From Alteromonas macleodii ATCC 27126 (GTDB lineage: Bacteria; Pseudomonadota; Gammaproteobacteria; Enterobacterales; Alteromonadaceae), in contig NC_018632.1 of NCBI RefSeq assembly GCF_000172635.2, forward strand, positions 2,232,001-2,296,000: a stretch of DNA of 64,000 nucleotides. Reading direction: 5' to 3'. Positions 1-64,000 of the stretch are shown in pieces. The translations under genes were made by a program, and so were the position numbers. The first letter of the stretch is position 1. Each line of letters begins with the position of its first letter. Under the pieces are notes generated by a model. It worked only from the letters and a program-made list of their open reading frames with translations, was not told the DNA's origin and searched no databases.

Positions 1-446
1 GCATGTTCAAGAATATAAGGGCGACCGTTGAATTCTTTGACTTCTTTTCCTTCACCAACAGGCGTACCATAACCTGTGGCAGTGTAAAAGGCAGGAATGC
101 CAGCACCACCAGCGCGCATTTTTTCCGCCAGCGTTCCTTGAGGTGTAAGCTCAACTTCCAACTCACCGTTAAGCAGTTGTTTTTCAAACAGGGCATTTTC
201 ACCTACATAAGAAGACACCATTTTGGCTATTTGCTTATCTTCCAATAAAAGGCCCAATCCAAATCCATCTACACCGCAGTTATTAGAAACTACAGTAAGT
301 CCAGATACGCCCATTTTCTTAATTTGGCCTATCAGTCCTTCGGGTATACCACACAATCCGAAACCGCCCGCAATAACTGTCATACCATTTTCAAGGCCAG
401 CCATTGCTTCTTCGTATGAGGATACAACTTTGTTAAATCCCGCCAT
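1..446 (-). CDS. scoA: 3-oxoacid (succinyl-CoA:3-ketoacid) CoA-transferase subunit A, partial
   Basis: N-terminal 148 codons of a family I CoA-transferase alpha subunit; the gene runs off the left edge. The start [15 protein letters not shown] is followed by the glycine-rich [13 protein letters not shown] and by [14 protein letters not shown], both typical of ScoA/AtoD. The enzyme moves CoA from succinyl-CoA to acetoacetate or another 3-oxoacid in ketone-body and fatty-acid catabolism. The ATG (444-446 on the complement) has a strong GGAGA ribosome site just upstream, which fixes the start. The beta subunit is expected beyond the edge. The gene is divergent from a LysR regulator with a palindromic operator between them, so regulation by that protein is likely (inference). 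Substrate could differ from acetoacetate. Confidence 0.9.
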
Positions 447-510
447 TCTCTATCTCCAATGCATTTGTTAAAAATAAGTATCGACATTGTTGCTTCATTT
501 GTAAAATCGA

Positions 511-548
511 ATTAATCTTGCGATTAATAAAAACTATTTATTAATCGC
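511..548. promoter_or_regulatory. Putative LysR operator in the scoA/lysR divergent spacer
   Basis: Three copies of the half-site ATTAATC lie in alternating orientation: forward at 511-517, inverted at 522-528 and forward at 540-546. The first pair is a perfect 7-bp palindrome around TTGC. The second and third extend to a perfect 9-bp inverted repeat (GCGATTAAT at 520-528, ATTAATCGC at 540-548) with an 11-bp spacer. It sits 20 bp before the LysR start and about 65 bp before the scoA start. That fits autoregulation plus control of scoA. Binding is inferred. Confidence 0.6.
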
Positions 549-568
549 TGAGATCACTTGAAAAGTTT

Positions 569-1453
569 ATGGATGTTTCATACCGTCAAATAAAAGCGTT
601 TGTAGAAGTGGCCAAGTCATCAACCTTTGCTGAAGCCGCGGTAAATCTACATTTAACACAGCCAGCTTTGTCATCGGCAATTAAAAAAATGGAAGAGCAG
701 TTAGGCGGTAAGCTATTCCAACGCAATACACGCAATGTAAGCCTAACACCAGAAGGAGAGGTGTTGTTTCCAAATGCTTTGAGGCTACTGCACGACTGGG
801 ACAATACTTTTTCTGATATTCAAAATTTGTTTGCTATGGCGAAAGGGCAGCTTACTATTTGCGCTATGCCGTCATTTGCCGAGTCTCATTTACCGAATAT
901 CTTGTCAGTATTTCATCAACGAATTCCAAACGTAAACTTACGAATTGTCGATGTAGTAATGGAACAGGTAATTCATGAAGTTACTACTGGCCGCAGCGAG
1001 ATTGGGTTCTCGTTTGAGCCAGAGCGCAAAGATGGTTTAGTGTTTAAAAGCCTTTTTGCTGATGAGTTTGTTGTTGTGACCAACAAAGCACAATCAGCCC
1101 ATTTAGGGGACAAGTTGCATTGGCAGGACTGTCTAAAACTTCCATTGGTAATGATGAATAGGGGATCTGCGGTACGTCATTGGACTCAATCTAAGCTAGC
1201 ACAATATGGTGAGCTAAATATAATCGCGGAAACGGGGCAGCTATCTACACTAGGAAAGCTTATTCTAAATGGTTTAGGTATATCTATTATGCCGGCGATT
1301 TGTAAAGCGCAAATGGAGGGATTGGGGCTAGTAACAAAAGAAATTAGTGACATGCCTCTGGTGAAAAATATTGGAATAATTCGAAATGCGCGAAAAGGGT
1401 TATCGCTGCCGGCTCAATCTATGTGGGACATGGCCGTAGCGCATTATGAGTGA
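569..1453 (+). CDS. LysR family transcriptional regulator
   Basis: 294 residues, the usual LysR length. The N-terminal winged helix-turn-helix (about residues 1-62) includes AVNLHLTQPALSSAIKKME and the LGGKLFQRNTRNVSLTPEG wing. The remainder is a LysR substrate-binding domain (about 90-290) that senses a small-molecule co-inducer. It is divergently transcribed from the CoA-transferase gene across a 122-bp spacer with palindromic half-sites, the classic arrangement in which a LysR protein controls its neighbour. The effector is unknown; a CoA ester or ketoacid of the neighbouring pathway is a guess. Family is certain, target is inferred. Confidence 0.9.
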   Translation: MDVSYRQIKAFVEVAKSSTFAEAAVNLHLTQPALSSAIKKMEEQLGGKLFQRNTRNVSLTPEGEVLFPNALRLLHDWDNTFSDIQNLFAMAKGQLTICAMPSFAESHLPNILSVFHQRIPNVNLRIVDVVMEQVIHEVTTGRSEIGFSFEPERKDGLVFKSLFADEFVVVTNKAQSAHLGDKLHWQDCLKLPLVMMNRGSAVRHWTQSKLAQYGELNIIAETGQLSTLGKLILNGLGISIMPAICKAQMEGLGLVTKEISDMPLVKNIGIIRNARKGLSLPAQSMWDMAVAHYE

Positions 1454-1490
1454 AATAATGCGCTTTATGGTTTCTAAGAAAAGGTTCGAC

Positions 1491-2249
1491 CTACCACTTC
1501 TTCTTAGGTGCGAACAACTCGTCTAATTCGTCTCTTTCTTCTTCTTGCTTCTTGGCGCGATCTTTTTCGTTCACGCTCTTAAGGTTACTTTGGATTTCGT
1601 GTAACCACTCGTTAAGTGTAGCAAGTTTAGACATTGAGTATTCGTCTTGGGGATTTTGATTTTCTAGTGCGTTTTTCGCCTTTTCAAAATACTGTCTGGC
1701 TGACCCAAGCATATTGGTTTGAAGTGCAGCGCGGCCGCGCTTAATCAATGTTTCTACATTTACTTTTACCTGCAAGCGTTCAAGCTGCTTATCTTCATCC
1801 ATGAATACTTTAGAATCAATTTGCCCTTTGCTATGTTCTGAACGAAGAATAATGCGCAGTTTCTTAACGGCCTGAATGTATTGAATGATCATTTTGTCGT
1901 TGTCGGGTAACGCGAAATCGTTAGTGATACCGCTATTGTCCGAAAGAGCAGCGGCGGTTGCTTGCTCACTGCTTGAGATACGCTGTTTTAGTTCAGATGT
2001 ACTCGATAAATCGTTCATTGCTTTCAAGGCATTTAGAATACGATTGTGAAGTATGCCCATAATGCGCGAAGAAACAGGCATGTTTACACAGGCGGCAATA
2101 ACGTTCTCAGTTTCGTCGACAATAGTACGCTGTTTGGCAAGTTCAGTTCTGCGCTCAGCCTCTTGCTTTTGACGATGTTGTTGCATTGCATTGATAAAGA
2201 TAGCTGCGATTAGCAAAACAACAATTAATATAATAATAATCACGTACAT
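1491..2249 (-). CDS. Uncharacterised membrane-anchored coiled-coil protein
   Basis: 252 residues; I do not recognise the family. Residues 1-18 are a strongly hydrophobic segment (MYVIIIILIVVLLIAAIF), most likely an N-terminal membrane anchor. They are followed by a highly charged helical region (HRQKQEAERRTELAKQR) predicted to face the cytoplasm. The rest is rich in E, K, Q and R with helical character, including a stretch around 165-200 that resembles a TPR-like helical pair (RGRAALQTNMLGSARQYFEK). The C-terminus is very charged and ends APKKKW. It lies downstream of the histidine kinase gene on the same strand with about 95 bp between, so co-transcription is possible. No enzymatic motif is visible. 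Confidence 0.75.
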   Translation of the reverse strand: MYVIIIILIVVLLIAAIFINAMQQHRQKQEAERRTELAKQRTIVDETENVIAACVNMPVSSRIMGILHNRILNALKAMNDLSSTSELKQRISSSEQATAAALSDNSGITNDFALPDNDKMIIQYIQAVKKLRIILRSEHSKGQIDSKVFMDEDKQLERLQVKVNVETLIKRGRAALQTNMLGSARQYFEKAKNALENQNPQDEYSMSKLATLNEWLHEIQSNLKSVNEKDRAKKQEEERDELDELFAPKKKW

Positions 2250-2344
2250 GCGTGTGTTTCCGTCTGTTTTTTATTTTTTATAACGTTAACGTATTACTAC
2301 GTACGAGCGTTACTTTTTGTATTACTTAATGTTATCGGTCAATC

Positions 2345-3049
2345 TTACGGTATTTTTACTTCAAATACACTTCCACCGAGACTCCCGCCGTTGGAAAGGG
2401 CAATTGAGCCCACTTTATCTCCTTGAGAATGTGCGTTTGCAATTAACTTCGCAAAAAATAACCCCAACCCCGTTCTTCCTTGGCTTAACTCAAAGTCACA
2501 GAGCTCTTCGTGGCTTTTAGTTAACATCGCTTCAGGATAGCCACGACCATCATCCTCTATCTTTATGGTCATGAAGTCGTTCTCGTCTGCCTTGGCACTT
2601 ACTATTATTTTGGATGTTCCATAGCGCATAGCGTTGATGATTACATCGTTTAATAACAAATAAATTAACTCACTGTCTAAGTACCAGCTAAGGTCATCTT
2701 CGATAGCGATACTTATATCAATATTTTTCTGCGACACATATAACGCATTAGAGCCAACAACATCCTCAACCAAATCTTTGATGAAGCTTTCGTCAACGGT
2801 AATGGGTAAACTCTCTAATTCAGCCCTGTACAAAGAGAGTACTTGAACAAGATTGGTGTTGAGCCTGGATGCTTCATAATGAACACTCGCAACCTGCTCT
2901 CTAGCTTTCTCGTCTTGAGGAGAAAGGGCGTCGCTGAGTGTTTCAATAGATTGAATAAGGAGAAAAAGTGAATTTTTCATATCGTGCACAGCAGCTGCCA
3001 ACACCGATGAAAAATCAATTGTGGATGTAACTTGTTTACTGCTACTCAT
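2345..3049 (-). CDS. Sensor-less histidine kinase (HATPase_c)
   Basis: 234 residues with no membrane segment and no PAS, GAF or HAMP domain. The phosphoacceptor box AVHDMKNSL places the candidate histidine at residue 22. The ATP-binding domain shows an N box (NDVIINAMRYG, about 134-144), a G1 box (DDGRGYP, 166-172) and a G2 box (GRTGLGLFFAK, 191-201). It should autophosphorylate and pass phosphate to a response regulator, but no response regulator lies in this window. The H box of HDMKN type differs from the common HELRTPL. It may act with a receiver protein encoded elsewhere or as a phosphatase. Downstream on the same strand is a membrane coiled-coil protein. Confidence 0.85.
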   Translation of the reverse strand: MSSSKQVTSTIDFSSVLAAAVHDMKNSLFLLIQSIETLSDALSPQDEKAREQVASVHYEASRLNTNLVQVLSLYRAELESLPITVDESFIKDLVEDVVGSNALYVSQKNIDISIAIEDDLSWYLDSELIYLLLNDVIINAMRYGTSKIIVSAKADENDFMTIKIEDDGRGYPEAMLTKSHEELCDFELSQGRTGLGLFFAKLIANAHSQGDKVGSIALSNGGSLGGSVFEVKIP

Positions 3050-3254
3050 TATCTATCTAACACCGTGCTTTTTAATCACCTACCCATAATGTAGAAGAAA
3101 TCGGACAAAGGCGAATAAATCCCACTCGAAAATGTAAAAATTCAATTATTTTCAACTTTATAATGCCAATTTCGTAATAGCAACTAGTAAAAAAAGGTGG
3201 TTTTGGTTATAACGGAGGGAGTACAGTGTCAGTCTATCGCATTAAACGGTGTAA

Positions 3255-4232
<978 letters not shown>

Positions 4233-4260
4233 ACGTAGCGCTTGTTGAAAACGTTCATTA

Positions 4261-4285
4261 AAAAGGGGCTAATTGCCCCTTTTTT
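4261..4285. terminator. Bidirectional rho-independent terminator (cysB/sdaA)
   Basis: Stem AAAAGGGGC / GCCCCTTTT with a 5-base loop, flanked by an A run on one side and a T run on the other. It can serve both convergent genes. Confidence 0.85.
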
Positions 4286-4317
4286 CATTCCATACATTGT
4301 CTAGTTAGAACGAGGCG

Positions 4318-5691
4318 CTAACATTCGATAATATTTACCGCGAGTCCACCTCTCGCCGTTTCTTTATATTTAGTCTTCATATCATTACCGGTATCGCGCA
4401 TGGTTTTAATAACCTTATCTAGCGATACTTTTTGCTCACCGGTTCCGCGCAGTGCAAGACGAGAAGCATTAATGGCTTTGATTGCACCCATGGCATTTCG
4501 CTCAATGCACGGAACCTGAACCAGACCACCAACAGGATCACAAGTAAGGCCGAGGTTGTGCTCCATACCGATTTCCGCAGCGTTCTCTACCGAGGCAGCT
4601 GTGCCCCCCATAATTTCAGCTAACGCGCCTGCAGCCATTGAACAAGCGACGCCTACTTCTCCTTGGCAACCTACTTCAGCACCTGAGATTGACGCATTCT
4701 CTTTATAGAGAATACCAATAGCGCCTGCGGTAAGCAGGAATCGACTTGCTACTTCTTCATCAACAGGTCGAATAAACTTATCTACGTACTGTAGAACAGC
4801 CGGAATGATACCCGCTGCACCATTTGTAGGTGCAGTTACAACACGGCCGCCAGCTGCATTTTCTTCGTTTACAGCTAAAGCAAACAAGTTAACCCAATCC
4901 ATAGTCTGCATAGGGTCGTTTGTGTGTTCAGTTTGAAGTCGACGGTATAGTCCAGGTGCGCGGCGAACTACTTTAAGCCCGCCAGGTAAAATACCTTCGC
5001 TTTCGATACCTCGTTGAATACAAGCTTTCATTACTAACCAAATGTTGTGTAGCTGTTGCTTCACTTCGTGCTTGGGCCTGAAAGTTGATTCGTTACGTAG
5101 CATCAGTGAACTAATGCTTAAGCCGTTAGTTTTACACAGAGCAAGAAGGTCACCGGCCGTTTTAAAAGGGAAGGGTACTGATGCTTGCAGGCTGGCCGCA
5201 TGCGCTTTGGTCGCATCGAAGTCTTCGTCTTTTATGATGAAGCCACCGCCAATACTGTAATAAGTTTGCTGTTTTACAAGCTCATCTTTCGCGTACGCAT
5301 AAAACGTTAAGGCATTAGCGTGTTTGGGGAGCGTTTTACGGCGGTGAAAAACAATGGCGTTTTTGTTAGGAAAGCGCACTAATTTCTGGCCATTAAGGCA
5401 AAGCTTTTCCGTGTTGCGTATTTCTTCAAGTTTAGTCTCGATGCTGTCCACATCGACAACGTCTGGAAGTTCTCCTAGTAAACCGAGGATAACAGCTTTT
5501 CCTGTTCCGTGGCCGATACCGGTTTGGCCTAATGACCCAAACAGTTCAACTTTCACGCTATCCACTGAATCAAAAAGCGCAGCTTCCTGAGCGAGTTCGG
5601 TGACAAACTCGGCGCCTGCTTTCATTGGTCCTACGGTGTGCGAACTCGATGGGCCAATGCCCACGCTGAACATATCAAATACACTGATCAT
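4318..5691 (-). CDS. sdaA: L-serine ammonia-lyase (L-serine dehydratase), iron-sulfur type
   Basis: 457 residues, the single-chain form with fused beta and alpha parts. It begins [22 protein letters not shown], where the SSSHT motif is diagnostic. The C-terminal half has the cysteine-bearing segments [35 protein letters not shown] and IERNAMGA that bind the [4Fe-4S] cluster. It deaminates L-serine to pyruvate and ammonia. It is third in a minus-strand cluster pabB-nudL-sdaA, the same order as in E. coli, with 153 bp before it that could hold its own promoter. Confident call; whether it is called sdaA or sdaB is arbitrary. Confidence 0.95.
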
Positions 5692-5844
5692 AAACTTTCA
5701 AAATTAAAACAAAGTAATAGTAAGATCATGCATCCACCACGGAAAAACCACAATACAGAAAAGCTAATAAAGGGATTAGTTTTGCTAATACGCTGTAAAG
5801 TTTAATTTATAGTACACGCAAGAGCGGTTAAGCAAATACAAAGG

Positions 5845-6417
5845 CTAAGGATGAATATGATGAGATAAATTGCGTAACATTGCCGCCGTTGCGCCCCATA
5901 TCATGCGGTTTTTCCATGGGATAAAGTAAATTGGAAATGCCTTTTTATCGCGATGCGTCGTGTGAACTAAATGATTTCTTCTGTCTAAAACATGTGCGAG
6001 AGGCACTTCAAAAGCGCTTTCTACCTCATTTTTGTCAATAATCGGTGTAAAGTCAGGATTTACAAAGCCAACAACTGGCGCAATTTCATATCCGCTGATT
6101 GTTCGGTACCTAGGCAACATTCCTACTACGTCTACGTGAGTAGCGGGTAAACCAACTTCTTCTTCTGCTTCTCTAAGTGCCGCGTCAAAAAAAGAGTTAT
6201 CAGCTTCGTCAACCGCTCCGCCTGGAAAACTGATTTGACCTGGATGATGCTTGAGGTGGTGCGCTCGTTCGGTAAGCAGTAATTGAAGCGAATTGCCATA
6301 ATCTATCAGGGGGATAAGTACAGCCGCAGGGCGCCCTGTTTTTCGCAACGGAAAATCTGGCTCGGTGTGAGGCTGCCTTAAGTGGTGAAACTGTGATAGA
6401 AATTCGTTCTTTGTCAT
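5845..6417 (-). CDS. nudL: NUDIX CoA pyrophosphatase (NudL-like)
   Basis: 190 residues. The Nudix box is complete: GGAVDEADNSFFDAALREAE followed by EEVGL. Just before it is the CoA-pyrophosphatase (UPF0035) type signature HHPGQISFPGG. The enzyme hydrolyses CoA and its derivatives to phosphopantetheine species and 3',5'-ADP, needing Mg or Mn ions (family knowledge). It lies between pabB and sdaA as in E. coli, 62 bp after pabB. Confidence 0.92.
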   Translation of the reverse strand: MTKNEFLSQFHHLRQPHTEPDFPLRKTGRPAAVLIPLIDYGNSLQLLLTERAHHLKHHPGQISFPGGAVDEADNSFFDAALREAEEEVGLPATHVDVVGMLPRYRTISGYEIAPVVGFVNPDFTPIIDKNEVESAFEVPLAHVLDRRNHLVHTTHRDKKAFPIYFIPWKNRMIWGATAAMLRNLSHHIHP

Positions 6418-6479
6418 AGATATTTACTTACAACCTATATGCTTACCTTTGTGCTAGCACATTACATACAGATACTGTG

Positions 6480-7919
6480 CTATTGGTTAATTGATTCAAG
6501 TACTGGCAGTATTCTAGACACTTTATCTAGGGTTTCTTGATATTCTTCGCTAGAAACCGAATCTAGCACAATACCACCACCGGCCCAGCAATGTAATCGA
6601 CGGTTCTCTGCCAATACGGTTCTAATGCAAATACTTGAATCCATGTCTTCACGAAAACCCATATAGAACACGCTGCCACAGTAAATATTCCGGCGGTGAG
6701 GCTCTAGCTCATCGATAACTTCCATCGCACGGATTTTCGGTGCTCCAGTTATTGACCCCCCAGGAAATGCTGATGCCAGAAGCGATAAAGGCGAAGAAGA
6801 TTCATTCAATTCACCAGTTACCGTACTTACTAAATGGTGCACAGCCTGATAACTTTCAAGAGCAAAGAGTGCGGGTACGTTCACCGAGTGAGGTTTGCAG
6901 TGCTTTGAAATATCGTTGCGCAGCAGATCTACAATCATGAGATTTTCTGCACGGTCTTTTTCTGCTGAGAGCAAGCTCTGAGCACTGGCGGCATCTTCTG
7001 CTTTGTCTTCAAATCGCGGGCGTGTACCCTTTATCGGTTTTGTTTCTACAACCCCATCTTTAACGCGTAGAAAGCGTTCTGGTGAAATGGAAGCAATACA
7101 GCCTTGGGGCAGGTTATAAAAAGCTGAAAATGGCGCTTGATTTTGATTGCGTAGCTCACAATATGCTTGCCATATATTCCCTTCAAACGCCGCGCTAAAA
7201 CGTTGCGCCATATTTACTTGGTAGCAATCACCGGCACGCAAATAGGCGTGTATTTTATCCAAACAAGCTTCATATTCCGTTTTAGACAAATTTGATTCGA
7301 ACCGCGACGTTAACTTGAAATTTGGCTCAGGTGTTTCGTCGTTGAACGAAGAAAAAAACTGAGTCAGCGGTTGACTGTCAACGGAGCAATAATAGATATA
7401 ACCTGTTTTTGTATCTTCAATAAGTGAACGAAGATAAAGGCCAACCGCGAAATCAGGGGTTTCGTAGTCATCTTTGGCGATGCTTGGCATCGTTTCATAA
7501 AAGCGCCCGGTGTCATAGCCTGCCATACCAGCCACACCGATAATAAAAGGGAGGTGCGCTGTATTTACACTGGCATGTATCTCCACATTTGAAACGCGCG
7601 CATGTAAGTGTGCTTGCACCGCTTCAAAGGGGGTCAATGTCAATTGCTGACGCTTTGAAGTGTTTAGTTCGATGAGTTGAACCTTATCACCTTTTGCTTC
7701 GATAACTGCGGAAGGTGAAAATGCCATAATATTGAAGCGTCCTTCACTTTTCGACGAACCAGAAGTATCTAGTAAAAGGGAATATGGGTGTGTAGAGACT
7801 CGCTTAAAAAGTTCATTGAAAACGGCTGTGTTCTCGTCACAATTTAGCGCTAATTTATCGGCTAATTCCTCTGCAGTGAAACGGGAAACATGAACGTGAA
7901 TAGTATCTGCGTGTGACAT
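6480..7919 (-). CDS. pabB: Aminodeoxychorismate synthase component I
   Basis: 479 residues, chorismate-binding enzyme of the PabB/TrpE superfamily. The PIKGT motif (KPIKGTRPR) is the PabB-type active-site lysine. Further C-terminal signatures are FPGGSITGAPKIRAMEVIDE, IYCGSVFYMGF and the final GGGIVLDS. It converts chorismate and glutamine-derived ammonia (from PabA) to 4-amino-4-deoxychorismate in folate synthesis. No pabA or pabC is adjacent. First gene of pabB-nudL-sdaA. A TrpE assignment is unlikely because of the PIKGT motif and the neighbours. Confidence 0.94.
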   Translation of the reverse strand: MSHADTIHVHVSRFTAEELADKLALNCDENTAVFNELFKRVSTHPYSLLLDTSGSSKSEGRFNIMAFSPSAVIEAKGDKVQLIELNTSKRQQLTLTPFEAVQAHLHARVSNVEIHASVNTAHLPFIIGVAGMAGYDTGRFYETMPSIAKDDYETPDFAVGLYLRSLIEDTKTGYIYYCSVDSQPLTQFFSSFNDETPEPNFKLTSRFESNLSKTEYEACLDKIHAYLRAGDCYQVNMAQRFSAAFEGNIWQAYCELRNQNQAPFSAFYNLPQGCIASISPERFLRVKDGVVETKPIKGTRPRFEDKAEDAASAQSLLSAEKDRAENLMIVDLLRNDISKHCKPHSVNVPALFALESYQAVHHLVSTVTGELNESSSPLSLLASAFPGGSITGAPKIRAMEVIDELEPHRRNIYCGSVFYMGFREDMDSSICIRTVLAENRRLHCWAGGGIVLDSVSSEEYQETLDKVSRILPVLESINQ

Positions 7920-8187
7920 AGGTGTTTTCTGTACTTCTTTTTATCGTGGGCGTTTGGTGCTTGAATTAAGCACAAACTTCCTTCTATTTTTAACTGGCGT
8001 TAACAAATAAGGGCTAATAACCGATCACATTAGGCTGCTTTTTCAAATATCCCTTCAGCATAGTTTTTAAAAATGACTGGAATTAGCCACAAGCACATGG
8101 TTTTACATGGTGCGTTGTCTTTAGATGCGCTAGTATACGCTTTTTTAGCTAGCTAAGACCACGAAAGCCAAATAAAAAGAGGATGTC

Positions 8188-9717
8188 ATGACCGTTATCC
8201 GTCAACAAGACTTCATTGACAGCATTGAAGATGCCCTGCAATTTATTTCTTATTATCACCCGCTCGATTACGTTAAAGCCGTAGAAGAAGCCTATAAAAA
8301 GGAAAAGAGCCAAGCCGCGAAAGACGCGATGGCGCAAATTCTTATCAACTCACGCATGTCTGCAGAGGGTAAACGCCCTTTGTGTCAAGACACGGGGATC
8401 GTAACCTGTTTTGTTAAAGTTGGTATGGGTGTGACATGGGATAAAACTGACATGACCGTTCAAGAAATGGTTGATGAAGGTACACGTCGTGCATACCTTA
8501 ATCCAGACAATCCACTTCGCGCCTCTATCGTTGCTGACCCTGCCGGTGCGCGCAAAAACACCAAAGACAATACGCCATCTGTTGTGCATATCGACATGGT
8601 AGCGGGTGAAAAGATCGAAGTGATGATCGCGGCTAAAGGCGGCGGTTCTGAAAACAAGTCTAAAATGGTAATGCTTAACCCAAGCGATGATATTGCTGAC
8701 TGGGTAGTAAAAACTTTGCCGACGATGGGGGCAGGCTGGTGCCCTCCAGGAATGCTGGGAATAGGTATTGGCGGTACGGCTGAAAAAGCAGCGGTACTTG
8801 CAAAAGAAAGCCTTATGGACCCAGTAGACATCCAAGAGCTTATAGAGCGCGGCCCGCAAACTACCGATGAAAAACTTCGCTTAGAAATTTTTGACCGCGT
8901 AAATAAGCTGGGTATCGGTGCACAAGGCCTAGGTGGTTTAACGACCGTTGTTGACGTTAAGATTAAGTCGCTACCTACTCACGCTGCGTCAAAACCTGTA
9001 GCAATGATCCCTAACTGTGCGGCGACTCGTCACGCACATTTTTATCTAGATGGTTCGGGTCCAGCGGAGCTTACGCCACCTAAATTAGAAGATTGGCCAG
9101 AAGTAACTTGGGAAGTGAGCGAAAACACTCGCCGCGTTAACCTTGATGAAGTAACAAAAGAAGATATCCAAGAGTGGAAAGTAGGCGAAACGGTACTGCT
9201 GTCAGGTAAGATGCTTACCGGTCGTGATGCTGCTCACAAGCGCATTCAAACCATGATGGAAAATGGTGAAGGTTTACCAGAGGGCGTTGATCTAACTAAC
9301 CGCTTTATCTATTACGTTGGTCCTGTTGACGCTGTAGGTGACGAAGTGGTTGGTCCGGCTGGCCCGACAACGGCTACCCGTATGGATAAGTTCACTGACA
9401 TGATGCTAGAGAAAACAGGCCTTATTGGCATGATTGGAAAAGCAGAGCGTGGTCCAGCAACCGTTGATTCAATTGCTAAACACAAAGCGGTTTATCTAAT
9501 GGCAGTTGGAGGTGCAGCGTACCTTGTATCTAAAGCCATTAAGAAATCTCGTGTCGTAGCATTCGAGGACTTAGGTATGGAAGCAATTTACGAGTTCGAC
9601 GTAGAAGACATGCCAGTAACCGTTGCAGTAGACAGCACGGGTGCCAATGCTCACAAAAATGGTCCGGCCATTTGGAAAGCAAAAATTGAAGAGCTTGATG
9701 CCTCGCTATCTAAATAG
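8188..9717 (+). CDS. fumA: Class I fumarate hydratase, [4Fe-4S]
   Basis: 509 residues. Three cysteines fit the cluster ligands of class I fumarases: C66 in LCQDTG, C185 in GWCPPG and C277 in IPNCAATRH. Their spacing (119 and 92) is close to that known for the family. The C-terminal part carries GKMLTGRDAAHKR, GPTTATRMD and the AFEDLGMEAIYEFDVEDMP region. It interconverts fumarate and malate in the TCA cycle. It has a good GAGGA ribosome site and stands alone, followed by a terminator. FumA versus FumB cannot be told apart here. Confidence 0.94.
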   Translation: MTVIRQQDFIDSIEDALQFISYYHPLDYVKAVEEAYKKEKSQAAKDAMAQILINSRMSAEGKRPLCQDTGIVTCFVKVGMGVTWDKTDMTVQEMVDEGTRRAYLNPDNPLRASIVADPAGARKNTKDNTPSVVHIDMVAGEKIEVMIAAKGGGSENKSKMVMLNPSDDIADWVVKTLPTMGAGWCPPGMLGIGIGGTAEKAAVLAKESLMDPVDIQELIERGPQTTDEKLRLEIFDRVNKLGIGAQGLGGLTTVVDVKIKSLPTHAASKPVAMIPNCAATRHAHFYLDGSGPAELTPPKLEDWPEVTWEVSENTRRVNLDEVTKEDIQEWKVGETVLLSGKMLTGRDAAHKRIQTMMENGEGLPEGVDLTNRFIYYVGPVDAVGDEVVGPAGPTTATRMDKFTDMMLEKTGLIGMIGKAERGPATVDSIAKHKAVYLMAVGGAAYLVSKAIKKSRVVAFEDLGMEAIYEFDVEDMPVTVAVDSTGANAHKNGPAIWKAKIEELDASLSK

Positions 9718-9785
9718 AGAGGAAGGCAAAACTTAAGATGAGCCGTTCTGCTTAAGAAAGCTAATTAGGTTTTTCGTAACAATAT

Positions 9786-9818
9786 AAAAAACGGGTGCAA
9801 TAGCACCCGTTTTGATTT
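9786..9818 (+). terminator. Rho-independent terminator after fumarase
   Basis: Perfect 8-bp stem ACGGGTGC / GCACCCGT with loop AATA, followed by TTTGATTT. Confidence 0.8.
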
Positions 9819-9950
9819 GTGTAGTTTCATTTTTTCAAAGGTTTACGTGCTAGACGTTTTGCCCCAATTTCATTTTAAATTTATACCAGTTGGTATATTT
9901 ATCTGATTTTGTTTATAGTGCTGTACAAAATAACAGTATGAACGTGCACT

Positions 9951-11240
9951 ATGTTAATTAACCTTATTTCTAGCGAACCCATTTCCTTTCTTACAGCCTT
10001 CGTAAGTGTGTGTGCTTTTTCACTTTATTCATTTATTCGAGGCCAGGCGAATGCCACCAAGTTAGCGCAGCTTTCGCAAATCAATGAGCAGCTACAAAAT
10101 GATTTGAATAGCGAGCGTATTGCAATTGCCAAGCTTCAAGCACAAAACGAAGCGCACCAAGCAAGAATTCAGGCGCTTCATGCTGCACATGAAGATAAGC
10201 TTGCATCTATGAATGCATCTGAACAACGTCTGCATACGCAATTCGAAAATCTAGCAAATCGTATATTCGAAGAAAAGCAACAGCGTTACACGCAACAAAC
10301 AAAACACAATATAGAAGCTGTTCTGGCGCCATTCAAAAACGAGTTAGATGGTTTTAAACGTCAAATCTCAGAACAACACATACGTGAGGGGCAGGAGCGA
10401 GCCTCACTTAAAACAGAGATTCTAAGTTTAAAGGCTCTCAACCAGAAAATTACGGAAGAAGCTGCAGCGCTGACCAATGCACTAAAAGGTGACAATAAAA
10501 AGCAAGGAAACTGGGGCGAAGTAGTGCTTGAGCGGATACTCAAAGAATCTGGTTTACGCGAGGGTCATGAATTTGAAACACAAATGTCAGCAACATCAGA
10601 GCACGGCAAGCGATTTCAACCAGATGTCGTGGTGCATTTGCCAAATGATAAAGATGTGATCATAGATTCAAAAGTAAGTTTGGCGGCCTATGAAAGGTAT
10701 TACAACTGTGATGATGAAGCTGAGAAAGCGCAATTTTTAAGTCAACATGTGGCTTCTATAAAAGGGCACATCAAAGGCTTAGGCGCGAAGGACTACCAAA
10801 CGCTGAAAGGCATAAAGACACTGGATTATGTGTTACTTTTCATTCCCATTGAGCCTGCATTTCTGATTGCTGTCGAAGAAGAACCAGATTTAGTCACAAT
10901 GGCACTTAATCACAATATCATGTTGGTTAGCCCAACTAATTTACTGGTTGCACTGCGTACTATTAATAACATTTGGCAGTATGAGTACCAAAATCAAAAC
11001 GCACAGCTTATTGCGGAACAAGCAGCAAAGCTTTATGACAAGTTCGTTGGGTTTGTGACGGATATGGAAAAAGTAGGTAAGTCGATGGATACCGCTCACG
11101 CAAACTACGAACAAGCAATGAATAAGTTAACCAGTGGAAGAGGGAACTTGGTAAGGCAAATAGAAAAGTTTAGAGAACTTGGCGTACAACCCAGTAAGCG
11201 AATGTCTCAGCACTTACAGCAACTTTCTCAAGACGATTAA
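9951..11240 (+). CDS. rmuC: DNA recombination protein RmuC
   Basis: 429 residues. A short hydrophobic N-terminus (about 8-28) is followed by a long coiled coil (about 35-170, rich in Q, E and A). Then comes the conserved RmuC nuclease-like core: GNWGEVVLERILKESGLREG, RFQPDVVVHLP and IIDSKVSLAAYERY. RmuC limits inversions between short repeats and belongs to the PD-(D/E)XK-like group (family knowledge). It is monocistronic and convergent with the subtilase, sharing its terminator. Assignment is firm; the biochemistry of the family is poorly known. Confidence 0.93.
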   Translation: MLINLISSEPISFLTAFVSVCAFSLYSFIRGQANATKLAQLSQINEQLQNDLNSERIAIAKLQAQNEAHQARIQALHAAHEDKLASMNASEQRLHTQFENLANRIFEEKQQRYTQQTKHNIEAVLAPFKNELDGFKRQISEQHIREGQERASLKTEILSLKALNQKITEEAAALTNALKGDNKKQGNWGEVVLERILKESGLREGHEFETQMSATSEHGKRFQPDVVVHLPNDKDVIIDSKVSLAAYERYYNCDDEAEKAQFLSQHVASIKGHIKGLGAKDYQTLKGIKTLDYVLLFIPIEPAFLIAVEEEPDLVTMALNHNIMLVSPTNLLVALRTINNIWQYEYQNQNAQLIAEQAAKLYDKFVGFVTDMEKVGKSMDTAHANYEQAMNKLTSGRGNLVRQIEKFRELGVQPSKRMSQHLQQLSQDD

Positions 11241-11266
11241 AAAAGGCCGCAATTGCGGCCTTTTTT
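11238..11266. terminator. Bidirectional terminator (rmuC/subtilase)
   Basis: Stem AAAAGGCCGC / GCGGCCTTTT around AATT with T runs on both strands, between two convergent genes. Confidence 0.85.
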
Positions 11267-11282
11267 CTCTTATCAAAAAACG

Positions 11283-14200
11283 TTATGAACGTTTCATGCG
11301 TCTACGTAGGTAAACTGCTGGAGCAAGAAGCAATGCAATCCAGCCCATTGAACCACCAGACTTATCGTTAACGCGAATAGTCACGCTTTCTGTAGTAGTT
11401 TCAATACCATCTGAAGCCGTTACTTGAACCGTTACACGGTTAGACTGTTCGTTACTAGGCGCTGTATCAGTGAACGAAGTGCGCTCTACACCGTTAATGG
11501 TGATAGTCACGTCGTCTCCGTCTGCGTCAGTTGCAGAAGCAGTTACAGTGTAAGACTGACCTTCATCAACGCTAGTTGGAGCAGATATTGAAATAACTGG
11601 AGCATCTTGCACACCTGCAACCGCTACAGTTACTGTGCCTTCACCAACAATTTCACCTTCAACTGGCTCTTCGTTTTCATCAATTGTACCTTCAACACGA
11701 ACGGTGTATGTAAATGAATCTTCACCGAAGAAGTCAGTATTTGGTGCATACGTTACTGTTCCATCATCATTTACAGTTACTGTGCCATTTGCTGGCTCAC
11801 CAGAAATTACAACTGTTGATGGATCAAGAGGCGCTTTATCAATAGTGATAGGCGTAAACGTACGGAACTCACCAGACAGAGAGTCCATGGTGAATTTATT
11901 GATGATTGTGCTGTCCATTTCGTTAGCAAGAATGTTAGCCGTTACCGACGCATCTTCGTTAACTGACAACATGTCGTCCATATACTCACTAGATGGAACA
12001 ACAGTACCTGCGTAGCTGATAGTAACTTCGTCACCCGCATTAGCAGTTAGTACAAATTCGTCACCTTCAACTGGAAGGGTACCTTGAAGGCCCGCAGATG
12101 TTAGTGCAGCGTACGTTGTACCAACGCTACCTGAAATGTTTTCAGCTCCAACTACCGTTGCGTAAACAGGTGAGTCCATTGGACCATATACAAAGTTTAC
12201 GTTGCCTGTTTCGTACTCAAACCACAACTGGAAGTTAAAGCTTGTGCCATCTTCATTCCAAATTTGAGCGTTTTCCCACTCAACAACAAAGTGACCTGTT
12301 GTAAGGCTTACTGCGTAGATATTACCAGCGCCTGCACCGCCACCCGCAAGGTCAAAATCAGTCCAATAAGGTGCGACAATATTGTTTGGCTCACTTAGGC
12401 TTGGCAATACTTCTGCAAACGGTGTAGTAATGTTGCCAGAGCTTGTACCTAAAGATACAAAACCATTAGATGAAATCTGCATGGTTGTGTATTCGCTACC
12501 TAAGTAAGTGATAGTGCGAGGTAGGCTTACTTCAATTGAAGCGTCATCACACGAACCAGAGCACTCTAGCGGCGCAACACCAATAGATGCCATTGGTACG
12601 TAACGGTCAAGACCAAAACCTTCAAGTATGTCACCAATAGTAGTATCTGCGTTCATCGAGAAAGATGCAGTGTTAAGTGCGCCTTCCCAATATACGGTAC
12701 CTGAGTCAGCGTCATAGCTCACTGGCTCTTGGTTTCCGTTTTTAACAGCAGAAATTGTAGAAGGGTTAATCGCATATTTGTGGTCAATTTCACCCGTGAT
12801 GCTGATCATACCAGTTACGTCAGTGTTAGTAGCAAACGCTTCGGTTACCACCAATTCACCTTCAGCTGCTACTTGCGTGCTTACATCGCTGTCAAACAAT
12901 GATGGTTCATCACTGCTAATAGGATAGATAGCTACTGGTATGAAATAATCGGTTGTTGTGTCGTCAGTGTCTGCCCAATTAATACCACCGAAAGACCATG
13001 ACCCTGTAGACGCTGTTGTTACATCTACTGCTACCATAATTTCAGCTGAAGCACCTGCTGCAAGGGTTGCCATTTGAGGTGTAACGGTTGCAGAAATAGC
13101 TGAGTCATTAAACATTGCTGTAGCATCGACTGTAACTTCTTCATCGCTGGTGTTTGTTACAGTGATAGACATTTCGCAGTTCAGGTAGCAGTTACCGTCT
13201 ACTAAGCTTAAATCGCTATAAGTTAGCTCTACCGTTGTTGCACGAGGAAGATCTAAACGACCTGCACCCATGTCAAAGTTGTCTGCTGCGGTAGACGCAT
13301 CTTCTTTCAAAATATCGCGAATTGAAGAAGTTACAAGCGCACTCTTTATTTGCTGTGCAGTCCAATCAGGATGCATTTGCTTAAGGAGTGCAGCTGCACC
13401 AGCTACGTGTGGCGATGCCATTGAAGTACCGTTCTTGAACGAGAAGTTCTGGTCTTCGTGTCCTGGTGCATCCGGTGATTCGCCAGAGAAGATGCGAGTA
13501 CCAGGAGCAGCAATATTAGGCTTAAGGAACGTCGGGTCGCCGTTAGGACCGCGAGAGCTGCTTTCATTCATGATGTCAGCAAGGCTGTCTGAAACAACGC
13601 GAACAATATCGCTACCGATAGTTACATTTAGCGACTCTTCAGTAGTTTCAGCTAGGTTAGCAAGCGCTAAACCTGGTGTAGCAGGAAGCATAAGTGATGG
13701 AATTGTTTGAGCTTCACTTAAGCCGCCCATTAATATTGGCGCTTCACCGCGTCCATCAACGTTATGAATAAGAACAGCAGTTGCTCCCGCTGCCTCTGCG
13801 TTTTCAATTTTAGTCACGAAACCACACGTACCACGGCTGATAAGCGCAATTGCACCATCGAACGCGCCCGCAGCAAATGCATCACAACCTTCTACGTTTG
13901 CCGCATCTACTTCGCCTGCATAAACAACAGGTGCAGTAATTGGGCTATCAAATACAATGGCAGGGTTGCCCACTGAGTAAAGGGCCGGAATAGAACCTAA
14001 AGTGGTATCGCCTTCAACGGTCACCTCGTTTGCGAACAAACGACCCGTTGTTGTATTTGCGACCGTTATTACGTCTTCTGAACAACCAGGACAGCCAATA
14101 GTGCCAGCACCCGGACCATCGTTACCCGCTGCAAAAACGGTAACAACGCCCGCATCGTGCATGGCTTCAAGTACGTCTTCATATACTGAGCCGTTAGGGT

Positions 14201-15047
14201 TTCCACCTGCACCGCCACCCCACGAGTTATTTACAATGTCAGCACCATCTGTAAGCGCAGCTTCAAGCATAGAAAGCAGCATTGAAGAAGCACCGCTAGA
14301 AGAAGCAGGGTTAGCTGGTGTGGCATACAAACCTTTGTAAACCATTAGATAAGCAGCTGGCGCAACACCAGAGATTTCAGCTTCTGCGCCATCGCGCTCT
14401 GCCATTACCCCGTAATTACCTACAGCTGTACCTGCAACGTGCGTACCGTGTCCATTGAATCCTAGCGGGCTCTCGTATTCTTCTTCAACAACAGAGAAGC
14501 CTTCTACGATGTCTGCTGCGCGAGCAACAATTAGTTTATTGTTACAAAAATCAGGAACTTCTGAACAGTAGTCGTCAGTAGGAAGTGTCGCAGCATCAGG
14601 TGCTGTAAAATTTTCACCACTGAATAAAGGGTTTTCTGGACGAATACCACTATCGATGATCGCCACTTTCACGCCTGCACCGGCGCTTTCCTTCCCGCCG
14701 AACTGTTCCCACGTTTGAACTGCACCGATCAGATCCAAACTCGCGTCCATTTGGGCATGGTGTACTAAGTCTGGGTATACCGCTTTTACCGTTGAAAGGC
14801 TGGAAAGCTTATCAAGTGCACTTTTTGAAACGATACCCGCAAAACCATTAAATGCTGCTGTGTAAGACATGTCAGCTTTGAATGACTTATCGAATGACTT
14901 GATAGACTGGATAACCGATTGCTGTTGAGCTTCAAGGAAAGATTGATATTCCTTCGCTGCATTTGACTTGAAATTTACCTTTTGACCTTTGTGGGCAGCC
15001 ATGCTGCTTACACTTGGATTTACTGCGCTGAATTGCGCCATAGGCAC
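11283..15047 (-). CDS. Secreted S8 subtilisin-like protease with PA domain, Ig-like repeats and GlyGly-CTERM tail
   Basis: 1254 residues from the first in-frame ATG. An inhibitor-I9-like propeptide (about 30-97) precedes a subtilase domain. The triad is visible: Asp132 in AIIDSGIRPENP, His200 in GHGTHVAGT and Ser542 in NGTSMASPHVAGAAA, with oxyanion Asn309 in AAGNDGPG. A PA domain is inserted (about 360-470). After it come an Fn3-like region, a domain with PYWTDFDLAGGG, and cadherin/Ig-like repeats (DSFTYTVRVEG). The end, SGGSMGWIALLLAPAVYL followed by RRRMKRS, is a GlyGly-CTERM sorting tail, processed by rhombosortase and linked to type II secretion in related bacteria. The frame stays open upstream to 15247 and encodes a signal peptide, but the matching ATG is one base out of frame. 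Confidence 0.88.
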   Translation of the reverse strand: MPMAQFSAVNPSVSSMAAHKGQKVNFKSNAAKEYQSFLEAQQQSVIQSIKSFDKSFKADMSYTAAFNGFAGIVSKSALDKLSSLSTVKAVYPDLVHHAQMDASLDLIGAVQTWEQFGGKESAGAGVKVAIIDSGIRPENPLFSGENFTAPDAATLPTDDYCSEVPDFCNNKLIVARAADIVEGFSVVEEEYESPLGFNGHGTHVAGTAVGNYGVMAERDGAEAEISGVAPAAYLMVYKGLYATPANPASSSGASSMLLSMLEAALTDGADIVNNSWGGGAGGNPNGSVYEDVLEAMHDAGVVTVFAAGNDGPGAGTIGCPGCSEDVITVANTTTGRLFANEVTVEGDTTLGSIPALYSVGNPAIVFDSPITAPVVYAGEVDAANVEGCDAFAAGAFDGAIALISRGTCGFVTKIENAEAAGATAVLIHNVDGRGEAPILMGGLSEAQTIPSLMLPATPGLALANLAETTEESLNVTIGSDIVRVVSDSLADIMNESSSRGPNGDPTFLKPNIAAPGTRIFSGESPDAPGHEDQNFSFKNGTSMASPHVAGAAALLKQMHPDWTAQQIKSALVTSSIRDILKEDASTAADNFDMGAGRLDLPRATTVELTYSDLSLVDGNCYLNCEMSITVTNTSDEEVTVDATAMFNDSAISATVTPQMATLAAGASAEIMVAVDVTTASTGSWSFGGINWADTDDTTTDYFIPVAIYPISSDEPSLFDSDVSTQVAAEGELVVTEAFATNTDVTGMISITGEIDHKYAINPSTISAVKNGNQEPVSYDADSGTVYWEGALNTASFSMNADTTIGDILEGFGLDRYVPMASIGVAPLECSGSCDDASIEVSLPRTITYLGSEYTTMQISSNGFVSLGTSSGNITTPFAEVLPSLSEPNNIVAPYWTDFDLAGGGAGAGNIYAVSLTTGHFVVEWENAQIWNEDGTSFNFQLWFEYETGNVNFVYGPMDSPVYATVVGAENISGSVGTTYAALTSAGLQGTLPVEGDEFVLTANAGDEVTISYAGTVVPSSEYMDDMLSVNEDASVTANILANEMDSTIINKFTMDSLSGEFRTFTPITIDKAPLDPSTVVISGEPANGTVTVNDDGTVTYAPNTDFFGEDSFTYTVRVEGTIDENEEPVEGEIVGEGTVTVAVAGVQDAPVISISAPTSVDEGQSYTVTASATDADGDDVTITINGVERTSFTDTAPSNEQSNRVTVQVTASDGIETTTESVTIRVNDKSGGSMGWIALLLAPAVYLRRRMKRS

Positions 15048-15250
15048 GTCAGTAAGTTGTACGATAACACGTACGCTATCACTATCCGCTTGGATTGCAT
15101 TTGCAAGAATATTCTTTTTGTCGAAGGATGCTTCGATGGCGTTACGTTGTTCAACGCTGTGGCCAGATAATTGATTTGATATTGCTAGTGCACCAAAGGC
15201 TGAGCCTGCTAATGCGGTAGCAATAACCGTACTAAGGATTGTTTTTTCAT
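15048..15250 (-). other. Displaced signal-peptide segment of the subtilase, apparent frameshift
   Basis: Reading upstream of the subtilase ATG in its own frame gives a clean signal peptide (KTILSTVIATALAGSAFGAL) and the start of the propeptide, without a stop, up to 15247. There is no ATG, GTG or TTG in that frame near its beginning. An ATG at 15248-15250 with a run of six A just after it is in a different frame and reads only MKKQSLVRLLLPH before TAG (15209-15211). A seventh A would give MKKTILSTV and restore the whole precursor. It could be a base-calling error, a real mutation, or slippage on the A tract. Confidence 0.75.
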
Positions 15251-15751
15251 AATTATTCTCGTGTGAATAGTTCCCTGGAGCCCAACGATTTTTTTGTTTG
15301 CTTAAAAGGTCATTCGCCTTTTTTAAAACGCAACTTATCGCTGTGACTATCTATTACTAGCACACTTTTTTTCTTTTTGTAACGTGTGTTTCTGCAATAC
15401 ACAATTTACACATTTTGTTACATTTAACGACGATTAGTCGTTGCATAGATAACTTCCTTTTTTCATTGAAGTTCTAAGCAGTAGATTATTGGATATATAA
15501 GCGTTTGAAACGTTAGAACCTCTATTACTGGATGTGAATGAGAAATGACTGTCCTACTCGATTTTCATATTTTTTACATGGGGTTTACGTTTTTAGGACG
15601 AATATCCTTTTCATTTAGACTAATTGAGTATGTCTATTTCACCCATTTGAAAAAATGCCAATGAATAAGTAGGACGCTCCTGCATTTTCTCAACTAGCAT
15701 ATTGTTATCACTATAAGTCGCTATTAACCCTCATATTTAAGGGGAACAAAC
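15251..15751. other. 501-bp divergent intergenic region, no gene seen
   Basis: AT-rich spacer between the subtilase and the bkd operon that must hold both promoters. It has a 6-bp inverted repeat AACGAC-gatta-GTCGTT at 15426-15442 that might be an operator. No ORF or stable RNA was recognised. Confidence 0.5.
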
Positions 15752-16939
15752 GTGAAAGACAGAAATCATTTGGCCGAAGTAAAAACAACAAATAAGGTCG
15801 AAATTATTACTAAAGGGGTTGTTGATATCCCAATGCTGCAAATCCTTTCTGCCGAAGGTGAACTCATTGAAAAAGCAGTTGAACCTGACCTCAGCAAAGA
15901 AGAAGCATTAAAAATATTTAATACCATGCATTACATTCGAGTATTGGATGAACGTATGGTGGGTGCACAGCGCCAAGGTCGTATTAGTTTTTACTTGGCC
16001 AGTACAGGTGAAGAAGCGGCGTCAGTAGCAAGTGCAGCAGCACTATCAGATGACGACATGATCATGTCTCAGTACCGTGAGCAAGGCGCTTTAGCCTACC
16101 GCGGGTACACCACAGAACAATTCATGAACCAAATGTTTAGCAATAAAGACGATCCTAACAAAGGACGTCAAATGCCTATCCATTATGGTGACAAGCCACT
16201 TAACTTCATGACTATATCTTCACCACTAGGCACACAGATCCCTCAAGCATCTGGATATGCCTATGGCCAAAAAATGTCAGGTAAAGATGTGGTTACTATC
16301 TGTTACTTCGGTGAAGGTGCAGCGTCGGAAGGAGACTTCCACGCAGGGCTAAATATGGCCGCTGTACTAAACTGCCCAGTAATCTTCTTTTGCCGAAATA
16401 ATGGCTACGCCATTTCAACACCAGCAGAAGAGCAATTCGCGGGTGACGGCATTGCTTCTCGTGGCTTAGGTTACGGTATTAAAACTATCCGTGTTGATGG
16501 TAACGATGTGTTAGCCATTCATGCAGCTACTAAAGAAGCCCGTCGTATCGCCATTGAAGAAAAGTGTCCTGTACTTATTGAAGCCATGACTTATCGCTTA
16601 GCGGCGCACTCCACGTCAGACGACCCAACAGGCTATCGCTCTCGTGAAGAAGAAGATAAGTGGCGTGCAAAAGACCCTATCGCTCGTATGGCGAAATGGT
16701 TAGAAAGCAAAGGCTGGTTTGACGAGGCTGAGAACCAAAAGCGCGTCGATAAAGCAAGACAAGACGTTTTAGCAGCAATGAAGAGTTGTGAAAAGACTGA
16801 CGTATGTGCCATTGAAGACATTGTCGAAGATGTATACGACACAGCACCTTGGCACTTAAAAGAACAACTCAGTGAATTGAAAGCGCATATTAAGAAGTAC
16901 CCGAAGATGTACCCTAAAACAGCAGGGAGAGTAAAATAA
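15752..16939 (+). CDS. bkdA1: Branched-chain 2-oxoacid dehydrogenase E1 alpha subunit
   Basis: 395 residues, GTG start preceded by AAGGGGA. Thiamine-diphosphate motif: [20 protein letters not shown] (about 185-204) with RNNGYAIST following. The segment [13 protein letters not shown] and the [16 protein letters not shown] loop are typical of BCKDH-type alpha chains rather than pyruvate dehydrogenase. It decarboxylates 2-oxoacids from Val, Leu and Ile and passes the acyl group to E2. First of a three-gene operon; its stop overlaps the next start (TAATG). Acetoin or other 2-oxoacid dehydrogenases are less likely alternatives. Confidence 0.9.
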
Positions 16940-17916
16940 TGGCTAAGATGAATCTACTTCAAGCAATTAATAATGCACTCATCACAGCCATGACCGAAGA
17001 TGAGAAAGTAATGGTCTTTGGTGAAGACGTGGGCCATTTTGGTGGCGTGTTCCGTGCAACCAGTCACCTTCAAGAAAAATTTGGTAAGGCGCGTTGCTTT
17101 AACACGCCGCTTACTGAACAAGGCATTATTGGCTTCGCGAACGGCTTGGCCTCACAAGGCTCTGTACCTATTGCTGAAATTCAATTTGGTGATTACATTT
17201 TCCCTGCATTCGATCAAATTGTGAATGAGACGGCTAAATGGCGCTACCGTTCAGGCGGTCAGTTCGATGTTGGTACGCTAACAATTCGTACACCTTATGG
17301 TGGCGGTATCGCAGGCGGCCACTACCACAGTCAATCACCAGAGGCATTCTTCGCTCACTGCCCAGGGTTAAAGATTGTTATCCCTCGTGACCCTTATCAG
17401 GCGAAAGGTTTGTTACTTGCATCAATTCGCGATAAAAACCCCGTATTGTTTATGGAGCCTAAACGTCTTTACCGTGCATCTGTATCGGAAGTGCCTGAAG
17501 AAGATTACGAACTGCCATTAGGTAAGGCAGATATTGTTCAAGAAGGTAGCGATATCACCTTATTAGGGTGGGGCGCGCAAATAGAAATTCTGCAAAAAGC
17601 TGCAGAAATGGCTCTTGAAGATGGTGTGTCGTGTGAAATTATCGATTTACGCAGCATATTACCGTGGGACGTTGAAACGGTTATGCAATCTGTAATGAAA
17701 ACAGGTCGCTTATTGATAAACCACGAAGCACCGCTAACAGGTGGCTTTGCGAGTGAAATCGCAGCGAGCATTCAGGAACGTTGTTTCTTATACCTTGAAG
17801 CGCCTATTGCAAGAGTGTGTGGTTTAGACACGCCGTATCCTTTGGCGCACGAAAAAGAATATATGCCAGATGAAACGAAGACGTACGAAGCCATAAAACG
17901 TACGCTTCACTACTAA
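16939..17916 (+). CDS. bkdA2: Branched-chain 2-oxoacid dehydrogenase E1 beta subunit
   Basis: 325 residues, the normal E1 beta length. Signatures: [51 protein letters not shown] and [17 protein letters not shown]. It forms an alpha2beta2 E1 with the preceding gene. Its ATG shares one base with the upstream TAA, so translation is coupled and subunit output is balanced. The C-terminal transketolase-type domain starts near residue 200. Confidence 0.92.
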
Positions 17917-17932
17917 GCCGGGGGACGATGAA

Positions 17933-19633
17933 ATGACAATTGAATTTATCTTACCGGACATTGGTGAAGGTATAGTTGAATGTGAACTTCTGGAATGGTT
18001 AGTTTCTGAAGGTGAGCATATAGAAGAAGATCAACCTGTCGCGGAAGTAATGACCGACAAGGCTACCGTGCAAATTCCTGCAATGCATGCGGGTGTGGTT
18101 AATAAACTGCATTACGCGGTAGGCGATATTGCTAAAGTGCACGCACCATTATTCTCTATGACGCCAGATGATGCCGACGCTAACTCAGATACACATGAAG
18201 ACGCGCAAGCGGAAGTAAAAGACAATGCGTCTGAAACAGCGACAGCGAATGATAGTGCTTCTTCAGGCGCTTCAAACGGCAAGCACATCGAAGACTTTAT
18301 TTTGCCAGATATTGGTGAAGGTATTGTCGAGTGCGAAATTGTGAAATGGAACGTGGCTGAAGGCGATGAAATTGAAGAAGATCAAGCCGTTGTAGAAGTG
18401 ATGACCGACAAGGCAGTGGTAGAGATCCCCGCTAAAAACGCAGGTACCGTGCATCGTCTTTATTACGCGCAAGGCGATATAGCGAAAGTGCATAGTGCAT
18501 TGTTTGCGTTAGAAGTTGCCGGTGAAGTCACAACTACTAGCGGTACTGATGACGAATCACCATCGGCAAAAAACAACGCTTCAAGCGTTGTATCTCAAAG
18601 TTCAGTGAACACGCAAACAAACGGTTCAAGTCAGCAATCAGCGCAAATTTCTCCTTCAAAATTCAGCGACGGCGAATACGAGCCACCTATCGCTATAGAA
18701 GGTAAAGTGTTGGCTAGCCCCGCGGTAAGACGTGTTGCAAGAGAAAAGAATATCGACCTTTCTACTGTGGAAGGCTCGGGTAAAAAGGGGCGGATCCTTA
18801 AGTCTGACGTGTTGAATCTACAACATTCGAATGTTGACACGTCGTCTCAAAATTCGAGATCTTCTGCGCCAAGCTCATCTACCGCAGAAAAAGGTGATTT
18901 GAATAGCACAAGCACTGTGCTTAAAGGCAGCGTTAGAACAGAAAAAGTACGCGGTATTCAGGCAGCTATGGCGAAGCAAATGTCGGCTTCGGTCTATACT
19001 ATCCCGCACTTCACAGTAAGTGACGAGTTGGTAATGGACAACCTGATGGCGCTACGCAAGCTGCTTAAACCTGAATTTGAAGCGAAGAACGTAAAACTCA
19101 GCTTTATGCCGTTTTTCGTTAAAGCAATGTCGTTGGCACTTAATGAGTTCCCTGTCATTAACAGTCAGCTTAACGAAGACGCCACTGAGATAAGCTACTT
19201 CACAGATCACAATATTGGTTTTGCAGTAGACTCTAAAATTGGTTTGCTTGTACCGAATATTAAACGCGTACAAGACCTCTCGCTTTTAGATATTGCTGTT
19301 CAAATGCAGGTTATTATCGAACAAGCCAGAGCGGGCCGCGTGGCTGGCGAGCACCTAAAAGGCGGTACGATTAGTATCTCTAATATCGGTGCAATAGGCG
19401 GTATTACCGCAACGCCAGTAATTAATAAGCCAGAAGCTGCTATTGTTGCTCTCGGCAAAACGCAGAAACTTCCGCGTTTTGATGATGAAGGGAATGTTAG
19501 CGCGCAAAATATCATGGCGGTAAACTGGTCCGGCGATCACCGTATTATTGATGGTGCGACTATGGTGCGATTCAATAATCTATGGATGAGTTACCTAACT
19601 CAGCCAGAAAAAATGTTGATGCACCTTAAGTGA
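17933..19633 (+). CDS. bkdB: Dihydrolipoyl acyltransferase E2 of branched-chain 2-oxoacid dehydrogenase, two lipoyl domains
   Basis: 566 residues. Two lipoyl domains in tandem, with lipoylated lysines in MTDKATVQIP (about residue 43) and MTDKAVVEIP (about 160). Linkers are rich in S, N, T and A. The peripheral subunit-binding domain is ASPAVRRVAREKNIDLSTVE then GSGKKGRILKSD (about 262-300). The catalytic acyltransferase domain ends with GDHRIIDGA, containing the active-site His and Asp. It transfers the branched acyl group to CoA. No E3 (lpd) follows, so a shared dihydrolipoamide dehydrogenase from elsewhere is expected. Most bkd E2 proteins have one lipoyl domain. Confidence 0.92.
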   Translation: MTIEFILPDIGEGIVECELLEWLVSEGEHIEEDQPVAEVMTDKATVQIPAMHAGVVNKLHYAVGDIAKVHAPLFSMTPDDADANSDTHEDAQAEVKDNASETATANDSASSGASNGKHIEDFILPDIGEGIVECEIVKWNVAEGDEIEEDQAVVEVMTDKAVVEIPAKNAGTVHRLYYAQGDIAKVHSALFALEVAGEVTTTSGTDDESPSAKNNASSVVSQSSVNTQTNGSSQQSAQISPSKFSDGEYEPPIAIEGKVLASPAVRRVAREKNIDLSTVEGSGKKGRILKSDVLNLQHSNVDTSSQNSRSSAPSSSTAEKGDLNSTSTVLKGSVRTEKVRGIQAAMAKQMSASVYTIPHFTVSDELVMDNLMALRKLLKPEFEAKNVKLSFMPFFVKAMSLALNEFPVINSQLNEDATEISYFTDHNIGFAVDSKIGLLVPNIKRVQDLSLLDIAVQMQVIIEQARAGRVAGEHLKGGTISISNIGAIGGITATPVINKPEAAIVALGKTQKLPRFDDEGNVSAQNIMAVNWSGDHRIIDGATMVRFNNLWMSYLTQPEKMLMHLK

Positions 19634-19672
19634 TATCATTCAAAGCAATTTGATTTGCAGTAGCAATATTTT

Positions 19673-19706
19673 AAAAGGGCCAGTAGCAAAACTACTGGCC
19701 CTTTTT
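19673..19706 (+). terminator. Strong rho-independent terminator after bkd operon
   Basis: Perfect 14-bp stem starting AAAAGGGCCAGTAG with loop CAAAA and a T tail. Confidence 0.9.
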
Positions 19707-19779
19707 GTTTTGTATACCTCAAAGCGCGTTGACGTTATTATAGAGCACTATAAACAAACGAAAATTTTACTGAGGTTTT

Positions 19780-20658
19780 GTGCTTAGTTATCAACATGCC
19801 TTTCATGCGGGCAACCACGCTGATGTCATCAAACATCTTTGTTGGATTGGCGTTATCAACGCATTAAAGAAAAAAGATAAACCTTTTACGCTTTTCGACA
19901 CCCACGCAGGCGCGGGCGCTTACGATCTAACCGATGCCATGTCATCAAAAAATAAAGAGTACGAGACGGGTATTTCTCGTTTGCTTATAGATGATAAAGG
20001 CGTTCAGGACTTGCCAAATTTGTTGGCAGACTATCTATCGTTGTGTGAACCTTTTTTAGCACAACAACAATATCCGGGCTCACCGGCAATAAGCGCAAAA
20101 GCGAAAAGGGATGGTGATAATTTACACCTAATGGAACTTCATCCTGCGGAATTCGATAAACTAGACAAAAACGTATCCCGTTTACGAACCCGTAATAGCC
20201 ACGTACATAAACGAGACGGTTATGAAGGGCTTCGCGCACTCACGCCACCTAAACCCAATCGCGGTGCTATTTTAATCGACCCTCCTTATGAGCGCGTGAA
20301 TGAATATAGCGACCTTGTTAAGGGTGTGGAACAGGTATTTAAACGCTGGCAGCAGGCACAAATCGTAGTGTGGTATCCACTATTGTCAGAGAGGGCTGGT
20401 GCCAAAAGTGGTGCAAGTGAAGCTATGTGCGAGAAGCTTGCAGCATTAGGTAAACCCTGTTTTAAAGCAGAAATACATGTAGCAGAAAATACCCCAGATG
20501 CTGGAATGTATGGTTCTGGCGTATTCGTGTTAAACCCGCCTTGGCAATTAGATGCTAATTTAGAGAGCGCGCTAGAAAGCGTTGTTGGTATGTTAGGTGC
20601 TGATGAAACGGGTTATCACGCTACAGCGCATGTTACCTGGATAAACGAAGATAATTGA
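19780..20658 (+). CDS. rlmJ: 23S rRNA (adenine(2030)-N6)-methyltransferase RlmJ
   Basis: 292 residues with a GTG start. MLSYQHAFHAGNHADVIKH at the N-terminus is the RlmJ hallmark. Further motifs: FDTHAGAGAYDL (SAM site) and the catalytic LIDPPYERVNEY (DPPY, near residue 167), with YPGSPA in between. It methylates A2030 of 23S rRNA. Monocistronic, about 150 bp after the bkd terminator. Confidence 0.94.
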   Translation: MLSYQHAFHAGNHADVIKHLCWIGVINALKKKDKPFTLFDTHAGAGAYDLTDAMSSKNKEYETGISRLLIDDKGVQDLPNLLADYLSLCEPFLAQQQYPGSPAISAKAKRDGDNLHLMELHPAEFDKLDKNVSRLRTRNSHVHKRDGYEGLRALTPPKPNRGAILIDPPYERVNEYSDLVKGVEQVFKRWQQAQIVVWYPLLSERAGAKSGASEAMCEKLAALGKPCFKAEIHVAENTPDAGMYGSGVFVLNPPWQLDANLESALESVVGMLGADETGYHATAHVTWINEDN

Positions 20659-20741
20659 TTGCTGTGCAGTTTAACAATGGTAAGCGTATTGTTGCTGATT
20701 AATCTGTTTCAAAAAGTCACTAAAAGCGTGAAGTAAAAAAC

Positions 20742-22622
20742 ATGTCGCAACTCAAAGGCCTAAAACATTTCTATATACCCGATGAGCAGTCGATATATTT
20801 GCTATCCCATGCGGATGCGAAAAAACTAAAAGACTGGGTAAACCTTTGCATTTCACAGTTAGAAGGGTTGGGTTACAGTGACATCGAACTTTTAGGGAAA
20901 GGGGCCTTTGGTTTTGCGTTTGCAGGGAATGCACCAAGCGGTGAATCACGGGTATTTAAGTTTTCGCGAATAACGTTGCCGCAGCATGTGCAAGATAGAC
21001 TAGAAGAGGAAGCTTTTATGCTTTCTCACGTTAATCATGAGTTTGTGCCGCGGTTTATTGAATATCAACAAATACGCAAACAATCCATCTTGGTTATGGG
21101 GCGCGCACCTGGCGAAGACCTAGAAAAAGTCAGCTTGAAAACAGGCCCACTTTCGCCCCGTATTATCGTCAAAATTGCAGTGCAGGTCGGCGAACTTTTA
21201 TCCAGTTTTCGCCAATACAGTGAAAATGGAGAAATTAAACCCATTGTGCACGGAGACATAAAGCCCTCGAATCTGGTTTGGGATGCCGAAAATGAATCGG
21301 TTGGATTGATTGATTGGGGCTCTTCAGTGTTCGCACAGACTGACATCACTGGGCAATATGTAGGTAACAATGTAATGGATTTAATGTCGGGTGAACTGCA
21401 TCAAACTAATGCTCGACTTGGCGATGTTTATTTTATTGGCGAGGAGCAGCTTAATGGCGCACTCTCCAGCCCCCGCTTCGATGAACAAGGCTTGGCCAGT
21501 ACATTATATGCATTGGCATCAGGGCAATCGTGTCGTTACGGAAGCAAGGTTATTACACCTTCATCCCTTGGTCTTCCTAAAATGCTTGCTAATATCCTTG
21601 AGCACATGCTCAGTGAAGATCCAGAAAAGAGAAGGCAGGGCGGAGATTACCTGTTTAATCATCTCCACGTTTTGAAGAATATGGTTTTCACTCAAGACAA
21701 GCCAACACAATATACTCCGTTAATCCCTACATGGCTGGCCCACACTCAGAACCGTGCTGATATTGAAACCGTTGTTTACAGCTCTCGAAAATCTTACCTA
21801 CGCCAACAGGCAAGACTGTCTGACTCGTTAGATGAAAAAGACGTAGAGGAACTTCGTTATATAGACGATGCGCAATTTGACCGCTACTACAAAAACTATT
21901 TACAGGGCATGGGGGATACCGAAAAAGCATTTGTTTCTGCAATAAGCAGACTAGGCCGTTACCCTGTAGTTGGCGGTATGGCTGTGCGCTGGGAGCCAGA
22001 AGGTATATATGTCGATTCGAGCTTGAACTTATATGATGAATCAATGAAAGCAGCGTTTGATTTAGCAGTGAATAATGTCATTAATTTAGCAAGGGCTATT
22101 CACAAGCCCGCGGTGTTCAAATGTTGTATGTTCAACGCCAAAAACACGCTGCACATTGAACGCGAAAGTGAAGATGAAGACTTTAAACCAGCAGGCGGTA
22201 TGTTTATTCCCTACGAACTATCACGGGTTTCTGCACAAAAGGATGAAAGCCGTACTCACTCATATTTCGAAGATGGCGATGATCCAGATGAACTATTAAA
22301 GCTGCCTCAGGAGATTATCGATACCATCGTTCAACTTAATACAATACATCACACTGGTTGTATTATATTTGAAGCATTACCGCGGCATTTGAAAATTCAC
22401 AACTATTACACGTTGCTTGATCACAGCCAAGAAGAGCGCTTCTACGCATTATTAGCGCAACTCGTTCAGCAAATTCCCAAAATAAAAGGGCTAGGCATTT
22501 CAGGGTTTATGAAGTTACCCTATAAAGATACGCGCTTTTTCGAGCATAAAGCAAAATTGCCTGAAAAGTACTACCCGCGAAACCCAAAAGCAGTAATTGA
22601 AGAGAAAGTACAACATGTCTGA
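20742..22622 (+). CDS. Serine/threonine protein kinase-like protein with a novel C-terminal region
   Basis: 626 residues. A eukaryotic-type kinase fold covers about 40-310: glycine loop LLGKGAFGFAFAG, a lysine in RVFKFSR, catalytic loop VHGDIKPSNLVWD (near 169, HGD instead of HRD) and LIDWGSS (near 190, DWG instead of DFG). All catalytic residues are present, so activity is plausible. Residues about 330-626 match nothing I know: a mixed domain with YIDDAQFDRYYKNYLQG and CCMFNAKNTLHIE, no transmembrane segment. The last codons overlap the tesB start, so the two are translationally coupled. Target is unknown. Confidence 0.85.
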   Translation: MSQLKGLKHFYIPDEQSIYLLSHADAKKLKDWVNLCISQLEGLGYSDIELLGKGAFGFAFAGNAPSGESRVFKFSRITLPQHVQDRLEEEAFMLSHVNHEFVPRFIEYQQIRKQSILVMGRAPGEDLEKVSLKTGPLSPRIIVKIAVQVGELLSSFRQYSENGEIKPIVHGDIKPSNLVWDAENESVGLIDWGSSVFAQTDITGQYVGNNVMDLMSGELHQTNARLGDVYFIGEEQLNGALSSPRFDEQGLASTLYALASGQSCRYGSKVITPSSLGLPKMLANILEHMLSEDPEKRRQGGDYLFNHLHVLKNMVFTQDKPTQYTPLIPTWLAHTQNRADIETVVYSSRKSYLRQQARLSDSLDEKDVEELRYIDDAQFDRYYKNYLQGMGDTEKAFVSAISRLGRYPVVGGMAVRWEPEGIYVDSSLNLYDESMKAAFDLAVNNVINLARAIHKPAVFKCCMFNAKNTLHIERESEDEDFKPAGGMFIPYELSRVSAQKDESRTHSYFEDGDDPDELLKLPQEIIDTIVQLNTIHHTGCIIFEALPRHLKIHNYYTLLDHSQEERFYALLAQLVQQIPKIKGLGISGFMKLPYKDTRFFEHKAKLPEKYYPRNPKAVIEEKVQHV

Positions 22623-23475
22623 GATTAAACTATCGTCACTTTTTGAACTCGAAACAGTGGAAGCTGGCATCTATCGAGGTCAAAGCTGGGATTTAGGCTT
22701 CCGCGCCTTGTTTGGTGGACAAGTTTTGGGGCAAGCGTTAGCAGCTGCATACGAAACAGTGGAGGCTGGTAGAGTCGCACACTCATTCCACACTTATTTT
22801 TTACTACCAGGCGATGCTAAAAAGCCTGTAGTTTACGATGTTGAAGTAGTGCGAGACGGCAGAAGTTTCTCTGCTCGACGGGTTAAAGCCATTCAGGATG
22901 GTAGAAATATTTTCTACATGACAGCGTCTTTTCAGGTTCCTCAAGATGGCATGGAGCATCAAAACCCAACAATGCCAGATGTGCCTGCGCCGGAAGATGT
23001 GCAGTCTGACATTGAATTCTATGAAGCTAACTTCAATAAAATTGCACGGCCTATGCAAGAAGCGTTGAGCTATCATAAACCTGTAGATATTCGCACGGTA
23101 GATGCAGCTAACTCTTACCAGTCAGCGAAACGCGAACCGACGCGTTATATTTGGTTAAAAGCAAGAGACACAATGAATGCATCATTGACTGTTCATCAAG
23201 CTGCGCTTGCTTACGCATCAGATTATCATTTTCTCAGTACGTCGCTTCAACCACACGGTGTTGCGGTAACCGATAAATCACTTCGAATCGCAACGATAGA
23301 CCATGCTATGTGGTTCCACCGCCCAATCAATATGAACGAATGGTTATTGTATGCAATGGAGAGTCCCTTTAGCGGAGGCTCTAGAGGTTTGGTACGCGGA
23401 CAAATATTTAACCAAAATGGTGAACTTGTTGCGTCAACCATGCAAGAAGGATTAATGAGAAAAGTAGACGAATAG
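22615..23475 (+). CDS. tesB: Acyl-CoA thioesterase II
   Basis: 286 residues from [13 protein letters not shown]. The ATG at 22615 is preferred over a TTG at 22597 because it sits behind AGAGAAAG and matches the family N-terminus. It is a double hot-dog enzyme: [17 protein letters not shown] in the first half, [18 protein letters not shown] and [17 protein letters not shown] in the second. It hydrolyses medium- and long-chain acyl-CoA to free acid and CoA. It overlaps the kinase gene by 8 bp and is followed after 10 bp by the gamma-carbonic anhydrase-like gene. Confidence 0.94.
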
Positions 23476-23485
23476 GGAGAGGGTA

Positions 23486-24010
23486 ATGCGCTACAAATTA
23501 GGTTCTACATCACCGCTGGTTGATGAAAGTACGTTTATAGCGCCAGGCGCACATGTTATTGGTAATGTTGAACTCAAAGTGGGTTCAAGCGTTTGGTTCA
23601 ATGCGGTTATACGCGGCGATATGGACAAGATAACCGTTGGTGAAAATACGAATATCCAAGATGGCAGCGTATTACACACCGATGCAGGTATTCCTTTAGT
23701 GCTAGGTGAAGGGGTAACAGTAGGACATAAAGTCATGCTTCACGGCTGCGAGATTGGTGACTATTCCTTGATAGGAATTAACGCCGTCGTATTAAACGGT
23801 GCAAAAATTGGAAAGTACTGCATCATTGGCGCTAACGCTTTGATAACGGAAAACATGGAAATTCCAGATTACAGTTTAGTAGTTGGAGCGCCTGGTAAAG
23901 TCATTAGAACATTTGATGAGAAGATCGAACCCAAACTAAAAGCGTCCGCTGAACATTACGTAGATAACGCCAAAACATATAAGTCATCATTACAGCCAAT
24001 TGATAGCTGA
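23486..24010 (+). CDS. Gamma-carbonic anhydrase-like hexapeptide-repeat protein (YrdA type)
   Basis: 174 residues of left-handed beta-helix hexapeptide repeats: [38 protein letters not shown] and [18 protein letters not shown]. Histidines in LHTDAG, VGHKV and LHGCEIGD fit the three zinc ligands of the family. Members bind zinc; carbonic anhydrase activity is shown only for some, and others (PaaY type) act as thioesterases. Placement right after tesB makes a CoA-ester role worth considering. Third gene of the kinase-tesB operon, with a good GGGAGAGGG ribosome site. Confidence 0.9.
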
Positions 24011-24050
24011 AATTTAAGACTAGGCTGTTCGCGATATTTTGAATCCCAAT

Positions 24051-24153
24051 AAAAAATGCCCAGAACAAACGTTCCGGGCCTAGGGGAATGGCTCATTGCT
24101 GAGCCGTGCGCTAACTTTTACACAGGAGAGTTTAAATAAAATCTTTTAAACGG
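24051..24153 (-). ncRNA. Candidate small RNA with terminator hairpin
   Basis: On the minus strand a GC stem (24058-24079, 9 bp with one G-U pair, loop of 4) is followed by six U (24051-24056). Upstream is a perfect hairpin GGCTCA-GCAA-TGAGCC (24090-24105). Upstream again is a single-stranded CUCUCCU (24124-24130) that is complementary to Shine-Dalgarno sequences, and a possible -10 TATACT (24160-24165). No coding gene on this strand needs a terminator here: both neighbours are on the plus strand. The promoter has no good -35 and the family is not recognised. Confidence 0.45.
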
Positions 24154-24165
24154 ACAATGAGTATA

Positions 24166-24529
24166 GAATACATTTGTTTAAATTATAAACAATTTTTGTG
24201 TGAATTTTATCTTACACTCTCAACGTCAGTTAAATTGTAGAACTTATACGTTAGTAATCAATGGACTAAAAACTGGTCGGATGTGATGTTTTTTGAGAAA
24301 AAGATGTACAGTTTATATCCACATGTTGCACACATTTTATCCACGTGATGAAGCGTTGTTAATATATACCCTTTTTAAATATATAGACTTACTTTCATTC
24401 ATGTAAGTTATGTTGAAAACAGACGGTTGTACCATGCCATTATCCTTGTAGTATGACGTCAACGTTCATGCTAAATATGCGTGATACTGACTCTAAAAAC
24501 AGGCTCTTACATTAATACGAGGATGGATT
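24166..24529. other. AT-rich intergenic region upstream of the aminotransferase
   Basis: About 360 bp without a gene. It should contain the promoter of the aminotransferase and possibly that of the small RNA candidate. It carries a half FadR-like site at 24271-24287 and isolated DnaA-box-like words. Nothing firmer is supported. Confidence 0.4.
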
Positions 24530-25651
24530 ATGCAATCATTTTCTACTTTTATTCCCCCTGAACGGACTTTGATGGGTCCTGGACCATCCGATGTTAACCC
24601 CAGAATTTTAAACGCCATGGCGAGACCCACCCTGGGCCATCTCGATCCATTATTCATTGAGTTAATGGACCAAACCAAGCAGCTTTTACAGTATGCGTTT
24701 AAAACTGAGAATGCACTTACTATGCCTATTTCTGCTCCGGGCTCAGCAGGAATGGAGGCATGTTTTGTTAATCTTGTAGAACCAGGCGATAAGGTACTCG
24801 TGTGTATTAACGGCGTATTTGGCAATCGAATGGTCGAAAACGTAGAGCGTTGTGGTGGTGAGGCTATTACCGTCAACAATACATGGGGCGAGCAAACTGA
24901 CCTTAATGTGGTAGAAGACACCCTTAAAGCCAATCCGGATATTAAGATCCTTGCCTTTGTTCACGCAGAAACATCTACGGGCGTACGCAATGAAGCCAAA
25001 GCGCTTTGTGAGCTGGCTAAAAAGTATGATTGTCTTAGCATTGTTGATGCAGTTACCTCTCTTGGAGGTGTCGAGTTAGATGTTGACGGTTGGAGCATTG
25101 ACGCTATTTATTCAGGTTCGCAGAAGTGTTTGAGTTGCGTGCCGGGTATCTCTCCTGTTTCATTTAGTGAAAGAGCAGTTAACGTTATTCAAAACCGAAA
25201 AACGAAAGTGCAAAGCTGGTTTCTAGACATGAACTTGATTGTTGGTTATTGGGGGCAGGGCGCCAAGCGTGCCTACCACCATACCGCACCTGTCAACAGT
25301 ATGTACGCTATGTACGAAGCACTTCTGATTTTAAAAGAAGAAGGCTTAGAAAATGCGTGGCAGCGTCATGCATTGGGTCATGAAAAACTTGCGCAGGGTT
25401 TAAGTGAACTTGGGTTAGAGCTAACGGTAGACAGTGCTTATCGTTTGCCTCAATTAAATGTAGTTAAAATTCCAGACGGCGTAGACGATGCTGCCGTTCG
25501 CAAGCAATTGCTTGAAGATTTTAATTTAGAAATCGGCGCCGGTTTAGGCGATCATGCCGGTAAAGTATGGCGAATTGGTCTTATGGGATACGCATGTAAA
25601 CCCCGTAATATCGATCACTGCCTTGCTGCGTTGCGCACTGTGCTTAAGTAA
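24530..25651 (+). CDS. Class V aminotransferase, alanine/serine-glyoxylate type
   Basis: 373 residues, PLP fold type I. It begins with LMGPGPSDVNPRILNAMARP and contains ISAPGSAGMEACFVNLVEPG, the aspartate in SIVDAVTSLGG, and the PLP lysine in GSQKCLSCVPG. The C-terminal RIGLMGYACKPRNIDHCL is typical of alanine-glyoxylate aminotransferases. It should convert glyoxylate to glycine with alanine or serine as donor. Serine-glyoxylate, or another substrate of the wider group such as (S)-ureidoglycine, cannot be excluded. Single gene with a GAGGA ribosome site. Confidence 0.88.
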   Translation: MQSFSTFIPPERTLMGPGPSDVNPRILNAMARPTLGHLDPLFIELMDQTKQLLQYAFKTENALTMPISAPGSAGMEACFVNLVEPGDKVLVCINGVFGNRMVENVERCGGEAITVNNTWGEQTDLNVVEDTLKANPDIKILAFVHAETSTGVRNEAKALCELAKKYDCLSIVDAVTSLGGVELDVDGWSIDAIYSGSQKCLSCVPGISPVSFSERAVNVIQNRKTKVQSWFLDMNLIVGYWGQGAKRAYHHTAPVNSMYAMYEALLILKEEGLENAWQRHALGHEKLAQGLSELGLELTVDSAYRLPQLNVVKIPDGVDDAAVRKQLLEDFNLEIGAGLGDHAGKVWRIGLMGYACKPRNIDHCLAALRTVLK

Positions 25652-26042
25652 AACGCCTAGCGCCTTTTAATCTTTTCGGTCAACACGTTCAGCGAGATGC
25701 TTAGCTGAACGGTTGGCTTTTAGCCGTTTAGCATATAAAACCCATTTAACATAGCGCGTTGATATCAGTCCGCATAGATCATTACCCACTCAGTGAGATT
25801 TAAAATCTTCGTAATCACGTCGTGTTACCGCAGGTATAGTGGCACTACATCAAGTTGACTGGTATTACTTATCCATTTTTGGGTCTTGCCTCATAAAAAG
25901 CGCATCTCGGCGAAGTTATATCTCTTCTCGTCTTAGTTCAGTGCTAAGATTTCGTTTATTGCGTATATTCATAAACTATTCAGTTTTAAACATTTATCCT
26001 TTAGGTAACGTAATTAAAAGGCACCATAAAAAAGGAATCTCT
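25652..26042. other. Intergenic region with competing hairpins, no gene
   Basis: About 390 bp. Near the left end an 8-bp stem CGTTCAGC/GCTGAACG (25686-25711) overlaps a second hairpin AACGG...CCGTT. The two are mutually exclusive. The stretch beyond holds the SIMPL promoter; an in-frame upstream extension of the SIMPL ORF here is rejected because the signal peptide and ribosome site support the start at 26043. Confidence 0.4.
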
Positions 26043-26774
26043 ATGAAAATGATCACGCGTACTAATACTTATTCGACAGCTAAAAGTGTAGTTAAAAAAG
26101 CATTGTTAGCTTCATCATTTATTGCCTTATCTGCACCTATGGTTTCTGCACAGGCCGCACAAGAAGCGGTTATAAATGTGCAAGGCGTAGGAGCGGTAGA
26201 AGTGACACCAAATGCTTATTCAGTCACACTCGTTGTTGAAGAAGAAGGTAATACAGTAGGTAAACTGAACACTCAGCTTGATTCGGATCTGCGTTCTATT
26301 GTTAAGTTCTTGCTTAATCAAGGTATAGATGAAAAGCACATTCAGAGTATGCAAGTACGCTTACAACCTCGCTATATCAATACGCCTCAAGGCCGTCAGC
26401 AAGAAGGTTTCACGTTGTCACGAGATATCACCGTCACATCTACTGACCTTGAAACTTATGACAAAGTATTAGATGGCGTGCTCAAACGAGGTGTTGATCG
26501 CATACAACAATTCAACTTTATTTCAGTTGGTGAAGGCGATGCCTATCAAAAAGCACTTATCTCTGCGGTAAAAGACGCAAAGCAACGTGCACACTTATTA
26601 GCAAAAGAATTAGAGATTGAAGTAGGTGAAGTTGTTGCAATCTCAGAATCTGGTGGCAATATGCCGATTCCAGTAATGCGCGCAGAAGCTTTTGCCAAAG
26701 ACATGTCTATGTCTTTACCTGGCCAAGAGCGCATAGAAGCGCGTGTTAATGTGTCTTTTAACATTGTTCAATAG
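26043..26774 (+). CDS. Periplasmic SIMPL (DUF541) protein
   Basis: 243 residues from the ATG at 26043, behind AAAGGAATCT. Signal peptide about 1-37 (ALLASSFIALSAPMVSAQA). The mature part is a SIMPL domain: INVQGVGAVEVTPNAYSVTL, a conserved DLETYDKVLDGVLKRGVD, and KDAKQRAHLLAKELEIEVGE near the end. Family members such as E. coli YggE are periplasmic or outer-membrane associated and linked to oxidative stress tolerance; the molecular function is not settled. It precedes msrC by 12 bp and may share its transcript. Confidence 0.88.
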   Translation: MKMITRTNTYSTAKSVVKKALLASSFIALSAPMVSAQAAQEAVINVQGVGAVEVTPNAYSVTLVVEEEGNTVGKLNTQLDSDLRSIVKFLLNQGIDEKHIQSMQVRLQPRYINTPQGRQQEGFTLSRDITVTSTDLETYDKVLDGVLKRGVDRIQQFNFISVGEGDAYQKALISAVKDAKQRAHLLAKELEIEVGEVVAISESGGNMPIPVMRAEAFAKDMSMSLPGQERIEARVNVSFNIVQ

Positions 26775-26786
26775 CAGGAAATTCGT

Positions 26787-27242
26787 TTGAAAGAACAACA
26801 GTACGGTCAGTTAATAAACCAAGCAAAGAGCTTGGTTTCTGGCGAGCACGATCTTATCGCTAACATGGCAAATATAAGTGCGCTGCTTTTCAATAGCCTC
26901 GAAGAGGTGAATTGGGCAGGTTTTTACCTTTATAAAGAAGAGCAGTTGGTACTCGGTCCATTTCAGGGGCAACCAGCATGTATTCGCATTCCACTTGGAA
27001 AAGGCGTTTGCGGAACGAGTGCAAGTACCAGAACTGTTCAGCGTATAGCAGACGTTCATCAGTTCGAAGGACACATTGCCTGCGATGCAGCGTCAAACTC
27101 TGAGATTGTTGTTCCACTAGTGCTAAACGATGTGCTGGTTGGCGTACTTGATATCGACAGCCCTGTTTTTGAACGCTTTACCGAAGAAGACGAAAAAGGG
27201 CTCGTTGAAATTGCTCAAATTCTTATGGATTCGCAGAAATAA
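26787..27242 (+). CDS. msrC: Free methionine-(R)-sulfoxide reductase (GAF domain)
   Basis: 151 residues, TTG start behind AGGAA. GAF domain with the fRMsr signatures GKGVCGTSASTRTVQRIADV, then FEGHIACDAASNSEIVVPL. The cysteines in GVCGTS and IACDAAS are the redox pair of the family; a third cysteine sits at PACIRIP. It reduces free methionine-R-sulfoxide in the cytoplasm. E. coli has the same neighbourhood (msrC/yebR before proQ and prc). Confidence 0.93.
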   Translation: MKEQQYGQLINQAKSLVSGEHDLIANMANISALLFNSLEEVNWAGFYLYKEEQLVLGPFQGQPACIRIPLGKGVCGTSASTRTVQRIADVHQFEGHIACDAASNSEIVVPLVLNDVLVGVLDIDSPVFERFTEEDEKGLVEIAQILMDSQK

Positions 27243-27244
27243 TT

Positions 27245-27535
27245 ATGAAATCCAGTGTTGATATTCACGTTGTTTTATCCACGTATGAGGATATGGAAGA
27301 CTTTCATGATGACCCAGATGAGGCATCTGAACGTTTAAATTTCATCTTACATGCGGTGTACGACAATGCAGAAGAAGATATTGAAACACAGCGTTTAGAG
27401 CAAATTTTGCACTACGCATGGGAATCTTGGCAACAAGATAAGCATTTATTAGAAATAGATGACGACGAATTGCTTGATTGGGTTGACCACACGCTGGCAA
27501 CTTGGGATGATGCAAGTAACGATGAAATCTCCTGA
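27245..27535 (+). CDS. Small acidic protein of unknown function
   Basis: 96 residues, very acidic (many D and E, for example IEIDDDELL-like stretches and a WDDASNDEIS end). No signal peptide, membrane segment or metal motif. It starts 3 bp after msrC and ends 17 bp before proQ, so it is almost certainly translated as part of the operon. Predicted mainly helical. The family is not recognised; E. coli has no equivalent at this position as far as I recall. Confidence 0.72.
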   Translation: MKSSVDIHVVLSTYEDMEDFHDDPDEASERLNFILHAVYDNAEEDIETQRLEQILHYAWESWQQDKHLLEIDDDELLDWVDHTLATWDDASNDEIS

Positions 27536-27551
27536 ATAATTTAGAAAGTTA

Positions 27552-28220
27552 ATGGAATCACCAGAGAAGTTTACCAACAGTAAGGAAGTGATAGCTTTCC
27601 TTGCAGAGACCTTTCCGAAATGTTTTAGCATTGAAGGCGAGGCCCGCCCACTTAAGATCGGTATTTTTCAAGATCTTGCCACACGTTTAGAAGAAGAGGA
27701 ACGCGTTAGCAAAACCTTACTTCGTTCTACACTACGACATTACACCAACAGCTGGCGCTATCTTCATAGCATCAAAGAAGGTGCAAACCGTGTAGATTTA
27801 GACGGCGTTGAAGGCGATGCAATTGAAAAAGAACACGCTGATCATGCGCAGCAGCAGTTAGAAGAAAGCAAAGCAAAAGCAGCTGAAAAGCGCAAAGCTA
27901 AGCTAGCTCAGCAGCCTAAGCGAAAAGATAAACGTCAATTTAATCGTCCAAAAGGTGAAAAATCTGCAAATTCGGACCATGCTGATACTAAGCGCGGAAC
28001 TAAACCGAAAAATAACAGACCAAACAATACACCACCTGCGAAATTGACAGATAGCGATTTACAGCAAGGTACGCAAGTTACCGTTAAATTAGGTAAAGCA
28101 CCTATGCCTGCAGTAATTACCGAAGTAGCTAAAGATGGCATTCACGTTCAATTAGACTCAGGCATGGTAGTTAAAGTAAACGCAGACGCTTTACGTTTGG
28201 CACGCTCCAAGAGGTCGTAA
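27552..28220 (+). CDS. proQ: RNA chaperone ProQ
   Basis: 222 residues. The FinO/ProQ domain fills about 1-110: FTNSKEVIAFLAETFPKCFS, ARPLKIGIFQDLATRL and LRSTLRHYTNSWRYLHSI. A basic, low-complexity linker (K, R, Q, P; about 110-170) leads to a Tudor-like C-terminal domain (GTQVTVKLGKAPMPAVITEV ... ALRLARSKRS). ProQ binds many sRNAs and mRNA 3' ends. It lies 3 bp before prc, as in E. coli. Full length. Confidence 0.95.
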   Translation: MESPEKFTNSKEVIAFLAETFPKCFSIEGEARPLKIGIFQDLATRLEEEERVSKTLLRSTLRHYTNSWRYLHSIKEGANRVDLDGVEGDAIEKEHADHAQQQLEESKAKAAEKRKAKLAQQPKRKDKRQFNRPKGEKSANSDHADTKRGTKPKNNRPNNTPPAKLTDSDLQQGTQVTVKLGKAPMPAVITEVAKDGIHVQLDSGMVVKVNADALRLARSKRS

Positions 28221-28223
28221 AAT

Positions 28224-30266
28224 ATGAGAGACATCCTTCGAATTTCCATCGCCAGTGCTTTTCTTACCGTTGGGGTAGGAGCAGGCGCAGTTACGTCAAC
28301 ACCAGAGGTAGACGAGCTTCCCATTTTACAACAGGAATCTCAACACAGTGTTGCAGCTAAGCGAGTAAGCGCACTCTTTACCAGGGCGCACTACAAGGAA
28401 ATATCGTTGGATGATGCACTCTCAGCTAGAGTTTACCAGCGCTTCATCGATTCATTAGATCACAATAAACAAGTGTTATTGCTGTCTGATGTTGTGGGTT
28501 TTGAGAAATACCGCACATTGTTTGATGATGCGCTGAGTAAAGGCAACCTCTCTGTTGCCTATGATATGTATAACGTAAGCGCGAAACGACGCATTGAGCG
28601 TTATGAATTTGCACTTGCACTGTTAGAGAAAGGCCCGTTCGACTTTGAAAAAGAAGGCGATAAGTTCTTTTACGACAGAGAAGATGCTGAATGGCCAGCC
28701 AATAAAGCTGAGCTGGATGAAATTTGGCGTCAACGCGTTAAATACGACGCGTTGAATCTAATACTTGCAGACAAAACGTGGGAAGAGGCTAAGGAGCTTC
28801 TTACCAAACGCTATACACGAGCGATTAAGCGCACTAAGCAAGCAAAGAGCGAAGACGTTTTTCAAACTGCAATGAATGCATTCGCACGTACAATTGAAGC
28901 TCACACCAGTTACTTATCTCCGCGTAACGCTGAACGTTTTCAAATGGACATGAACTTGTCGTTTGAAGGTATTGGTGCAGTATTACAAAGCGAAGATGAT
29001 TACACGGTAATCAAAAGCGTTGTACCTGGCGGACCTGCAGATGAGTCTGGCGCAATAAAACCAGAAGATAAAATTGTTGGCGTAGCACAAGACGACGAAG
29101 AGTTTGTTGATGTGATTGGTTGGCGATTGGACGAAGTGGTTGAGTTAATTAAAGGCCCGAAAGGAAGTACTGTTCGTCTACAGGTTGAAAAAGGAGCTAC
29201 GGATGCGAAAACCACGTCGGTAGTTAGCCTTACTCGCGATAAAATTAAGTTAGAAGATCGCGCAGCCAAATCGGAAGTATATGTGCCAGAGACTGGCCCT
29301 CACGCGGGTGAACCTCTAGGTGTAATCACCATTCCTAGTTTTTACAACAACCTTAGTATGGATGTTGCTAAAGAAATAGAAAGCTTGAAAGCGCAAAACG
29401 TTAAAGGCGTTATCGTAGACTTGCGCGGTAATGGCGGTGGTTCTCTAACCGAAGCAACGTTACTTACTGGCCTATTTATCGAAAAAGGCCCGGTGGTTCA
29501 AATTCGATACGGTCAAAGCAAAGTTAGCGTTAACCGTGATACAGATGGCGAAGTGGCTTACGATGGCCCGTTAACCGTATTAGTTGACAGATATAGCGCG
29601 TCTGCTTCAGAGATTTTTGCGGCAGCGATGCAAGACTACAACCGTGCTCTCATCGTAGGTGAACAAACCTTCGGGAAAGGGACAGTGCAGCAGCATCGCG
29701 GTTTAGGTAAAATTTATGACCTTTACGACAACCCATTAGGTAGTGTTCAGTTTACTATCGCCAAGTTCTATCGCATTGACGGCGGCAGCACCCAGCATAA
29801 AGGCGTTATTCCTGACATTCTTTATCCATCGGCAGTTGAACCAGCTGAATGGGGAGAAAGCCAAGCGGAAAATGCGTTGCCATGGGACAGTATCAATCGC
29901 GCTAACTATACGACGTTTGCAGACGGTACTGCTGCGCTTGATGTTTTAACAGCGAAGCACAACAAACGTATTTTACAAGATCCTGAGTTTTCTTATATTC
30001 AAGACGACATAAAGGAATATAAGGAAAATAAAGACAAGAACTTCATCTCATTAGTTAAATCTGTACGTGAAGGCGAGAAGAAAGAGGCGGAAGAGAAGTC
30101 GCTTGCTCGTGCTAACGAACGTTTACAGCGATTGGGAATGGAAACTGTCACAACATTGGACGACCTACCTGAAGATATGGAAGAATTAGATCCATTCTTG
30201 GACGAGGCAGCCAATATTACTTTCGATATGATCGAAACAGGCCGTTACGCTATCACAAGAAATTAA
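28224..30266 (+). CDS. prc: Tail-specific (C-terminal processing) protease Prc
   Basis: 680 residues, the long Prc form. N-terminal signal peptide (RISIASAFLTVGVGAGAV). PDZ domain about 235-320 (FEGIGAVLQSEDDYTVIKSV, GGPADESGAIKPEDKIVGV). S41 peptidase core with GVIVDLRGNGGGSLTEA, the serine in VDRYSASASEIFAAAMQDY (near 459) and the lysine in GEQTFGKGTVQQ. A DUF3340-like helical C-terminus follows. The periplasmic enzyme trims or degrades lipoproteins and murein hydrolases. It ends the msrC-proQ operon. Confidence 0.95.
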   Translation: MRDILRISIASAFLTVGVGAGAVTSTPEVDELPILQQESQHSVAAKRVSALFTRAHYKEISLDDALSARVYQRFIDSLDHNKQVLLLSDVVGFEKYRTLFDDALSKGNLSVAYDMYNVSAKRRIERYEFALALLEKGPFDFEKEGDKFFYDREDAEWPANKAELDEIWRQRVKYDALNLILADKTWEEAKELLTKRYTRAIKRTKQAKSEDVFQTAMNAFARTIEAHTSYLSPRNAERFQMDMNLSFEGIGAVLQSEDDYTVIKSVVPGGPADESGAIKPEDKIVGVAQDDEEFVDVIGWRLDEVVELIKGPKGSTVRLQVEKGATDAKTTSVVSLTRDKIKLEDRAAKSEVYVPETGPHAGEPLGVITIPSFYNNLSMDVAKEIESLKAQNVKGVIVDLRGNGGGSLTEATLLTGLFIEKGPVVQIRYGQSKVSVNRDTDGEVAYDGPLTVLVDRYSASASEIFAAAMQDYNRALIVGEQTFGKGTVQQHRGLGKIYDLYDNPLGSVQFTIAKFYRIDGGSTQHKGVIPDILYPSAVEPAEWGESQAENALPWDSINRANYTTFADGTAALDVLTAKHNKRILQDPEFSYIQDDIKEYKENKDKNFISLVKSVREGEKKEAEEKSLARANERLQRLGMETVTTLDDLPEDMEELDPFLDEAANITFDMIETGRYAITRN

Positions 30267-30274
30267 GTGATTAG

Positions 30275-30308
30275 AAAAAAGGGCTGGTCTAGGGCCAGCC
30301 CTTTTTTT
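30275..30308 (+). terminator. Rho-independent terminator after prc
   Basis: Stem AAAAAAGGGCTGG / CCAGCCCTTTTTT with a 7-base loop and a run of T. Confidence 0.9.
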
Positions 30309-30348
30309 GTGTCTATAAATTATTAAAACAATAATAAAGGGAAATAAC

Positions 30349-31683
30349 ATGGCTATCAGAGGCGAATTTTCCTCTCGAATAGGGTTCGTGCTAGCAGCGG
30401 CAGGCTCGGCAGTAGGACTAGGTAATATTTGGGGCTTTCCTACAAAGGTAGCAAGTAACGGTGGCGCAGCATTTGTTCTCGTATACTTACTGCTGGCTTT
30501 TGTACTCGCTTATCCCGTACTTATGGCAGAACTTATAATCGGACGTAGTTCACGTTCAAATATGGTTGACGCTTTAGGTAAAATATCGGGCAATTTCGTC
30601 GGAAGGCTAACGGGCATTTGGGGCTGTGTTACCGTGTCACTTATCCTTGCATTCTACGCTATTGTAGGCGGATGGATGTTGGTTTATTTCGCCGATGCTG
30701 CCGTTAGCATGGTGGGATTTACGAGCGCTAGCGACTGGCTACTCACTTCATCAGTTACGCGTAACATTATTTTCTGCTTCTTATTTATGGGTTTAACTGC
30801 ATTTATCGTTGTCGGTGGTGTAAAGTCAGGCATTGAGAAGTGGTCAGTGCGTTTGATGCCTACATTGGTTATTCTCATTCTCGCATTGATTGTTTATGTG
30901 AGCCTACAGCCTGGTGCCGTAGAAGGTTGGTCAGCATATTTAGTACCTGACTTCTCTCGCGTTCTAGACCCAGACTTATTAATTAACGCCATGGGACAAG
31001 CCTTTTTCTCAATGTCTTTAGGTGTGGGTACCATGCTGGTTTATGGTTCATACCTAAGTAAAAATGAAAATCTACCTAGCATTGGTGCGTCGGTAGCGCT
31101 TGTCGATATCGGTGTTGCGGTTATTGCGGGTATGCTTATTATCCCGGCCATGTACGTTGCATTAAACAACGGCGTTGAAATCTTCACACCGGAAGGCGCG
31201 TTAATCCAAGGTGACACGCTGATTTTCAAAGTACTACCAGCACTGTTTGATACCATTGGTAGCGTAGGTCTTTTCGTTGCTTTTACCTTTTTCGCGCTAA
31301 TGGCGATTGCTGCCGTCACGTCTTCAATTTCAATGTTAGAAGTTCCCGTTGCGTTTATGGTAGAAAGTAAAGGTCTTCAACGTAAAAAGGCCGTGTTATT
31401 AATGGCATCGGTCATCTTTGTATTAAGCTGCATCATCATTTTAAATTTTGAAACCTTGTTCGGCTTTGTTATCGCATTAACTACCGAGTATAGCCAACCG
31501 TTACTAGGACTCGCCTTGTGTATTTTCGCAGGTTGGGTGTGGCGCAGAGATGCAATACTCGATGAACTTAAACAAGGTGATCAGTTTGCTGAACACAGCA
31601 TTTTCTGGAAGATTTGGCCTTGGTACGTACGCTTTGTGTGTCCCGTTATCATTGCGCTTATGTTCTACCGCTCAGTCTTCTAA
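30349..31683 (+). CDS. Sodium-dependent neurotransmitter:sodium symporter (NSS/SNF) family transporter
   Basis: 444 residues with about 11-12 hydrophobic helices. The N-terminus FSSRIGFVLAAAGSAVGLGN with WGFPTKVASNGGAAF is the Na+/substrate site of the NSS (LeuT-like) family. Mid-protein, SMSLGVGTMLVYGSYLSKNE is the TM6-7 region. It imports an amino acid or related compound driven by sodium; the substrate cannot be read from the sequence. It is 72 bp before an NhaC-family antiporter. Both may share one transcript. Confidence 0.9.
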   Translation: MAIRGEFSSRIGFVLAAAGSAVGLGNIWGFPTKVASNGGAAFVLVYLLLAFVLAYPVLMAELIIGRSSRSNMVDALGKISGNFVGRLTGIWGCVTVSLILAFYAIVGGWMLVYFADAAVSMVGFTSASDWLLTSSVTRNIIFCFLFMGLTAFIVVGGVKSGIEKWSVRLMPTLVILILALIVYVSLQPGAVEGWSAYLVPDFSRVLDPDLLINAMGQAFFSMSLGVGTMLVYGSYLSKNENLPSIGASVALVDIGVAVIAGMLIIPAMYVALNNGVEIFTPEGALIQGDTLIFKVLPALFDTIGSVGLFVAFTFFALMAIAAVTSSISMLEVPVAFMVESKGLQRKKAVLLMASVIFVLSCIIILNFETLFGFVIALTTEYSQPLLGLALCIFAGWVWRRDAILDELKQGDQFAEHSIFWKIWPWYVRFVCPVIIALMFYRSVF

Positions 31684-31755
31684 AGCATTCTGGTAAAAAG
31701 CGGACAGCACGCTTAACGCGTTACAAATACGATAATAAGGTTTTAAAAAACGACA

Positions 31756-33231
31756 ATGACGAATAAAGAAATAAAAACGCCGTCACTTCTCGATGCAATG
31801 CTTCCTATTCTTGCGTTAGTCATAATGATGGGAAGCGCAGTTTATTTGTTTGCCGATAACTCTTCTTACGGTCCAAACCAAATTGCACTTCTTCTAGCGA
31901 TGGGCTTAGCTGCTATCATTGGAATGAAAAATGGCTACAGCTGGAAAACTATCGAAAAGGGCATTGTAGACGGTATCTCAATGTCTTTAGGTGCCTGCTT
32001 AATTCTGTTAGCGGTAGGTTCTCTTATTGGCACATGGATGCTAGCCGGAACCGTGCCTACGCTTATCTATTTCGGTTTAGAGTTGCTTAACCCCTCGTTT
32101 TTCTATGCTGCCGCTTGTCTGATTTGTGCGGTTGTTGCAATGAGTATAGGTAGTTCTTGGACTACCGCGGCGACTGTGGGTGTTGCGCTAATGGGCGTTT
32201 CTGCAGGCATGGAAATGTCGGCAGCCATAACCGCCGGCGCAGTAGTTTCAGGTGCATACTTTGGCGATAAAATTTCGCCTTTATCTGAAACAACAAACTT
32301 AGCGCCTGCTGTTGCGGGCACGGATTTATTTGAGCACATCCGTTACATGCTTTGGACGACGATTCCGAGCTTTGTTATTGCGCTTATTCTATTTACGGTA
32401 CTGGGCTTTAGTGAAGTGGGTGAGGCCAAAGCAGAACGCATTGAGCAAATGCAACTTTTGTTAAACGAGTCTTTTGACTTAGGTTGGCATTTGTTAATTC
32501 CCCTTGTCGTTTTGCTCACTTTAGCGATTAAAAAGATGCCTGCGTTTCCAGCTGTTTTTATCGGCGCTTTGTTAGGTGGCGTCTGGGCAGTTGTATTCCA
32601 GTGGGATGTGGTTACTTCTATGGCAAGTGCTGACGACTCGGTGAATGTAGGTGCGTTGAAGGTAGTTTGGACTGCGCTATTCGATGGCGTAAGCTTCTCA
32701 ACACCTGACGAGAACTTAAATAGCTTGCTTTCTCGTGGTGGCATGTCTTCTATGTTAAATACCATTTGGTTGATCATCTGTGCAATGTCGTTTGGTGCCG
32801 TATTAGAGCGTGTTGGCCTATTAAAGCGTGCAGTTTCTGCCATATTAATTGGTGCAAAGTCTGCAGGGGATATGGTGAGCAGAACCATTCTTACTTGTTT
32901 TGGTACCAACCTTGTTACTGCAGATCAGTATATTTCAATCGTGATGCCAGGCCGTATGTACAAAGAAGAATTCAAAAAACGTGGTTTAGACCAATTGAAT
33001 CTTTCTCGCAGCCTTGAAGACGGCGGCACACTTACGTCTCCACTTATTCCTTGGAACACCTGTGGTGCTTACATGCACAGTGTTTTATTAGTCAATCCAT
33101 TTGATTACGTATTCTATGCATTCTTCAACGTAATCAACCCGATCCTTGCTGTTATTTATGCGTATTTAGGTATTAAGATTTTACGTATTACGCCACCGCA
33201 TGTTGAAGTAAACAGCAAAGATACGGTTTAA
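31756..33231 (+). CDS. NhaC-family Na+/H+ antiporter
   Basis: 491 residues, around 11-12 membrane helices. Signatures: GAVVSGAYFGDKISPLSETT (NhaC hallmark), SIGSSWTTAATVGVALMG and DGGTLTSPLIPWNTCGAYM. Family members exchange Na+ for H+, or malate/lactate in some subfamilies. It follows the NSS transporter and precedes pepN by 48 bp. The pair could couple sodium entry to sodium extrusion (inference). Confidence 0.9.
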   Translation: MTNKEIKTPSLLDAMLPILALVIMMGSAVYLFADNSSYGPNQIALLLAMGLAAIIGMKNGYSWKTIEKGIVDGISMSLGACLILLAVGSLIGTWMLAGTVPTLIYFGLELLNPSFFYAAACLICAVVAMSIGSSWTTAATVGVALMGVSAGMEMSAAITAGAVVSGAYFGDKISPLSETTNLAPAVAGTDLFEHIRYMLWTTIPSFVIALILFTVLGFSEVGEAKAERIEQMQLLLNESFDLGWHLLIPLVVLLTLAIKKMPAFPAVFIGALLGGVWAVVFQWDVVTSMASADDSVNVGALKVVWTALFDGVSFSTPDENLNSLLSRGGMSSMLNTIWLIICAMSFGAVLERVGLLKRAVSAILIGAKSAGDMVSRTILTCFGTNLVTADQYISIVMPGRMYKEEFKKRGLDQLNLSRSLEDGGTLTSPLIPWNTCGAYMHSVLLVNPFDYVFYAFFNVINPILAVIYAYLGIKILRITPPHVEVNSKDTV

Positions 33232-33278
33232 CACAGAGTTCCAATTAAACCCACGTAGGCTTTCTTCCAGGAGGATCT

Positions 33279-35888
33279 ATGTCAGTTCAAGCTAAACGCC
33301 GGGCGGATTACCAGCCGCCCGCTTTTTCAATAGCGACAGTTGACCTACATATAACGCTACACCCAACGCAAACCAAAGTTATCAGCACGTTGTCCGTCAC
33401 TCGTAATGGCGCGCACGATAGTCCATTAGTACTTGATGGCGATAATTTATCGCTAGATTCTATTTCTATTAACGGTACGCACCTATCTGATAATGAATAC
33501 ACGGTAACAGATAGCGCTTTAAGCGTGGTTACTGAACTTGATGAGTTCGTCTTAGAAATTACCAATACCATTGCCCCTGAGCACAACAAAGCGCTGGAAG
33601 GCTTGTATTTATCAGGTGGTGCCTATTGTACGCAGTGTGAAGCGGAAGGGTTTCGTCGCATTACGTACTTCATGGACCGCCCGGATGTTTTGTCGGTCTA
33701 CACAGTGACGGTAGTTGCCGACAAATCAGTACCGATGCTTTTGGCCAATGGCAACCCAGTGGACAAGGGCGAGGTTGACGAAAATACGCATTTTGTTAAA
33801 TGGCACGATCCACATCCAAAACCTTGCTACCTTTTTGCTCTAGTTGCCGGTGACTTCGATTTACTTACCGATAGCTACACCACCACTAGCGGTAAAGAGG
33901 TTGCGCTAGAACTTTATGTTGATAAAGGCAAAAAGTCTCAAGGCATTTTCGCATTAGAATCTCTCAAACGGGCGATGAAGTGGGACGAAGATGTGTTCGG
34001 GTTAGAGTACGACTTAGATATCTACATGATTGTTGCCGTCGATTTCTTCAATATGGGAGCGATGGAAAACAAGGGCTTAAATGTATTTAACAGTAAGTTT
34101 GTTTTAGCCGATCAAAAAAGTGCCACCGATGATGACTTTTTCAATGTTGAGTCGGTTATCGCGCACGAGTACTTCCACAACTGGACCGGCAACCGTGTTA
34201 CTTGTCGCGATTGGTTCCAGCTTAGCCTTAAAGAGGGGCTTACTGTATTTAGAGACCAACAGTTCAGCGCTGATATGACTTCGGCGTTAAGTAATCGTAT
34301 AAAGCACGTTCGTGTTATGCGAGAACACCAGTTTGCAGAAGATGCGAGTGCAATGAGTCATCCAATTCGTCCAGAAGAAGTCATTGAAATGAACAACTTC
34401 TACACGGTGACGGTTTATGACAAAGGCGCTGAAGTTATTCGCATGTTCCACACATTACTGGGGCCTGACGGCTTTAGACGTGGTATGGACGAGTACTTTA
34501 GAAGACACGACGGTCAGGCTGTCACCTGTGATGACTTCATTTCAGCAATGCAGTCTGCTACTGATTTAGATTTAACCCAGTTTACCCGCTGGTATAGTCA
34601 ATCTGGTACGCCAGTGATTTCTGTCGCACACAGCACTGAGGTCGATGATGATGGCATTGTTAAGCATAGCTTTACATTGTCACAGCACACACCTGCAACC
34701 TCCGATCAGAAAGAAAAGCTTCCTCTATATATTCCTGTAAATATCGAGATTATTGATGATGAGGGGAAAAGCTATACAGACAACGAGTCGTTAATTCAAA
34801 ACGGCATGGTCATTTTAAAAGATGATGCTATGCGTTTTACTGTAGAAGCCAAAACTACTAATTTAACACCTGTAGTATTGGGTAACTTCTCAGCGCCAGC
34901 GAAAGTAGAAAACCCATTGGGGACAGAGTCTTTACTTACTATATTTAAGCATGCGAAGGATCCATTTAATCGTTGGGATGCAATGCAAACATTGTATGAC
35001 CGCTGTGTGAAGCAATTAGAGGAATCGCCGGGGTCTGGTATCAGTAATGAAATCTGGAACGGTATCAAGCAAGCGATTGCCCAAGAGCAGAACAACCTTG
35101 AATTGCTGAGTGAATGTTTAGTCATACCTTCGTTTGAGACACTGTGCCAAAGCCGAAGTAACATAAACGTTTCCGCACTTTCGAAAGCGAGAAAAGCGTT
35201 CTGCGACCAGTTTGCTCGCGCACTCGAAAAAGAGCTAAAACAAGTCTTCGAAAATATCGAGAAAAGCGCGTATTGCTACACGCAAGAAGCGGTGAATCAA
35301 CGTCGCTGCAAAAATGTCGTGCTTGCACACTTAGCGCGTTTACCCCAACACGAGCATATTGTGGTTTCTCAGTTTGAAACCGCTGATAATATGACAGATA
35401 CGCTAGGCGCGTTGAGAAGCGCACAACACTGTAGCGCCACCACTTTCGACAGTTTGATGGCTCAGTTTGAGGAATCGTGGAATCATGACCCGCTTGTTTT
35501 GGACAAATGGTTCGCACTCCACGCTACACAAAATCGAGACGATATCTTTGCGACTATCACAATGTTATGTGAGCACCCTCAGTTCGCAATGAGTAACCCG
35601 AACCGTGTTCGTTGTGTTATTGGTAGCTTCGCTTTCTATAACAGCGAAAGGTTTCATGCACTCGATGGCAGTGGATATAAATTTGTAACCGACTACTTAC
35701 TTAAGCTCGATGCGGTCAACCCACAGGTTGCCGCCCGTATTGTAACGCCACTGACGCAATGGCAGGGCTTTGCAAGCGAGCATCAGGTTCATATGAAGCA
35801 ACAGCTTGGCCGTTTGCTTAATCACAAAGGTTTAAGTAAAGATTTGTTTGAGAAAGTAAGTAAAAGCCTTGCTTATGACAAGCATTAG
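33279..35888 (+). CDS. pepN: Aminopeptidase N
   Basis: 869 residues, M1 family, normal length. The exopeptidase motif MGAMENKGLNVF lies near residue 259. The zinc site is VIAHEYFHNWTGNRV (HEXXH, about residue 296), with the third ligand Glu in LSLKEGLTVFRDQQF. C-terminal DUF3458-like helical domains complete the protein. It removes N-terminal residues from peptides in the cytoplasm. GGAGGA ribosome site. The 3' end overlaps the DUF2835 gene by 14 bp. Confidence 0.96.
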   Translation: MSVQAKRRADYQPPAFSIATVDLHITLHPTQTKVISTLSVTRNGAHDSPLVLDGDNLSLDSISINGTHLSDNEYTVTDSALSVVTELDEFVLEITNTIAPEHNKALEGLYLSGGAYCTQCEAEGFRRITYFMDRPDVLSVYTVTVVADKSVPMLLANGNPVDKGEVDENTHFVKWHDPHPKPCYLFALVAGDFDLLTDSYTTTSGKEVALELYVDKGKKSQGIFALESLKRAMKWDEDVFGLEYDLDIYMIVAVDFFNMGAMENKGLNVFNSKFVLADQKSATDDDFFNVESVIAHEYFHNWTGNRVTCRDWFQLSLKEGLTVFRDQQFSADMTSALSNRIKHVRVMREHQFAEDASAMSHPIRPEEVIEMNNFYTVTVYDKGAEVIRMFHTLLGPDGFRRGMDEYFRRHDGQAVTCDDFISAMQSATDLDLTQFTRWYSQSGTPVISVAHSTEVDDDGIVKHSFTLSQHTPATSDQKEKLPLYIPVNIEIIDDEGKSYTDNESLIQNGMVILKDDAMRFTVEAKTTNLTPVVLGNFSAPAKVENPLGTESLLTIFKHAKDPFNRWDAMQTLYDRCVKQLEESPGSGISNEIWNGIKQAIAQEQNNLELLSECLVIPSFETLCQSRSNINVSALSKARKAFCDQFARALEKELKQVFENIEKSAYCYTQEAVNQRRCKNVVLAHLARLPQHEHIVVSQFETADNMTDTLGALRSAQHCSATTFDSLMAQFEESWNHDPLVLDKWFALHATQNRDDIFATITMLCEHPQFAMSNPNRVRCVIGSFAFYNSERFHALDGSGYKFVTDYLLKLDAVNPQVAARIVTPLTQWQGFASEHQVHMKQQLGRLLNHKGLSKDLFEKVSKSLAYDKH

Positions 35889-36117
35889 CCAAACTGACTC
35901 GGTTTTTTACTTTTCAATAAATGCACCTTACAAGCAATGTGAGGTGCTTTATATTCCATCTATGCCAGATGTGGTCATGGTCAGTGAATCAGGCCTAAGC
36001 GTCCAAGTACCGACCAACCGGCTCAGGCAATTTGTTACGTCTGATGGTATTAAAGGTCGTTTTAGGATGATTATTGATGCCAACAAAAAAATAAAATCCT
36101 TTGAAAGGCTCGCATAG
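35875..36117 (+). CDS. DUF2835 family protein
   Basis: 80 residues from the ATG at 35875, inside the end of pepN (a TTG at 35869 is also possible). The pattern SVFYFSINAPYKQC ... VQVPTNRLRQFVTSDGIKGR then FRMIIDANKKIKSFERL fits DUF2835, small proteins found in gammaproteobacteria with unknown function. It probably depends on translational coupling to pepN. A terminator overlaps its stop. Confidence 0.85.
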   Translation: MTSISQTDSVFYFSINAPYKQCEVLYIPSMPDVVMVSESGLSVQVPTNRLRQFVTSDGIKGRFRMIIDANKKIKSFERLA

Positions 36118-36127
36118 AGCCTTTTTT
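36104..36127 (+). terminator. Rho-independent terminator after pepN/DUF2835
   Basis: Stem AAAGGCTC / GAGCCTTT with loop GCATA and a T tail; it overlaps the last codons of the DUF2835 gene. Confidence 0.85.
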
Positions 36128-36450
36128 GTACGCGACGAATTACTCTCTTGTATATGAGCTTTCACCACTCCCATACGTAACACTTATGCGTTTTCTTTTG
36201 TCATTGAGCGTTCCAAAATACTCAACGCAACAGTTTCGCAATATTTCTGTACATTTTTCCTGCAAGTTTATAAATGCCTTTTATACTCACAATAAAGCAA
36301 TAACTATTTGATACGACTAATGTTGTAAATTTTGTTAACTGGTAGGATTAGTTCTTGCGGTTATGGCAAAATGATGTAATGATTTTGTTAATCGTTATGG
36401 TTGGTCATGATGTCACGTATTAAGTCACATCGACTTGGGAGTATAAAAAT
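36118..36450. other. 333-bp promoter region of the DUF1302-RND cluster
   Basis: No gene seen. It holds a FadR-like site at 36337-36353 and must contain the cluster promoter. A short ORF-like stretch here has no ribosome site or protein-like composition. Confidence 0.5.
36337..36353. promoter_or_regulatory. FadR-like operator
   Basis: AACTGGTAGGATTAGTT matches 13 of the 16 defined positions of the FadR consensus AACTGGTCNGACCAGTT, with a perfect left half. It is 98 bp before the DUF1302 start. Binding by a FadR protein is inferred. Confidence 0.45.
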
Positions 36451-38511
36451 ATGAAAAACGGGCCTAGCGCTTTTAAGATATCACCGGTAGCAGCGGGAGT
36501 TCTCTCACTGCTAGGTGCTGCTGCAGTACCAGCACACGCTGCGAATTGGCAAGTGGGTGATGTAAGTATTTCTTTAGATTCAACATTTACATTAGCTACA
36601 AGTATTCGAACAGAGGCAAGAGATTACGACCTTATAGGTAACAGTAACCATCCTCAATTCGACTGGAGCGGTTATCACGCAGCTTTCAACCCTTTATACC
36701 CAAGTGGCGACGTGTGGGGTTTAGCAGATGGTGGTTATTCCACCAATGGTGACCTTGGTAACCTTGCACACGATCCAGGTGACGCGTTTGCAACGCAAAT
36801 TTCAGGTACTCATGAATTAGATATCAATTTTGGCGACTATGGTTTCTTCGCCCGTGGTTTCTGGTTCTACGACTTTGAGCAAATGGACGGCGACCGTCCA
36901 TACTCTAACCCAATAACGGGTAACCAATACGACTTGTGTCAAGACCCTGAAGCAGAAGACCTACTGTGTACCGATGTACGTCTTTACGACGCATTCTTTT
37001 ATGGCGACTGGTGGATTGGCGACAAACCACTTACGCTTCGTGTAGGCCGTCAGGTCATCAGTTGGGGTGAAAGTACATTCATCCAGCACGGTATTAACAC
37101 AACGAACCCTGTTGATGTAACACGAGCTCGTGCTCCAGGTGCAGAACTTAAAGAAGTATTCCTTCCAGTAGGGATGGTGTACGCGTCTTTAGGTTTGACT
37201 GACACAGTGAGTATTTCTGGTTACTACCAGTACGAATGGCAGCGCAGCTGGCTTCCAGTTTCTGGCAGCTACTTCGCGGGCAACGACTTTGCAGGTGAGG
37301 GCGGTCAACGCCAAAATATCCAGCTTGGTTTCAGTGGTAACCCAGACATCGACTTAGATCACCTCCTCACTGCGTTAAACGGATATGGCGATTTGCTTCG
37401 CTCTGGCGCTAATCCAGCTGACATTTCGCAAGCCTACCTTGCTTATCCAACCAAAGTGGCTATCCGCGGTTTTTCTGACGAAGCGCACAATGACGCGGAC
37501 GATCAGGGTCAATACGGTTTACGCTTGACGTGGTTTGCTGAGAATTTGAATGAAACAGAGTTTAGTTTCTATCACATCAATTACCACAGCCAACGCCCGC
37601 TTATTTCAGGTAAGACATCCGATTTTACTGCTGAAGGAATTGGCGCGGATCTCGCGTTCCTAGCGTCTAATACCGTTACTCGCGACAACATCACTGAACT
37701 GGGTGCATTTACACAGTCAGAGTTCTTCTACCCAGAAGATATCAAACTTTATGGTATGAGCTTTAACACTAACATCGGTACTACGGCTCTTGCGGGCGAA
37801 TTTGCTTACCGTGTAGATGAGCCGCTTCAAATCGATGATGTTGAATTGCTTTACATGGGTATGCCAGAGCAGCTAGCGAATGCTGGGCTACGTCCAGATT
37901 TAGAAGGTATTTCACAGCTAAACAATATCGGAAGAGCAGTAGGCCCAGGCGAAACAGCGGAAGGTTATCTATTCTCTGATACATGGCAAATGCAGTTTAC
38001 TGCCTCACACGTGTTTGGCCCTAAATTTGGCTCTGACAACTTCGTACTATTAGGCGAAGTAGGTTATGTGAACGTTGTAGATATGCCAGATCCGAACGTA
38101 ATTCGCTTAAATGCGCCTGGTACAGCACGTACGCCGTCACTAGAGCCTATCAATGGCAATAGTCGTGAAGGTTTACACCAAGCGCTATCAGACGGACCAG
38201 AGACTAACCCGTTTGCTACTGACGATGCGTGGGGTTACCGCTTACTTGCTGTCGCTGATTACAACGACGTCATGGCCGGAATTAACTTACGTGCTCGTGC
38301 AACATTCTCTCACGATGTAGAGGGTACAACACCAGACCCTCTATTCCTTTTCACAGAAGATGTTAAGTCTGCTGCAATTTCATTGACGTTCGACTACCTA
38401 AGCAAGTGGTCAGCAACAGCGTCGTACAGCGCTTTCTGGGGCGGTATTGGTACTACTAATGCGCTATCAGACAGAGACTTCGTTTCATTTAACATCAAAT
38501 ATGCAATCTAA
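36451..38511 (+). CDS. DUF1302 family outer-membrane beta-barrel protein
   Basis: 686 residues. Signal peptide about 1-30 (AAGVLSLLGAAAVPAHAANW). The mature protein is rich in aromatic-alternating strands (SLDSTFTLATSIRTEARDYD; VGRQVISWGESTFIQHGINT; ISLTFDYLSKWSATASYSAF) typical of DUF1302 barrels. The family is predicted to be an outer-membrane channel and is often next to DUF1329, an arrangement seen in clusters for hydrophobic compounds (recollection). First of four genes; the next start is 12 bp on. Substrate unknown. Confidence 0.88.
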   Translation: MKNGPSAFKISPVAAGVLSLLGAAAVPAHAANWQVGDVSISLDSTFTLATSIRTEARDYDLIGNSNHPQFDWSGYHAAFNPLYPSGDVWGLADGGYSTNGDLGNLAHDPGDAFATQISGTHELDINFGDYGFFARGFWFYDFEQMDGDRPYSNPITGNQYDLCQDPEAEDLLCTDVRLYDAFFYGDWWIGDKPLTLRVGRQVISWGESTFIQHGINTTNPVDVTRARAPGAELKEVFLPVGMVYASLGLTDTVSISGYYQYEWQRSWLPVSGSYFAGNDFAGEGGQRQNIQLGFSGNPDIDLDHLLTALNGYGDLLRSGANPADISQAYLAYPTKVAIRGFSDEAHNDADDQGQYGLRLTWFAENLNETEFSFYHINYHSQRPLISGKTSDFTAEGIGADLAFLASNTVTRDNITELGAFTQSEFFYPEDIKLYGMSFNTNIGTTALAGEFAYRVDEPLQIDDVELLYMGMPEQLANAGLRPDLEGISQLNNIGRAVGPGETAEGYLFSDTWQMQFTASHVFGPKFGSDNFVLLGEVGYVNVVDMPDPNVIRLNAPGTARTPSLEPINGNSREGLHQALSDGPETNPFATDDAWGYRLLAVADYNDVMAGINLRARATFSHDVEGTTPDPLFLFTEDVKSAAISLTFDYLSKWSATASYSAFWGGIGTTNALSDRDFVSFNIKYAI

Positions 38512-38522
38512 GAGTGGTATTT

Positions 38523-39890
38523 ATGATTAGAAAAGTAGGAATTATCGCTGCGGCTTTGTCACTTGCTCTGTCAGGTGCAAGCGCGATGGCAAAGGTGTCT
38601 GACGCAGATGCCAATAAACTAGGTAACGAATTGACGCCACTGGGCGCTATGAAAGCAGGTAATGCAGACGGCAGTATCCCAGCGTGGACTGGCGGTATTA
38701 CTTCAGCACCAGCGGGCTACACAGTGGGTGATCACCATCCAGACCCGTACCCTGAAGATAAAGTGCTATTTGAAATCACGGCACAAAACTACAAAGAATA
38801 TGCGGACTTTCTATCTGAAGGTCAGAAAAAGCTTTTCGAAGCTTACCCTGAAACCTTCCGTATGCCGGTTTACCCAACGCGTCGTTCTGCGTCTAATCCC
38901 CAGGCTATCTACGATGCAACTAAGGTAAATGCAACTAGCGCGGAGCTATTAGACGGCGGTAACGGAATTAAAGGGGCTGTTCTTGGTATTCCGTTCCCAA
39001 TTCCACAAAATGGTCTTGAAGCAATTTGGAACCATATACTTCGCTATCGCGGTGAAGCGGTTCAGCGTAATGGTGGTCAAGCTGCAGTAACAACTGGCGG
39101 TGATTACAACGTAATCGGTTTCGATGAGCAGTTATTAATTAAGTACGCAGAAGAAGGTGCTACACCAGAAAAGCTTACTGACGAAAACGTCCTTTTCATG
39201 TTTAAACAAAAAGTAACAAAGCCTGCTCGTTTGGCGGGTACAGCACTGCTTGTACATGAAACAGTTGACCAAGTAAAAGAGCCGCGTAAAGCATGGACCT
39301 ACAACACGGGTCAGCGACGTGTACGTTTGGCCCCAAACATTGCTTATGATACACCTGGAACTGCAGCTGATGGCCTTCGTACTACCGATGACTTTGATAT
39401 GTTTAACGGCTCACCAAACCGTTACAACTGGAAGTTAGTGGGTAAGAAAGAAATGTTCGTTGCATACAACAACTATGCACTTCATTCAGATAATGCGAAG
39501 TACGATGACATCTTAAAGCCAAATCACGTTAATCCAGACCTAACACGTTGGGAAAAACACCGCGTTTGGGAAGTAGAAGCCACATTGAAAGACGGTTTCC
39601 GTCATATTTATCAAAAGCGTGTATTCTTCATTGATGAAGATAGCTGGCAAATTCAAGTTGCTGATATGTATGATAATCGTGGCGAACTTTATCGTGTTGG
39701 TGTAGCGTATGGTGTGAACTATTATGAAGTACCTACCCAGTGGTCTACGCTGGATGTGTACCATGACTTGAACTCTCGTCGTTACCTGGCCATTGGCCTC
39801 GATAACGAAGAAGAGATGTACGACTTCACCGTACGCCCACGAGATGTGGAATTCACACCTCAGGCGTTACGACGAGAAGGTATGCGCTAA
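38523..39890 (+). CDS. DUF1329 family periplasmic protein
   Basis: 455 residues from the ATG at 38523; a GTG 9 bp upstream is the alternative. Signal peptide about 1-25 (IIAALSLALSGASAMAK). DUF1329 signatures: ANKLGNELTPLGAMKAGNAD, IPAWTGGI, GIPFPIPQNGLEAIWNH, and late QRRVRLAPNIAYDTPG and SWQIQVADMYDNRGELYRVG. The fold is thought to be LolA/LolB-like, which suggests a carrier for lipid or another hydrophobic ligand in the periplasm (recollection). It follows the DUF1302 gene closely and ends with a terminator hairpin. Confidence 0.88.
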   Translation: MIRKVGIIAAALSLALSGASAMAKVSDADANKLGNELTPLGAMKAGNADGSIPAWTGGITSAPAGYTVGDHHPDPYPEDKVLFEITAQNYKEYADFLSEGQKKLFEAYPETFRMPVYPTRRSASNPQAIYDATKVNATSAELLDGGNGIKGAVLGIPFPIPQNGLEAIWNHILRYRGEAVQRNGGQAAVTTGGDYNVIGFDEQLLIKYAEEGATPEKLTDENVLFMFKQKVTKPARLAGTALLVHETVDQVKEPRKAWTYNTGQRRVRLAPNIAYDTPGTAADGLRTTDDFDMFNGSPNRYNWKLVGKKEMFVAYNNYALHSDNAKYDDILKPNHVNPDLTRWEKHRVWEVEATLKDGFRHIYQKRVFFIDEDSWQIQVADMYDNRGELYRVGVAYGVNYYEVPTQWSTLDVYHDLNSRRYLAIGLDNEEEMYDFTVRPRDVEFTPQALRREGMR

Positions 39891-39904
39891 TCGCCTTAAA
39901 CAAC

Positions 39905-39932
39905 AAACGGTTGGCAATTGCCAACCGTTTTT
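39905..39932 (+). terminator. Terminator hairpin inside the DUF1302-RND cluster
   Basis: Perfect palindromic stem AAACGGTTGGC / GCCAACCGTTT with loop AATT and TTTTT. It may partly separate the first two genes from the last two. Confidence 0.75.
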
Positions 39933-39969
39933 GTATGCAGACAATTATAAATAGGGGGAATGGTTAATT

Positions 39970-41016
39970 ATGAAAAAAACCATTGCAGCGTGCATTGCCG
40001 CCACTTTCGCAGTTAATTACTCTACAACTGCAATCGCCGAAGAAGCATTCATGGCACCACTGGTTGAGCAATCGGTTCTTTTGGACATAGACGCTGATAC
40101 ATTTGTCGTTATTGTCGGTGAACGCGGTCACGTGTTAGTTTCAAAGGATGGTGAGGCATTTACTCAAAAAGCCGTACCAACACAATCAACGCTTACAGCG
40201 ACAACTGTTGTAGGCGATAATATTTGGGCAGTGGGCCACGACGCTGTTATTCTTCATTCTTCAGATAAAGGCGAAACGTGGGAAATTCAAAATTTCCAAC
40301 CTGACCTTCAGCGCCCATTTCTAGACGTATTATTCTTCAATGAAAAGCAGGGGATTGCTACAGGTGCCTATGGCTTGTTCTATCGAACCTTAGACGGTGG
40401 AAAAACATGGACGGCAGAACGTCATGCCAGTCTGCTTGACCCAATGGATCAAGAATACCTTGAAGATATTCGAAAAGAAGATGAAGACTTCTATCAGCAA
40501 GAACTTGAATCTATTTTACCCCACTTAAACAGAATTACCCTTGATGGTGATACGCTTTACCTAGCAGGCGAAGCCGGGTTGCTAGCCAAAAGTACCAATA
40601 TGGGAGAATCGTGGGAACGGTATTACGTCGACTATACAGGATCGTTTTTCGATATTAAGCCGCTTGATGAAAATACCGTTCTAGCGGTTGGCCTTCGCGG
40701 AAATATATTTGTTAACAGAAACGAAGGTGAGTGGGAATACGTACAAACTTGCTCAACCAGCACACTAAATTCAATTCTAATTGGTTCTGAATCGAAGGTT
40801 TATGCTTTGGGTAACAACGGGATGATGGTAAGCGCACAGCGACCTTTACCCACCAGTATGCGAGACCCCTATGCAAACCTTTCAGATTGCGAAGCTGATG
40901 AAGGCATTGTCGTTTCACAAATTAAAGACAAAGCCGCGCTTCTTAATGCAACACAGTTTAAAGGTAAGAATATTGCCGTTACTGCGAATGGCATTAAAAC
41001 GTTGAATTTAAAATAG
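39970..41016 (+). CDS. Ycf48-like BNR-repeat periplasmic protein
   Basis: 348 residues. Signal peptide about 1-23 (TIAACIAATFAVNYSTTAIA). Repeated BNR/Asp-box motifs: SSDKGETWEI, TLDGGKTWTA and STNMGESWER, each in a blade of a predicted beta-propeller (photosystem II assembly factor Ycf48-like family). In non-phototrophs such proteins accompany MMPL/RND transporters and DUF1329; the role is unknown, possibly a scaffold. The start is supported by AGGGGGAA and lies 15 bp before the RND gene. Confidence 0.85.
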   Translation: MKKTIAACIAATFAVNYSTTAIAEEAFMAPLVEQSVLLDIDADTFVVIVGERGHVLVSKDGEAFTQKAVPTQSTLTATTVVGDNIWAVGHDAVILHSSDKGETWEIQNFQPDLQRPFLDVLFFNEKQGIATGAYGLFYRTLDGGKTWTAERHASLLDPMDQEYLEDIRKEDEDFYQQELESILPHLNRITLDGDTLYLAGEAGLLAKSTNMGESWERYYVDYTGSFFDIKPLDENTVLAVGLRGNIFVNRNEGEWEYVQTCSTSTLNSILIGSESKVYALGNNGMMVSAQRPLPTSMRDPYANLSDCEADEGIVVSQIKDKAALLNATQFKGKNIAVTANGIKTLNLK

Positions 41017-41031
41017 GGCAGTATAAAAACA

Positions 41032-43350
41032 ATGACCCATTTTCTTGAAAAATTAGTATTCGGAAACCGTAAAATTGTCGTAGCCTTGTTTGCTATAGCC
41101 ACAGTTTTCCTTGGTTACCAAGCTTCACAAATGCGCTTAGACGCAGGTTTTGAAAAGAACATACCGCTAAATCACGAATACATGAAAACGTACATTGAGC
41201 ACCGCCAAGATTTTGGTGGCGCTAACAATATATTAGTTTCTGTGTGTGATAAAAACGATAACATCTACAATCAAAACTTCTTCGATACACTAAAGAATGT
41301 TCACGACCAACTCTTCTTTATTAATGGGGTGAACCGTTCGTTAGTTATTTCGCTTTTCTCTCCTTCAACCCGCTTTACTGAAATTGTGGAAGGCGGCTTT
41401 GCAGGCGGACCGGTCATTCCTGCAGACTTTAATTCTGCAAGCCCAGAAGCATTAGAGTTGGTGGCTGCCAACGTAGAAAAGGCAAACATCGTCGGAAGAC
41501 AAGTATCCAGTGATTACAGCTGCGCAATGGTAACAGCGCAATTGCTCGATATTGACCCGCAAACTGGCGAGCCTCTCAATACGTTGGCATTAGCGGCAGA
41601 ACTAGAAGAGCAGCTTCGCGGTCAATATGAAAACGAAAATACGTCTATTCATATAATTGGCTTTGCAAAAATGATTGGCGATGTGGCCGACGGTGCAAAA
41701 GACGTGCTGATCTTTTTCGCCATTGCTATCGCGATTACTGCCGTAATGGTGTATTTCTTCTCGCGTAGCATCATGCTTACGTTATTGCCATTAGTATGCT
41801 CAATCATTGCCGTTATCTGGCAGCTAGGCCTGCTTACTTCAATTGGCTTTGGTATGGACCCTATGTCAATACTGGTGCCATTTTTAGTATTTGCCATTGG
41901 TGTGAGCCACGGCGTACAAATGATAAACGCGGTAGAAAAACAAGCAGTAACCGGTATTGGTGCTAAACGGGCATCTATGGCGGCATTCAGAAACTTGCTG
42001 GTTCCAGGCGGAATTGCATTGTTATCTGATACGGTTGGCTTTATGACGTTATTGGTAATCGATATCGGCATTATTCGCGAGTTGGCGATTACGGCAAGTA
42101 TGGGGGTAGCGGTAATAATCCTTACCAACTTGTTGCTGCTGCCTGTGCTGATGAGCTTCTTAAAACTTGACCAGAAATATGTCGAAAAATTCGCGGGTAA
42201 AGAACACGCTAATTCGAAATTCTGGGAAGTCATTGCCGCTTGTTCACGTAAAAAGCCTGCGGCAATAATTCTTATCGTTACTGCTATCCTATTCGTGTTT
42301 GGTCATTTCCAAGCTCAGAATATGAAGATAGGGGACTTACATGCGGGTGCACCTGCGCTTCATGAAACGTCACGCTACAATCAGGACACTTTCCTGATTA
42401 CCGATAAGTACGAAGTAACGGTAGATTACATTTCTATTTTGGTTGAAACCACACCAGAAGCTTGTACGTCACACAGCGTGATGAAGGCCATGGACGATTT
42501 CCAATGGAAAATGGAAAATGTTCAAGGCGTTCAGTCGGCGGTTTCGTTGGCTTCTGTTGCCAAAATTGTTAACGCAGGTTACAACGAAGGCAACGTTAAG
42601 TGGCAGGTACTCCCTCGTAACCAGCAAACATTGGTGCAGGCAATTTCTCGCGTTCCAACGTCGTCTGGTTTACTTAACGGCGACTGCTCGGTCATGCCAA
42701 TTATTCTGTTTATGGAAGACCACAAAGCAGAAACGATCTCTCGTGTCGTTGAAGCGGTAAAAGCGTATCGCGATGAATATCAAACCGATGATATGAAGTT
42801 CAGTCTTGCTTCTGGGCCTGTTGGCGTGATGGCCGCAACTAATGAAGCGGTTAGTGCAGCGCAAGACCCTATGATGCTTTATGTATTTGGCGCCGTTATT
42901 GCGTTGTGTCTAATTAGCTTCCGCTCACTGCGTGCTACGTTAGTTGTTGTTATTCCGCTGTATGTGGTGTCTGTACTGGCGCAAGCCTTAATGACATACC
43001 TTCAAATTGGCCTCACCGTTTCTACATTACCAGTTATCGCACTTGGCGTGGGTATAGGTGTGGACTATGGTATTTATATACTCTCTACCAAGAGCTTAAT
43101 GCTGAAGAAAGGCGCTACCGTTCAAGAAGCATATTTCGCTGCATTAAAAGAACGTGGAAGTGCTGTGCTATTTACCGGTATTACGCTGGCAATAGGCGTG
43201 AGCACATGGGTGTTCTCTTCGCTTAAGTTCCAAATGGATATGGGCATTTTGCTTACATTTATGTTCGTCGTGAACATGCTTGGAGCAATAATTGTACTGC
43301 CTGCACTAGCAAGATTCCTATGGTGGAACAAGAATGACCCTGATGCATAA
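41032..43350 (+). CDS. MMPL/HAE3-type RND transporter
   Basis: 772 residues with two repeats of one helix, a large periplasmic loop and five or six helices. Typical motifs: FAIGVSHGVQMINAVEKQAV and, in the second half, GVGIGVDYGIYILSTKS. The type resembles HpnN and MmpL exporters, which move lipids or other hydrophobic molecules from the inner membrane into the periplasm without a membrane-fusion protein. Its partners here are probably the three preceding genes. No membrane-fusion or TolC-like gene is present. Substrate inferred only from context. Confidence 0.9.
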   Translation: MTHFLEKLVFGNRKIVVALFAIATVFLGYQASQMRLDAGFEKNIPLNHEYMKTYIEHRQDFGGANNILVSVCDKNDNIYNQNFFDTLKNVHDQLFFINGVNRSLVISLFSPSTRFTEIVEGGFAGGPVIPADFNSASPEALELVAANVEKANIVGRQVSSDYSCAMVTAQLLDIDPQTGEPLNTLALAAELEEQLRGQYENENTSIHIIGFAKMIGDVADGAKDVLIFFAIAIAITAVMVYFFSRSIMLTLLPLVCSIIAVIWQLGLLTSIGFGMDPMSILVPFLVFAIGVSHGVQMINAVEKQAVTGIGAKRASMAAFRNLLVPGGIALLSDTVGFMTLLVIDIGIIRELAITASMGVAVIILTNLLLLPVLMSFLKLDQKYVEKFAGKEHANSKFWEVIAACSRKKPAAIILIVTAILFVFGHFQAQNMKIGDLHAGAPALHETSRYNQDTFLITDKYEVTVDYISILVETTPEACTSHSVMKAMDDFQWKMENVQGVQSAVSLASVAKIVNAGYNEGNVKWQVLPRNQQTLVQAISRVPTSSGLLNGDCSVMPIILFMEDHKAETISRVVEAVKAYRDEYQTDDMKFSLASGPVGVMAATNEAVSAAQDPMMLYVFGAVIALCLISFRSLRATLVVVIPLYVVSVLAQALMTYLQIGLTVSTLPVIALGVGIGVDYGIYILSTKSLMLKKGATVQEAYFAALKERGSAVLFTGITLAIGVSTWVFSSLKFQMDMGILLTFMFVVNMLGAIIVLPALARFLWWNKNDPDA

Positions 43351-43374
43351 AATATTTTTGCATAGCTAAGCATT

Positions 43375-43401
43375 AAAAAGGGCCTTTAGGCCCTTTTTTT
43401 T
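43375..43401 (+). terminator. Rho-independent terminator after the RND gene
   Basis: Stem AAAAGGGCC / GGCCCTTTT with a 4-base loop and a long T run. Confidence 0.9.
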
Positions 43402-43546
43402 GGGTGTTTTCTGCATACTTATCTATGCTGTTAATATAAGGTTAAAAATGGGCTTTCATTAGCGTCATTTATTAGAGAAAATAGTTAGGTACTCGGCACT
43501 TATACCAAGCTGGATTGGTATTACGACATTCAAAAAAGGTTAACAA

Positions 43547-46500
43547 ATGACAGTCACCTCACAGCGACACTCAGTACTGCTAGACAATGTATTTGCACTT
43601 ATCGACAAAAAAGTAGATACCAAGCAGAAGTCTCTTGTGCAGCAATTCGGACGTCTGTTGTATAAAAATATTTCAAGCGATGACCTAGAAAATCGCAACG
43701 ACAGCGACCTTTATGGTGCAACACTTAGTTTATGGAATGGCTTGGCGAAGTTTGAACATACGTCGCCATACATACGCGTATTTAACCCGGAAATTGCCAA
43801 ACACGGCTGGCACTCAAGCCACACAATTGTTGAGATTATTGTGTCGGATATGCCATTCTTGGTTGACTCGGTGCGCATGTTGCTAAATCGTTTGAACATC
43901 ACCGCACATTTATTCCTTCACAGCCCAATTGGCATCAAGCGCGACAAAGCGAACAAAGTTGAAGCGTTTGCTGAGCCAGGTCAATCGCTTGAAGGTGCGA
44001 AAAAAGAAACGGTCATCTTTATCGAAATCGATAGACAAACATCGAAAAAAGATATCGATGCTCTAACACAAGAACTGCACTCTGTCGTTGATGAAGTTTC
44101 TTTGGCAGTTCAAGACTGGCAAGGTATGACAAATACCTTGCAAGACGTAATTAAAAACAATGCTAAATTTAACTGGCCTGTATCTGCAGAAGCCAAAAAG
44201 CAAACTAAAGCTTACTTAGAATGGTTAGGCGATCACAACTTCACAATGATGGGTTACCGTTATTATGACGTTAAAGCCATTGAAGGGGACCATAGATGGA
44301 TCCCTCAAAACGACACCAGTTTGGGTTTGCTTAAAAACTCAGTAAACGACCGAGAGCGTTTGTTGTCTCGCTTACCTGCGTCGGCCCGTGCCGAAGCGCT
44401 TAGCAAAAACCCATTGATTCTGACCAAAACAAATTCACGCGCGCGAGTACACCGTCCTGCATATATGGACTATGTAGGCGTGAAGGTGTTTAACAAAGAA
44501 GGTCAGGTTGTTGGTGAGCACCGCTTTTTAGGTCTGTATTCTGCCTCTTTCTATAACAACAGCGTAACTCAGCTTCCGATTTTACGTGAAAAAATCAAAC
44601 GTATTTGTGAGCTATCTGGTTTCGAGCCTGGAACTCACGCATACAAAGCGTTTGCAAATATTATAGAAACCTACCCACGAGATGAGTTGCTACAAACGCC
44701 AGCGGAAGAGCTAGCGCAAATTGTGATGGGTATTTTTCAAATGCAAGAGCGTGGAATTTCACGTTTATTCATTCGAAAAGACATTTTTGGCCGCTTTTTC
44801 TCGTGCATGGTGTTTGTGCCAAGAGAGCGCTATAACACCCAGTTACGCAAAGAAACCCAAGCGCTACTTAAAGCGTCATTGGGCGCAACTGAAGAAGTGG
44901 AATTTACTACGTTCTTCTCAGAGTCTGTATATGCCCGTACGCATTACATTGCTAGAGTCAACGACAACAACGCGGAATTCGATGTGAAGGAAATAGAGCA
45001 AAACATTATTGAGTTGACCAAAACCTGGAATGACAGACTCGCGTCAGCTATTTCAGCGGCACACGGAGAGGCTTCGGGTAAAGCGTTGGAACGCAAATAC
45101 AACAATGCTTTCTCTCGAAGCTATATGGAGCATAACCTACCGTCAGCAGCGCTTGTAGATATTGGCAAACTAGAGATGTTAGACGACAACCACACATTGG
45201 ATATGTTGTTCTATCGTCCACAAGAAGAAGACGCTGACAGCCAAGTAGTTAAGCTTAAGCTTTTCCACCGTGCTGAGCCTATTCATTTGTCTGACGTGTT
45301 ACCGATGCTTGAGAATTTTGGGTTACGCGTAATCGATGAAAGCCCTTATAAAGTCACGTGTTCAGAAGGTGAACGTAACTGGGTCATGGACTTCACCATG
45401 TTACATAAAAGTGGTCAGCACTTTGACATGGAAAACGCCCAGGTTCTCTTTCAAGATGCCTTTGCCAAAGTGTGGTACAAGACACTAGAAGACGACGCGT
45501 TTAACCGCCTTATCCTTGGCGCGAATATGACTGGCCGTAAAGTTACGGTACTCCGTGCTTATGCTAAATACATGCGCCAGACCGGCAGTTCTTTCAGCCG
45601 TGACTACATCGCAAACACACTAGCTAACTATCCAGACATTGCTCGTTTACTCGTAGACTTTTTCGACCAGCGTTTTAATCCTAAGAAAAAGCGCAATGAG
45701 AAAAAAGAGGAAGGTATTCTTGAGACTATTAAGGAACAGTTAGATAACGTTAGCAACTTGGATGATGACCGAATTATTCGTCGTTATCTGGATATGATGT
45801 CTGCAACGTTACGTACAAACTTCTATCAGGCAGACGATGCCGGCAATGAAAAATCATATGTATCATTTAAGATGATGCCTGAACTCATTCCTGACATGCC
45901 ATTACCACTGCCTAAGTTTGAAATTTTTGTTTACAGTCCTCGCGTTGAAGGTGTGCACCTGCGTGGCGGCAAGGTTGCCCGCGGCGGTCTTCGTTGGTCT
46001 GATAGACAAGAAGACTTCAGAACAGAAGTACTCGGCCTAGTAAAAGCGCAACAAGTTAAAAACACGGTGATCGTGCCGGTTGGTGCAAAAGGTGGTTTCG
46101 TTTGTAAGAACCTACCTGTAGGCGAAGGTCGCGCAGCTATTCAGGCTGAAGGCCAAGCATGCTATCGCACTTTCATCACCAGCTTGTTAGATATTACTGA
46201 CAACATTGTAAATGGTGAAATTGTTCCTCCTAAGGATGTTGTTCGCCTTGATGATGACGACCCTTATTTGGTTGTTGCTGCAGATAAAGGCACCGCCACA
46301 TTCTCTGATATCGCAAACGGTATTGCGGAAGAGTTTGGGTTTTGGCTGGGCGATGCATTTGCATCTGGCGGTAGTATTGGATATGACCATAAGAAAATGG
46401 GTATTACTGCACGCGGCGGATGGGAGTCGGTTAAACGTCATTTCAGAGAAATTGGTATCGACTGTCAGACCACTGACTTTACCGCTGTTGGTGTGGGTGA

Positions 46501-48385
46501 CATGGCGGGTGACGTATTCGGTAACGGTATGTTGCTATCAGAGCATACGCGACTAATCGCTGCGTTTAACCATTTACATATTTTCTTCGATCCAAGCCCA
46601 GATGCAGCAGCAAGTTATAAAGAGCGTCAACGCCTGTTTGAAAACCCAAGCCTAAGCTGGGAAGACTATGATAGTAAGCTGATTTCAAAAGGCGGTGGCG
46701 TATTTAGCCGCGCGTCTAAATCTATCAAGCTTACACCTGAAATGAAAAAGTGGTTAGGTACGCGTCAGCTAACGATGACGCCTAATGAGCTAATTCACAA
46801 TATATTGAAAATGCCAGTCGACCTACTGTGGAACGGTGGTATCGGTACGTATATTAAGAGCAAGAAAGAATCTCACTCAGACGTAGGTGACCGTGCTAAT
46901 GATGATTTACGCGTCAACGGTCGTGACGTACAAGCTAAAATTGTGGGCGAGGGCGGTAACTTAGGTCTAACGCAGTTAGGTCGTATTGAGTATGCGTCTA
47001 ACGGTGGCCGAGTTAACACTGACTTCATCGATAACGTAGGTGGGGTTGATTGCTCTGATAACGAAGTAAACATCAAAATCTTGCTTAACAGCCTAGTTAA
47101 CGACGGTGAACTTACGCTTAAACAGCGTAATAAGTTGCTCTACGATATGACCGACGATGTAAGTCGAATTGTACTGAAAGACTGCTACCGTCAAACTCAG
47201 TCTATCTCTATTACTGAGTTAGCTGGCGTTAAGCAACTTAAAGAACAGCTTCGCTTTATCCACGGTCTTGAGCGTGAAGGTCAGCTAAACCGTGAATTGG
47301 AATTTATTCCAAGTGACGATGAGATTTCTGATCGCGTAGCCACGGATCAAGGTTTAACTCGCCCAGAGTTAAGCGTATTGATTGCGTACGGCAAAATGGT
47401 ACTTAAAGATGCGCTTAATATTCCGGAAATTACTGACAATCCTTACCACGGTAAGTTGTTAGTAGAAGCATTCCCTAAAGTGCTCCGCGAAAAATTCGCA
47501 ACACACATGCAACAGCATCCGCTTAGAAGCGAAATTATTGCGACTAAGTTAACCAACAACATGGTTAACGACATGGGCCTTAACTTCGTGTTTAGGATGC
47601 AGGAAGAAACTGGCGCAAGTGTGAGCGAAATTGCTGACGCATACGCAATTGTTCACGGTATCTTTAATATGAAGACGCTGTGGGAGCGCATCGAACAACT
47701 GGATAACGTTATTCCAGCTCAGCTACAGCTTAAAATGTTAGATGAAGCACGTAGAATTATGCGTCGCGCTTCGCGCTGGTATATTCGCCACGGTAATAAG
47801 ACGCAATCCATTGAAGAAGCCATCGCGAGCTACCGTGGTACCTTCGATATATTATCGAAGAACCTGCAAAACTACTTGGTTAAAAGCGAATTTACTCAGC
47901 TTGAAAACGCTACGCAGAAATACATTGATAAGGGTGTACCAGAAGACATCGCTTATCAGGTTGCAAGCTTCTCTAACATGTTCTCTAGCTTTGACCTTGC
48001 GCAAATCGTTGAAGCAGATAAGCACGATACCGATGTAGTCGCTAAGCTTTACTATCAGCTAGGTTCTCGTTTAGAACTTCACTGGTTCTTAGATCAGATA
48101 AACAACCAGGCGGTAAGCAACCACTGGCAAGCGTTAGCTCGCGCCTCGTATCGTGAAGAGTTAGATTGGCAGCAGCGTTCCATTGCAGCAAATCTTTTAG
48201 CTTCTCGCGAAGACGTAAGCAGTGCAGATCAAATTCTTGATGAGTGGATTGAAAGCAATCAGGTCCTACTTAAGCGCTGGTATCACATGATGTCTGAGTT
48301 TAAGACCAGTACAACGCACGAATTTGCGAAATTTTCTGTCGCTTTACGTGAATTGATGCTTTTAAGCGTGAAGTCTAACCATTAG
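43547..48385 (+). CDS. gdhB: NAD-specific glutamate dehydrogenase, 180-kDa class
   Basis: 1612 residues, the large GDH of the L_180 class. N-terminal ACT-like regulatory regions (about 1-700) precede the catalytic part (about 700-1250). The latter has FVYSPRVEGVHLRGGKVARG, GGLRWSDRQEDFRTEVLGLV, VPVGAKGGFVCK, and the nucleotide-site VGVGDMAGDVFGNGMLLSEH. The C-terminal helical part contains LTRPELSVLIAYGKMVLK. It deaminates glutamate to 2-oxoglutarate with NAD, mainly for amino acid catabolism. Monocistronic, flanked by terminators. Complete, without frameshift. Confidence 0.96.
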   Translation: MTVTSQRHSVLLDNVFALIDKKVDTKQKSLVQQFGRLLYKNISSDDLENRNDSDLYGATLSLWNGLAKFEHTSPYIRVFNPEIAKHGWHSSHTIVEIIVSDMPFLVDSVRMLLNRLNITAHLFLHSPIGIKRDKANKVEAFAEPGQSLEGAKKETVIFIEIDRQTSKKDIDALTQELHSVVDEVSLAVQDWQGMTNTLQDVIKNNAKFNWPVSAEAKKQTKAYLEWLGDHNFTMMGYRYYDVKAIEGDHRWIPQNDTSLGLLKNSVNDRERLLSRLPASARAEALSKNPLILTKTNSRARVHRPAYMDYVGVKVFNKEGQVVGEHRFLGLYSASFYNNSVTQLPILREKIKRICELSGFEPGTHAYKAFANIIETYPRDELLQTPAEELAQIVMGIFQMQERGISRLFIRKDIFGRFFSCMVFVPRERYNTQLRKETQALLKASLGATEEVEFTTFFSESVYARTHYIARVNDNNAEFDVKEIEQNIIELTKTWNDRLASAISAAHGEASGKALERKYNNAFSRSYMEHNLPSAALVDIGKLEMLDDNHTLDMLFYRPQEEDADSQVVKLKLFHRAEPIHLSDVLPMLENFGLRVIDESPYKVTCSEGERNWVMDFTMLHKSGQHFDMENAQVLFQDAFAKVWYKTLEDDAFNRLILGANMTGRKVTVLRAYAKYMRQTGSSFSRDYIANTLANYPDIARLLVDFFDQRFNPKKKRNEKKEEGILETIKEQLDNVSNLDDDRIIRRYLDMMSATLRTNFYQADDAGNEKSYVSFKMMPELIPDMPLPLPKFEIFVYSPRVEGVHLRGGKVARGGLRWSDRQEDFRTEVLGLVKAQQVKNTVIVPVGAKGGFVCKNLPVGEGRAAIQAEGQACYRTFITSLLDITDNIVNGEIVPPKDVVRLDDDDPYLVVAADKGTATFSDIANGIAEEFGFWLGDAFASGGSIGYDHKKMGITARGGWESVKRHFREIGIDCQTTDFTAVGVGDMAGDVFGNGMLLSEHTRLIAAFNHLHIFFDPSPDAAASYKERQRLFENPSLSWEDYDSKLISKGGGVFSRASKSIKLTPEMKKWLGTRQLTMTPNELIHNILKMPVDLLWNGGIGTYIKSKKESHSDVGDRANDDLRVNGRDVQAKIVGEGGNLGLTQLGRIEYASNGGRVNTDFIDNVGGVDCSDNEVNIKILLNSLVNDGELTLKQRNKLLYDMTDDVSRIVLKDCYRQTQSISITELAGVKQLKEQLRFIHGLEREGQLNRELEFIPSDDEISDRVATDQGLTRPELSVLIAYGKMVLKDALNIPEITDNPYHGKLLVEAFPKVLREKFATHMQQHPLRSEIIATKLTNNMVNDMGLNFVFRMQEETGASVSEIADAYAIVHGIFNMKTLWERIEQLDNVIPAQLQLKMLDEARRIMRRASRWYIRHGNKTQSIEEAIASYRGTFDILSKNLQNYLVKSEFTQLENATQKYIDKGVPEDIAYQVASFSNMFSSFDLAQIVEADKHDTDVVAKLYYQLGSRLELHWFLDQINNQAVSNHWQALARASYREELDWQQRSIAANLLASREDVSSADQILDEWIESNQVLLKRWYHMMSEFKTSTTHEFAKFSVALRELMLLSVKSNH

Positions 48386-48407
48386 AATACACGCACCTTA
48401 ATGATTT

Positions 48408-48433
48408 AAGCCCTGTTTATCAGGGCTTTTTAT
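48408..48433 (+). terminator. Rho-independent terminator after glutamate dehydrogenase
   Basis: Stem AAGCCCTG / CAGGGCTT with loop TTTAT and a T tail. Confidence 0.85.
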
Positions 48434-48551
48434 TGGCCGACTGAACATTGCTGTACGTTTTTGCAGCATCGTTTGTAAATGCAAACCTCATACAAGCGCA
48501 ATATACGTTGATGATCAACAGGCCCTTAATTAGCGAGCGGTAAAAATAACC

Positions 48552-49559
48552 ATGCAATCTCTAGTGCAAAAATTCTTGCTTCAGTGTGAACCTGAAAAAA
48601 GTCACGATTTCACCATTAACTGGTTAAACAAGACCCAACATACACCGCTGAAATGGATGTACAGCACACCGACGATTAAAAAGCCCGTTACCGTTGCAGG
48701 CATGACCTTCGATAACCCGGTAGGACTTGCCGCCGGGCTTGATAAGAACGGCGATTGTATTGATGCGTTTGCCAGCATGGGATTTGGTTTTGTTGAGATA
48801 GGCACGGTAACGCCTCGTCCGCAGCCAGGAAACCCAAAGCCTCGTTTATTCAGAATTCCGGAAAAGCACGCCATTATTAATCGCATGGGATTTAATAATA
48901 AAGGTGTTGATCATCTTGTCGAACAAGTGAAAAAGGCTCAGTTTAAAGGGCCTATTGGTATTAATATTGGTAAAAATAAAGATACCGAAGAAGCGAATGC
49001 GCTCGACGATTACCTGATTTGTTTAAACAAAGTTTATCCTTACGCAAGCTACGTCACTATTAACATTTCGTCACCGAACACACCTGGCCTAAGAAACCTT
49101 CAATACGGTGAAGCGCTCGATAAGCTGTTAGTTGGCCTAAAAGCAGCACAGGAAACGCTAACGCAAACCCACGGTAAATATGTGCCGCTGTTCATTAAAA
49201 TAGCGCCAGATTTGAGCGATGTGGAAATTGACAGTATTGCTGCTTCACTAATTAACAGCAAAATGGATGGTGTAATTGCCACTAATACGACACTTTCACG
49301 TGATGCCGTTGCCGGATTACAGCACGCTGAGGAAATGGGCGGTTTAAGTGGTTCAGTTATGACAGATATGAGCTTAGAAGTAACACGCAAGCTAAACAAA
49401 GCACTTGACCGCGCTATTCCTATTATTGGCGTTGGTGGTATTGACTCACCCGAAGCGGCACAAGCACGCTTGGACGCTGGCGCATCACTGGTGCAGGTCT
49501 ACTCGGCTTTTATTTATCAAGGCCCATCGCTCGTTAAACGCATCGTAAACGCGTTATAA
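48552..49559 (+). CDS. pyrD: Dihydroorotate dehydrogenase (quinone), class 2
   Basis: 335 residues. Motifs: [39 protein letters not shown], the catalytic serine in [14 protein letters not shown], and [19 protein letters not shown] (FMN phosphate). An N-terminal amphipathic extension (about 1-40) marks the membrane-associated class 2 enzyme. It oxidises dihydroorotate to orotate with quinone in pyrimidine synthesis. It precedes rlmKL, as in E. coli, where zapC and ycbX lie between; both are absent here. Confidence 0.95.
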
Positions 49560-49643
49560 TACAATCTAAGTAAACTACACCCGAAACCAATCTCTCGTGT
49601 ACGTGCTTTTTCTTAAGCACGTACATCAAAAACAGGTACATGA

Positions 49644-51740
49644 ATGAATACTATTCTGGTTACGACCAGTCGCGGTCTTGACGAACTATTAAAACAAGAA
49701 GTGCTACGCCTTTGCCCTGATGCGCAAGTTAAGCAAGGGCCTGGCACTATTCAGTTTGAAGGCTCAAAAGAGGATGCGTATAAACTTTGCTTATGGTCAC
49801 GCTTAGCTAACCGCGTAGTTTGGGTGTTGGCATCAGGCAAAGCAGGCGATGCAGATGCACTGTATAACACGGCTATGGGTATTGACTGGCAAATGCAGAT
49901 GGATTCACGTCATACCTTATCTGTACAGTTTATCGGCACAAACTTTGCCATAAAAAACACTCAATTTGGTGCGGTTCGTGTTAAAGACGCCATAGTAGAT
50001 TCATTTGTAGAGCAAGGCTTACCGCGCCCATCAGTAGAACGAAAGAGCCCTGATATTTCTGTGTATGCAAGACTACATCGCGATAATGTAATTTTAGGCA
50101 TAGATTTAGCGGGGGCAAGTCTGCACCAACGCGCATACCGACAAGAAACCGGTGACGCGCCGCTTAAAGAGCATATCGCAAGCGCAATGCTAATGCGTAG
50201 TGGATGGACAGAGAATACCGATGCGCCATTGGTCGATTTGATGTGTGGCTCGGGCACCATCGCGATTGAGGCAGCCTACATCGCTCGCAATATTGCGCCA
50301 GGTATAAAGCGTATGTATTGGGGCTTTACTAAGTGGCTCGGCCACGAAGAGAAGCTTTGGGATGATTTGGTAGAACAAGCTATTTCCGTTCAGAAGCCAA
50401 GCTGCAGTGGTATTTACGCGGGTGATTTCAGCCGTAAAATGGTAGCCATTGCGAAAGCCAACGCTGATTTTGCTGGCGTATTTAACGATATTTCGTTCTC
50501 ACAGCAAGACGCAACAAAATCTTCTCCTCCCGTTGCCACACCAGGCTACGTCGTTTCAAACCCTCCTTACGGAGAACGTTTGGGCGAGCTAACATCGTTG
50601 ATACCGCTATTTAGTGATTGGGGTAAGCGTTTTAAAGAAGCCTGGAAGGGATGGCATGTGTCGCTTCTTAGCAGCAATCGTGATTTGCTTCGGGTTTTAA
50701 AGCTTCGCGCCACCAAAGACTATGCCATGAATAACGGTAAGCTGGAATGTCGTTTAGCGAATTATGTGTTGGATGAAGAAAACACGGTACAGTTTAGCGA
50801 GGACGCTAGCAACCACGAGTTTGCCAATCGTTTGAAGAAAAACCTCAAACGCATGAAAGGCTGGATAAAGAACGCTAACACTAACTGTTACCGCATATAC
50901 GATGCTGACCTGCCAGATTATAACGTTGCCGTAGATAGATATGGTGACTGGCTGGTCGTTCAAGAATACGCGCCGCCAAAAACGGTTTCTGAAGATAAAG
51001 CACGCAAGCGTCTGCAAGAAGTCTTGCTTCATTTGCCAGCAGTAACAGGTGTTTCACCAAAACAGATAGCGCTTAAAGTGCGTAGCCAACAAAAAGGTAC
51101 AAAACAGTACGAGAAAATTAATCAGACTGGCGACATGATGGAAGTGTTTGAAAATGGCGCTCGTTTCCTGGTTAACCTTACTGACTACTTGGACACAGGC
51201 CTTTTCTTAGATCACCGTAATACCCGCCAAAAAGTGCAGGCGTTGTCCCAAGGTAAAGACGTTCTTAACTTGTTTTCATATACGGGTAGTGTGTCGGTAT
51301 TCGCCGCTAAAGGTGGCGCAAAGTCTGTAACGACAGTGGATATGTCTAATACTTATTTAGAGTGGGCAAAGAAGAACGTAGCGCTGAACAAACTCACTGC
51401 GCCTCATGCTTTTATTCAAGCTGACTGCACCACTTGGTTAGGCACGCATAAAGGCAAATACGACTTAATTTTTATCGACCCACCTTCATTTTCGAATTCA
51501 AAGCGTATGCAAAATACGTGGGATGTGCAGCGCGACCACGTAAAAATGCTTACCGATGCTAAAGCGTGCTTAAAAGAGCAGGGGATCATCATCTTCTCTA
51601 ACAACAAGCGTGGCTTTAAGCTAGATGAGACAGCCATGAGTGAACTGGGATTGTCAGTAGACAATATTACCAAAGACACTATTCCAGAAGATTTTGCACG
51701 TAAAGGCAACATCCATCAGTGCTGGGTGCTAGGCTCATGA
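49644..51740 (+). CDS. rlmL: Bifunctional 23S rRNA methyltransferase RlmKL
   Basis: 698 residues. N-terminal THUMP domain (about 45-155), then the RlmL methyltransferase with LVDLMCGSGTIAIEAA and NPPYGERLGE (near 308), which makes m2G2445. The C-terminal RlmK domain has DVLNLFSYTGSVSVFAA and IDPPSFSNSKRM (near 610) and makes m7G2069. Both active sites are intact. The stop overlaps the next start (ATGA). Confidence 0.95.
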   Translation: MNTILVTTSRGLDELLKQEVLRLCPDAQVKQGPGTIQFEGSKEDAYKLCLWSRLANRVVWVLASGKAGDADALYNTAMGIDWQMQMDSRHTLSVQFIGTNFAIKNTQFGAVRVKDAIVDSFVEQGLPRPSVERKSPDISVYARLHRDNVILGIDLAGASLHQRAYRQETGDAPLKEHIASAMLMRSGWTENTDAPLVDLMCGSGTIAIEAAYIARNIAPGIKRMYWGFTKWLGHEEKLWDDLVEQAISVQKPSCSGIYAGDFSRKMVAIAKANADFAGVFNDISFSQQDATKSSPPVATPGYVVSNPPYGERLGELTSLIPLFSDWGKRFKEAWKGWHVSLLSSNRDLLRVLKLRATKDYAMNNGKLECRLANYVLDEENTVQFSEDASNHEFANRLKKNLKRMKGWIKNANTNCYRIYDADLPDYNVAVDRYGDWLVVQEYAPPKTVSEDKARKRLQEVLLHLPAVTGVSPKQIALKVRSQQKGTKQYEKINQTGDMMEVFENGARFLVNLTDYLDTGLFLDHRNTRQKVQALSQGKDVLNLFSYTGSVSVFAAKGGAKSVTTVDMSNTYLEWAKKNVALNKLTAPHAFIQADCTTWLGTHKGKYDLIFIDPPSFSNSKRMQNTWDVQRDHVKMLTDAKACLKEQGIIIFSNNKRGFKLDETAMSELGLSVDNITKDTIPEDFARKGNIHQCWVLGS

Positions 51741-51970
51741 AAATTTATTTTTACACCGGGCCCCAATGTAGCCTGTGCGACTTAGCCGATGTTGAGCTTC
51801 AACAAACGTCTATGTTTTCATCGCTTAATATAGAGAAGGTTAACATTCGCACTAGCACTGAGCTTTATCATTTGTACGGTGCAAGGATCCCCGTTTTGAA
51901 ACGGGCAGATAATGAAAAAGAAATCGGCTGGCCTTTTAATACCGCCGATTTAGAGGAGTTTCTTCAGTGA
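51737..51970 (+). CDS. Glutaredoxin-family protein (DUF836-like)
   Basis: 77 residues from the ATG overlapping the rlmKL stop. MKIYFYTGPQCSLCDLADV has the CxxC redox motif, and ARIPVLKRADNEKEIGWPF is the cis-proline segment of a thioredoxin fold. It overlaps the uup start by GTGA, so all three genes are translationally coupled. Such a protein between rlmL and uup is known in related bacteria. Substrate unknown. Confidence 0.88.
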   Translation: MKIYFYTGPQCSLCDLADVELQQTSMFSSLNIEKVNIRTSTELYHLYGARIPVLKRADNEKEIGWPFNTADLEEFLQ

Positions 51971-53907
51971 GCATTTTGCAGTTAAAAAACATCACTGTTA
52001 TTTATGGGAATCCGCCGCTGTTAGACGGTGTCGAACTGGTTGTACAGCCTAAAGAGCGCGTCTGCTTAGTAGGTCGCAACGGTAGCGGTAAATCAACACT
52101 GATGAAAGTTATTGCTGGCGATATTATTGCCGACGATGGGCAGCGTATAATTGAAAATAATACGGTCATTGCGCGCCTAGAGCAGGACCCGCCCCAAACT
52201 ACCGATGTGACGCTTTTTGACTATGTTGCCGAAGGCTTATCTGACGTAGGTGAAACACTGAAAGCCTACTTTCATCAAACCCGTATCGTTGGTGAAGATC
52301 CAAGCGAATCGAATTTAAATAAATTACAGCGACTACAAGAACAGTTAGAAGCCAGAGACGCGTGGCAGTTTGAACAGCAAATTGAACAGACGCTAACCAT
52401 GCTAAAGCTAGACCCTGAGATATCGCTATCTACTCTTTCTGGGGGATGGCGCAGAAAAGCAGCGCTAGCTCGTGCGCTTGTTCGACAGCCGGATTTGCTC
52501 CTGTTAGACGAACCAACTAACCACCTTGATATTGAAATGATCCGCTGGCTTGAATCCAGCTTGAGTAATTACCAAGGCGCAATTGTGTTTGTAAGCCACG
52601 ACCGTGCATTTATACGTGCCATGGCTACGCGAATTATTGATCTAGACCGCGGCTCGGTTACGAGCTATCCGGGTAACTACGAAACTTATTTAGAAAAGAA
52701 GCAGCACGATTTAGAGGTTGAAGCTTCACAAAACGCTGAGTTTGATAAAAAACTAGCGCAAGAAGAGGTATGGATTCGTCAGGGCATCAAAGCCCGCCGT
52801 ACCCGCAACGAAGGCCGAGTAAGAGCGCTGAAAAAACTACGCGAGGAGCGTAAAGCGAGAAGAGCGGTTCAGGGCAATGCGGTAGTCAATCAACACCAGG
52901 GCGCGCGCTCTGGAAAGATGGTGTTTGAAGTAAAAGACTTAAGCTATAGCATTGAAGGCAAGCCTATTGTTAAAGGGTTAAACCTGAATGTTTTGCGTGG
53001 TGACAAGCTTGCTCTCATTGGTCCTAATGGTAGCGGTAAAAGTACGCTTATCAAGCTTCTACTAGGCGAACTCCAGCCCGATAGCGGCAACTGCAAACAA
53101 GGCACTAATCTTGAAGTTGCTTACTTTGACCAGCACCGCCACGGGCTGGATTTAGAAAAGTCTGTGATAGACGCGGTAGGCGACGGTAAACGAGATCTGA
53201 TGGTAAATGGCCACCCACGCCATGTGATCAGCTATTTACAAGATTACTTGTTTACGCCTGAACGCGTTAATGCACCGGTTAAGTCGCTATCAGGTGGAGA
53301 AAAAAACCGCCTGATGCTAGCAAAACTGATGCTTAAACCGAGCAACGTTTTGGTGCTGGATGAGCCTACCAATGACTTAGACGTTGAAACCTTGGAAATG
53401 CTCGAAACCTTACTCAACGAATATACCGGCACCGTGCTTTTAGTCAGTCACGATAGGGAATTTGTTGATAACGTAGCAAATAGTAGCGTGGTATTCGAGG
53501 GTAATGGAATGCTTCGCGAATTTATTGGGGGTTTCACTGACGTAGAAAACTGGTATAAAGAGCAACAGGAAAAACGTCAGCAAATCGAAAAGGAAGAAAA
53601 AGCCAAGGTAAAGAATGAAACTAATTCAGCTTCAGACAGTCCTAGTGCTAAGTCTTCTCCCCGTAAGACGAAAAAGCTATCATACAAAGACCAGCGTGAA
53701 CTTGAGTCCTTACCGAAAGAGCTAGAGACACTTGAGGAAGAGCTTGAGGCTATGCAAGAAAAAGTGAATGACCCGGACTTTTTCAAACAAGACAGTGACA
53801 TTACTGCCAAGGCGTTAGCCGAGCTGGCAGATAAAGAAGAATTACTTTCCCAGAAATATGCGCGCTGGGATGAACTAGAAAGTATGCTGGAAGATAATCA
53901 GCAGTAA
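51967..53907 (+). CDS. uup: ABC-F family ATPase Uup
   Basis: 646 residues, GTG start. Two ABC cassettes: Walker A GRNGSGKST (about 37) and GPNGSGKST (about 352), signatures LSGGWRRKAALA and LSGGEKNRLMLA, Walker B LLLLDEPTNHLD and VLVLDEPTNDLD. A linker between them (about 235-310) is rich in basic residues. A C-terminal coiled coil (about 575-640, LPKELETLEEELEAMQEKV) is the Uup type DNA-binding end. Proposed role: ribosome or branched-DNA related processes, limiting transposon excision. Not a transporter. Confidence 0.95.
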   Translation: MSILQLKNITVIYGNPPLLDGVELVVQPKERVCLVGRNGSGKSTLMKVIAGDIIADDGQRIIENNTVIARLEQDPPQTTDVTLFDYVAEGLSDVGETLKAYFHQTRIVGEDPSESNLNKLQRLQEQLEARDAWQFEQQIEQTLTMLKLDPEISLSTLSGGWRRKAALARALVRQPDLLLLDEPTNHLDIEMIRWLESSLSNYQGAIVFVSHDRAFIRAMATRIIDLDRGSVTSYPGNYETYLEKKQHDLEVEASQNAEFDKKLAQEEVWIRQGIKARRTRNEGRVRALKKLREERKARRAVQGNAVVNQHQGARSGKMVFEVKDLSYSIEGKPIVKGLNLNVLRGDKLALIGPNGSGKSTLIKLLLGELQPDSGNCKQGTNLEVAYFDQHRHGLDLEKSVIDAVGDGKRDLMVNGHPRHVISYLQDYLFTPERVNAPVKSLSGGEKNRLMLAKLMLKPSNVLVLDEPTNDLDVETLEMLETLLNEYTGTVLLVSHDREFVDNVANSSVVFEGNGMLREFIGGFTDVENWYKEQQEKRQQIEKEEKAKVKNETNSASDSPSAKSSPRKTKKLSYKDQRELESLPKELETLEEELEAMQEKVNDPDFFKQDSDITAKALAELADKEELLSQKYARWDELESMLEDNQQ

Positions 53908-53919
53908 ATAGGATTTTAA

Positions 53920-55677
53920 ATGAAACGAACTCAGCTTGCCGCCGCCGTTCTGTTGGCAACAGGAAGTGTTTCGGCATTCGCCGCGACCTATTCAGTGACG
54001 CCTCTTCCTTTACAGGATACCGCTAGAAACAATTTTGCTCGTTCGATTGATAACTCAGGCAAAATGTTGTCTGTCGTTCAACTGGAGTTCAATCCACCAA
54101 TCGACGCAGAGCAGCTTGAAGAAGACACGACTTTTTTTGACCAGTTCGGTGAGAGTCTAGAAAACGAAGATGACGCACGCCAGGGTGTTTTTACAGACAT
54201 AGACTACACCACGGTAGTAAACTATCTTCTATCGAACCCAAATCTTACAACGGGACAGAAGCTAGCGTCGTATAGAACCTATGCAACCGACACTCAAGAT
54301 ATATCATTAGTACCAGGTCTTGATGAAGTTACAGACAAATTTGATGACTATACGCGATCTGTTGAATCGACTGGTCGTGACAGCTTGAACGGTAACTTTA
54401 TTGTCGGTGATTCTTCGGGACTGGTTGTTCTAGACCCATATGAGAACGAAGATGGCGATACATTAAACTACACGTATCCAGAGTCAGCACAACAAGCCTT
54501 TGTTCAAGCATCTGGAGAGACTAAAGTACTTCCAGCTGTTGATGACACTGTAGGAGGGTTCTCTTCAGCTCGAGCAATAAACGCAAACTTACAGGTTGCA
54601 GGTTTCAGTACTGTTAGTTTCCGCGATGATGTTGCCGATGCTGTTGAAACGTGTACAGACGATGAGTCTCGTGGTGACACATCTGAAGGTCGCTGCCTGT
54701 TTACTATTTATAATGGCGATTTTGCTGTTCCACGTATTTCTAGCTACTTCATTAATTCATCTACAAATTACTTACCGAGCTTCGTATTGCTGTCTGAGGT
54801 TAACGCTACCATTTGGCAGATCGATGTCAACGGCGATGTAATCAGCACCGATACCTACCCGTTATTATTTGAACCTGATGAAGACGATACACGCCACTAT
54901 TTCACGTATGCCTATGACATAAATAACCAAGGTATCGCAGTCGGTGAAGGCCTTACTGGAGATCGCATTACGATAACGCGCCCAAATACATCAGGCAGAA
55001 CTGAAAGTGAACGAGTTGCAACGGTTTTCAGAGACGGTGAAACCATTGAACTTCTTCCACGCGAAGAAAATATCATTAGCCAGGCTATCGCAATTAATGA
55101 TGAAAATTGGGTGACGGGTGCAGTGCTTCGTTCACAAAGCGATATCGCACGCTCTCGTTTGTTTGTATACAACCTTGATACCCAAGAACAGCATTACCCT
55201 GATGGCTTCTTCGTGAGTGCTGGTGTGACTGCGAATGCCATTAACAATAATAATATCGTGGTGGGTAAGGCAGACGTGGATGCAACGAGTGATACGCTTC
55301 GCGATACAGCGGCATTTATGTACAACATTGATACTGAAGAGTTTACTAACTTAAATGATTTAGTTTCTTGTGATAACCCATATGAGCTAATTGAAGCAGT
55401 AGATATCAACGATGATAATGAGATCATTGCGAATGCGAGAATTAAAGCTACGAACAAGTATGTAACGGGTAACGATATAATTAATTCAGACGGTGAAACA
55501 GAAGAAATCGACTCCGTAGTGGCGGTTAAACTGTCTCCGTTATCGAATGGTTCCATAGATGAATGTGAAATTCCTGAGGACGAACAGCCCTATGAGCGAA
55601 AAGGAGCTGCAACAGGTTTACTCGCATTTTTTGGTCTATTTGCTGCAGTATTTATGCGTAGACGTTTAAAGAAATAG
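53920..55677 (+). CDS. DUF3466 family exported protein
   Basis: 585 residues. Signal peptide about 1-22 (AAAVLLATGSVSAFAATY). The body has weak repeats of ARSIDNSGKM / INDENWVTGAVL / ININNNIVVGKAD type, a possible HAF-repeat beta-propeller. C-terminus KGAATGLLAFFGLFAAVF then MRRRLKK is a hydrophobic helix followed by basic residues, resembling the GlyGly-CTERM anchor but without the GG. It sits where E. coli has pqiABC, between uup and rmf. Function unknown. Confidence 0.82.
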   Translation: MKRTQLAAAVLLATGSVSAFAATYSVTPLPLQDTARNNFARSIDNSGKMLSVVQLEFNPPIDAEQLEEDTTFFDQFGESLENEDDARQGVFTDIDYTTVVNYLLSNPNLTTGQKLASYRTYATDTQDISLVPGLDEVTDKFDDYTRSVESTGRDSLNGNFIVGDSSGLVVLDPYENEDGDTLNYTYPESAQQAFVQASGETKVLPAVDDTVGGFSSARAINANLQVAGFSTVSFRDDVADAVETCTDDESRGDTSEGRCLFTIYNGDFAVPRISSYFINSSTNYLPSFVLLSEVNATIWQIDVNGDVISTDTYPLLFEPDEDDTRHYFTYAYDINNQGIAVGEGLTGDRITITRPNTSGRTESERVATVFRDGETIELLPREENIISQAIAINDENWVTGAVLRSQSDIARSRLFVYNLDTQEQHYPDGFFVSAGVTANAINNNNIVVGKADVDATSDTLRDTAAFMYNIDTEEFTNLNDLVSCDNPYELIEAVDINDDNEIIANARIKATNKYVTGNDIINSDGETEEIDSVVAVKLSPLSNGSIDECEIPEDEQPYERKGAATGLLAFFGLFAAVFMRRRLKK

Positions 55678-55708
55678 CTGACCATTTGGACAATATGTAA
55701 TCAATATT

Positions 55709-55737
55709 AAAAGAGCCACCTATGCGTGGCTTTTTTT
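55709..55737 (+). terminator. Rho-independent terminator after DUF3466
   Basis: Stem AGCCAC / GTGGCT with a 6-base loop and a seven-T run. Confidence 0.8.
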
Positions 55738-55979
55738 ATGTCTAAAAAACGTAAAAAAAGACATATTTATGCATAAAAAATGTAACATAAATTTCATAGA
55801 AACTTCATTTATTTAAATTTTGTCAAGCCCTTTTATTTTTTATTTTTCTTGAACCATTTAGTTAATTGCACTATCACAGTATTGTACGCAATCACTTTTC
55901 CGGCACTATCAACCGAAATGATGTAGAGCGCTCGAGAAAATGATTTGTTGTACTTTCAACAAACAAAAGAGGCTAATCA

Positions 55980-56156
55980 ATGAAAAGACAAAAAAGAGAT
56001 AAACTGACACGCGCACATTCGAAAGGCTATCAAGCTGGCATTAGCGGTCGTTCAAAGGAAAATTGTCCATTTCAGCAAAACGATGCACGTTCACAGTGGT
56101 TAGGTGGATGGCGCGAGGCAGTAGAAGACAGACACTTAGGTTTAAGTGTTAAATAA
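55980..56156 (+). CDS. rmf: Ribosome modulation factor RMF
   Basis: 58 residues, too short for a standard long-ORF list. MKRQKRDKLTRAHSKGYQAG followed by ISGRSKENCPF and RSQWLGGWREAVEDR is nearly identical to E. coli RMF over most of its length. RMF dimerises 70S ribosomes into 100S particles in stationary phase. The ATG follows AAAGAGG. Position just before fabA matches E. coli, although fabA is on the other strand here too. A terminator follows. Confidence 0.95.
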   Translation: MKRQKRDKLTRAHSKGYQAGISGRSKENCPFQQNDARSQWLGGWREAVEDRHLGLSVK

Positions 56157-56187
56157 CACTTCTCTTTTATGAACTGATTATGCAAAA

Positions 56188-56216
56188 AGGAAAGCCCCTG
56201 AAAAGGGGCTTTTTTG
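56188..56216. terminator. Terminator after rmf, possibly bidirectional
   Basis: Stem AAAGCCCC / GGGGCTTT with a 6-base loop; T run on the plus strand and T-rich flank on the minus strand, so it may also end fabA. Confidence 0.8.
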
Positions 56217-56257
56217 TTGGTCAACGGTAATTGACCTTATAGCTCTATAAAGGCAGT

Positions 56258-56776
56258 TTAGAAGTTTGAGGTATCTTGGAACAAGCCAACTTTCAAATCT
56301 TTCGCTACGTAAATCTCACGGCCATCAACTTCTACTGAACCATCTGCCATACCCATGAAAAGTTTACGCTTTATCACGCGCTTCATCGTGATCTTATACG
56401 TTACCTTCTTAGCGGTTGGAAGGATTTGACCGGTAAATTTAACTTCACCTACACCTAAAGCTCGGCCTTTACCAGGGCCGCCGCTCCAACCTAAGAAGAA
56501 ACCAACTAACTGCCACATCGCGTCTAGGCCTAGGCATCCCGGCATTACCGGATCACCTGGGAAGTGACAATCAAAAAACCATAAATCGGGGGTAATATCT
56601 AATTCAGCGATAATTTCGCCTTTCCCATGTTCACCGCCATCTTCTGTAATTGAAACTACGCGATCCATCATTAACATGTTAGGTGCGGGAAGTTGACTGT
56701 TACCTGGGCCAAACATTTCACCACGGCTACACGCCAATAAATCTTCTTTGTTAAAACTATTTTTCTTCTCTGACAT
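56258..56776 (-). CDS. fabA: 3-hydroxydecanoyl-ACP dehydratase/isomerase FabA
   Basis: 172 residues from the ATG at 56776; a TTG 6 bp upstream is less likely. Active-site motif [20 protein letters not shown] with His71 and Asp85. It dehydrates and isomerises 10-carbon intermediates, the entry into unsaturated fatty acids. A partner FabB would be elsewhere. It is convergent with rmf, as in E. coli. Confidence 0.96.
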
Positions 56777-56984
56777 TCCCAACTCGTTGCTGTTATTAAA
56801 GTGACGCTGCTAATTTAGCGAACAGTTGTACGCCAAACAACTCTGAACAGTCATTTTTCTGAAGAAAAACGCATGCTAATATAGGTTTAGCAACTTTAGC
56901 TTGTACAAACATCGTTCTACACGTGTGATTTTTGTACTACTTCTAAATACAAGCTCTACAGTAACGTAACATTGTGTGAAAACT

Positions 56985-57272
56985 ATGACAGAACAAATAA
57001 CGAAAAAAAGCATTAAAAAGAGTGCCGCAGATAGAGCTAAAGCCAACGCTGATAAACAACGAAGGTTCAGAGAAAGGCAAAAAGACGCAGGTAAGAAACT
57101 TGTACGGGGCTATGTTAGCCCTGAAGCAAAGGCATGTTATGATGAAATACGCGACAAAACTGGCTGGACTGACAGTGAAGCTATGTCAAATGCCATGCGG
57201 CTTATGTACGCAGCTTACAAATGTGGACAAATTAAACTACTGAATGAATGGCTTCGCAAAAATAACCGTTAG
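56985..57272 (+). CDS. Small basic protein, possible DNA-binding
   Basis: 95 residues from the ATG at 56985 (GTG at 56976 possible). The N-terminus is strongly basic (ITKKSIKKSAADRAKANADK). The stretch RRFRERQKDAGKKLVRGYVS followed by a helical half resembles small ribbon-helix-helix-like proteins, but I cannot name a family. Convergent with the photolyase-like gene, 5 bp apart. No ribosome site is strong. It could be a regulator of local genes; this is a guess. Confidence 0.65.
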   Translation: MTEQITKKSIKKSAADRAKANADKQRRFRERQKDAGKKLVRGYVSPEAKACYDEIRDKTGWTDSEAMSNAMRLMYAAYKCGQIKLLNEWLRKNNR

Positions 57273-57277
57273 CCAGT

Positions 57278-58909
57278 TTATTTAATTTTTGTTTTCAGCC
57301 ATGCACGACTTGGACTATTTTGCATGGTGTGGCGTTTAACAATACGATGCGCCTCTTTAACCACATCATCTCGCTCGCGATAGTCCCACAAGCGCTTTGC
57401 CGTGATGCGATTATTCTCTGTTATATCAACGAGCGGTTCCACATAGTCGCGTTCAACGTCAAAATCTAACATTTGCGCTTCTAGGGGCGGCAATAAGTGA
57501 GGGGCGTGAACAGCTTCACTGGGTAATTTAGCAAGTTCTGGCACCCACTTTTTGATAAATACACCTTCAGGATCTAATTTTGAAGATTGTGTTGCAGGGT
57601 TGTATAACCGCACGGTGTGAATGCCGGTTACGCTAGCCTGCATCTGTATTTGGGGGTAATGAATACCTGGCTCAAAATCTAAGAACTGTGTTGCCAAATA
57701 ATGCGCTGCCTTTAGCCAGTGTACATTTAGGTGATGACACAGAAAACTGGTTACCATGGCGCGCATTCGAAAGTTTAAGTACCCGGTATACTTAAGTGCT
57801 CGCATGCAGGCATCTACCAACGGATAGCCGGTCAATCCCATTGTCCAAAGGTAAAAGCGACGCTCGGCTTCTGGGCCATCTATAAACGGAAAGTTTTCGT
57901 ATCCACTATTCATTGGTCGCCATTCAATACTGTGTTCGCTCTCAAATTTTTGAATAAAATGGCAGTGCCAATGTAACCGAGACGTTAAAGCGGCTAGGGC
58001 GCGACTCCATTGTTTTCTATCAGAATTCGGCAGTAACTTTTTCGTCTGCTTTTGATGTTGAACGCTTTGGTAAACTTGCTTAATTGATAGATTGCCCCAT
58101 GCCAAGTAGGGACTTAAACGAGAACATGCCCGTCTTGCATATTCCGGCTTAGAAATATGTTGATGGTAGTATTGTCCTCTAGCATCGAAAAAATCTTTTA
58201 ATACTTGCCAAGCACGCCTTTCACCGCCTGGCTGCATCTTGTTTAATTTTTTTAACTTGTCTAAAACATCCTGCCGATAATAATTCGATTTCTCGCTAAA
58301 ATGAGTACCGGTTTGACTAGTAATATGACAATCAAACAGACCAAGCTCATCTAAATTTTTGCAAGCAGTATTGATGTTGTTGTGCTGGGTCCAGTCGACC
58401 CAATTAACGCTGTTTATATCAATATCATAGGTTTTCGTTGTAAAGTGACGATCCCAGTTTTGCTGCCATTGCTCACGGTGAGGCAAACCACGCATCACTG
58501 CGCCATACTGGGACTCAATATGGTTTATTTTCTTTTTCTTCAAATAGTTACTTACTGAAATGTCACGGTTATGCGTAACGCTCAACCCTATTTCTTGGTA
58601 ACTCCTAACCGTTGAAATGGCGTAGTGCTGGGCAATAAGTTCGAGCGCATCAATAACTTCACAGTGTAAGGTCAGTAAACGGGCGCCTGAAGGCAACTGG
58701 GCGTTAATGTCGTCGATACTTTGCTGGATAAATTGCCAATGACGCATGTCCATATGCGGGTCGGCTATAAGGGAAGGTTCCCAACAAAAAAGCGGAAGAA
58801 TGTTTTCGTTTTTTTCAACTGCACGGTAGAGAGGCTCGTGGTCTCGAAGACGAAGGTCACGTTTAAACCATATGACAGTCACAGATTGTTTAGAATGTAC
58901 TGGAACCAT
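57278..58909 (-). CDS. Photolyase/cryptochrome-like flavoprotein with divergent flavin site
   Basis: 543 residues. N-terminal Rossmann-type photolyase domain ([20 protein letters not shown]) and a C-terminal FAD domain (about 260-510). Visible motifs: [33 protein letters not shown] and RMRAMVTSF. The stretch [16 protein letters not shown] stands where the paralogue at 60341 has DADLASNSASWQWVAG, so the canonical Asn and both Trp are replaced. It ends [20 protein letters not shown] with WVPEL. It may be a cryptochrome-like photoreceptor, or a repair enzyme of a separate class. 12 bp downstream of the CRY-DASH gene, likely one operon. Confidence 0.85.
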
Positions 58910-58921
58910 ATGACGAACTAA

Positions 58922-60229
58922 CTACAACCACTTTTTACAAAATTGGCCGTCCGAATCATAAATCTCAGTCTGCTTTTGAAGGTTGAACTGTCTGTGGCCG
59001 CGAGGGTCGCTTCCAACACCAGCTAAGTAAAGCCAATTGCCCCAATTACTCCCCACATCGTAATCGATTAATTGATGCTCAAACCACGCTGCACCGTATC
59101 GCCAGTCCTGCCTTAGTTCGTGAACAAAACAGCTCGCAACCAGTTGCCTGCCTCGGTTTGACATATAGCCAGTTTCAGCGAGTTGTCGCATGCAAGCATC
59201 GACTATCGGGTAACCGGTTTTTCCTTCGCACCATAACGCAAAGGTTTCCGGACAATGCTGTGTCGACGGCTTTTTACCCTGGATACCTCCAAAACGAAAC
59301 CAATTGGCCCCGTATTTACACTGTAACCAATGAAAAAATTCGCGCCAAAGTAATTCAAAGTATATCCAATAAGTGGAATCGTTTTTTTCAACGGTTGCTT
59401 CAAACTGTTGAACTTGCCGAATGACTTCCCGTGCAGACAGCGACCCGTTCGCTAACCAAGCCGAAAGCTTGGTACTGTCTTGCCAAGTATCTAAAGCGTT
59501 CCTTGTGTCTTTATACGTTGCTGCAGCTTTCCAATCGAAGAGATAAGTATTTAAATGCGTCAGCGCTGCTGTTTCACCTCCAACAAACGATGATTGAGAC
59601 GGGCTTGGTAAATCAGTATCAATGGCGAATAAAAAAGACTCATCTAATTGCGGTGTAAAAGGGCTTGGTAAGCTATCCATGGGTGGGTGGACTGATAATG
59701 GCTTACAGTGCTTTTCCACTTTTCTGCGAAACGGACTAAAAACGTCGGGCATCTCTTCGATGTTGAAAGGAAGGGTTTGTGCATCAAATAAGCCAAAAGT
59801 CGGAGTTTCTATTACTGTTACCGAATCGAAAAAGCGCTTTACTGCATTTAATTGTGCTCTCTCATCAAAACCACAGTGCTCGCTTACCCCAAGGTGAGAA
59901 TATTGTCCGGACTTCATCAATTGAACTAAACACTCAGCAGGGTCGCCTTTGACAATGAGCAAATCGTGTCCGAGCTTAGCTAATTGCCGTTTTAAATCCA
60001 CAAGTGTTTGAAGCAGGAATGTGTGCCTATGTTTCCCCATAGGCGCAAAACCATATGTCGTAGGTGTAAACGCTTTATCATCAAGAATATAAAGAAAAGT
60101 AACCTGCTGTACTGCTTCACACAGCGCAGAAATAGCAGCATTATCGTGAAGTCTAAGGTCATGTCGAAACCAATATAAACCTCGTTGATTGTTGTTCGTA
60201 CGTTTTGTTTGTTGGTGGTGATTTATCAT
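58922..60229 (-). CDS. Cryptochrome DASH-type photolyase
   Basis: 435 residues from the ATG at 60229; an upstream extension to 60376 would run into the divergent gene and is not photolyase-like. Motifs: LYWFRHDLRLHDNAAISALC, YWIYFELLWREFFHWLQ, TGYMSNRGRQLVASCFVHEL, and DYDVGSNWGNWLYLAGVGSD with DPRGHRQFN, which is the CRY-DASH signature. CRY-DASH proteins repair CPDs in single-stranded DNA or sense light. The C-terminus stops at FCKKWL, right before the next gene, shorter than usual (PEL follows in most). First gene of the minus-strand operon. Confidence 0.9.
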   Translation of the reverse strand: MINHHQQTKRTNNNQRGLYWFRHDLRLHDNAAISALCEAVQQVTFLYILDDKAFTPTTYGFAPMGKHRHTFLLQTLVDLKRQLAKLGHDLLIVKGDPAECLVQLMKSGQYSHLGVSEHCGFDERAQLNAVKRFFDSVTVIETPTFGLFDAQTLPFNIEEMPDVFSPFRRKVEKHCKPLSVHPPMDSLPSPFTPQLDESFLFAIDTDLPSPSQSSFVGGETAALTHLNTYLFDWKAAATYKDTRNALDTWQDSTKLSAWLANGSLSAREVIRQVQQFEATVEKNDSTYWIYFELLWREFFHWLQCKYGANWFRFGGIQGKKPSTQHCPETFALWCEGKTGYPIVDACMRQLAETGYMSNRGRQLVASCFVHELRQDWRYGAAWFEHQLIDYDVGSNWGNWLYLAGVGSDPRGHRQFNLQKQTEIYDSDGQFCKKWL

Positions 60230-60260
60230 ACTAATTTTGAGTACTTTTTTACTATTTCTA

Positions 60261-60275
60261 CGGATCCTGAATCCG
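60261..60275. promoter_or_regulatory. Inverted repeat in the divergent photolyase promoter region
   Basis: CGGAT-cctga-ATCCG, a perfect 5-bp palindrome, lies in the 111-bp spacer between the CRY-DASH and CPD photolyase starts. A further CTACG...CGTAG pair brackets it. It could bind a light or stress regulator. Weak evidence. Confidence 0.35.
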
Positions 60276-60340
60276 AGTTTTATCGTAGTACATGCAATAC
60301 GAATAATATTAAGATTTGGCGCAATGCCTGAGGAAAAAAA

Positions 60341-61765
60341 GTGACCGTTCCCGTTAGTATAATGTGGTTCAGACAAGACCTTCGTGTAAAAGACAATCCG
60401 GCCTTAAACGCTGCCTGTGATATGGGAAAAATTGTACCCATCTACATATATGATGACACTGCACCTAATGGCAGAGAGCCTGGGGGGGCAAGTAAATGGT
60501 GGCTGCATCATTCACTCTCGTCGCTCAATAAACGCTTGAACGGACATTTACAAATATTTAAGGGTGACCCACAGACACTTATTCCAAAGTTAATGAAGTC
60601 ATTTAACGCTAAAGGTATCTTTTGGAATCGGTGCTATGAGCCATGGCAAATAAACCGCGATAAAACGATCAAGAAAACCTTAATCGAGCATGAATATGAA
60701 GCCCATAGCTGTAACGGCAGCTTACTATGGGAGCCAATGAAAGTATTGAAGAAAGACGGTACACCGTATCGCGTATTTACACCCTACTACAAGAAGGGCT
60801 GCCTGCAGGTTGAAGAGCCTCGTTATCCCAAAGCACCACCCGCACGTATTACTTATGCGGATGTCGACAACGACAGCGATGGATTAACATCGCTAGATTT
60901 ACTCCCTTCCATCAACTGGGATGCAACCATTGAAAAAGAGTGGTCACCAGGCGAAGACGGCGCCGCTGATAATTTAGCTGACTTTATTGAAAATTCAGCA
61001 CGTAAATACAAAGACGGCAGAGACATACCGTCAGCCAATGGGACATCGCGTTTGTCGCCGCATTTACACTTTGGTGAAGTGTCTCCAAATCAAGTTTGGT
61101 ACGCGATAAAAGACAAGTTTGGAAATAGTGAAGACAAAAGCATTGAAACCTACTTGAGTGAGCTAGGTTGGCGCGAGTTCAGCTATTATTTGCTGTTCCA
61201 TTTTCCTACTTTGCCTAATAAGAACTTCAACGAAAAGTTCGATAAGTTTCCTTGGCGCACAGATGCGAAAGCGCTCAAAGCGTGGCAAAAGGGAAATACA
61301 GGCATTCCTATCGTAGACGCTGGCATGCGCGAACTGTGGCAAACGGGCTACATGCATAATCGAGTTCGCATGATTGTGGGCTCGTTTTTAGTGAAAAATC
61401 TATTACTTAGTTGGCATGAAGGCGAGCGATGGTTTTGGGATACATTGTTGGATGCCGACCTTGCGAGTAACAGTGCTAGTTGGCAATGGGTTGCGGGTTC
61501 TGGCGCTGATGCTGCGCCTTACTTCAGAATATTTAACCCAATACTACAAGGCGAAAAATTTGATAAAAAGGGCAACTATGTGCGTAAGTATTGCCCTGAG
61601 TTGAAAAAGCTGTCAGACAAGTATATCCATAAGCCATGGGAAGCCCCTTCGGCGATATTGAAAGATGCAGGTATAGAACTTGGTAAGGAATACCCAAAAC
61701 CTATTGTTGATTTAAAAGCATCGCGTCAACGCGCGCTAGACGCATTCCAAACATTAAAAGAGTAG
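60341..61765 (+). CDS. phr: Deoxyribodipyrimidine photolyase (class I CPD)
   Basis: 474 residues, GTG start behind GAGG. Motifs: IMWFRQDLRVKDNPALNAAC, the antenna domain (about 1-200), then the FAD domain with GRDIPSANGTSRLSPHLHFG, WREFSYYLLFHFPTLP, IPIVDAGMRELWQTGYMHNR and DADLASNSASWQWVAGSGAD (Asn and WQW flavin/lesion site). It repairs cyclobutane pyrimidine dimers with blue light. Divergent from CRY-DASH; 3 bp before the FeS-type gene. Confidence 0.93.
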   Translation: MTVPVSIMWFRQDLRVKDNPALNAACDMGKIVPIYIYDDTAPNGREPGGASKWWLHHSLSSLNKRLNGHLQIFKGDPQTLIPKLMKSFNAKGIFWNRCYEPWQINRDKTIKKTLIEHEYEAHSCNGSLLWEPMKVLKKDGTPYRVFTPYYKKGCLQVEEPRYPKAPPARITYADVDNDSDGLTSLDLLPSINWDATIEKEWSPGEDGAADNLADFIENSARKYKDGRDIPSANGTSRLSPHLHFGEVSPNQVWYAIKDKFGNSEDKSIETYLSELGWREFSYYLLFHFPTLPNKNFNEKFDKFPWRTDAKALKAWQKGNTGIPIVDAGMRELWQTGYMHNRVRMIVGSFLVKNLLLSWHEGERWFWDTLLDADLASNSASWQWVAGSGADAAPYFRIFNPILQGEKFDKKGNYVRKYCPELKKLSDKYIHKPWEAPSAILKDAGIELGKEYPKPIVDLKASRQRALDAFQTLKE

Positions 61766-61768
61766 GGT

Positions 61769-63307
61769 ATGGCAGCACTCATTTTAGTTTTAGGCGATCA
61801 GCTTACCGAGACGTTGCCAGCGATTGCTAACGCAGTAAAAAGCAAAGACACAATTTTGATGGCGGAAGTACGTGAAGAAGCCACCTACGTTAAGCACCAT
61901 AAGAAGAAGATAGCATTTTTGTTTAGCGCAATGCGTCATTTTGCCAAAGCGTTGCGAGACGACAATTTTAACGTTAACTATGTTCATTATAGCGACAAAA
62001 ACAATCAGGGCGATTTACTCGCTCAGGTTAAGCATGAACTTAACGGAAATGATTTTGACGAAGTAAAGGTGACTATGCCCGGAGAGTACCGCTTACTCAA
62101 AAGCATGGAGCAATGGGAAAACGTGCTTGGCATACCCGTTAGTATATGTGATGACAATCGCTTTTTATCGTCCCCACAAGAATTTACGGACTGGGCTGAA
62201 GGCAAGAAACAACTTCGAATGGAGTTTTTTTACCGTGAGATGCGTCGCAAACACAACGTGCTCATGGAAGGAAAAAATCCCATTGGCGGTAAGTGGAATT
62301 ACGATGCCCAGAATCGCGAAGCAATGCCTGAAACCCAGAGAGTACCGAAGCATTCTACGTTTGAGATTGATGACATTACTTCGAAAGTTATCGAGCTCGT
62401 AAAAAGCGAGTTTAGCGATCATTTTGGCGATATCAATAACTTCCACTTTGCGGTAACTCGAAAAGACGCACTCAGCGTATTGAATACTTTTATAGAAGAA
62501 AGATTACCTAACTTTGGTCAGTATCAAGACGCCATGGTGGAAGGCAAGCCTTGGCTTTACCATTCACATATCGCGTTTTATTTGAACTGCGGTTTATTGA
62601 CGCCAAAAGAAGCCATTCATGCAGCCGAGCAAGCTTACCATGCAGGGCAAGTTCCACTGAATTCTGCTGAAGGGTTCATTCGCCAGATTCTGGGCTGGCG
62701 GGAGTATGTCAGAGGGTTCTATTGGCACTTTATGCCAAATCTAAAAACTGATAACTACTTCAATAACAGCCGCGCATTGCCCTCGTTCTTTTGGGACGCC
62801 CAGACGAATATGAACTGCATGCGCCAGTGTATTAAAGAAACGCAGCAGAACGCTTATGCCCACCACATACAAAGATTGATGGTTATTGGTAATTTTAGTC
62901 TTTTAACTGAACTTAGCCCTGAGGAAGTGCAGGCATGGTATCTGTTAGTGTATGCCGACGCATATGAATGGGTTGAACTTCCTAATGTTGCGGGCATGAT
63001 TTTGTACAGCGATGGAGGTAACCTAGCAAGTAAGCCGTACGTCGCAAGCGGAAGCTACATCAACAAGATGAGCAATTACTGCAAAAATTGCGGATACCAA
63101 GTTTCTAAAAAGACCGGACCAAAAGCGTGCCCGTTTAACTACTTATACTGGCACTTTATTGACAAACACAAGGAAAAATTGAGCAACAATCACCGCATGG
63201 CCATGATCTATAAAACCTACGGGCGAATGAAAGAAGAAAATATCGAAACTATGAAGCAAGATGCCTCAACATTCCTGACTAAGCTAACGAAAAATGAAGA
63301 AGTCTGA
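61769..63307 (+). CDS. FeS-type bacterial cryptochrome/(6-4) photolyase
   Basis: 512 residues, the PhrB/FeS-BCP class. N-terminus [20 protein letters not shown]. Cluster cysteines: one in NMNCMRQC, two in NYCKNCGY and one in [12 protein letters not shown], giving the four expected ligands of a [4Fe-4S] cluster. It repairs (6-4) photoproducts in the characterised members. It follows phr by 3 bp and overlaps the DUF2256 gene by 14 bp. The set gives the cell both types of UV lesion repair. Confidence 0.92.
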
Positions 63308-63446
63308 TTTACCCACCAAAATTTGTCCGGTTTGTCAGAGACCATTTACTTGGCGCAAAAAATGGGAAAAGAACTGGGAAAATGTACGTTATTGCTCAAA
63401 ACGTTGCGCTTCATCAAAAAAGTCAAAACATCAAGAGCCTTGCTGA
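63294..63446 (+). CDS. DUF2256 zinc-ribbon-like small protein
   Basis: 50 residues, missed by length cutoffs. [20 protein letters not shown] followed by [13 protein letters not shown]: four cysteines in CxxC...CxxxC with a [10 protein letters not shown] core, the DUF2256 pattern. The ATG lies within the end of the FeS photolyase gene in another frame, so translation is probably coupled. DUF2256 genes commonly accompany photolyase/cryptochrome genes (recollection); function unknown. Confidence 0.85.
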
Positions 63447-63609
63447 CACAAAGCGAAAGGGCAGGTAATGAATTCTTACCGTGAAAAATATTAACCCTTA
63501 CCAAGACGACAAAGCAACAATATATTAACAAGTGTGACAAATGTAACCTTAATTGATTGCGCCACATAACAAACTTAGGATTGCATTATATTGATTTAGA
63601 GAAGTAGTA

Positions 63610-64000
63610 ATGTCACTTTCTACAAAAGATGCAATCTTACACAACCCATTGATCGGCACTTTTTTTAAGCAAGCTTTCTTATCGCTCATAGGCCTTGTTG
63701 CTTTAACGACTGCAAGTCTAGTCGATGGCATCTTTATAGGACAATATGTCGGTGCATCTGGGTTAGCCGCAGTTTCATTACTATTACCCTACATCACCTT
63801 TCTGGTCGCTCTCTCGTTAATGCTAGCCATTGGAGGAAGCGTATCGATTGGTACTTTTATGGGGAAGGGCGACACAAAATCTGCCAGTGCGCTATTTACA
63901 CAAATAATCGTTGTTGCTGTAACGCTTAATATTATGTTGGCAGTGGTAAGCTTCGTTGCAGAGCCTTTTCTATTCTGGCTTCTTCACATTCCGTCCGATG
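63610..64000 (+). CDS. MATE family efflux transporter, partial
   Basis: First 130 codons; the gene runs off the right edge. MSLSTKDAILHNPLIGTFFK then helices ALTTASLVDGIFIGQYVGAS, LPYITFLVALSLMLAIGGSV and GTFMGKGDTKSA are the MATE N-terminal signature. Exports drugs or metabolites with Na+ or H+. It starts about 160 bp after DUF2256, behind AGAGAAG, so it is not clearly part of the photolyase operon. Confidence 0.88.
   Translation, partial: MSLSTKDAILHNPLIGTFFKQAFLSLIGLVALTTASLVDGIFIGQYVGASGLAAVSLLLPYITFLVALSLMLAIGGSVSIGTFMGKGDTKSASALFTQIIVVAVTLNIMLAVVSFVAEPFLFWLLHIPSD

Follow-up and report, generated by a model that had tools for sequence, protein, structure and literature searches.

An AmeABCD-type four-gene cassette behind a FadR-type box in Alteromonas macleodii: a candidate trans-envelope carrier of fatty acids

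Four forward-strand genes in one tight row are here read, by a slender balance of probability, as a trans-envelope hydrophobe transporter of the AmeABCD type that is tied to fatty-acid metabolism through FadR. The cargo is probably fatty-acyl, inward movement is the favoured direction, and what crosses the envelope through this copy is most likely fatty acids or products of lipid breakdown. The cassette is already known as a system from AmeABCD; what is added here are a FadR-type box and partner genes in relatives, both of which bear on the cargo.

The ORF list of the window (the whole 64-kb stretch analysed) and Pfam bear out the order DUF1302, DUF1329, Ycf48-like protein and RND permease given in the initial annotation, here A-B-C-D. 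A (36451..38511, +; 686 residues, AmeA-like) is a DUF1302 protein (526.7 bits, with no other Pfam match at E 0.1 and specifically none to the FadL family PF03349), predicted to form an outer-membrane beta-barrel of about 18 strands. B (38523..39890, +; AmeB-like) is a periplasmic DUF1329 protein (537.6 bits) whose likeness to LolA, proposed in the initial annotation, is upheld by a LolA_like match of 33.4 bits and by a predicted LolA fold, an AmeB-type trait, in its C-terminal two thirds. Searches of the PDB by sequence returned nothing secure for either the DUF1302 protein (best E 0.75) or the DUF1329 protein (best E 0.03). C (39970..41016, +; 348 residues, AmeC-like) has a signal-peptide-like start and is a Ycf48/BNR-type propeller (PSII_BNR/Ycf48, PF14870, 66.6 bits), residues 78-149 of which match Ycf48 structures at E 8.1e-13.

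D (41032..43350, +; 772 residues, AmeD-like) is an RND permease (MMPL, PF03176, 93 bits) with two large loops separating its hydrophobic stretches. Its designation as HAE3-type holds insofar as TIGR00921 is the best NCBIfam match, although its 174.7 bits fall short of the curated cut-off (351.9); the scores for HpnN (TIGR03480, 72.8 vs 751.85 bits) and for the BstA sterol transporter (NF045600, 32.2 vs 1400) also lie below their cut-offs. Residues H293, D678 and Y679 are invariant in all 12 aligned sequences. Profile searches reveal a distant relationship to MmpL4/MmpL3, HpnN and NPC1-type structures. NPC1-type proteins pass sterol from a soluble carrier to a membrane, and HpnN, MmpL3 and the NPC1-type proteins resemble D as RND lipid transporters; to our knowledge, these systems have no DUF1329 or DUF1302 partner.

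The spacings of 79 bp (B-C) and 15 bp (C-D) stand as first given, whereas the A-B gap, put at 12 bp, is 11 bp with the ATG at 38523 or 2 bp with the alternative GTG start at 38514. A terminator-like hairpin, GGGCC-TTTA-GGCCC followed by a T run (43380..43401, +), can be read directly from the letters, and an automated scan of the sequence did not list it. The genes flanking the cassette are pepN, DUF2835 and NAD-glutamate dehydrogenase (GDH), so that no adaptor, TolC-type or ABC gene adjoins it, in agreement with the earlier remark that such partners are missing at the locus. On these immediate neighbours, a TolC-type efflux pump is rejected: HAE1 pumps such as AcrAB-TolC share the RND motor and the trans-envelope reach, but the cassette has no adjoining adaptor or TolC-type gene, and D has about 770 residues compared with about 1050.

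The predicted parts, an outer-membrane barrel, a periplasmic LolA-fold protein, a periplasmic propeller and an RND permease, extend from outer to inner membrane as originally proposed and are inherited as a block. Specifically, the RND protein led to 80 named loci, 68 of which carry A-B-C-D collinear and on one strand. The refutation named in advance, that the four genes would not co-occur in other genomes, is not borne out: where 5.2 kb or more of sequence precedes D, the order is kept in 64 of 67 loci. The other refutation named in advance, a lack of membrane-spanning or ligand-cavity architecture, did not materialize, given the predicted barrel and LolA fold. All four genes occur in 33/35 other same-genus genomes; in L045 and L060, D is missing because the contig ends there. 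The pepN and GDH setting recurs at 37/80 loci, and two Pseudomonas loci (L209, L212) carry all four genes together behind pepN.

A new system is ruled out, since AmeABCD of Castellaniella defragrans, described in 2018, is the same cassette (PMC6394551). The assignment is by protein kinds and gene order: the available text of that report gives DUF1302, DUF1329 (LolA superfamily), COG4447/Ycf48-type and RND proteins in the same order, without a classical adaptor or TolC, and already describes a conserved cassette lineage (PMC6394551). As such, the earlier proposal of a transport system is sustained by architecture and block inheritance and loses its novelty. AmeABCD sits in a monoterpene island and is monoterpene-induced (PMC6394551), whereas the Alteromonas cassette lies between pepN-DUF2835 and GDH, behind a FadR-type box. 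According to the accessible portion of a second paper, Pseudomonas putida PP_0765/PP_0766 and PP_2018/PP_2019 comprise the same four protein kinds, are essential for growth on Tween 20 and were co-folded as a transport system; judged by locus numbers, they differ in lying at two separate places (PMC10866462). The ORM2a 'Nanopod' cluster, as far as its description was available, shares DUF1329, Ycf48-related, MMPL and porin-like proteins and differs in its link to anaerobic benzene degradation and in additional universal-stress-type proteins (PMC13101534). FadL, a barrel that admits long-chain fatty acids through the outer membrane, offers a further likeness, but the excerpted source gives it 14 strands (PMC9329746) against the roughly 18 predicted for A, which belongs to DUF1302 and not to PF03349. 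The genome carries its own FadL, a single PF03349 match away from the cassette, and a FadL replacement is therefore rejected; this FadL, and the lipid export by the MmpL3/HpnN relatives of D, count against an inward fatty-acid reading.

Hints to the cargo come from neighbouring genes in relatives, given as raw numbers over the 43 loci outside the pepN/GDH/pyrD setting. Beta-oxidation genes adjoin the cassette in six (Desulfuromusa, Kiloniellaceae, a deltaproteobacterium, Competibacteraceae, Rhodospirillaceae and Azoarcus); in L167 and L171, A-B-C-D are followed by a ligase, a FadB-like gene, a thiolase and an acyl-CoA dehydrogenase. A lipase-family lipoprotein gene lies 4-17 bp upstream of A in seven (PF12262, assigned by Pfam for L174 and L190 and through a BLAST cluster for the other five), and a GDSL autotransporter esterase gene is convergent to the cassette in three. 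The three paralogous cassettes examined in relatives adjoin aromatic-catabolism genes. Taken with the FadR-type operator, the lipase and beta-oxidation genes suggest fatty acids as cargo, narrowing the substrate that the initial annotation had left undefined; its caution about direction is shared here. The LolA fold of B, the reported need for the P. putida counterparts on Tween 20 and the kinship of D with NPC1-type proteins also speak for the fatty-acid reading.

In the favoured inward reading, free fatty acids, or comparable products of lipolysis, would cross the outer membrane by way of the DUF1302 barrel. The concave sheet of the LolA-fold DUF1329 protein would then bind the acyl chain, and the protein would carry it, or form a bridge, across the periplasm. 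The Ycf48-like propeller may dock onto the RND permease, which, driven by the proton gradient, would bring the cargo as far as the inner membrane or across it, for acyl-CoA ligase and beta-oxidation to take over. The step from outer to inner membrane is of interest, as the available text of PMC9329746 states that this passage of long-chain fatty acids is unclear even for E. coli. For many other bacteria, the cassette presents a concrete candidate for this step on the basis of a conserved four-part unit, a FadR-type operator and, elsewhere, a lipase at the head or beta-oxidation genes at the tail. More tentatively, it might serve many bacteria as an inward RND machine for lipase-released fatty acids, with aromatics, terpenes and steroid-like compounds as cargo variants. 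If true, DUF1302 and DUF1329, two large families of unknown function, would gain a shared role.

Uptake stands against the published export reading of AmeABCD. If the cassette served export or detoxification, its RND permease would lift membrane-damaging hydrophobes from the inner membrane and hand them to B, C and A for release outside; expelling free fatty acids or hydrocarbons in this way would let the cell grow on these compounds. We consider this unlikely for the present copy, though it draws on experiments: in the portion of the report available, AmeABCD deletion lowered monoterpene tolerance and, under CCCP treatment, left the cells with a slight excess of Nile Red, from which export was inferred (PMC6394551). 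Moreover, MmpL3, MmpL4 and HpnN among D's relatives of known function are exporters by name, and detoxification would also account for cassettes beside catabolic genes. However, real-time Nile Red efflux was equal in the deletion and the comparison strain, and the mutant's poor growth on monoterpenes as sole carbon, which acetate rescues, is also expected from lost uptake (PMC6394551, same portion). The lipase-cassette operons, in turn, better fit uptake of the released acids.

The putative FadR-type operator, AACTGGTAGGATTAGTT (36337..36353, +), scores 16.1 bits and ranks third in the window by a matrix built from seven sites of the same genome, which itself encodes FadR (TIGR02812, 371.9 bits; cut-off 249.2). 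In each of the 35 same-genus sequences that are readable, the box is the top upstream match, located at -111 to -125, and its position is conserved while the DNA around it diverges. Order-level relatives carry a box at a similar place (L065, 16.8 bits; L067, 17.0; Paraferrimonas L163, 19.3). It is absent upstream of the cassette in Shewanella, Colwellia and L069/L071/L072, although every box-less genome of these types tested encodes FadR; with FadR present in 16/16 genomes checked, whether or not they have the box, its disappearance is not accounted for by a missing regulator. A putative -35 hexamer, TTGCGG (36355..36360, +), was inferred from sequence reading and conservation, and a consensus promoter scan did not list its promoter. 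Downstream lies a conserved near-palindrome, AAATGATGTAATGATTT (36369..36385, +), which covers a putative extended -10, AATGAT (36378-36383), and is exact in 34/35 same-genus sequences and likewise in other genera. No second exact copy exists in the genome, so a shared-operator search yields no regulon. The literature search found no paper tying FadR to the cassette, though one may be in print.

According to the available text on E. coli, activating FadR sites lie upstream of the -35 and repressing sites overlap -10/+1 (PMC9329746). With the end of the box next to the putative -35, position does not predict an uptake role induced by long-chain fatty acids; it would suit own-lipid handling, in which FadR activates the cassette jointly with the genes of fatty-acid synthesis, and the transporter moves the cell's endogenous lipids or acyl chains to or from the outer membrane. 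The fixed pepN/GDH chromosomal place is likewise housekeeping-like. We nevertheless regard this explanation as quite improbable: the catabolic partners in other lineages speak against it, the promoter is predicted from sequence, and fabA (56261-56767, in the window) has no matrix site above 11.3 bits.

The matrix sites, best matches picked upstream of two acyl-CoA dehydrogenase genes, fadI, fadBA, fadR, a FadH-like gene and a thioesterase gene, include one picked by eye and two (FadH-like, thioesterase) from a pattern derived from the box itself; the consensus was partly fixed after the box had been seen. Across the genome, the pattern is no more frequent (246 + 240) than its reversed control (334 + 328), in a listing that is incomplete and omits the window's own exact site. 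Against an E. coli FadR consensus, the box fits 12/16 positions, level with four other window sites and below one. That the box arose by chance or serves another regulator, the cassette handling some other hydrophobe, is very improbable given 35/35 conservation at one position amid diverging flanks and similar boxes in other families, even though two further window sites equal it in strength (one within a protease gene), 14/100 shuffled windows hold an equally good site, and neither own-genome fadL nor two further thiolase genes have a convincing site upstream.

No single regulator was found for all lineages. The PsrA-type palindrome, AAAC-N4-GTTT, occurs in none of seven Shewanella upstreams but is exact upstream in 5/5 Colwelliaceae and in Arsukibacterium L152, against a chance expectation of 0.03 to 0.1 each; Paraferrimonas L163 carries it with a longer spacer.

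The system encoded at 36451-43350 (+) and its conserved setting are already in print; what appears to be fresh here is evidence from sequence that its cargo is probably fatty-acyl, and both the substrate and the direction of the published system are now testable. By ORF listing and Pfam, the cassette comprises genes for a DUF1302 protein predicted to be a barrel (A), a DUF1329 protein with a predicted LolA fold (B), a Ycf48-like propeller protein (C) and an RND permease (D), separated by 11 bp (2 bp with a GTG start of B), 79 bp and 15 bp. DUF1302 and DUF1329 each have a single match in the whole genome (4.65 Mb, one contig). The cassette is flanked by pepN and a DUF2835 gene upstream and by NAD-glutamate dehydrogenase (GDH) downstream, and is followed by a terminator-like hairpin at 43380-43401 (+), read by eye and not listed by the terminator scan. 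The gene fabA lies 13 kb downstream (56261-56767, - strand).

The DUF1329 gene sits inside the same cassette in 35 other Alteromonas genomes, with all four genes visible in 33 loci and the remaining two truncated by contig ends. A wider scan of named genomes with the RND protein as query yielded 573 confirmed candidates, the best 80 of which span Gammaproteobacteria, Alphaproteobacteria, Betaproteobacteria, Desulfobacterota-type, Nitrospirota, Nitrospinota and Verrucomicrobiota. Among these best 80 of 573, 68 loci keep the order A-B-C-D on a single strand; of the 67 loci with at least 5.2 kb upstream of D, 64 do so. Two of the three exceptions (L193 and L203, both Nitrospirillum) have A, C and D, with no DUF1329 gene found nearby; the third, L196, has no A, B or C before its RND gene of the cassette family, which stands in a row with two more RND-type genes. 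Three Wenzhouxiangella-type loci (L182, L192 and L205, the last with its start cut) carry a doubled DUF1329 gene, A-B-B-C-D.

All 679 neighbouring ORFs of the best 80 of 573 loci were clustered, with raw family counts and identification by Pfam. In 37 of the 80 (Alteromonadales and two Pseudomonas), pepN, GDH or pyrD adjoins the cassette. Families found in at least three of the other 43 loci are lipase (7), UvrA (7), FadB-like (6), thiolase (6), acyl-CoA ligase, acyl-CoA dehydrogenase, AI-2E transporter and a 325-411-residue protein (4 each), and, with 3 each, proteins of 452, 389-392 and 261 residues, a 459-467-residue transporter-like protein, an EAL/GGDEF protein and a GDSL autotransporter. 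Within this best-80 set, UvrA and several other families are confined to Opitutia-type loci; lipase and beta-oxidation neighbours recur in several classes. In the seven loci with a lipase gene, the gap between its end and A is 4, 10, 11, 12, 15, 15 and 17 bp. A lipobox was recognized in five of the seven lipases (scripted search, or visual inspection of the listed part plus L192), and six have GxSxG in hydrophobic surroundings, absent from that place in L181. In L167 and L171, A-B-C-D is followed by ligase, FadB-like, thiolase and acyl-CoA dehydrogenase genes.

Reading of the promoter region revealed a putative FadR-type box, AACTGGTAGGATTAGTT, at 36337-36353 (+); the E. coli site is given as aaCTGGTCnGACC(T/A)Gtt in the text consulted of PMC9329746. 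FadR is encoded in the genome, scoring well above the family cut-off. A matrix was built from seven sites of this genome that precede fatty-acid genes, whose identities were checked with Pfam or family searches. Under this matrix the box reaches 16.1 bits, rank 3 in the 64 kb window, and equally good sites occur in 14 of 100 shuffled windows. Two other sites are of similar strength: 24271-24287 (17.1 bits), in the intergenic region that precedes an aminotransferase-like ORF at 24530, and 12800-12816 (16.9 bits), within a large protease-like ORF. By itself the score would be weak evidence; the strength of the box lies in its conservation. It is the top upstream site in 35 of 35 readable Alteromonas sequences (L038, with no upstream DNA, was left out), always on the + strand, at -111 to -125 relative to A and at 12.9-16.1 bits, and the DNA preceding it diverges. 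Other families have box-like sites in L067 (17.0 bits, -99), L065 (16.8, -117) and L032 (13.1, -101); the matrix scan found none upstream in L069, L071 and L072. Across 66 scored upstream regions from the best 80 of 573, the box is present in all seven Alteromonadaceae-type loci (L134-L140; 13.1-16.1 bits), which overlap with the same-genus genomes, and Paraferrimonas has a site of 19.3 bits. Four Pseudoalteromonas sites (11.9-15.0 bits) and those of three Rheinheimera and Ferrimonas (13.2-14.2 bits) are not secure, because single shuffles reach up to 15.7 bits, and the scan of this set found no box in Shewanella or Colwellia. FadR was found in 16 of 16 genomes tested, box-bearing or box-less, and in 53 of 60 relatives; the box was therefore lost or never gained in the box-less genomes. 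The portion of PMC5343134 consulted describes a shrunken FadR regulon in Shewanella.

Immediately after the box lies a conserved CTTGCGG and, further downstream, a conserved AAATGATGTAATnATTT, which resemble a -35 and an extended -10 element spaced 17 bp apart. On this placement the box would lie upstream of the -35, some 45 bp ahead of the predicted start. In E. coli, FadR activates from sites upstream of the -35 and represses from sites overlapping -10/+1 (PMC9329746, in part), so the position counts against a simple induction by fatty acids. A near-palindrome, AAATGATGTAATGATTT (36369-36385), with no second exact copy in the genome, is conserved in Alteromonas, Bowmanella and Rheinheimera-type loci, even without a FadR-type box. 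Four Pseudoalteromonas loci (L149, L158, L164, L166) have an upstream inverted repeat resembling TGGTAAGACGTCTTACCA, read in L149, with only a partial FadR fit. Each of five Colwelliaceae loci (L141, L146, L147, L148, L154) has an exact AAAC-N4-GTTT palindrome upstream, a possible PsrA site.

As to direction, we lean towards inward transport. Export is the reading of the authors of AmeABCD, the Castellaniella defragrans cassette of the same four parts (PMC6394551, in the text consulted), and is also favoured by the exporters among the RND relatives; lipase-headed operons, catabolic partner genes and the phenotype reported for P. putida on Tween 20 (PMC10866462, in part) instead speak for uptake. 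The AmeABCD data themselves leave direction undecided, since, in the sections consulted (PMC6394551), the mutant fails to grow when monoterpenes are the only carbon source and is rescued by acetate, its tolerance is reduced at high limonene, and its real-time Nile Red efflux is unchanged.

Some Alteromonas relatives carry additional cassettes. Paralogous cassette L075 adjoins a XylR/DmpR-type activator and a catechol-2,3-dioxygenase-type gene, L080 a XylR-type activator, and L082 a XylR-type activator with meta-cleavage-type genes; L079 adjoins a Rieske and an MFS protein. Given these catabolic neighbours, the cassettes seem to accompany the pathway of their cargo, as do the Castellaniella cassette with monoterpenes and the ORM2a cassette with benzene (PMC13101534, in part).
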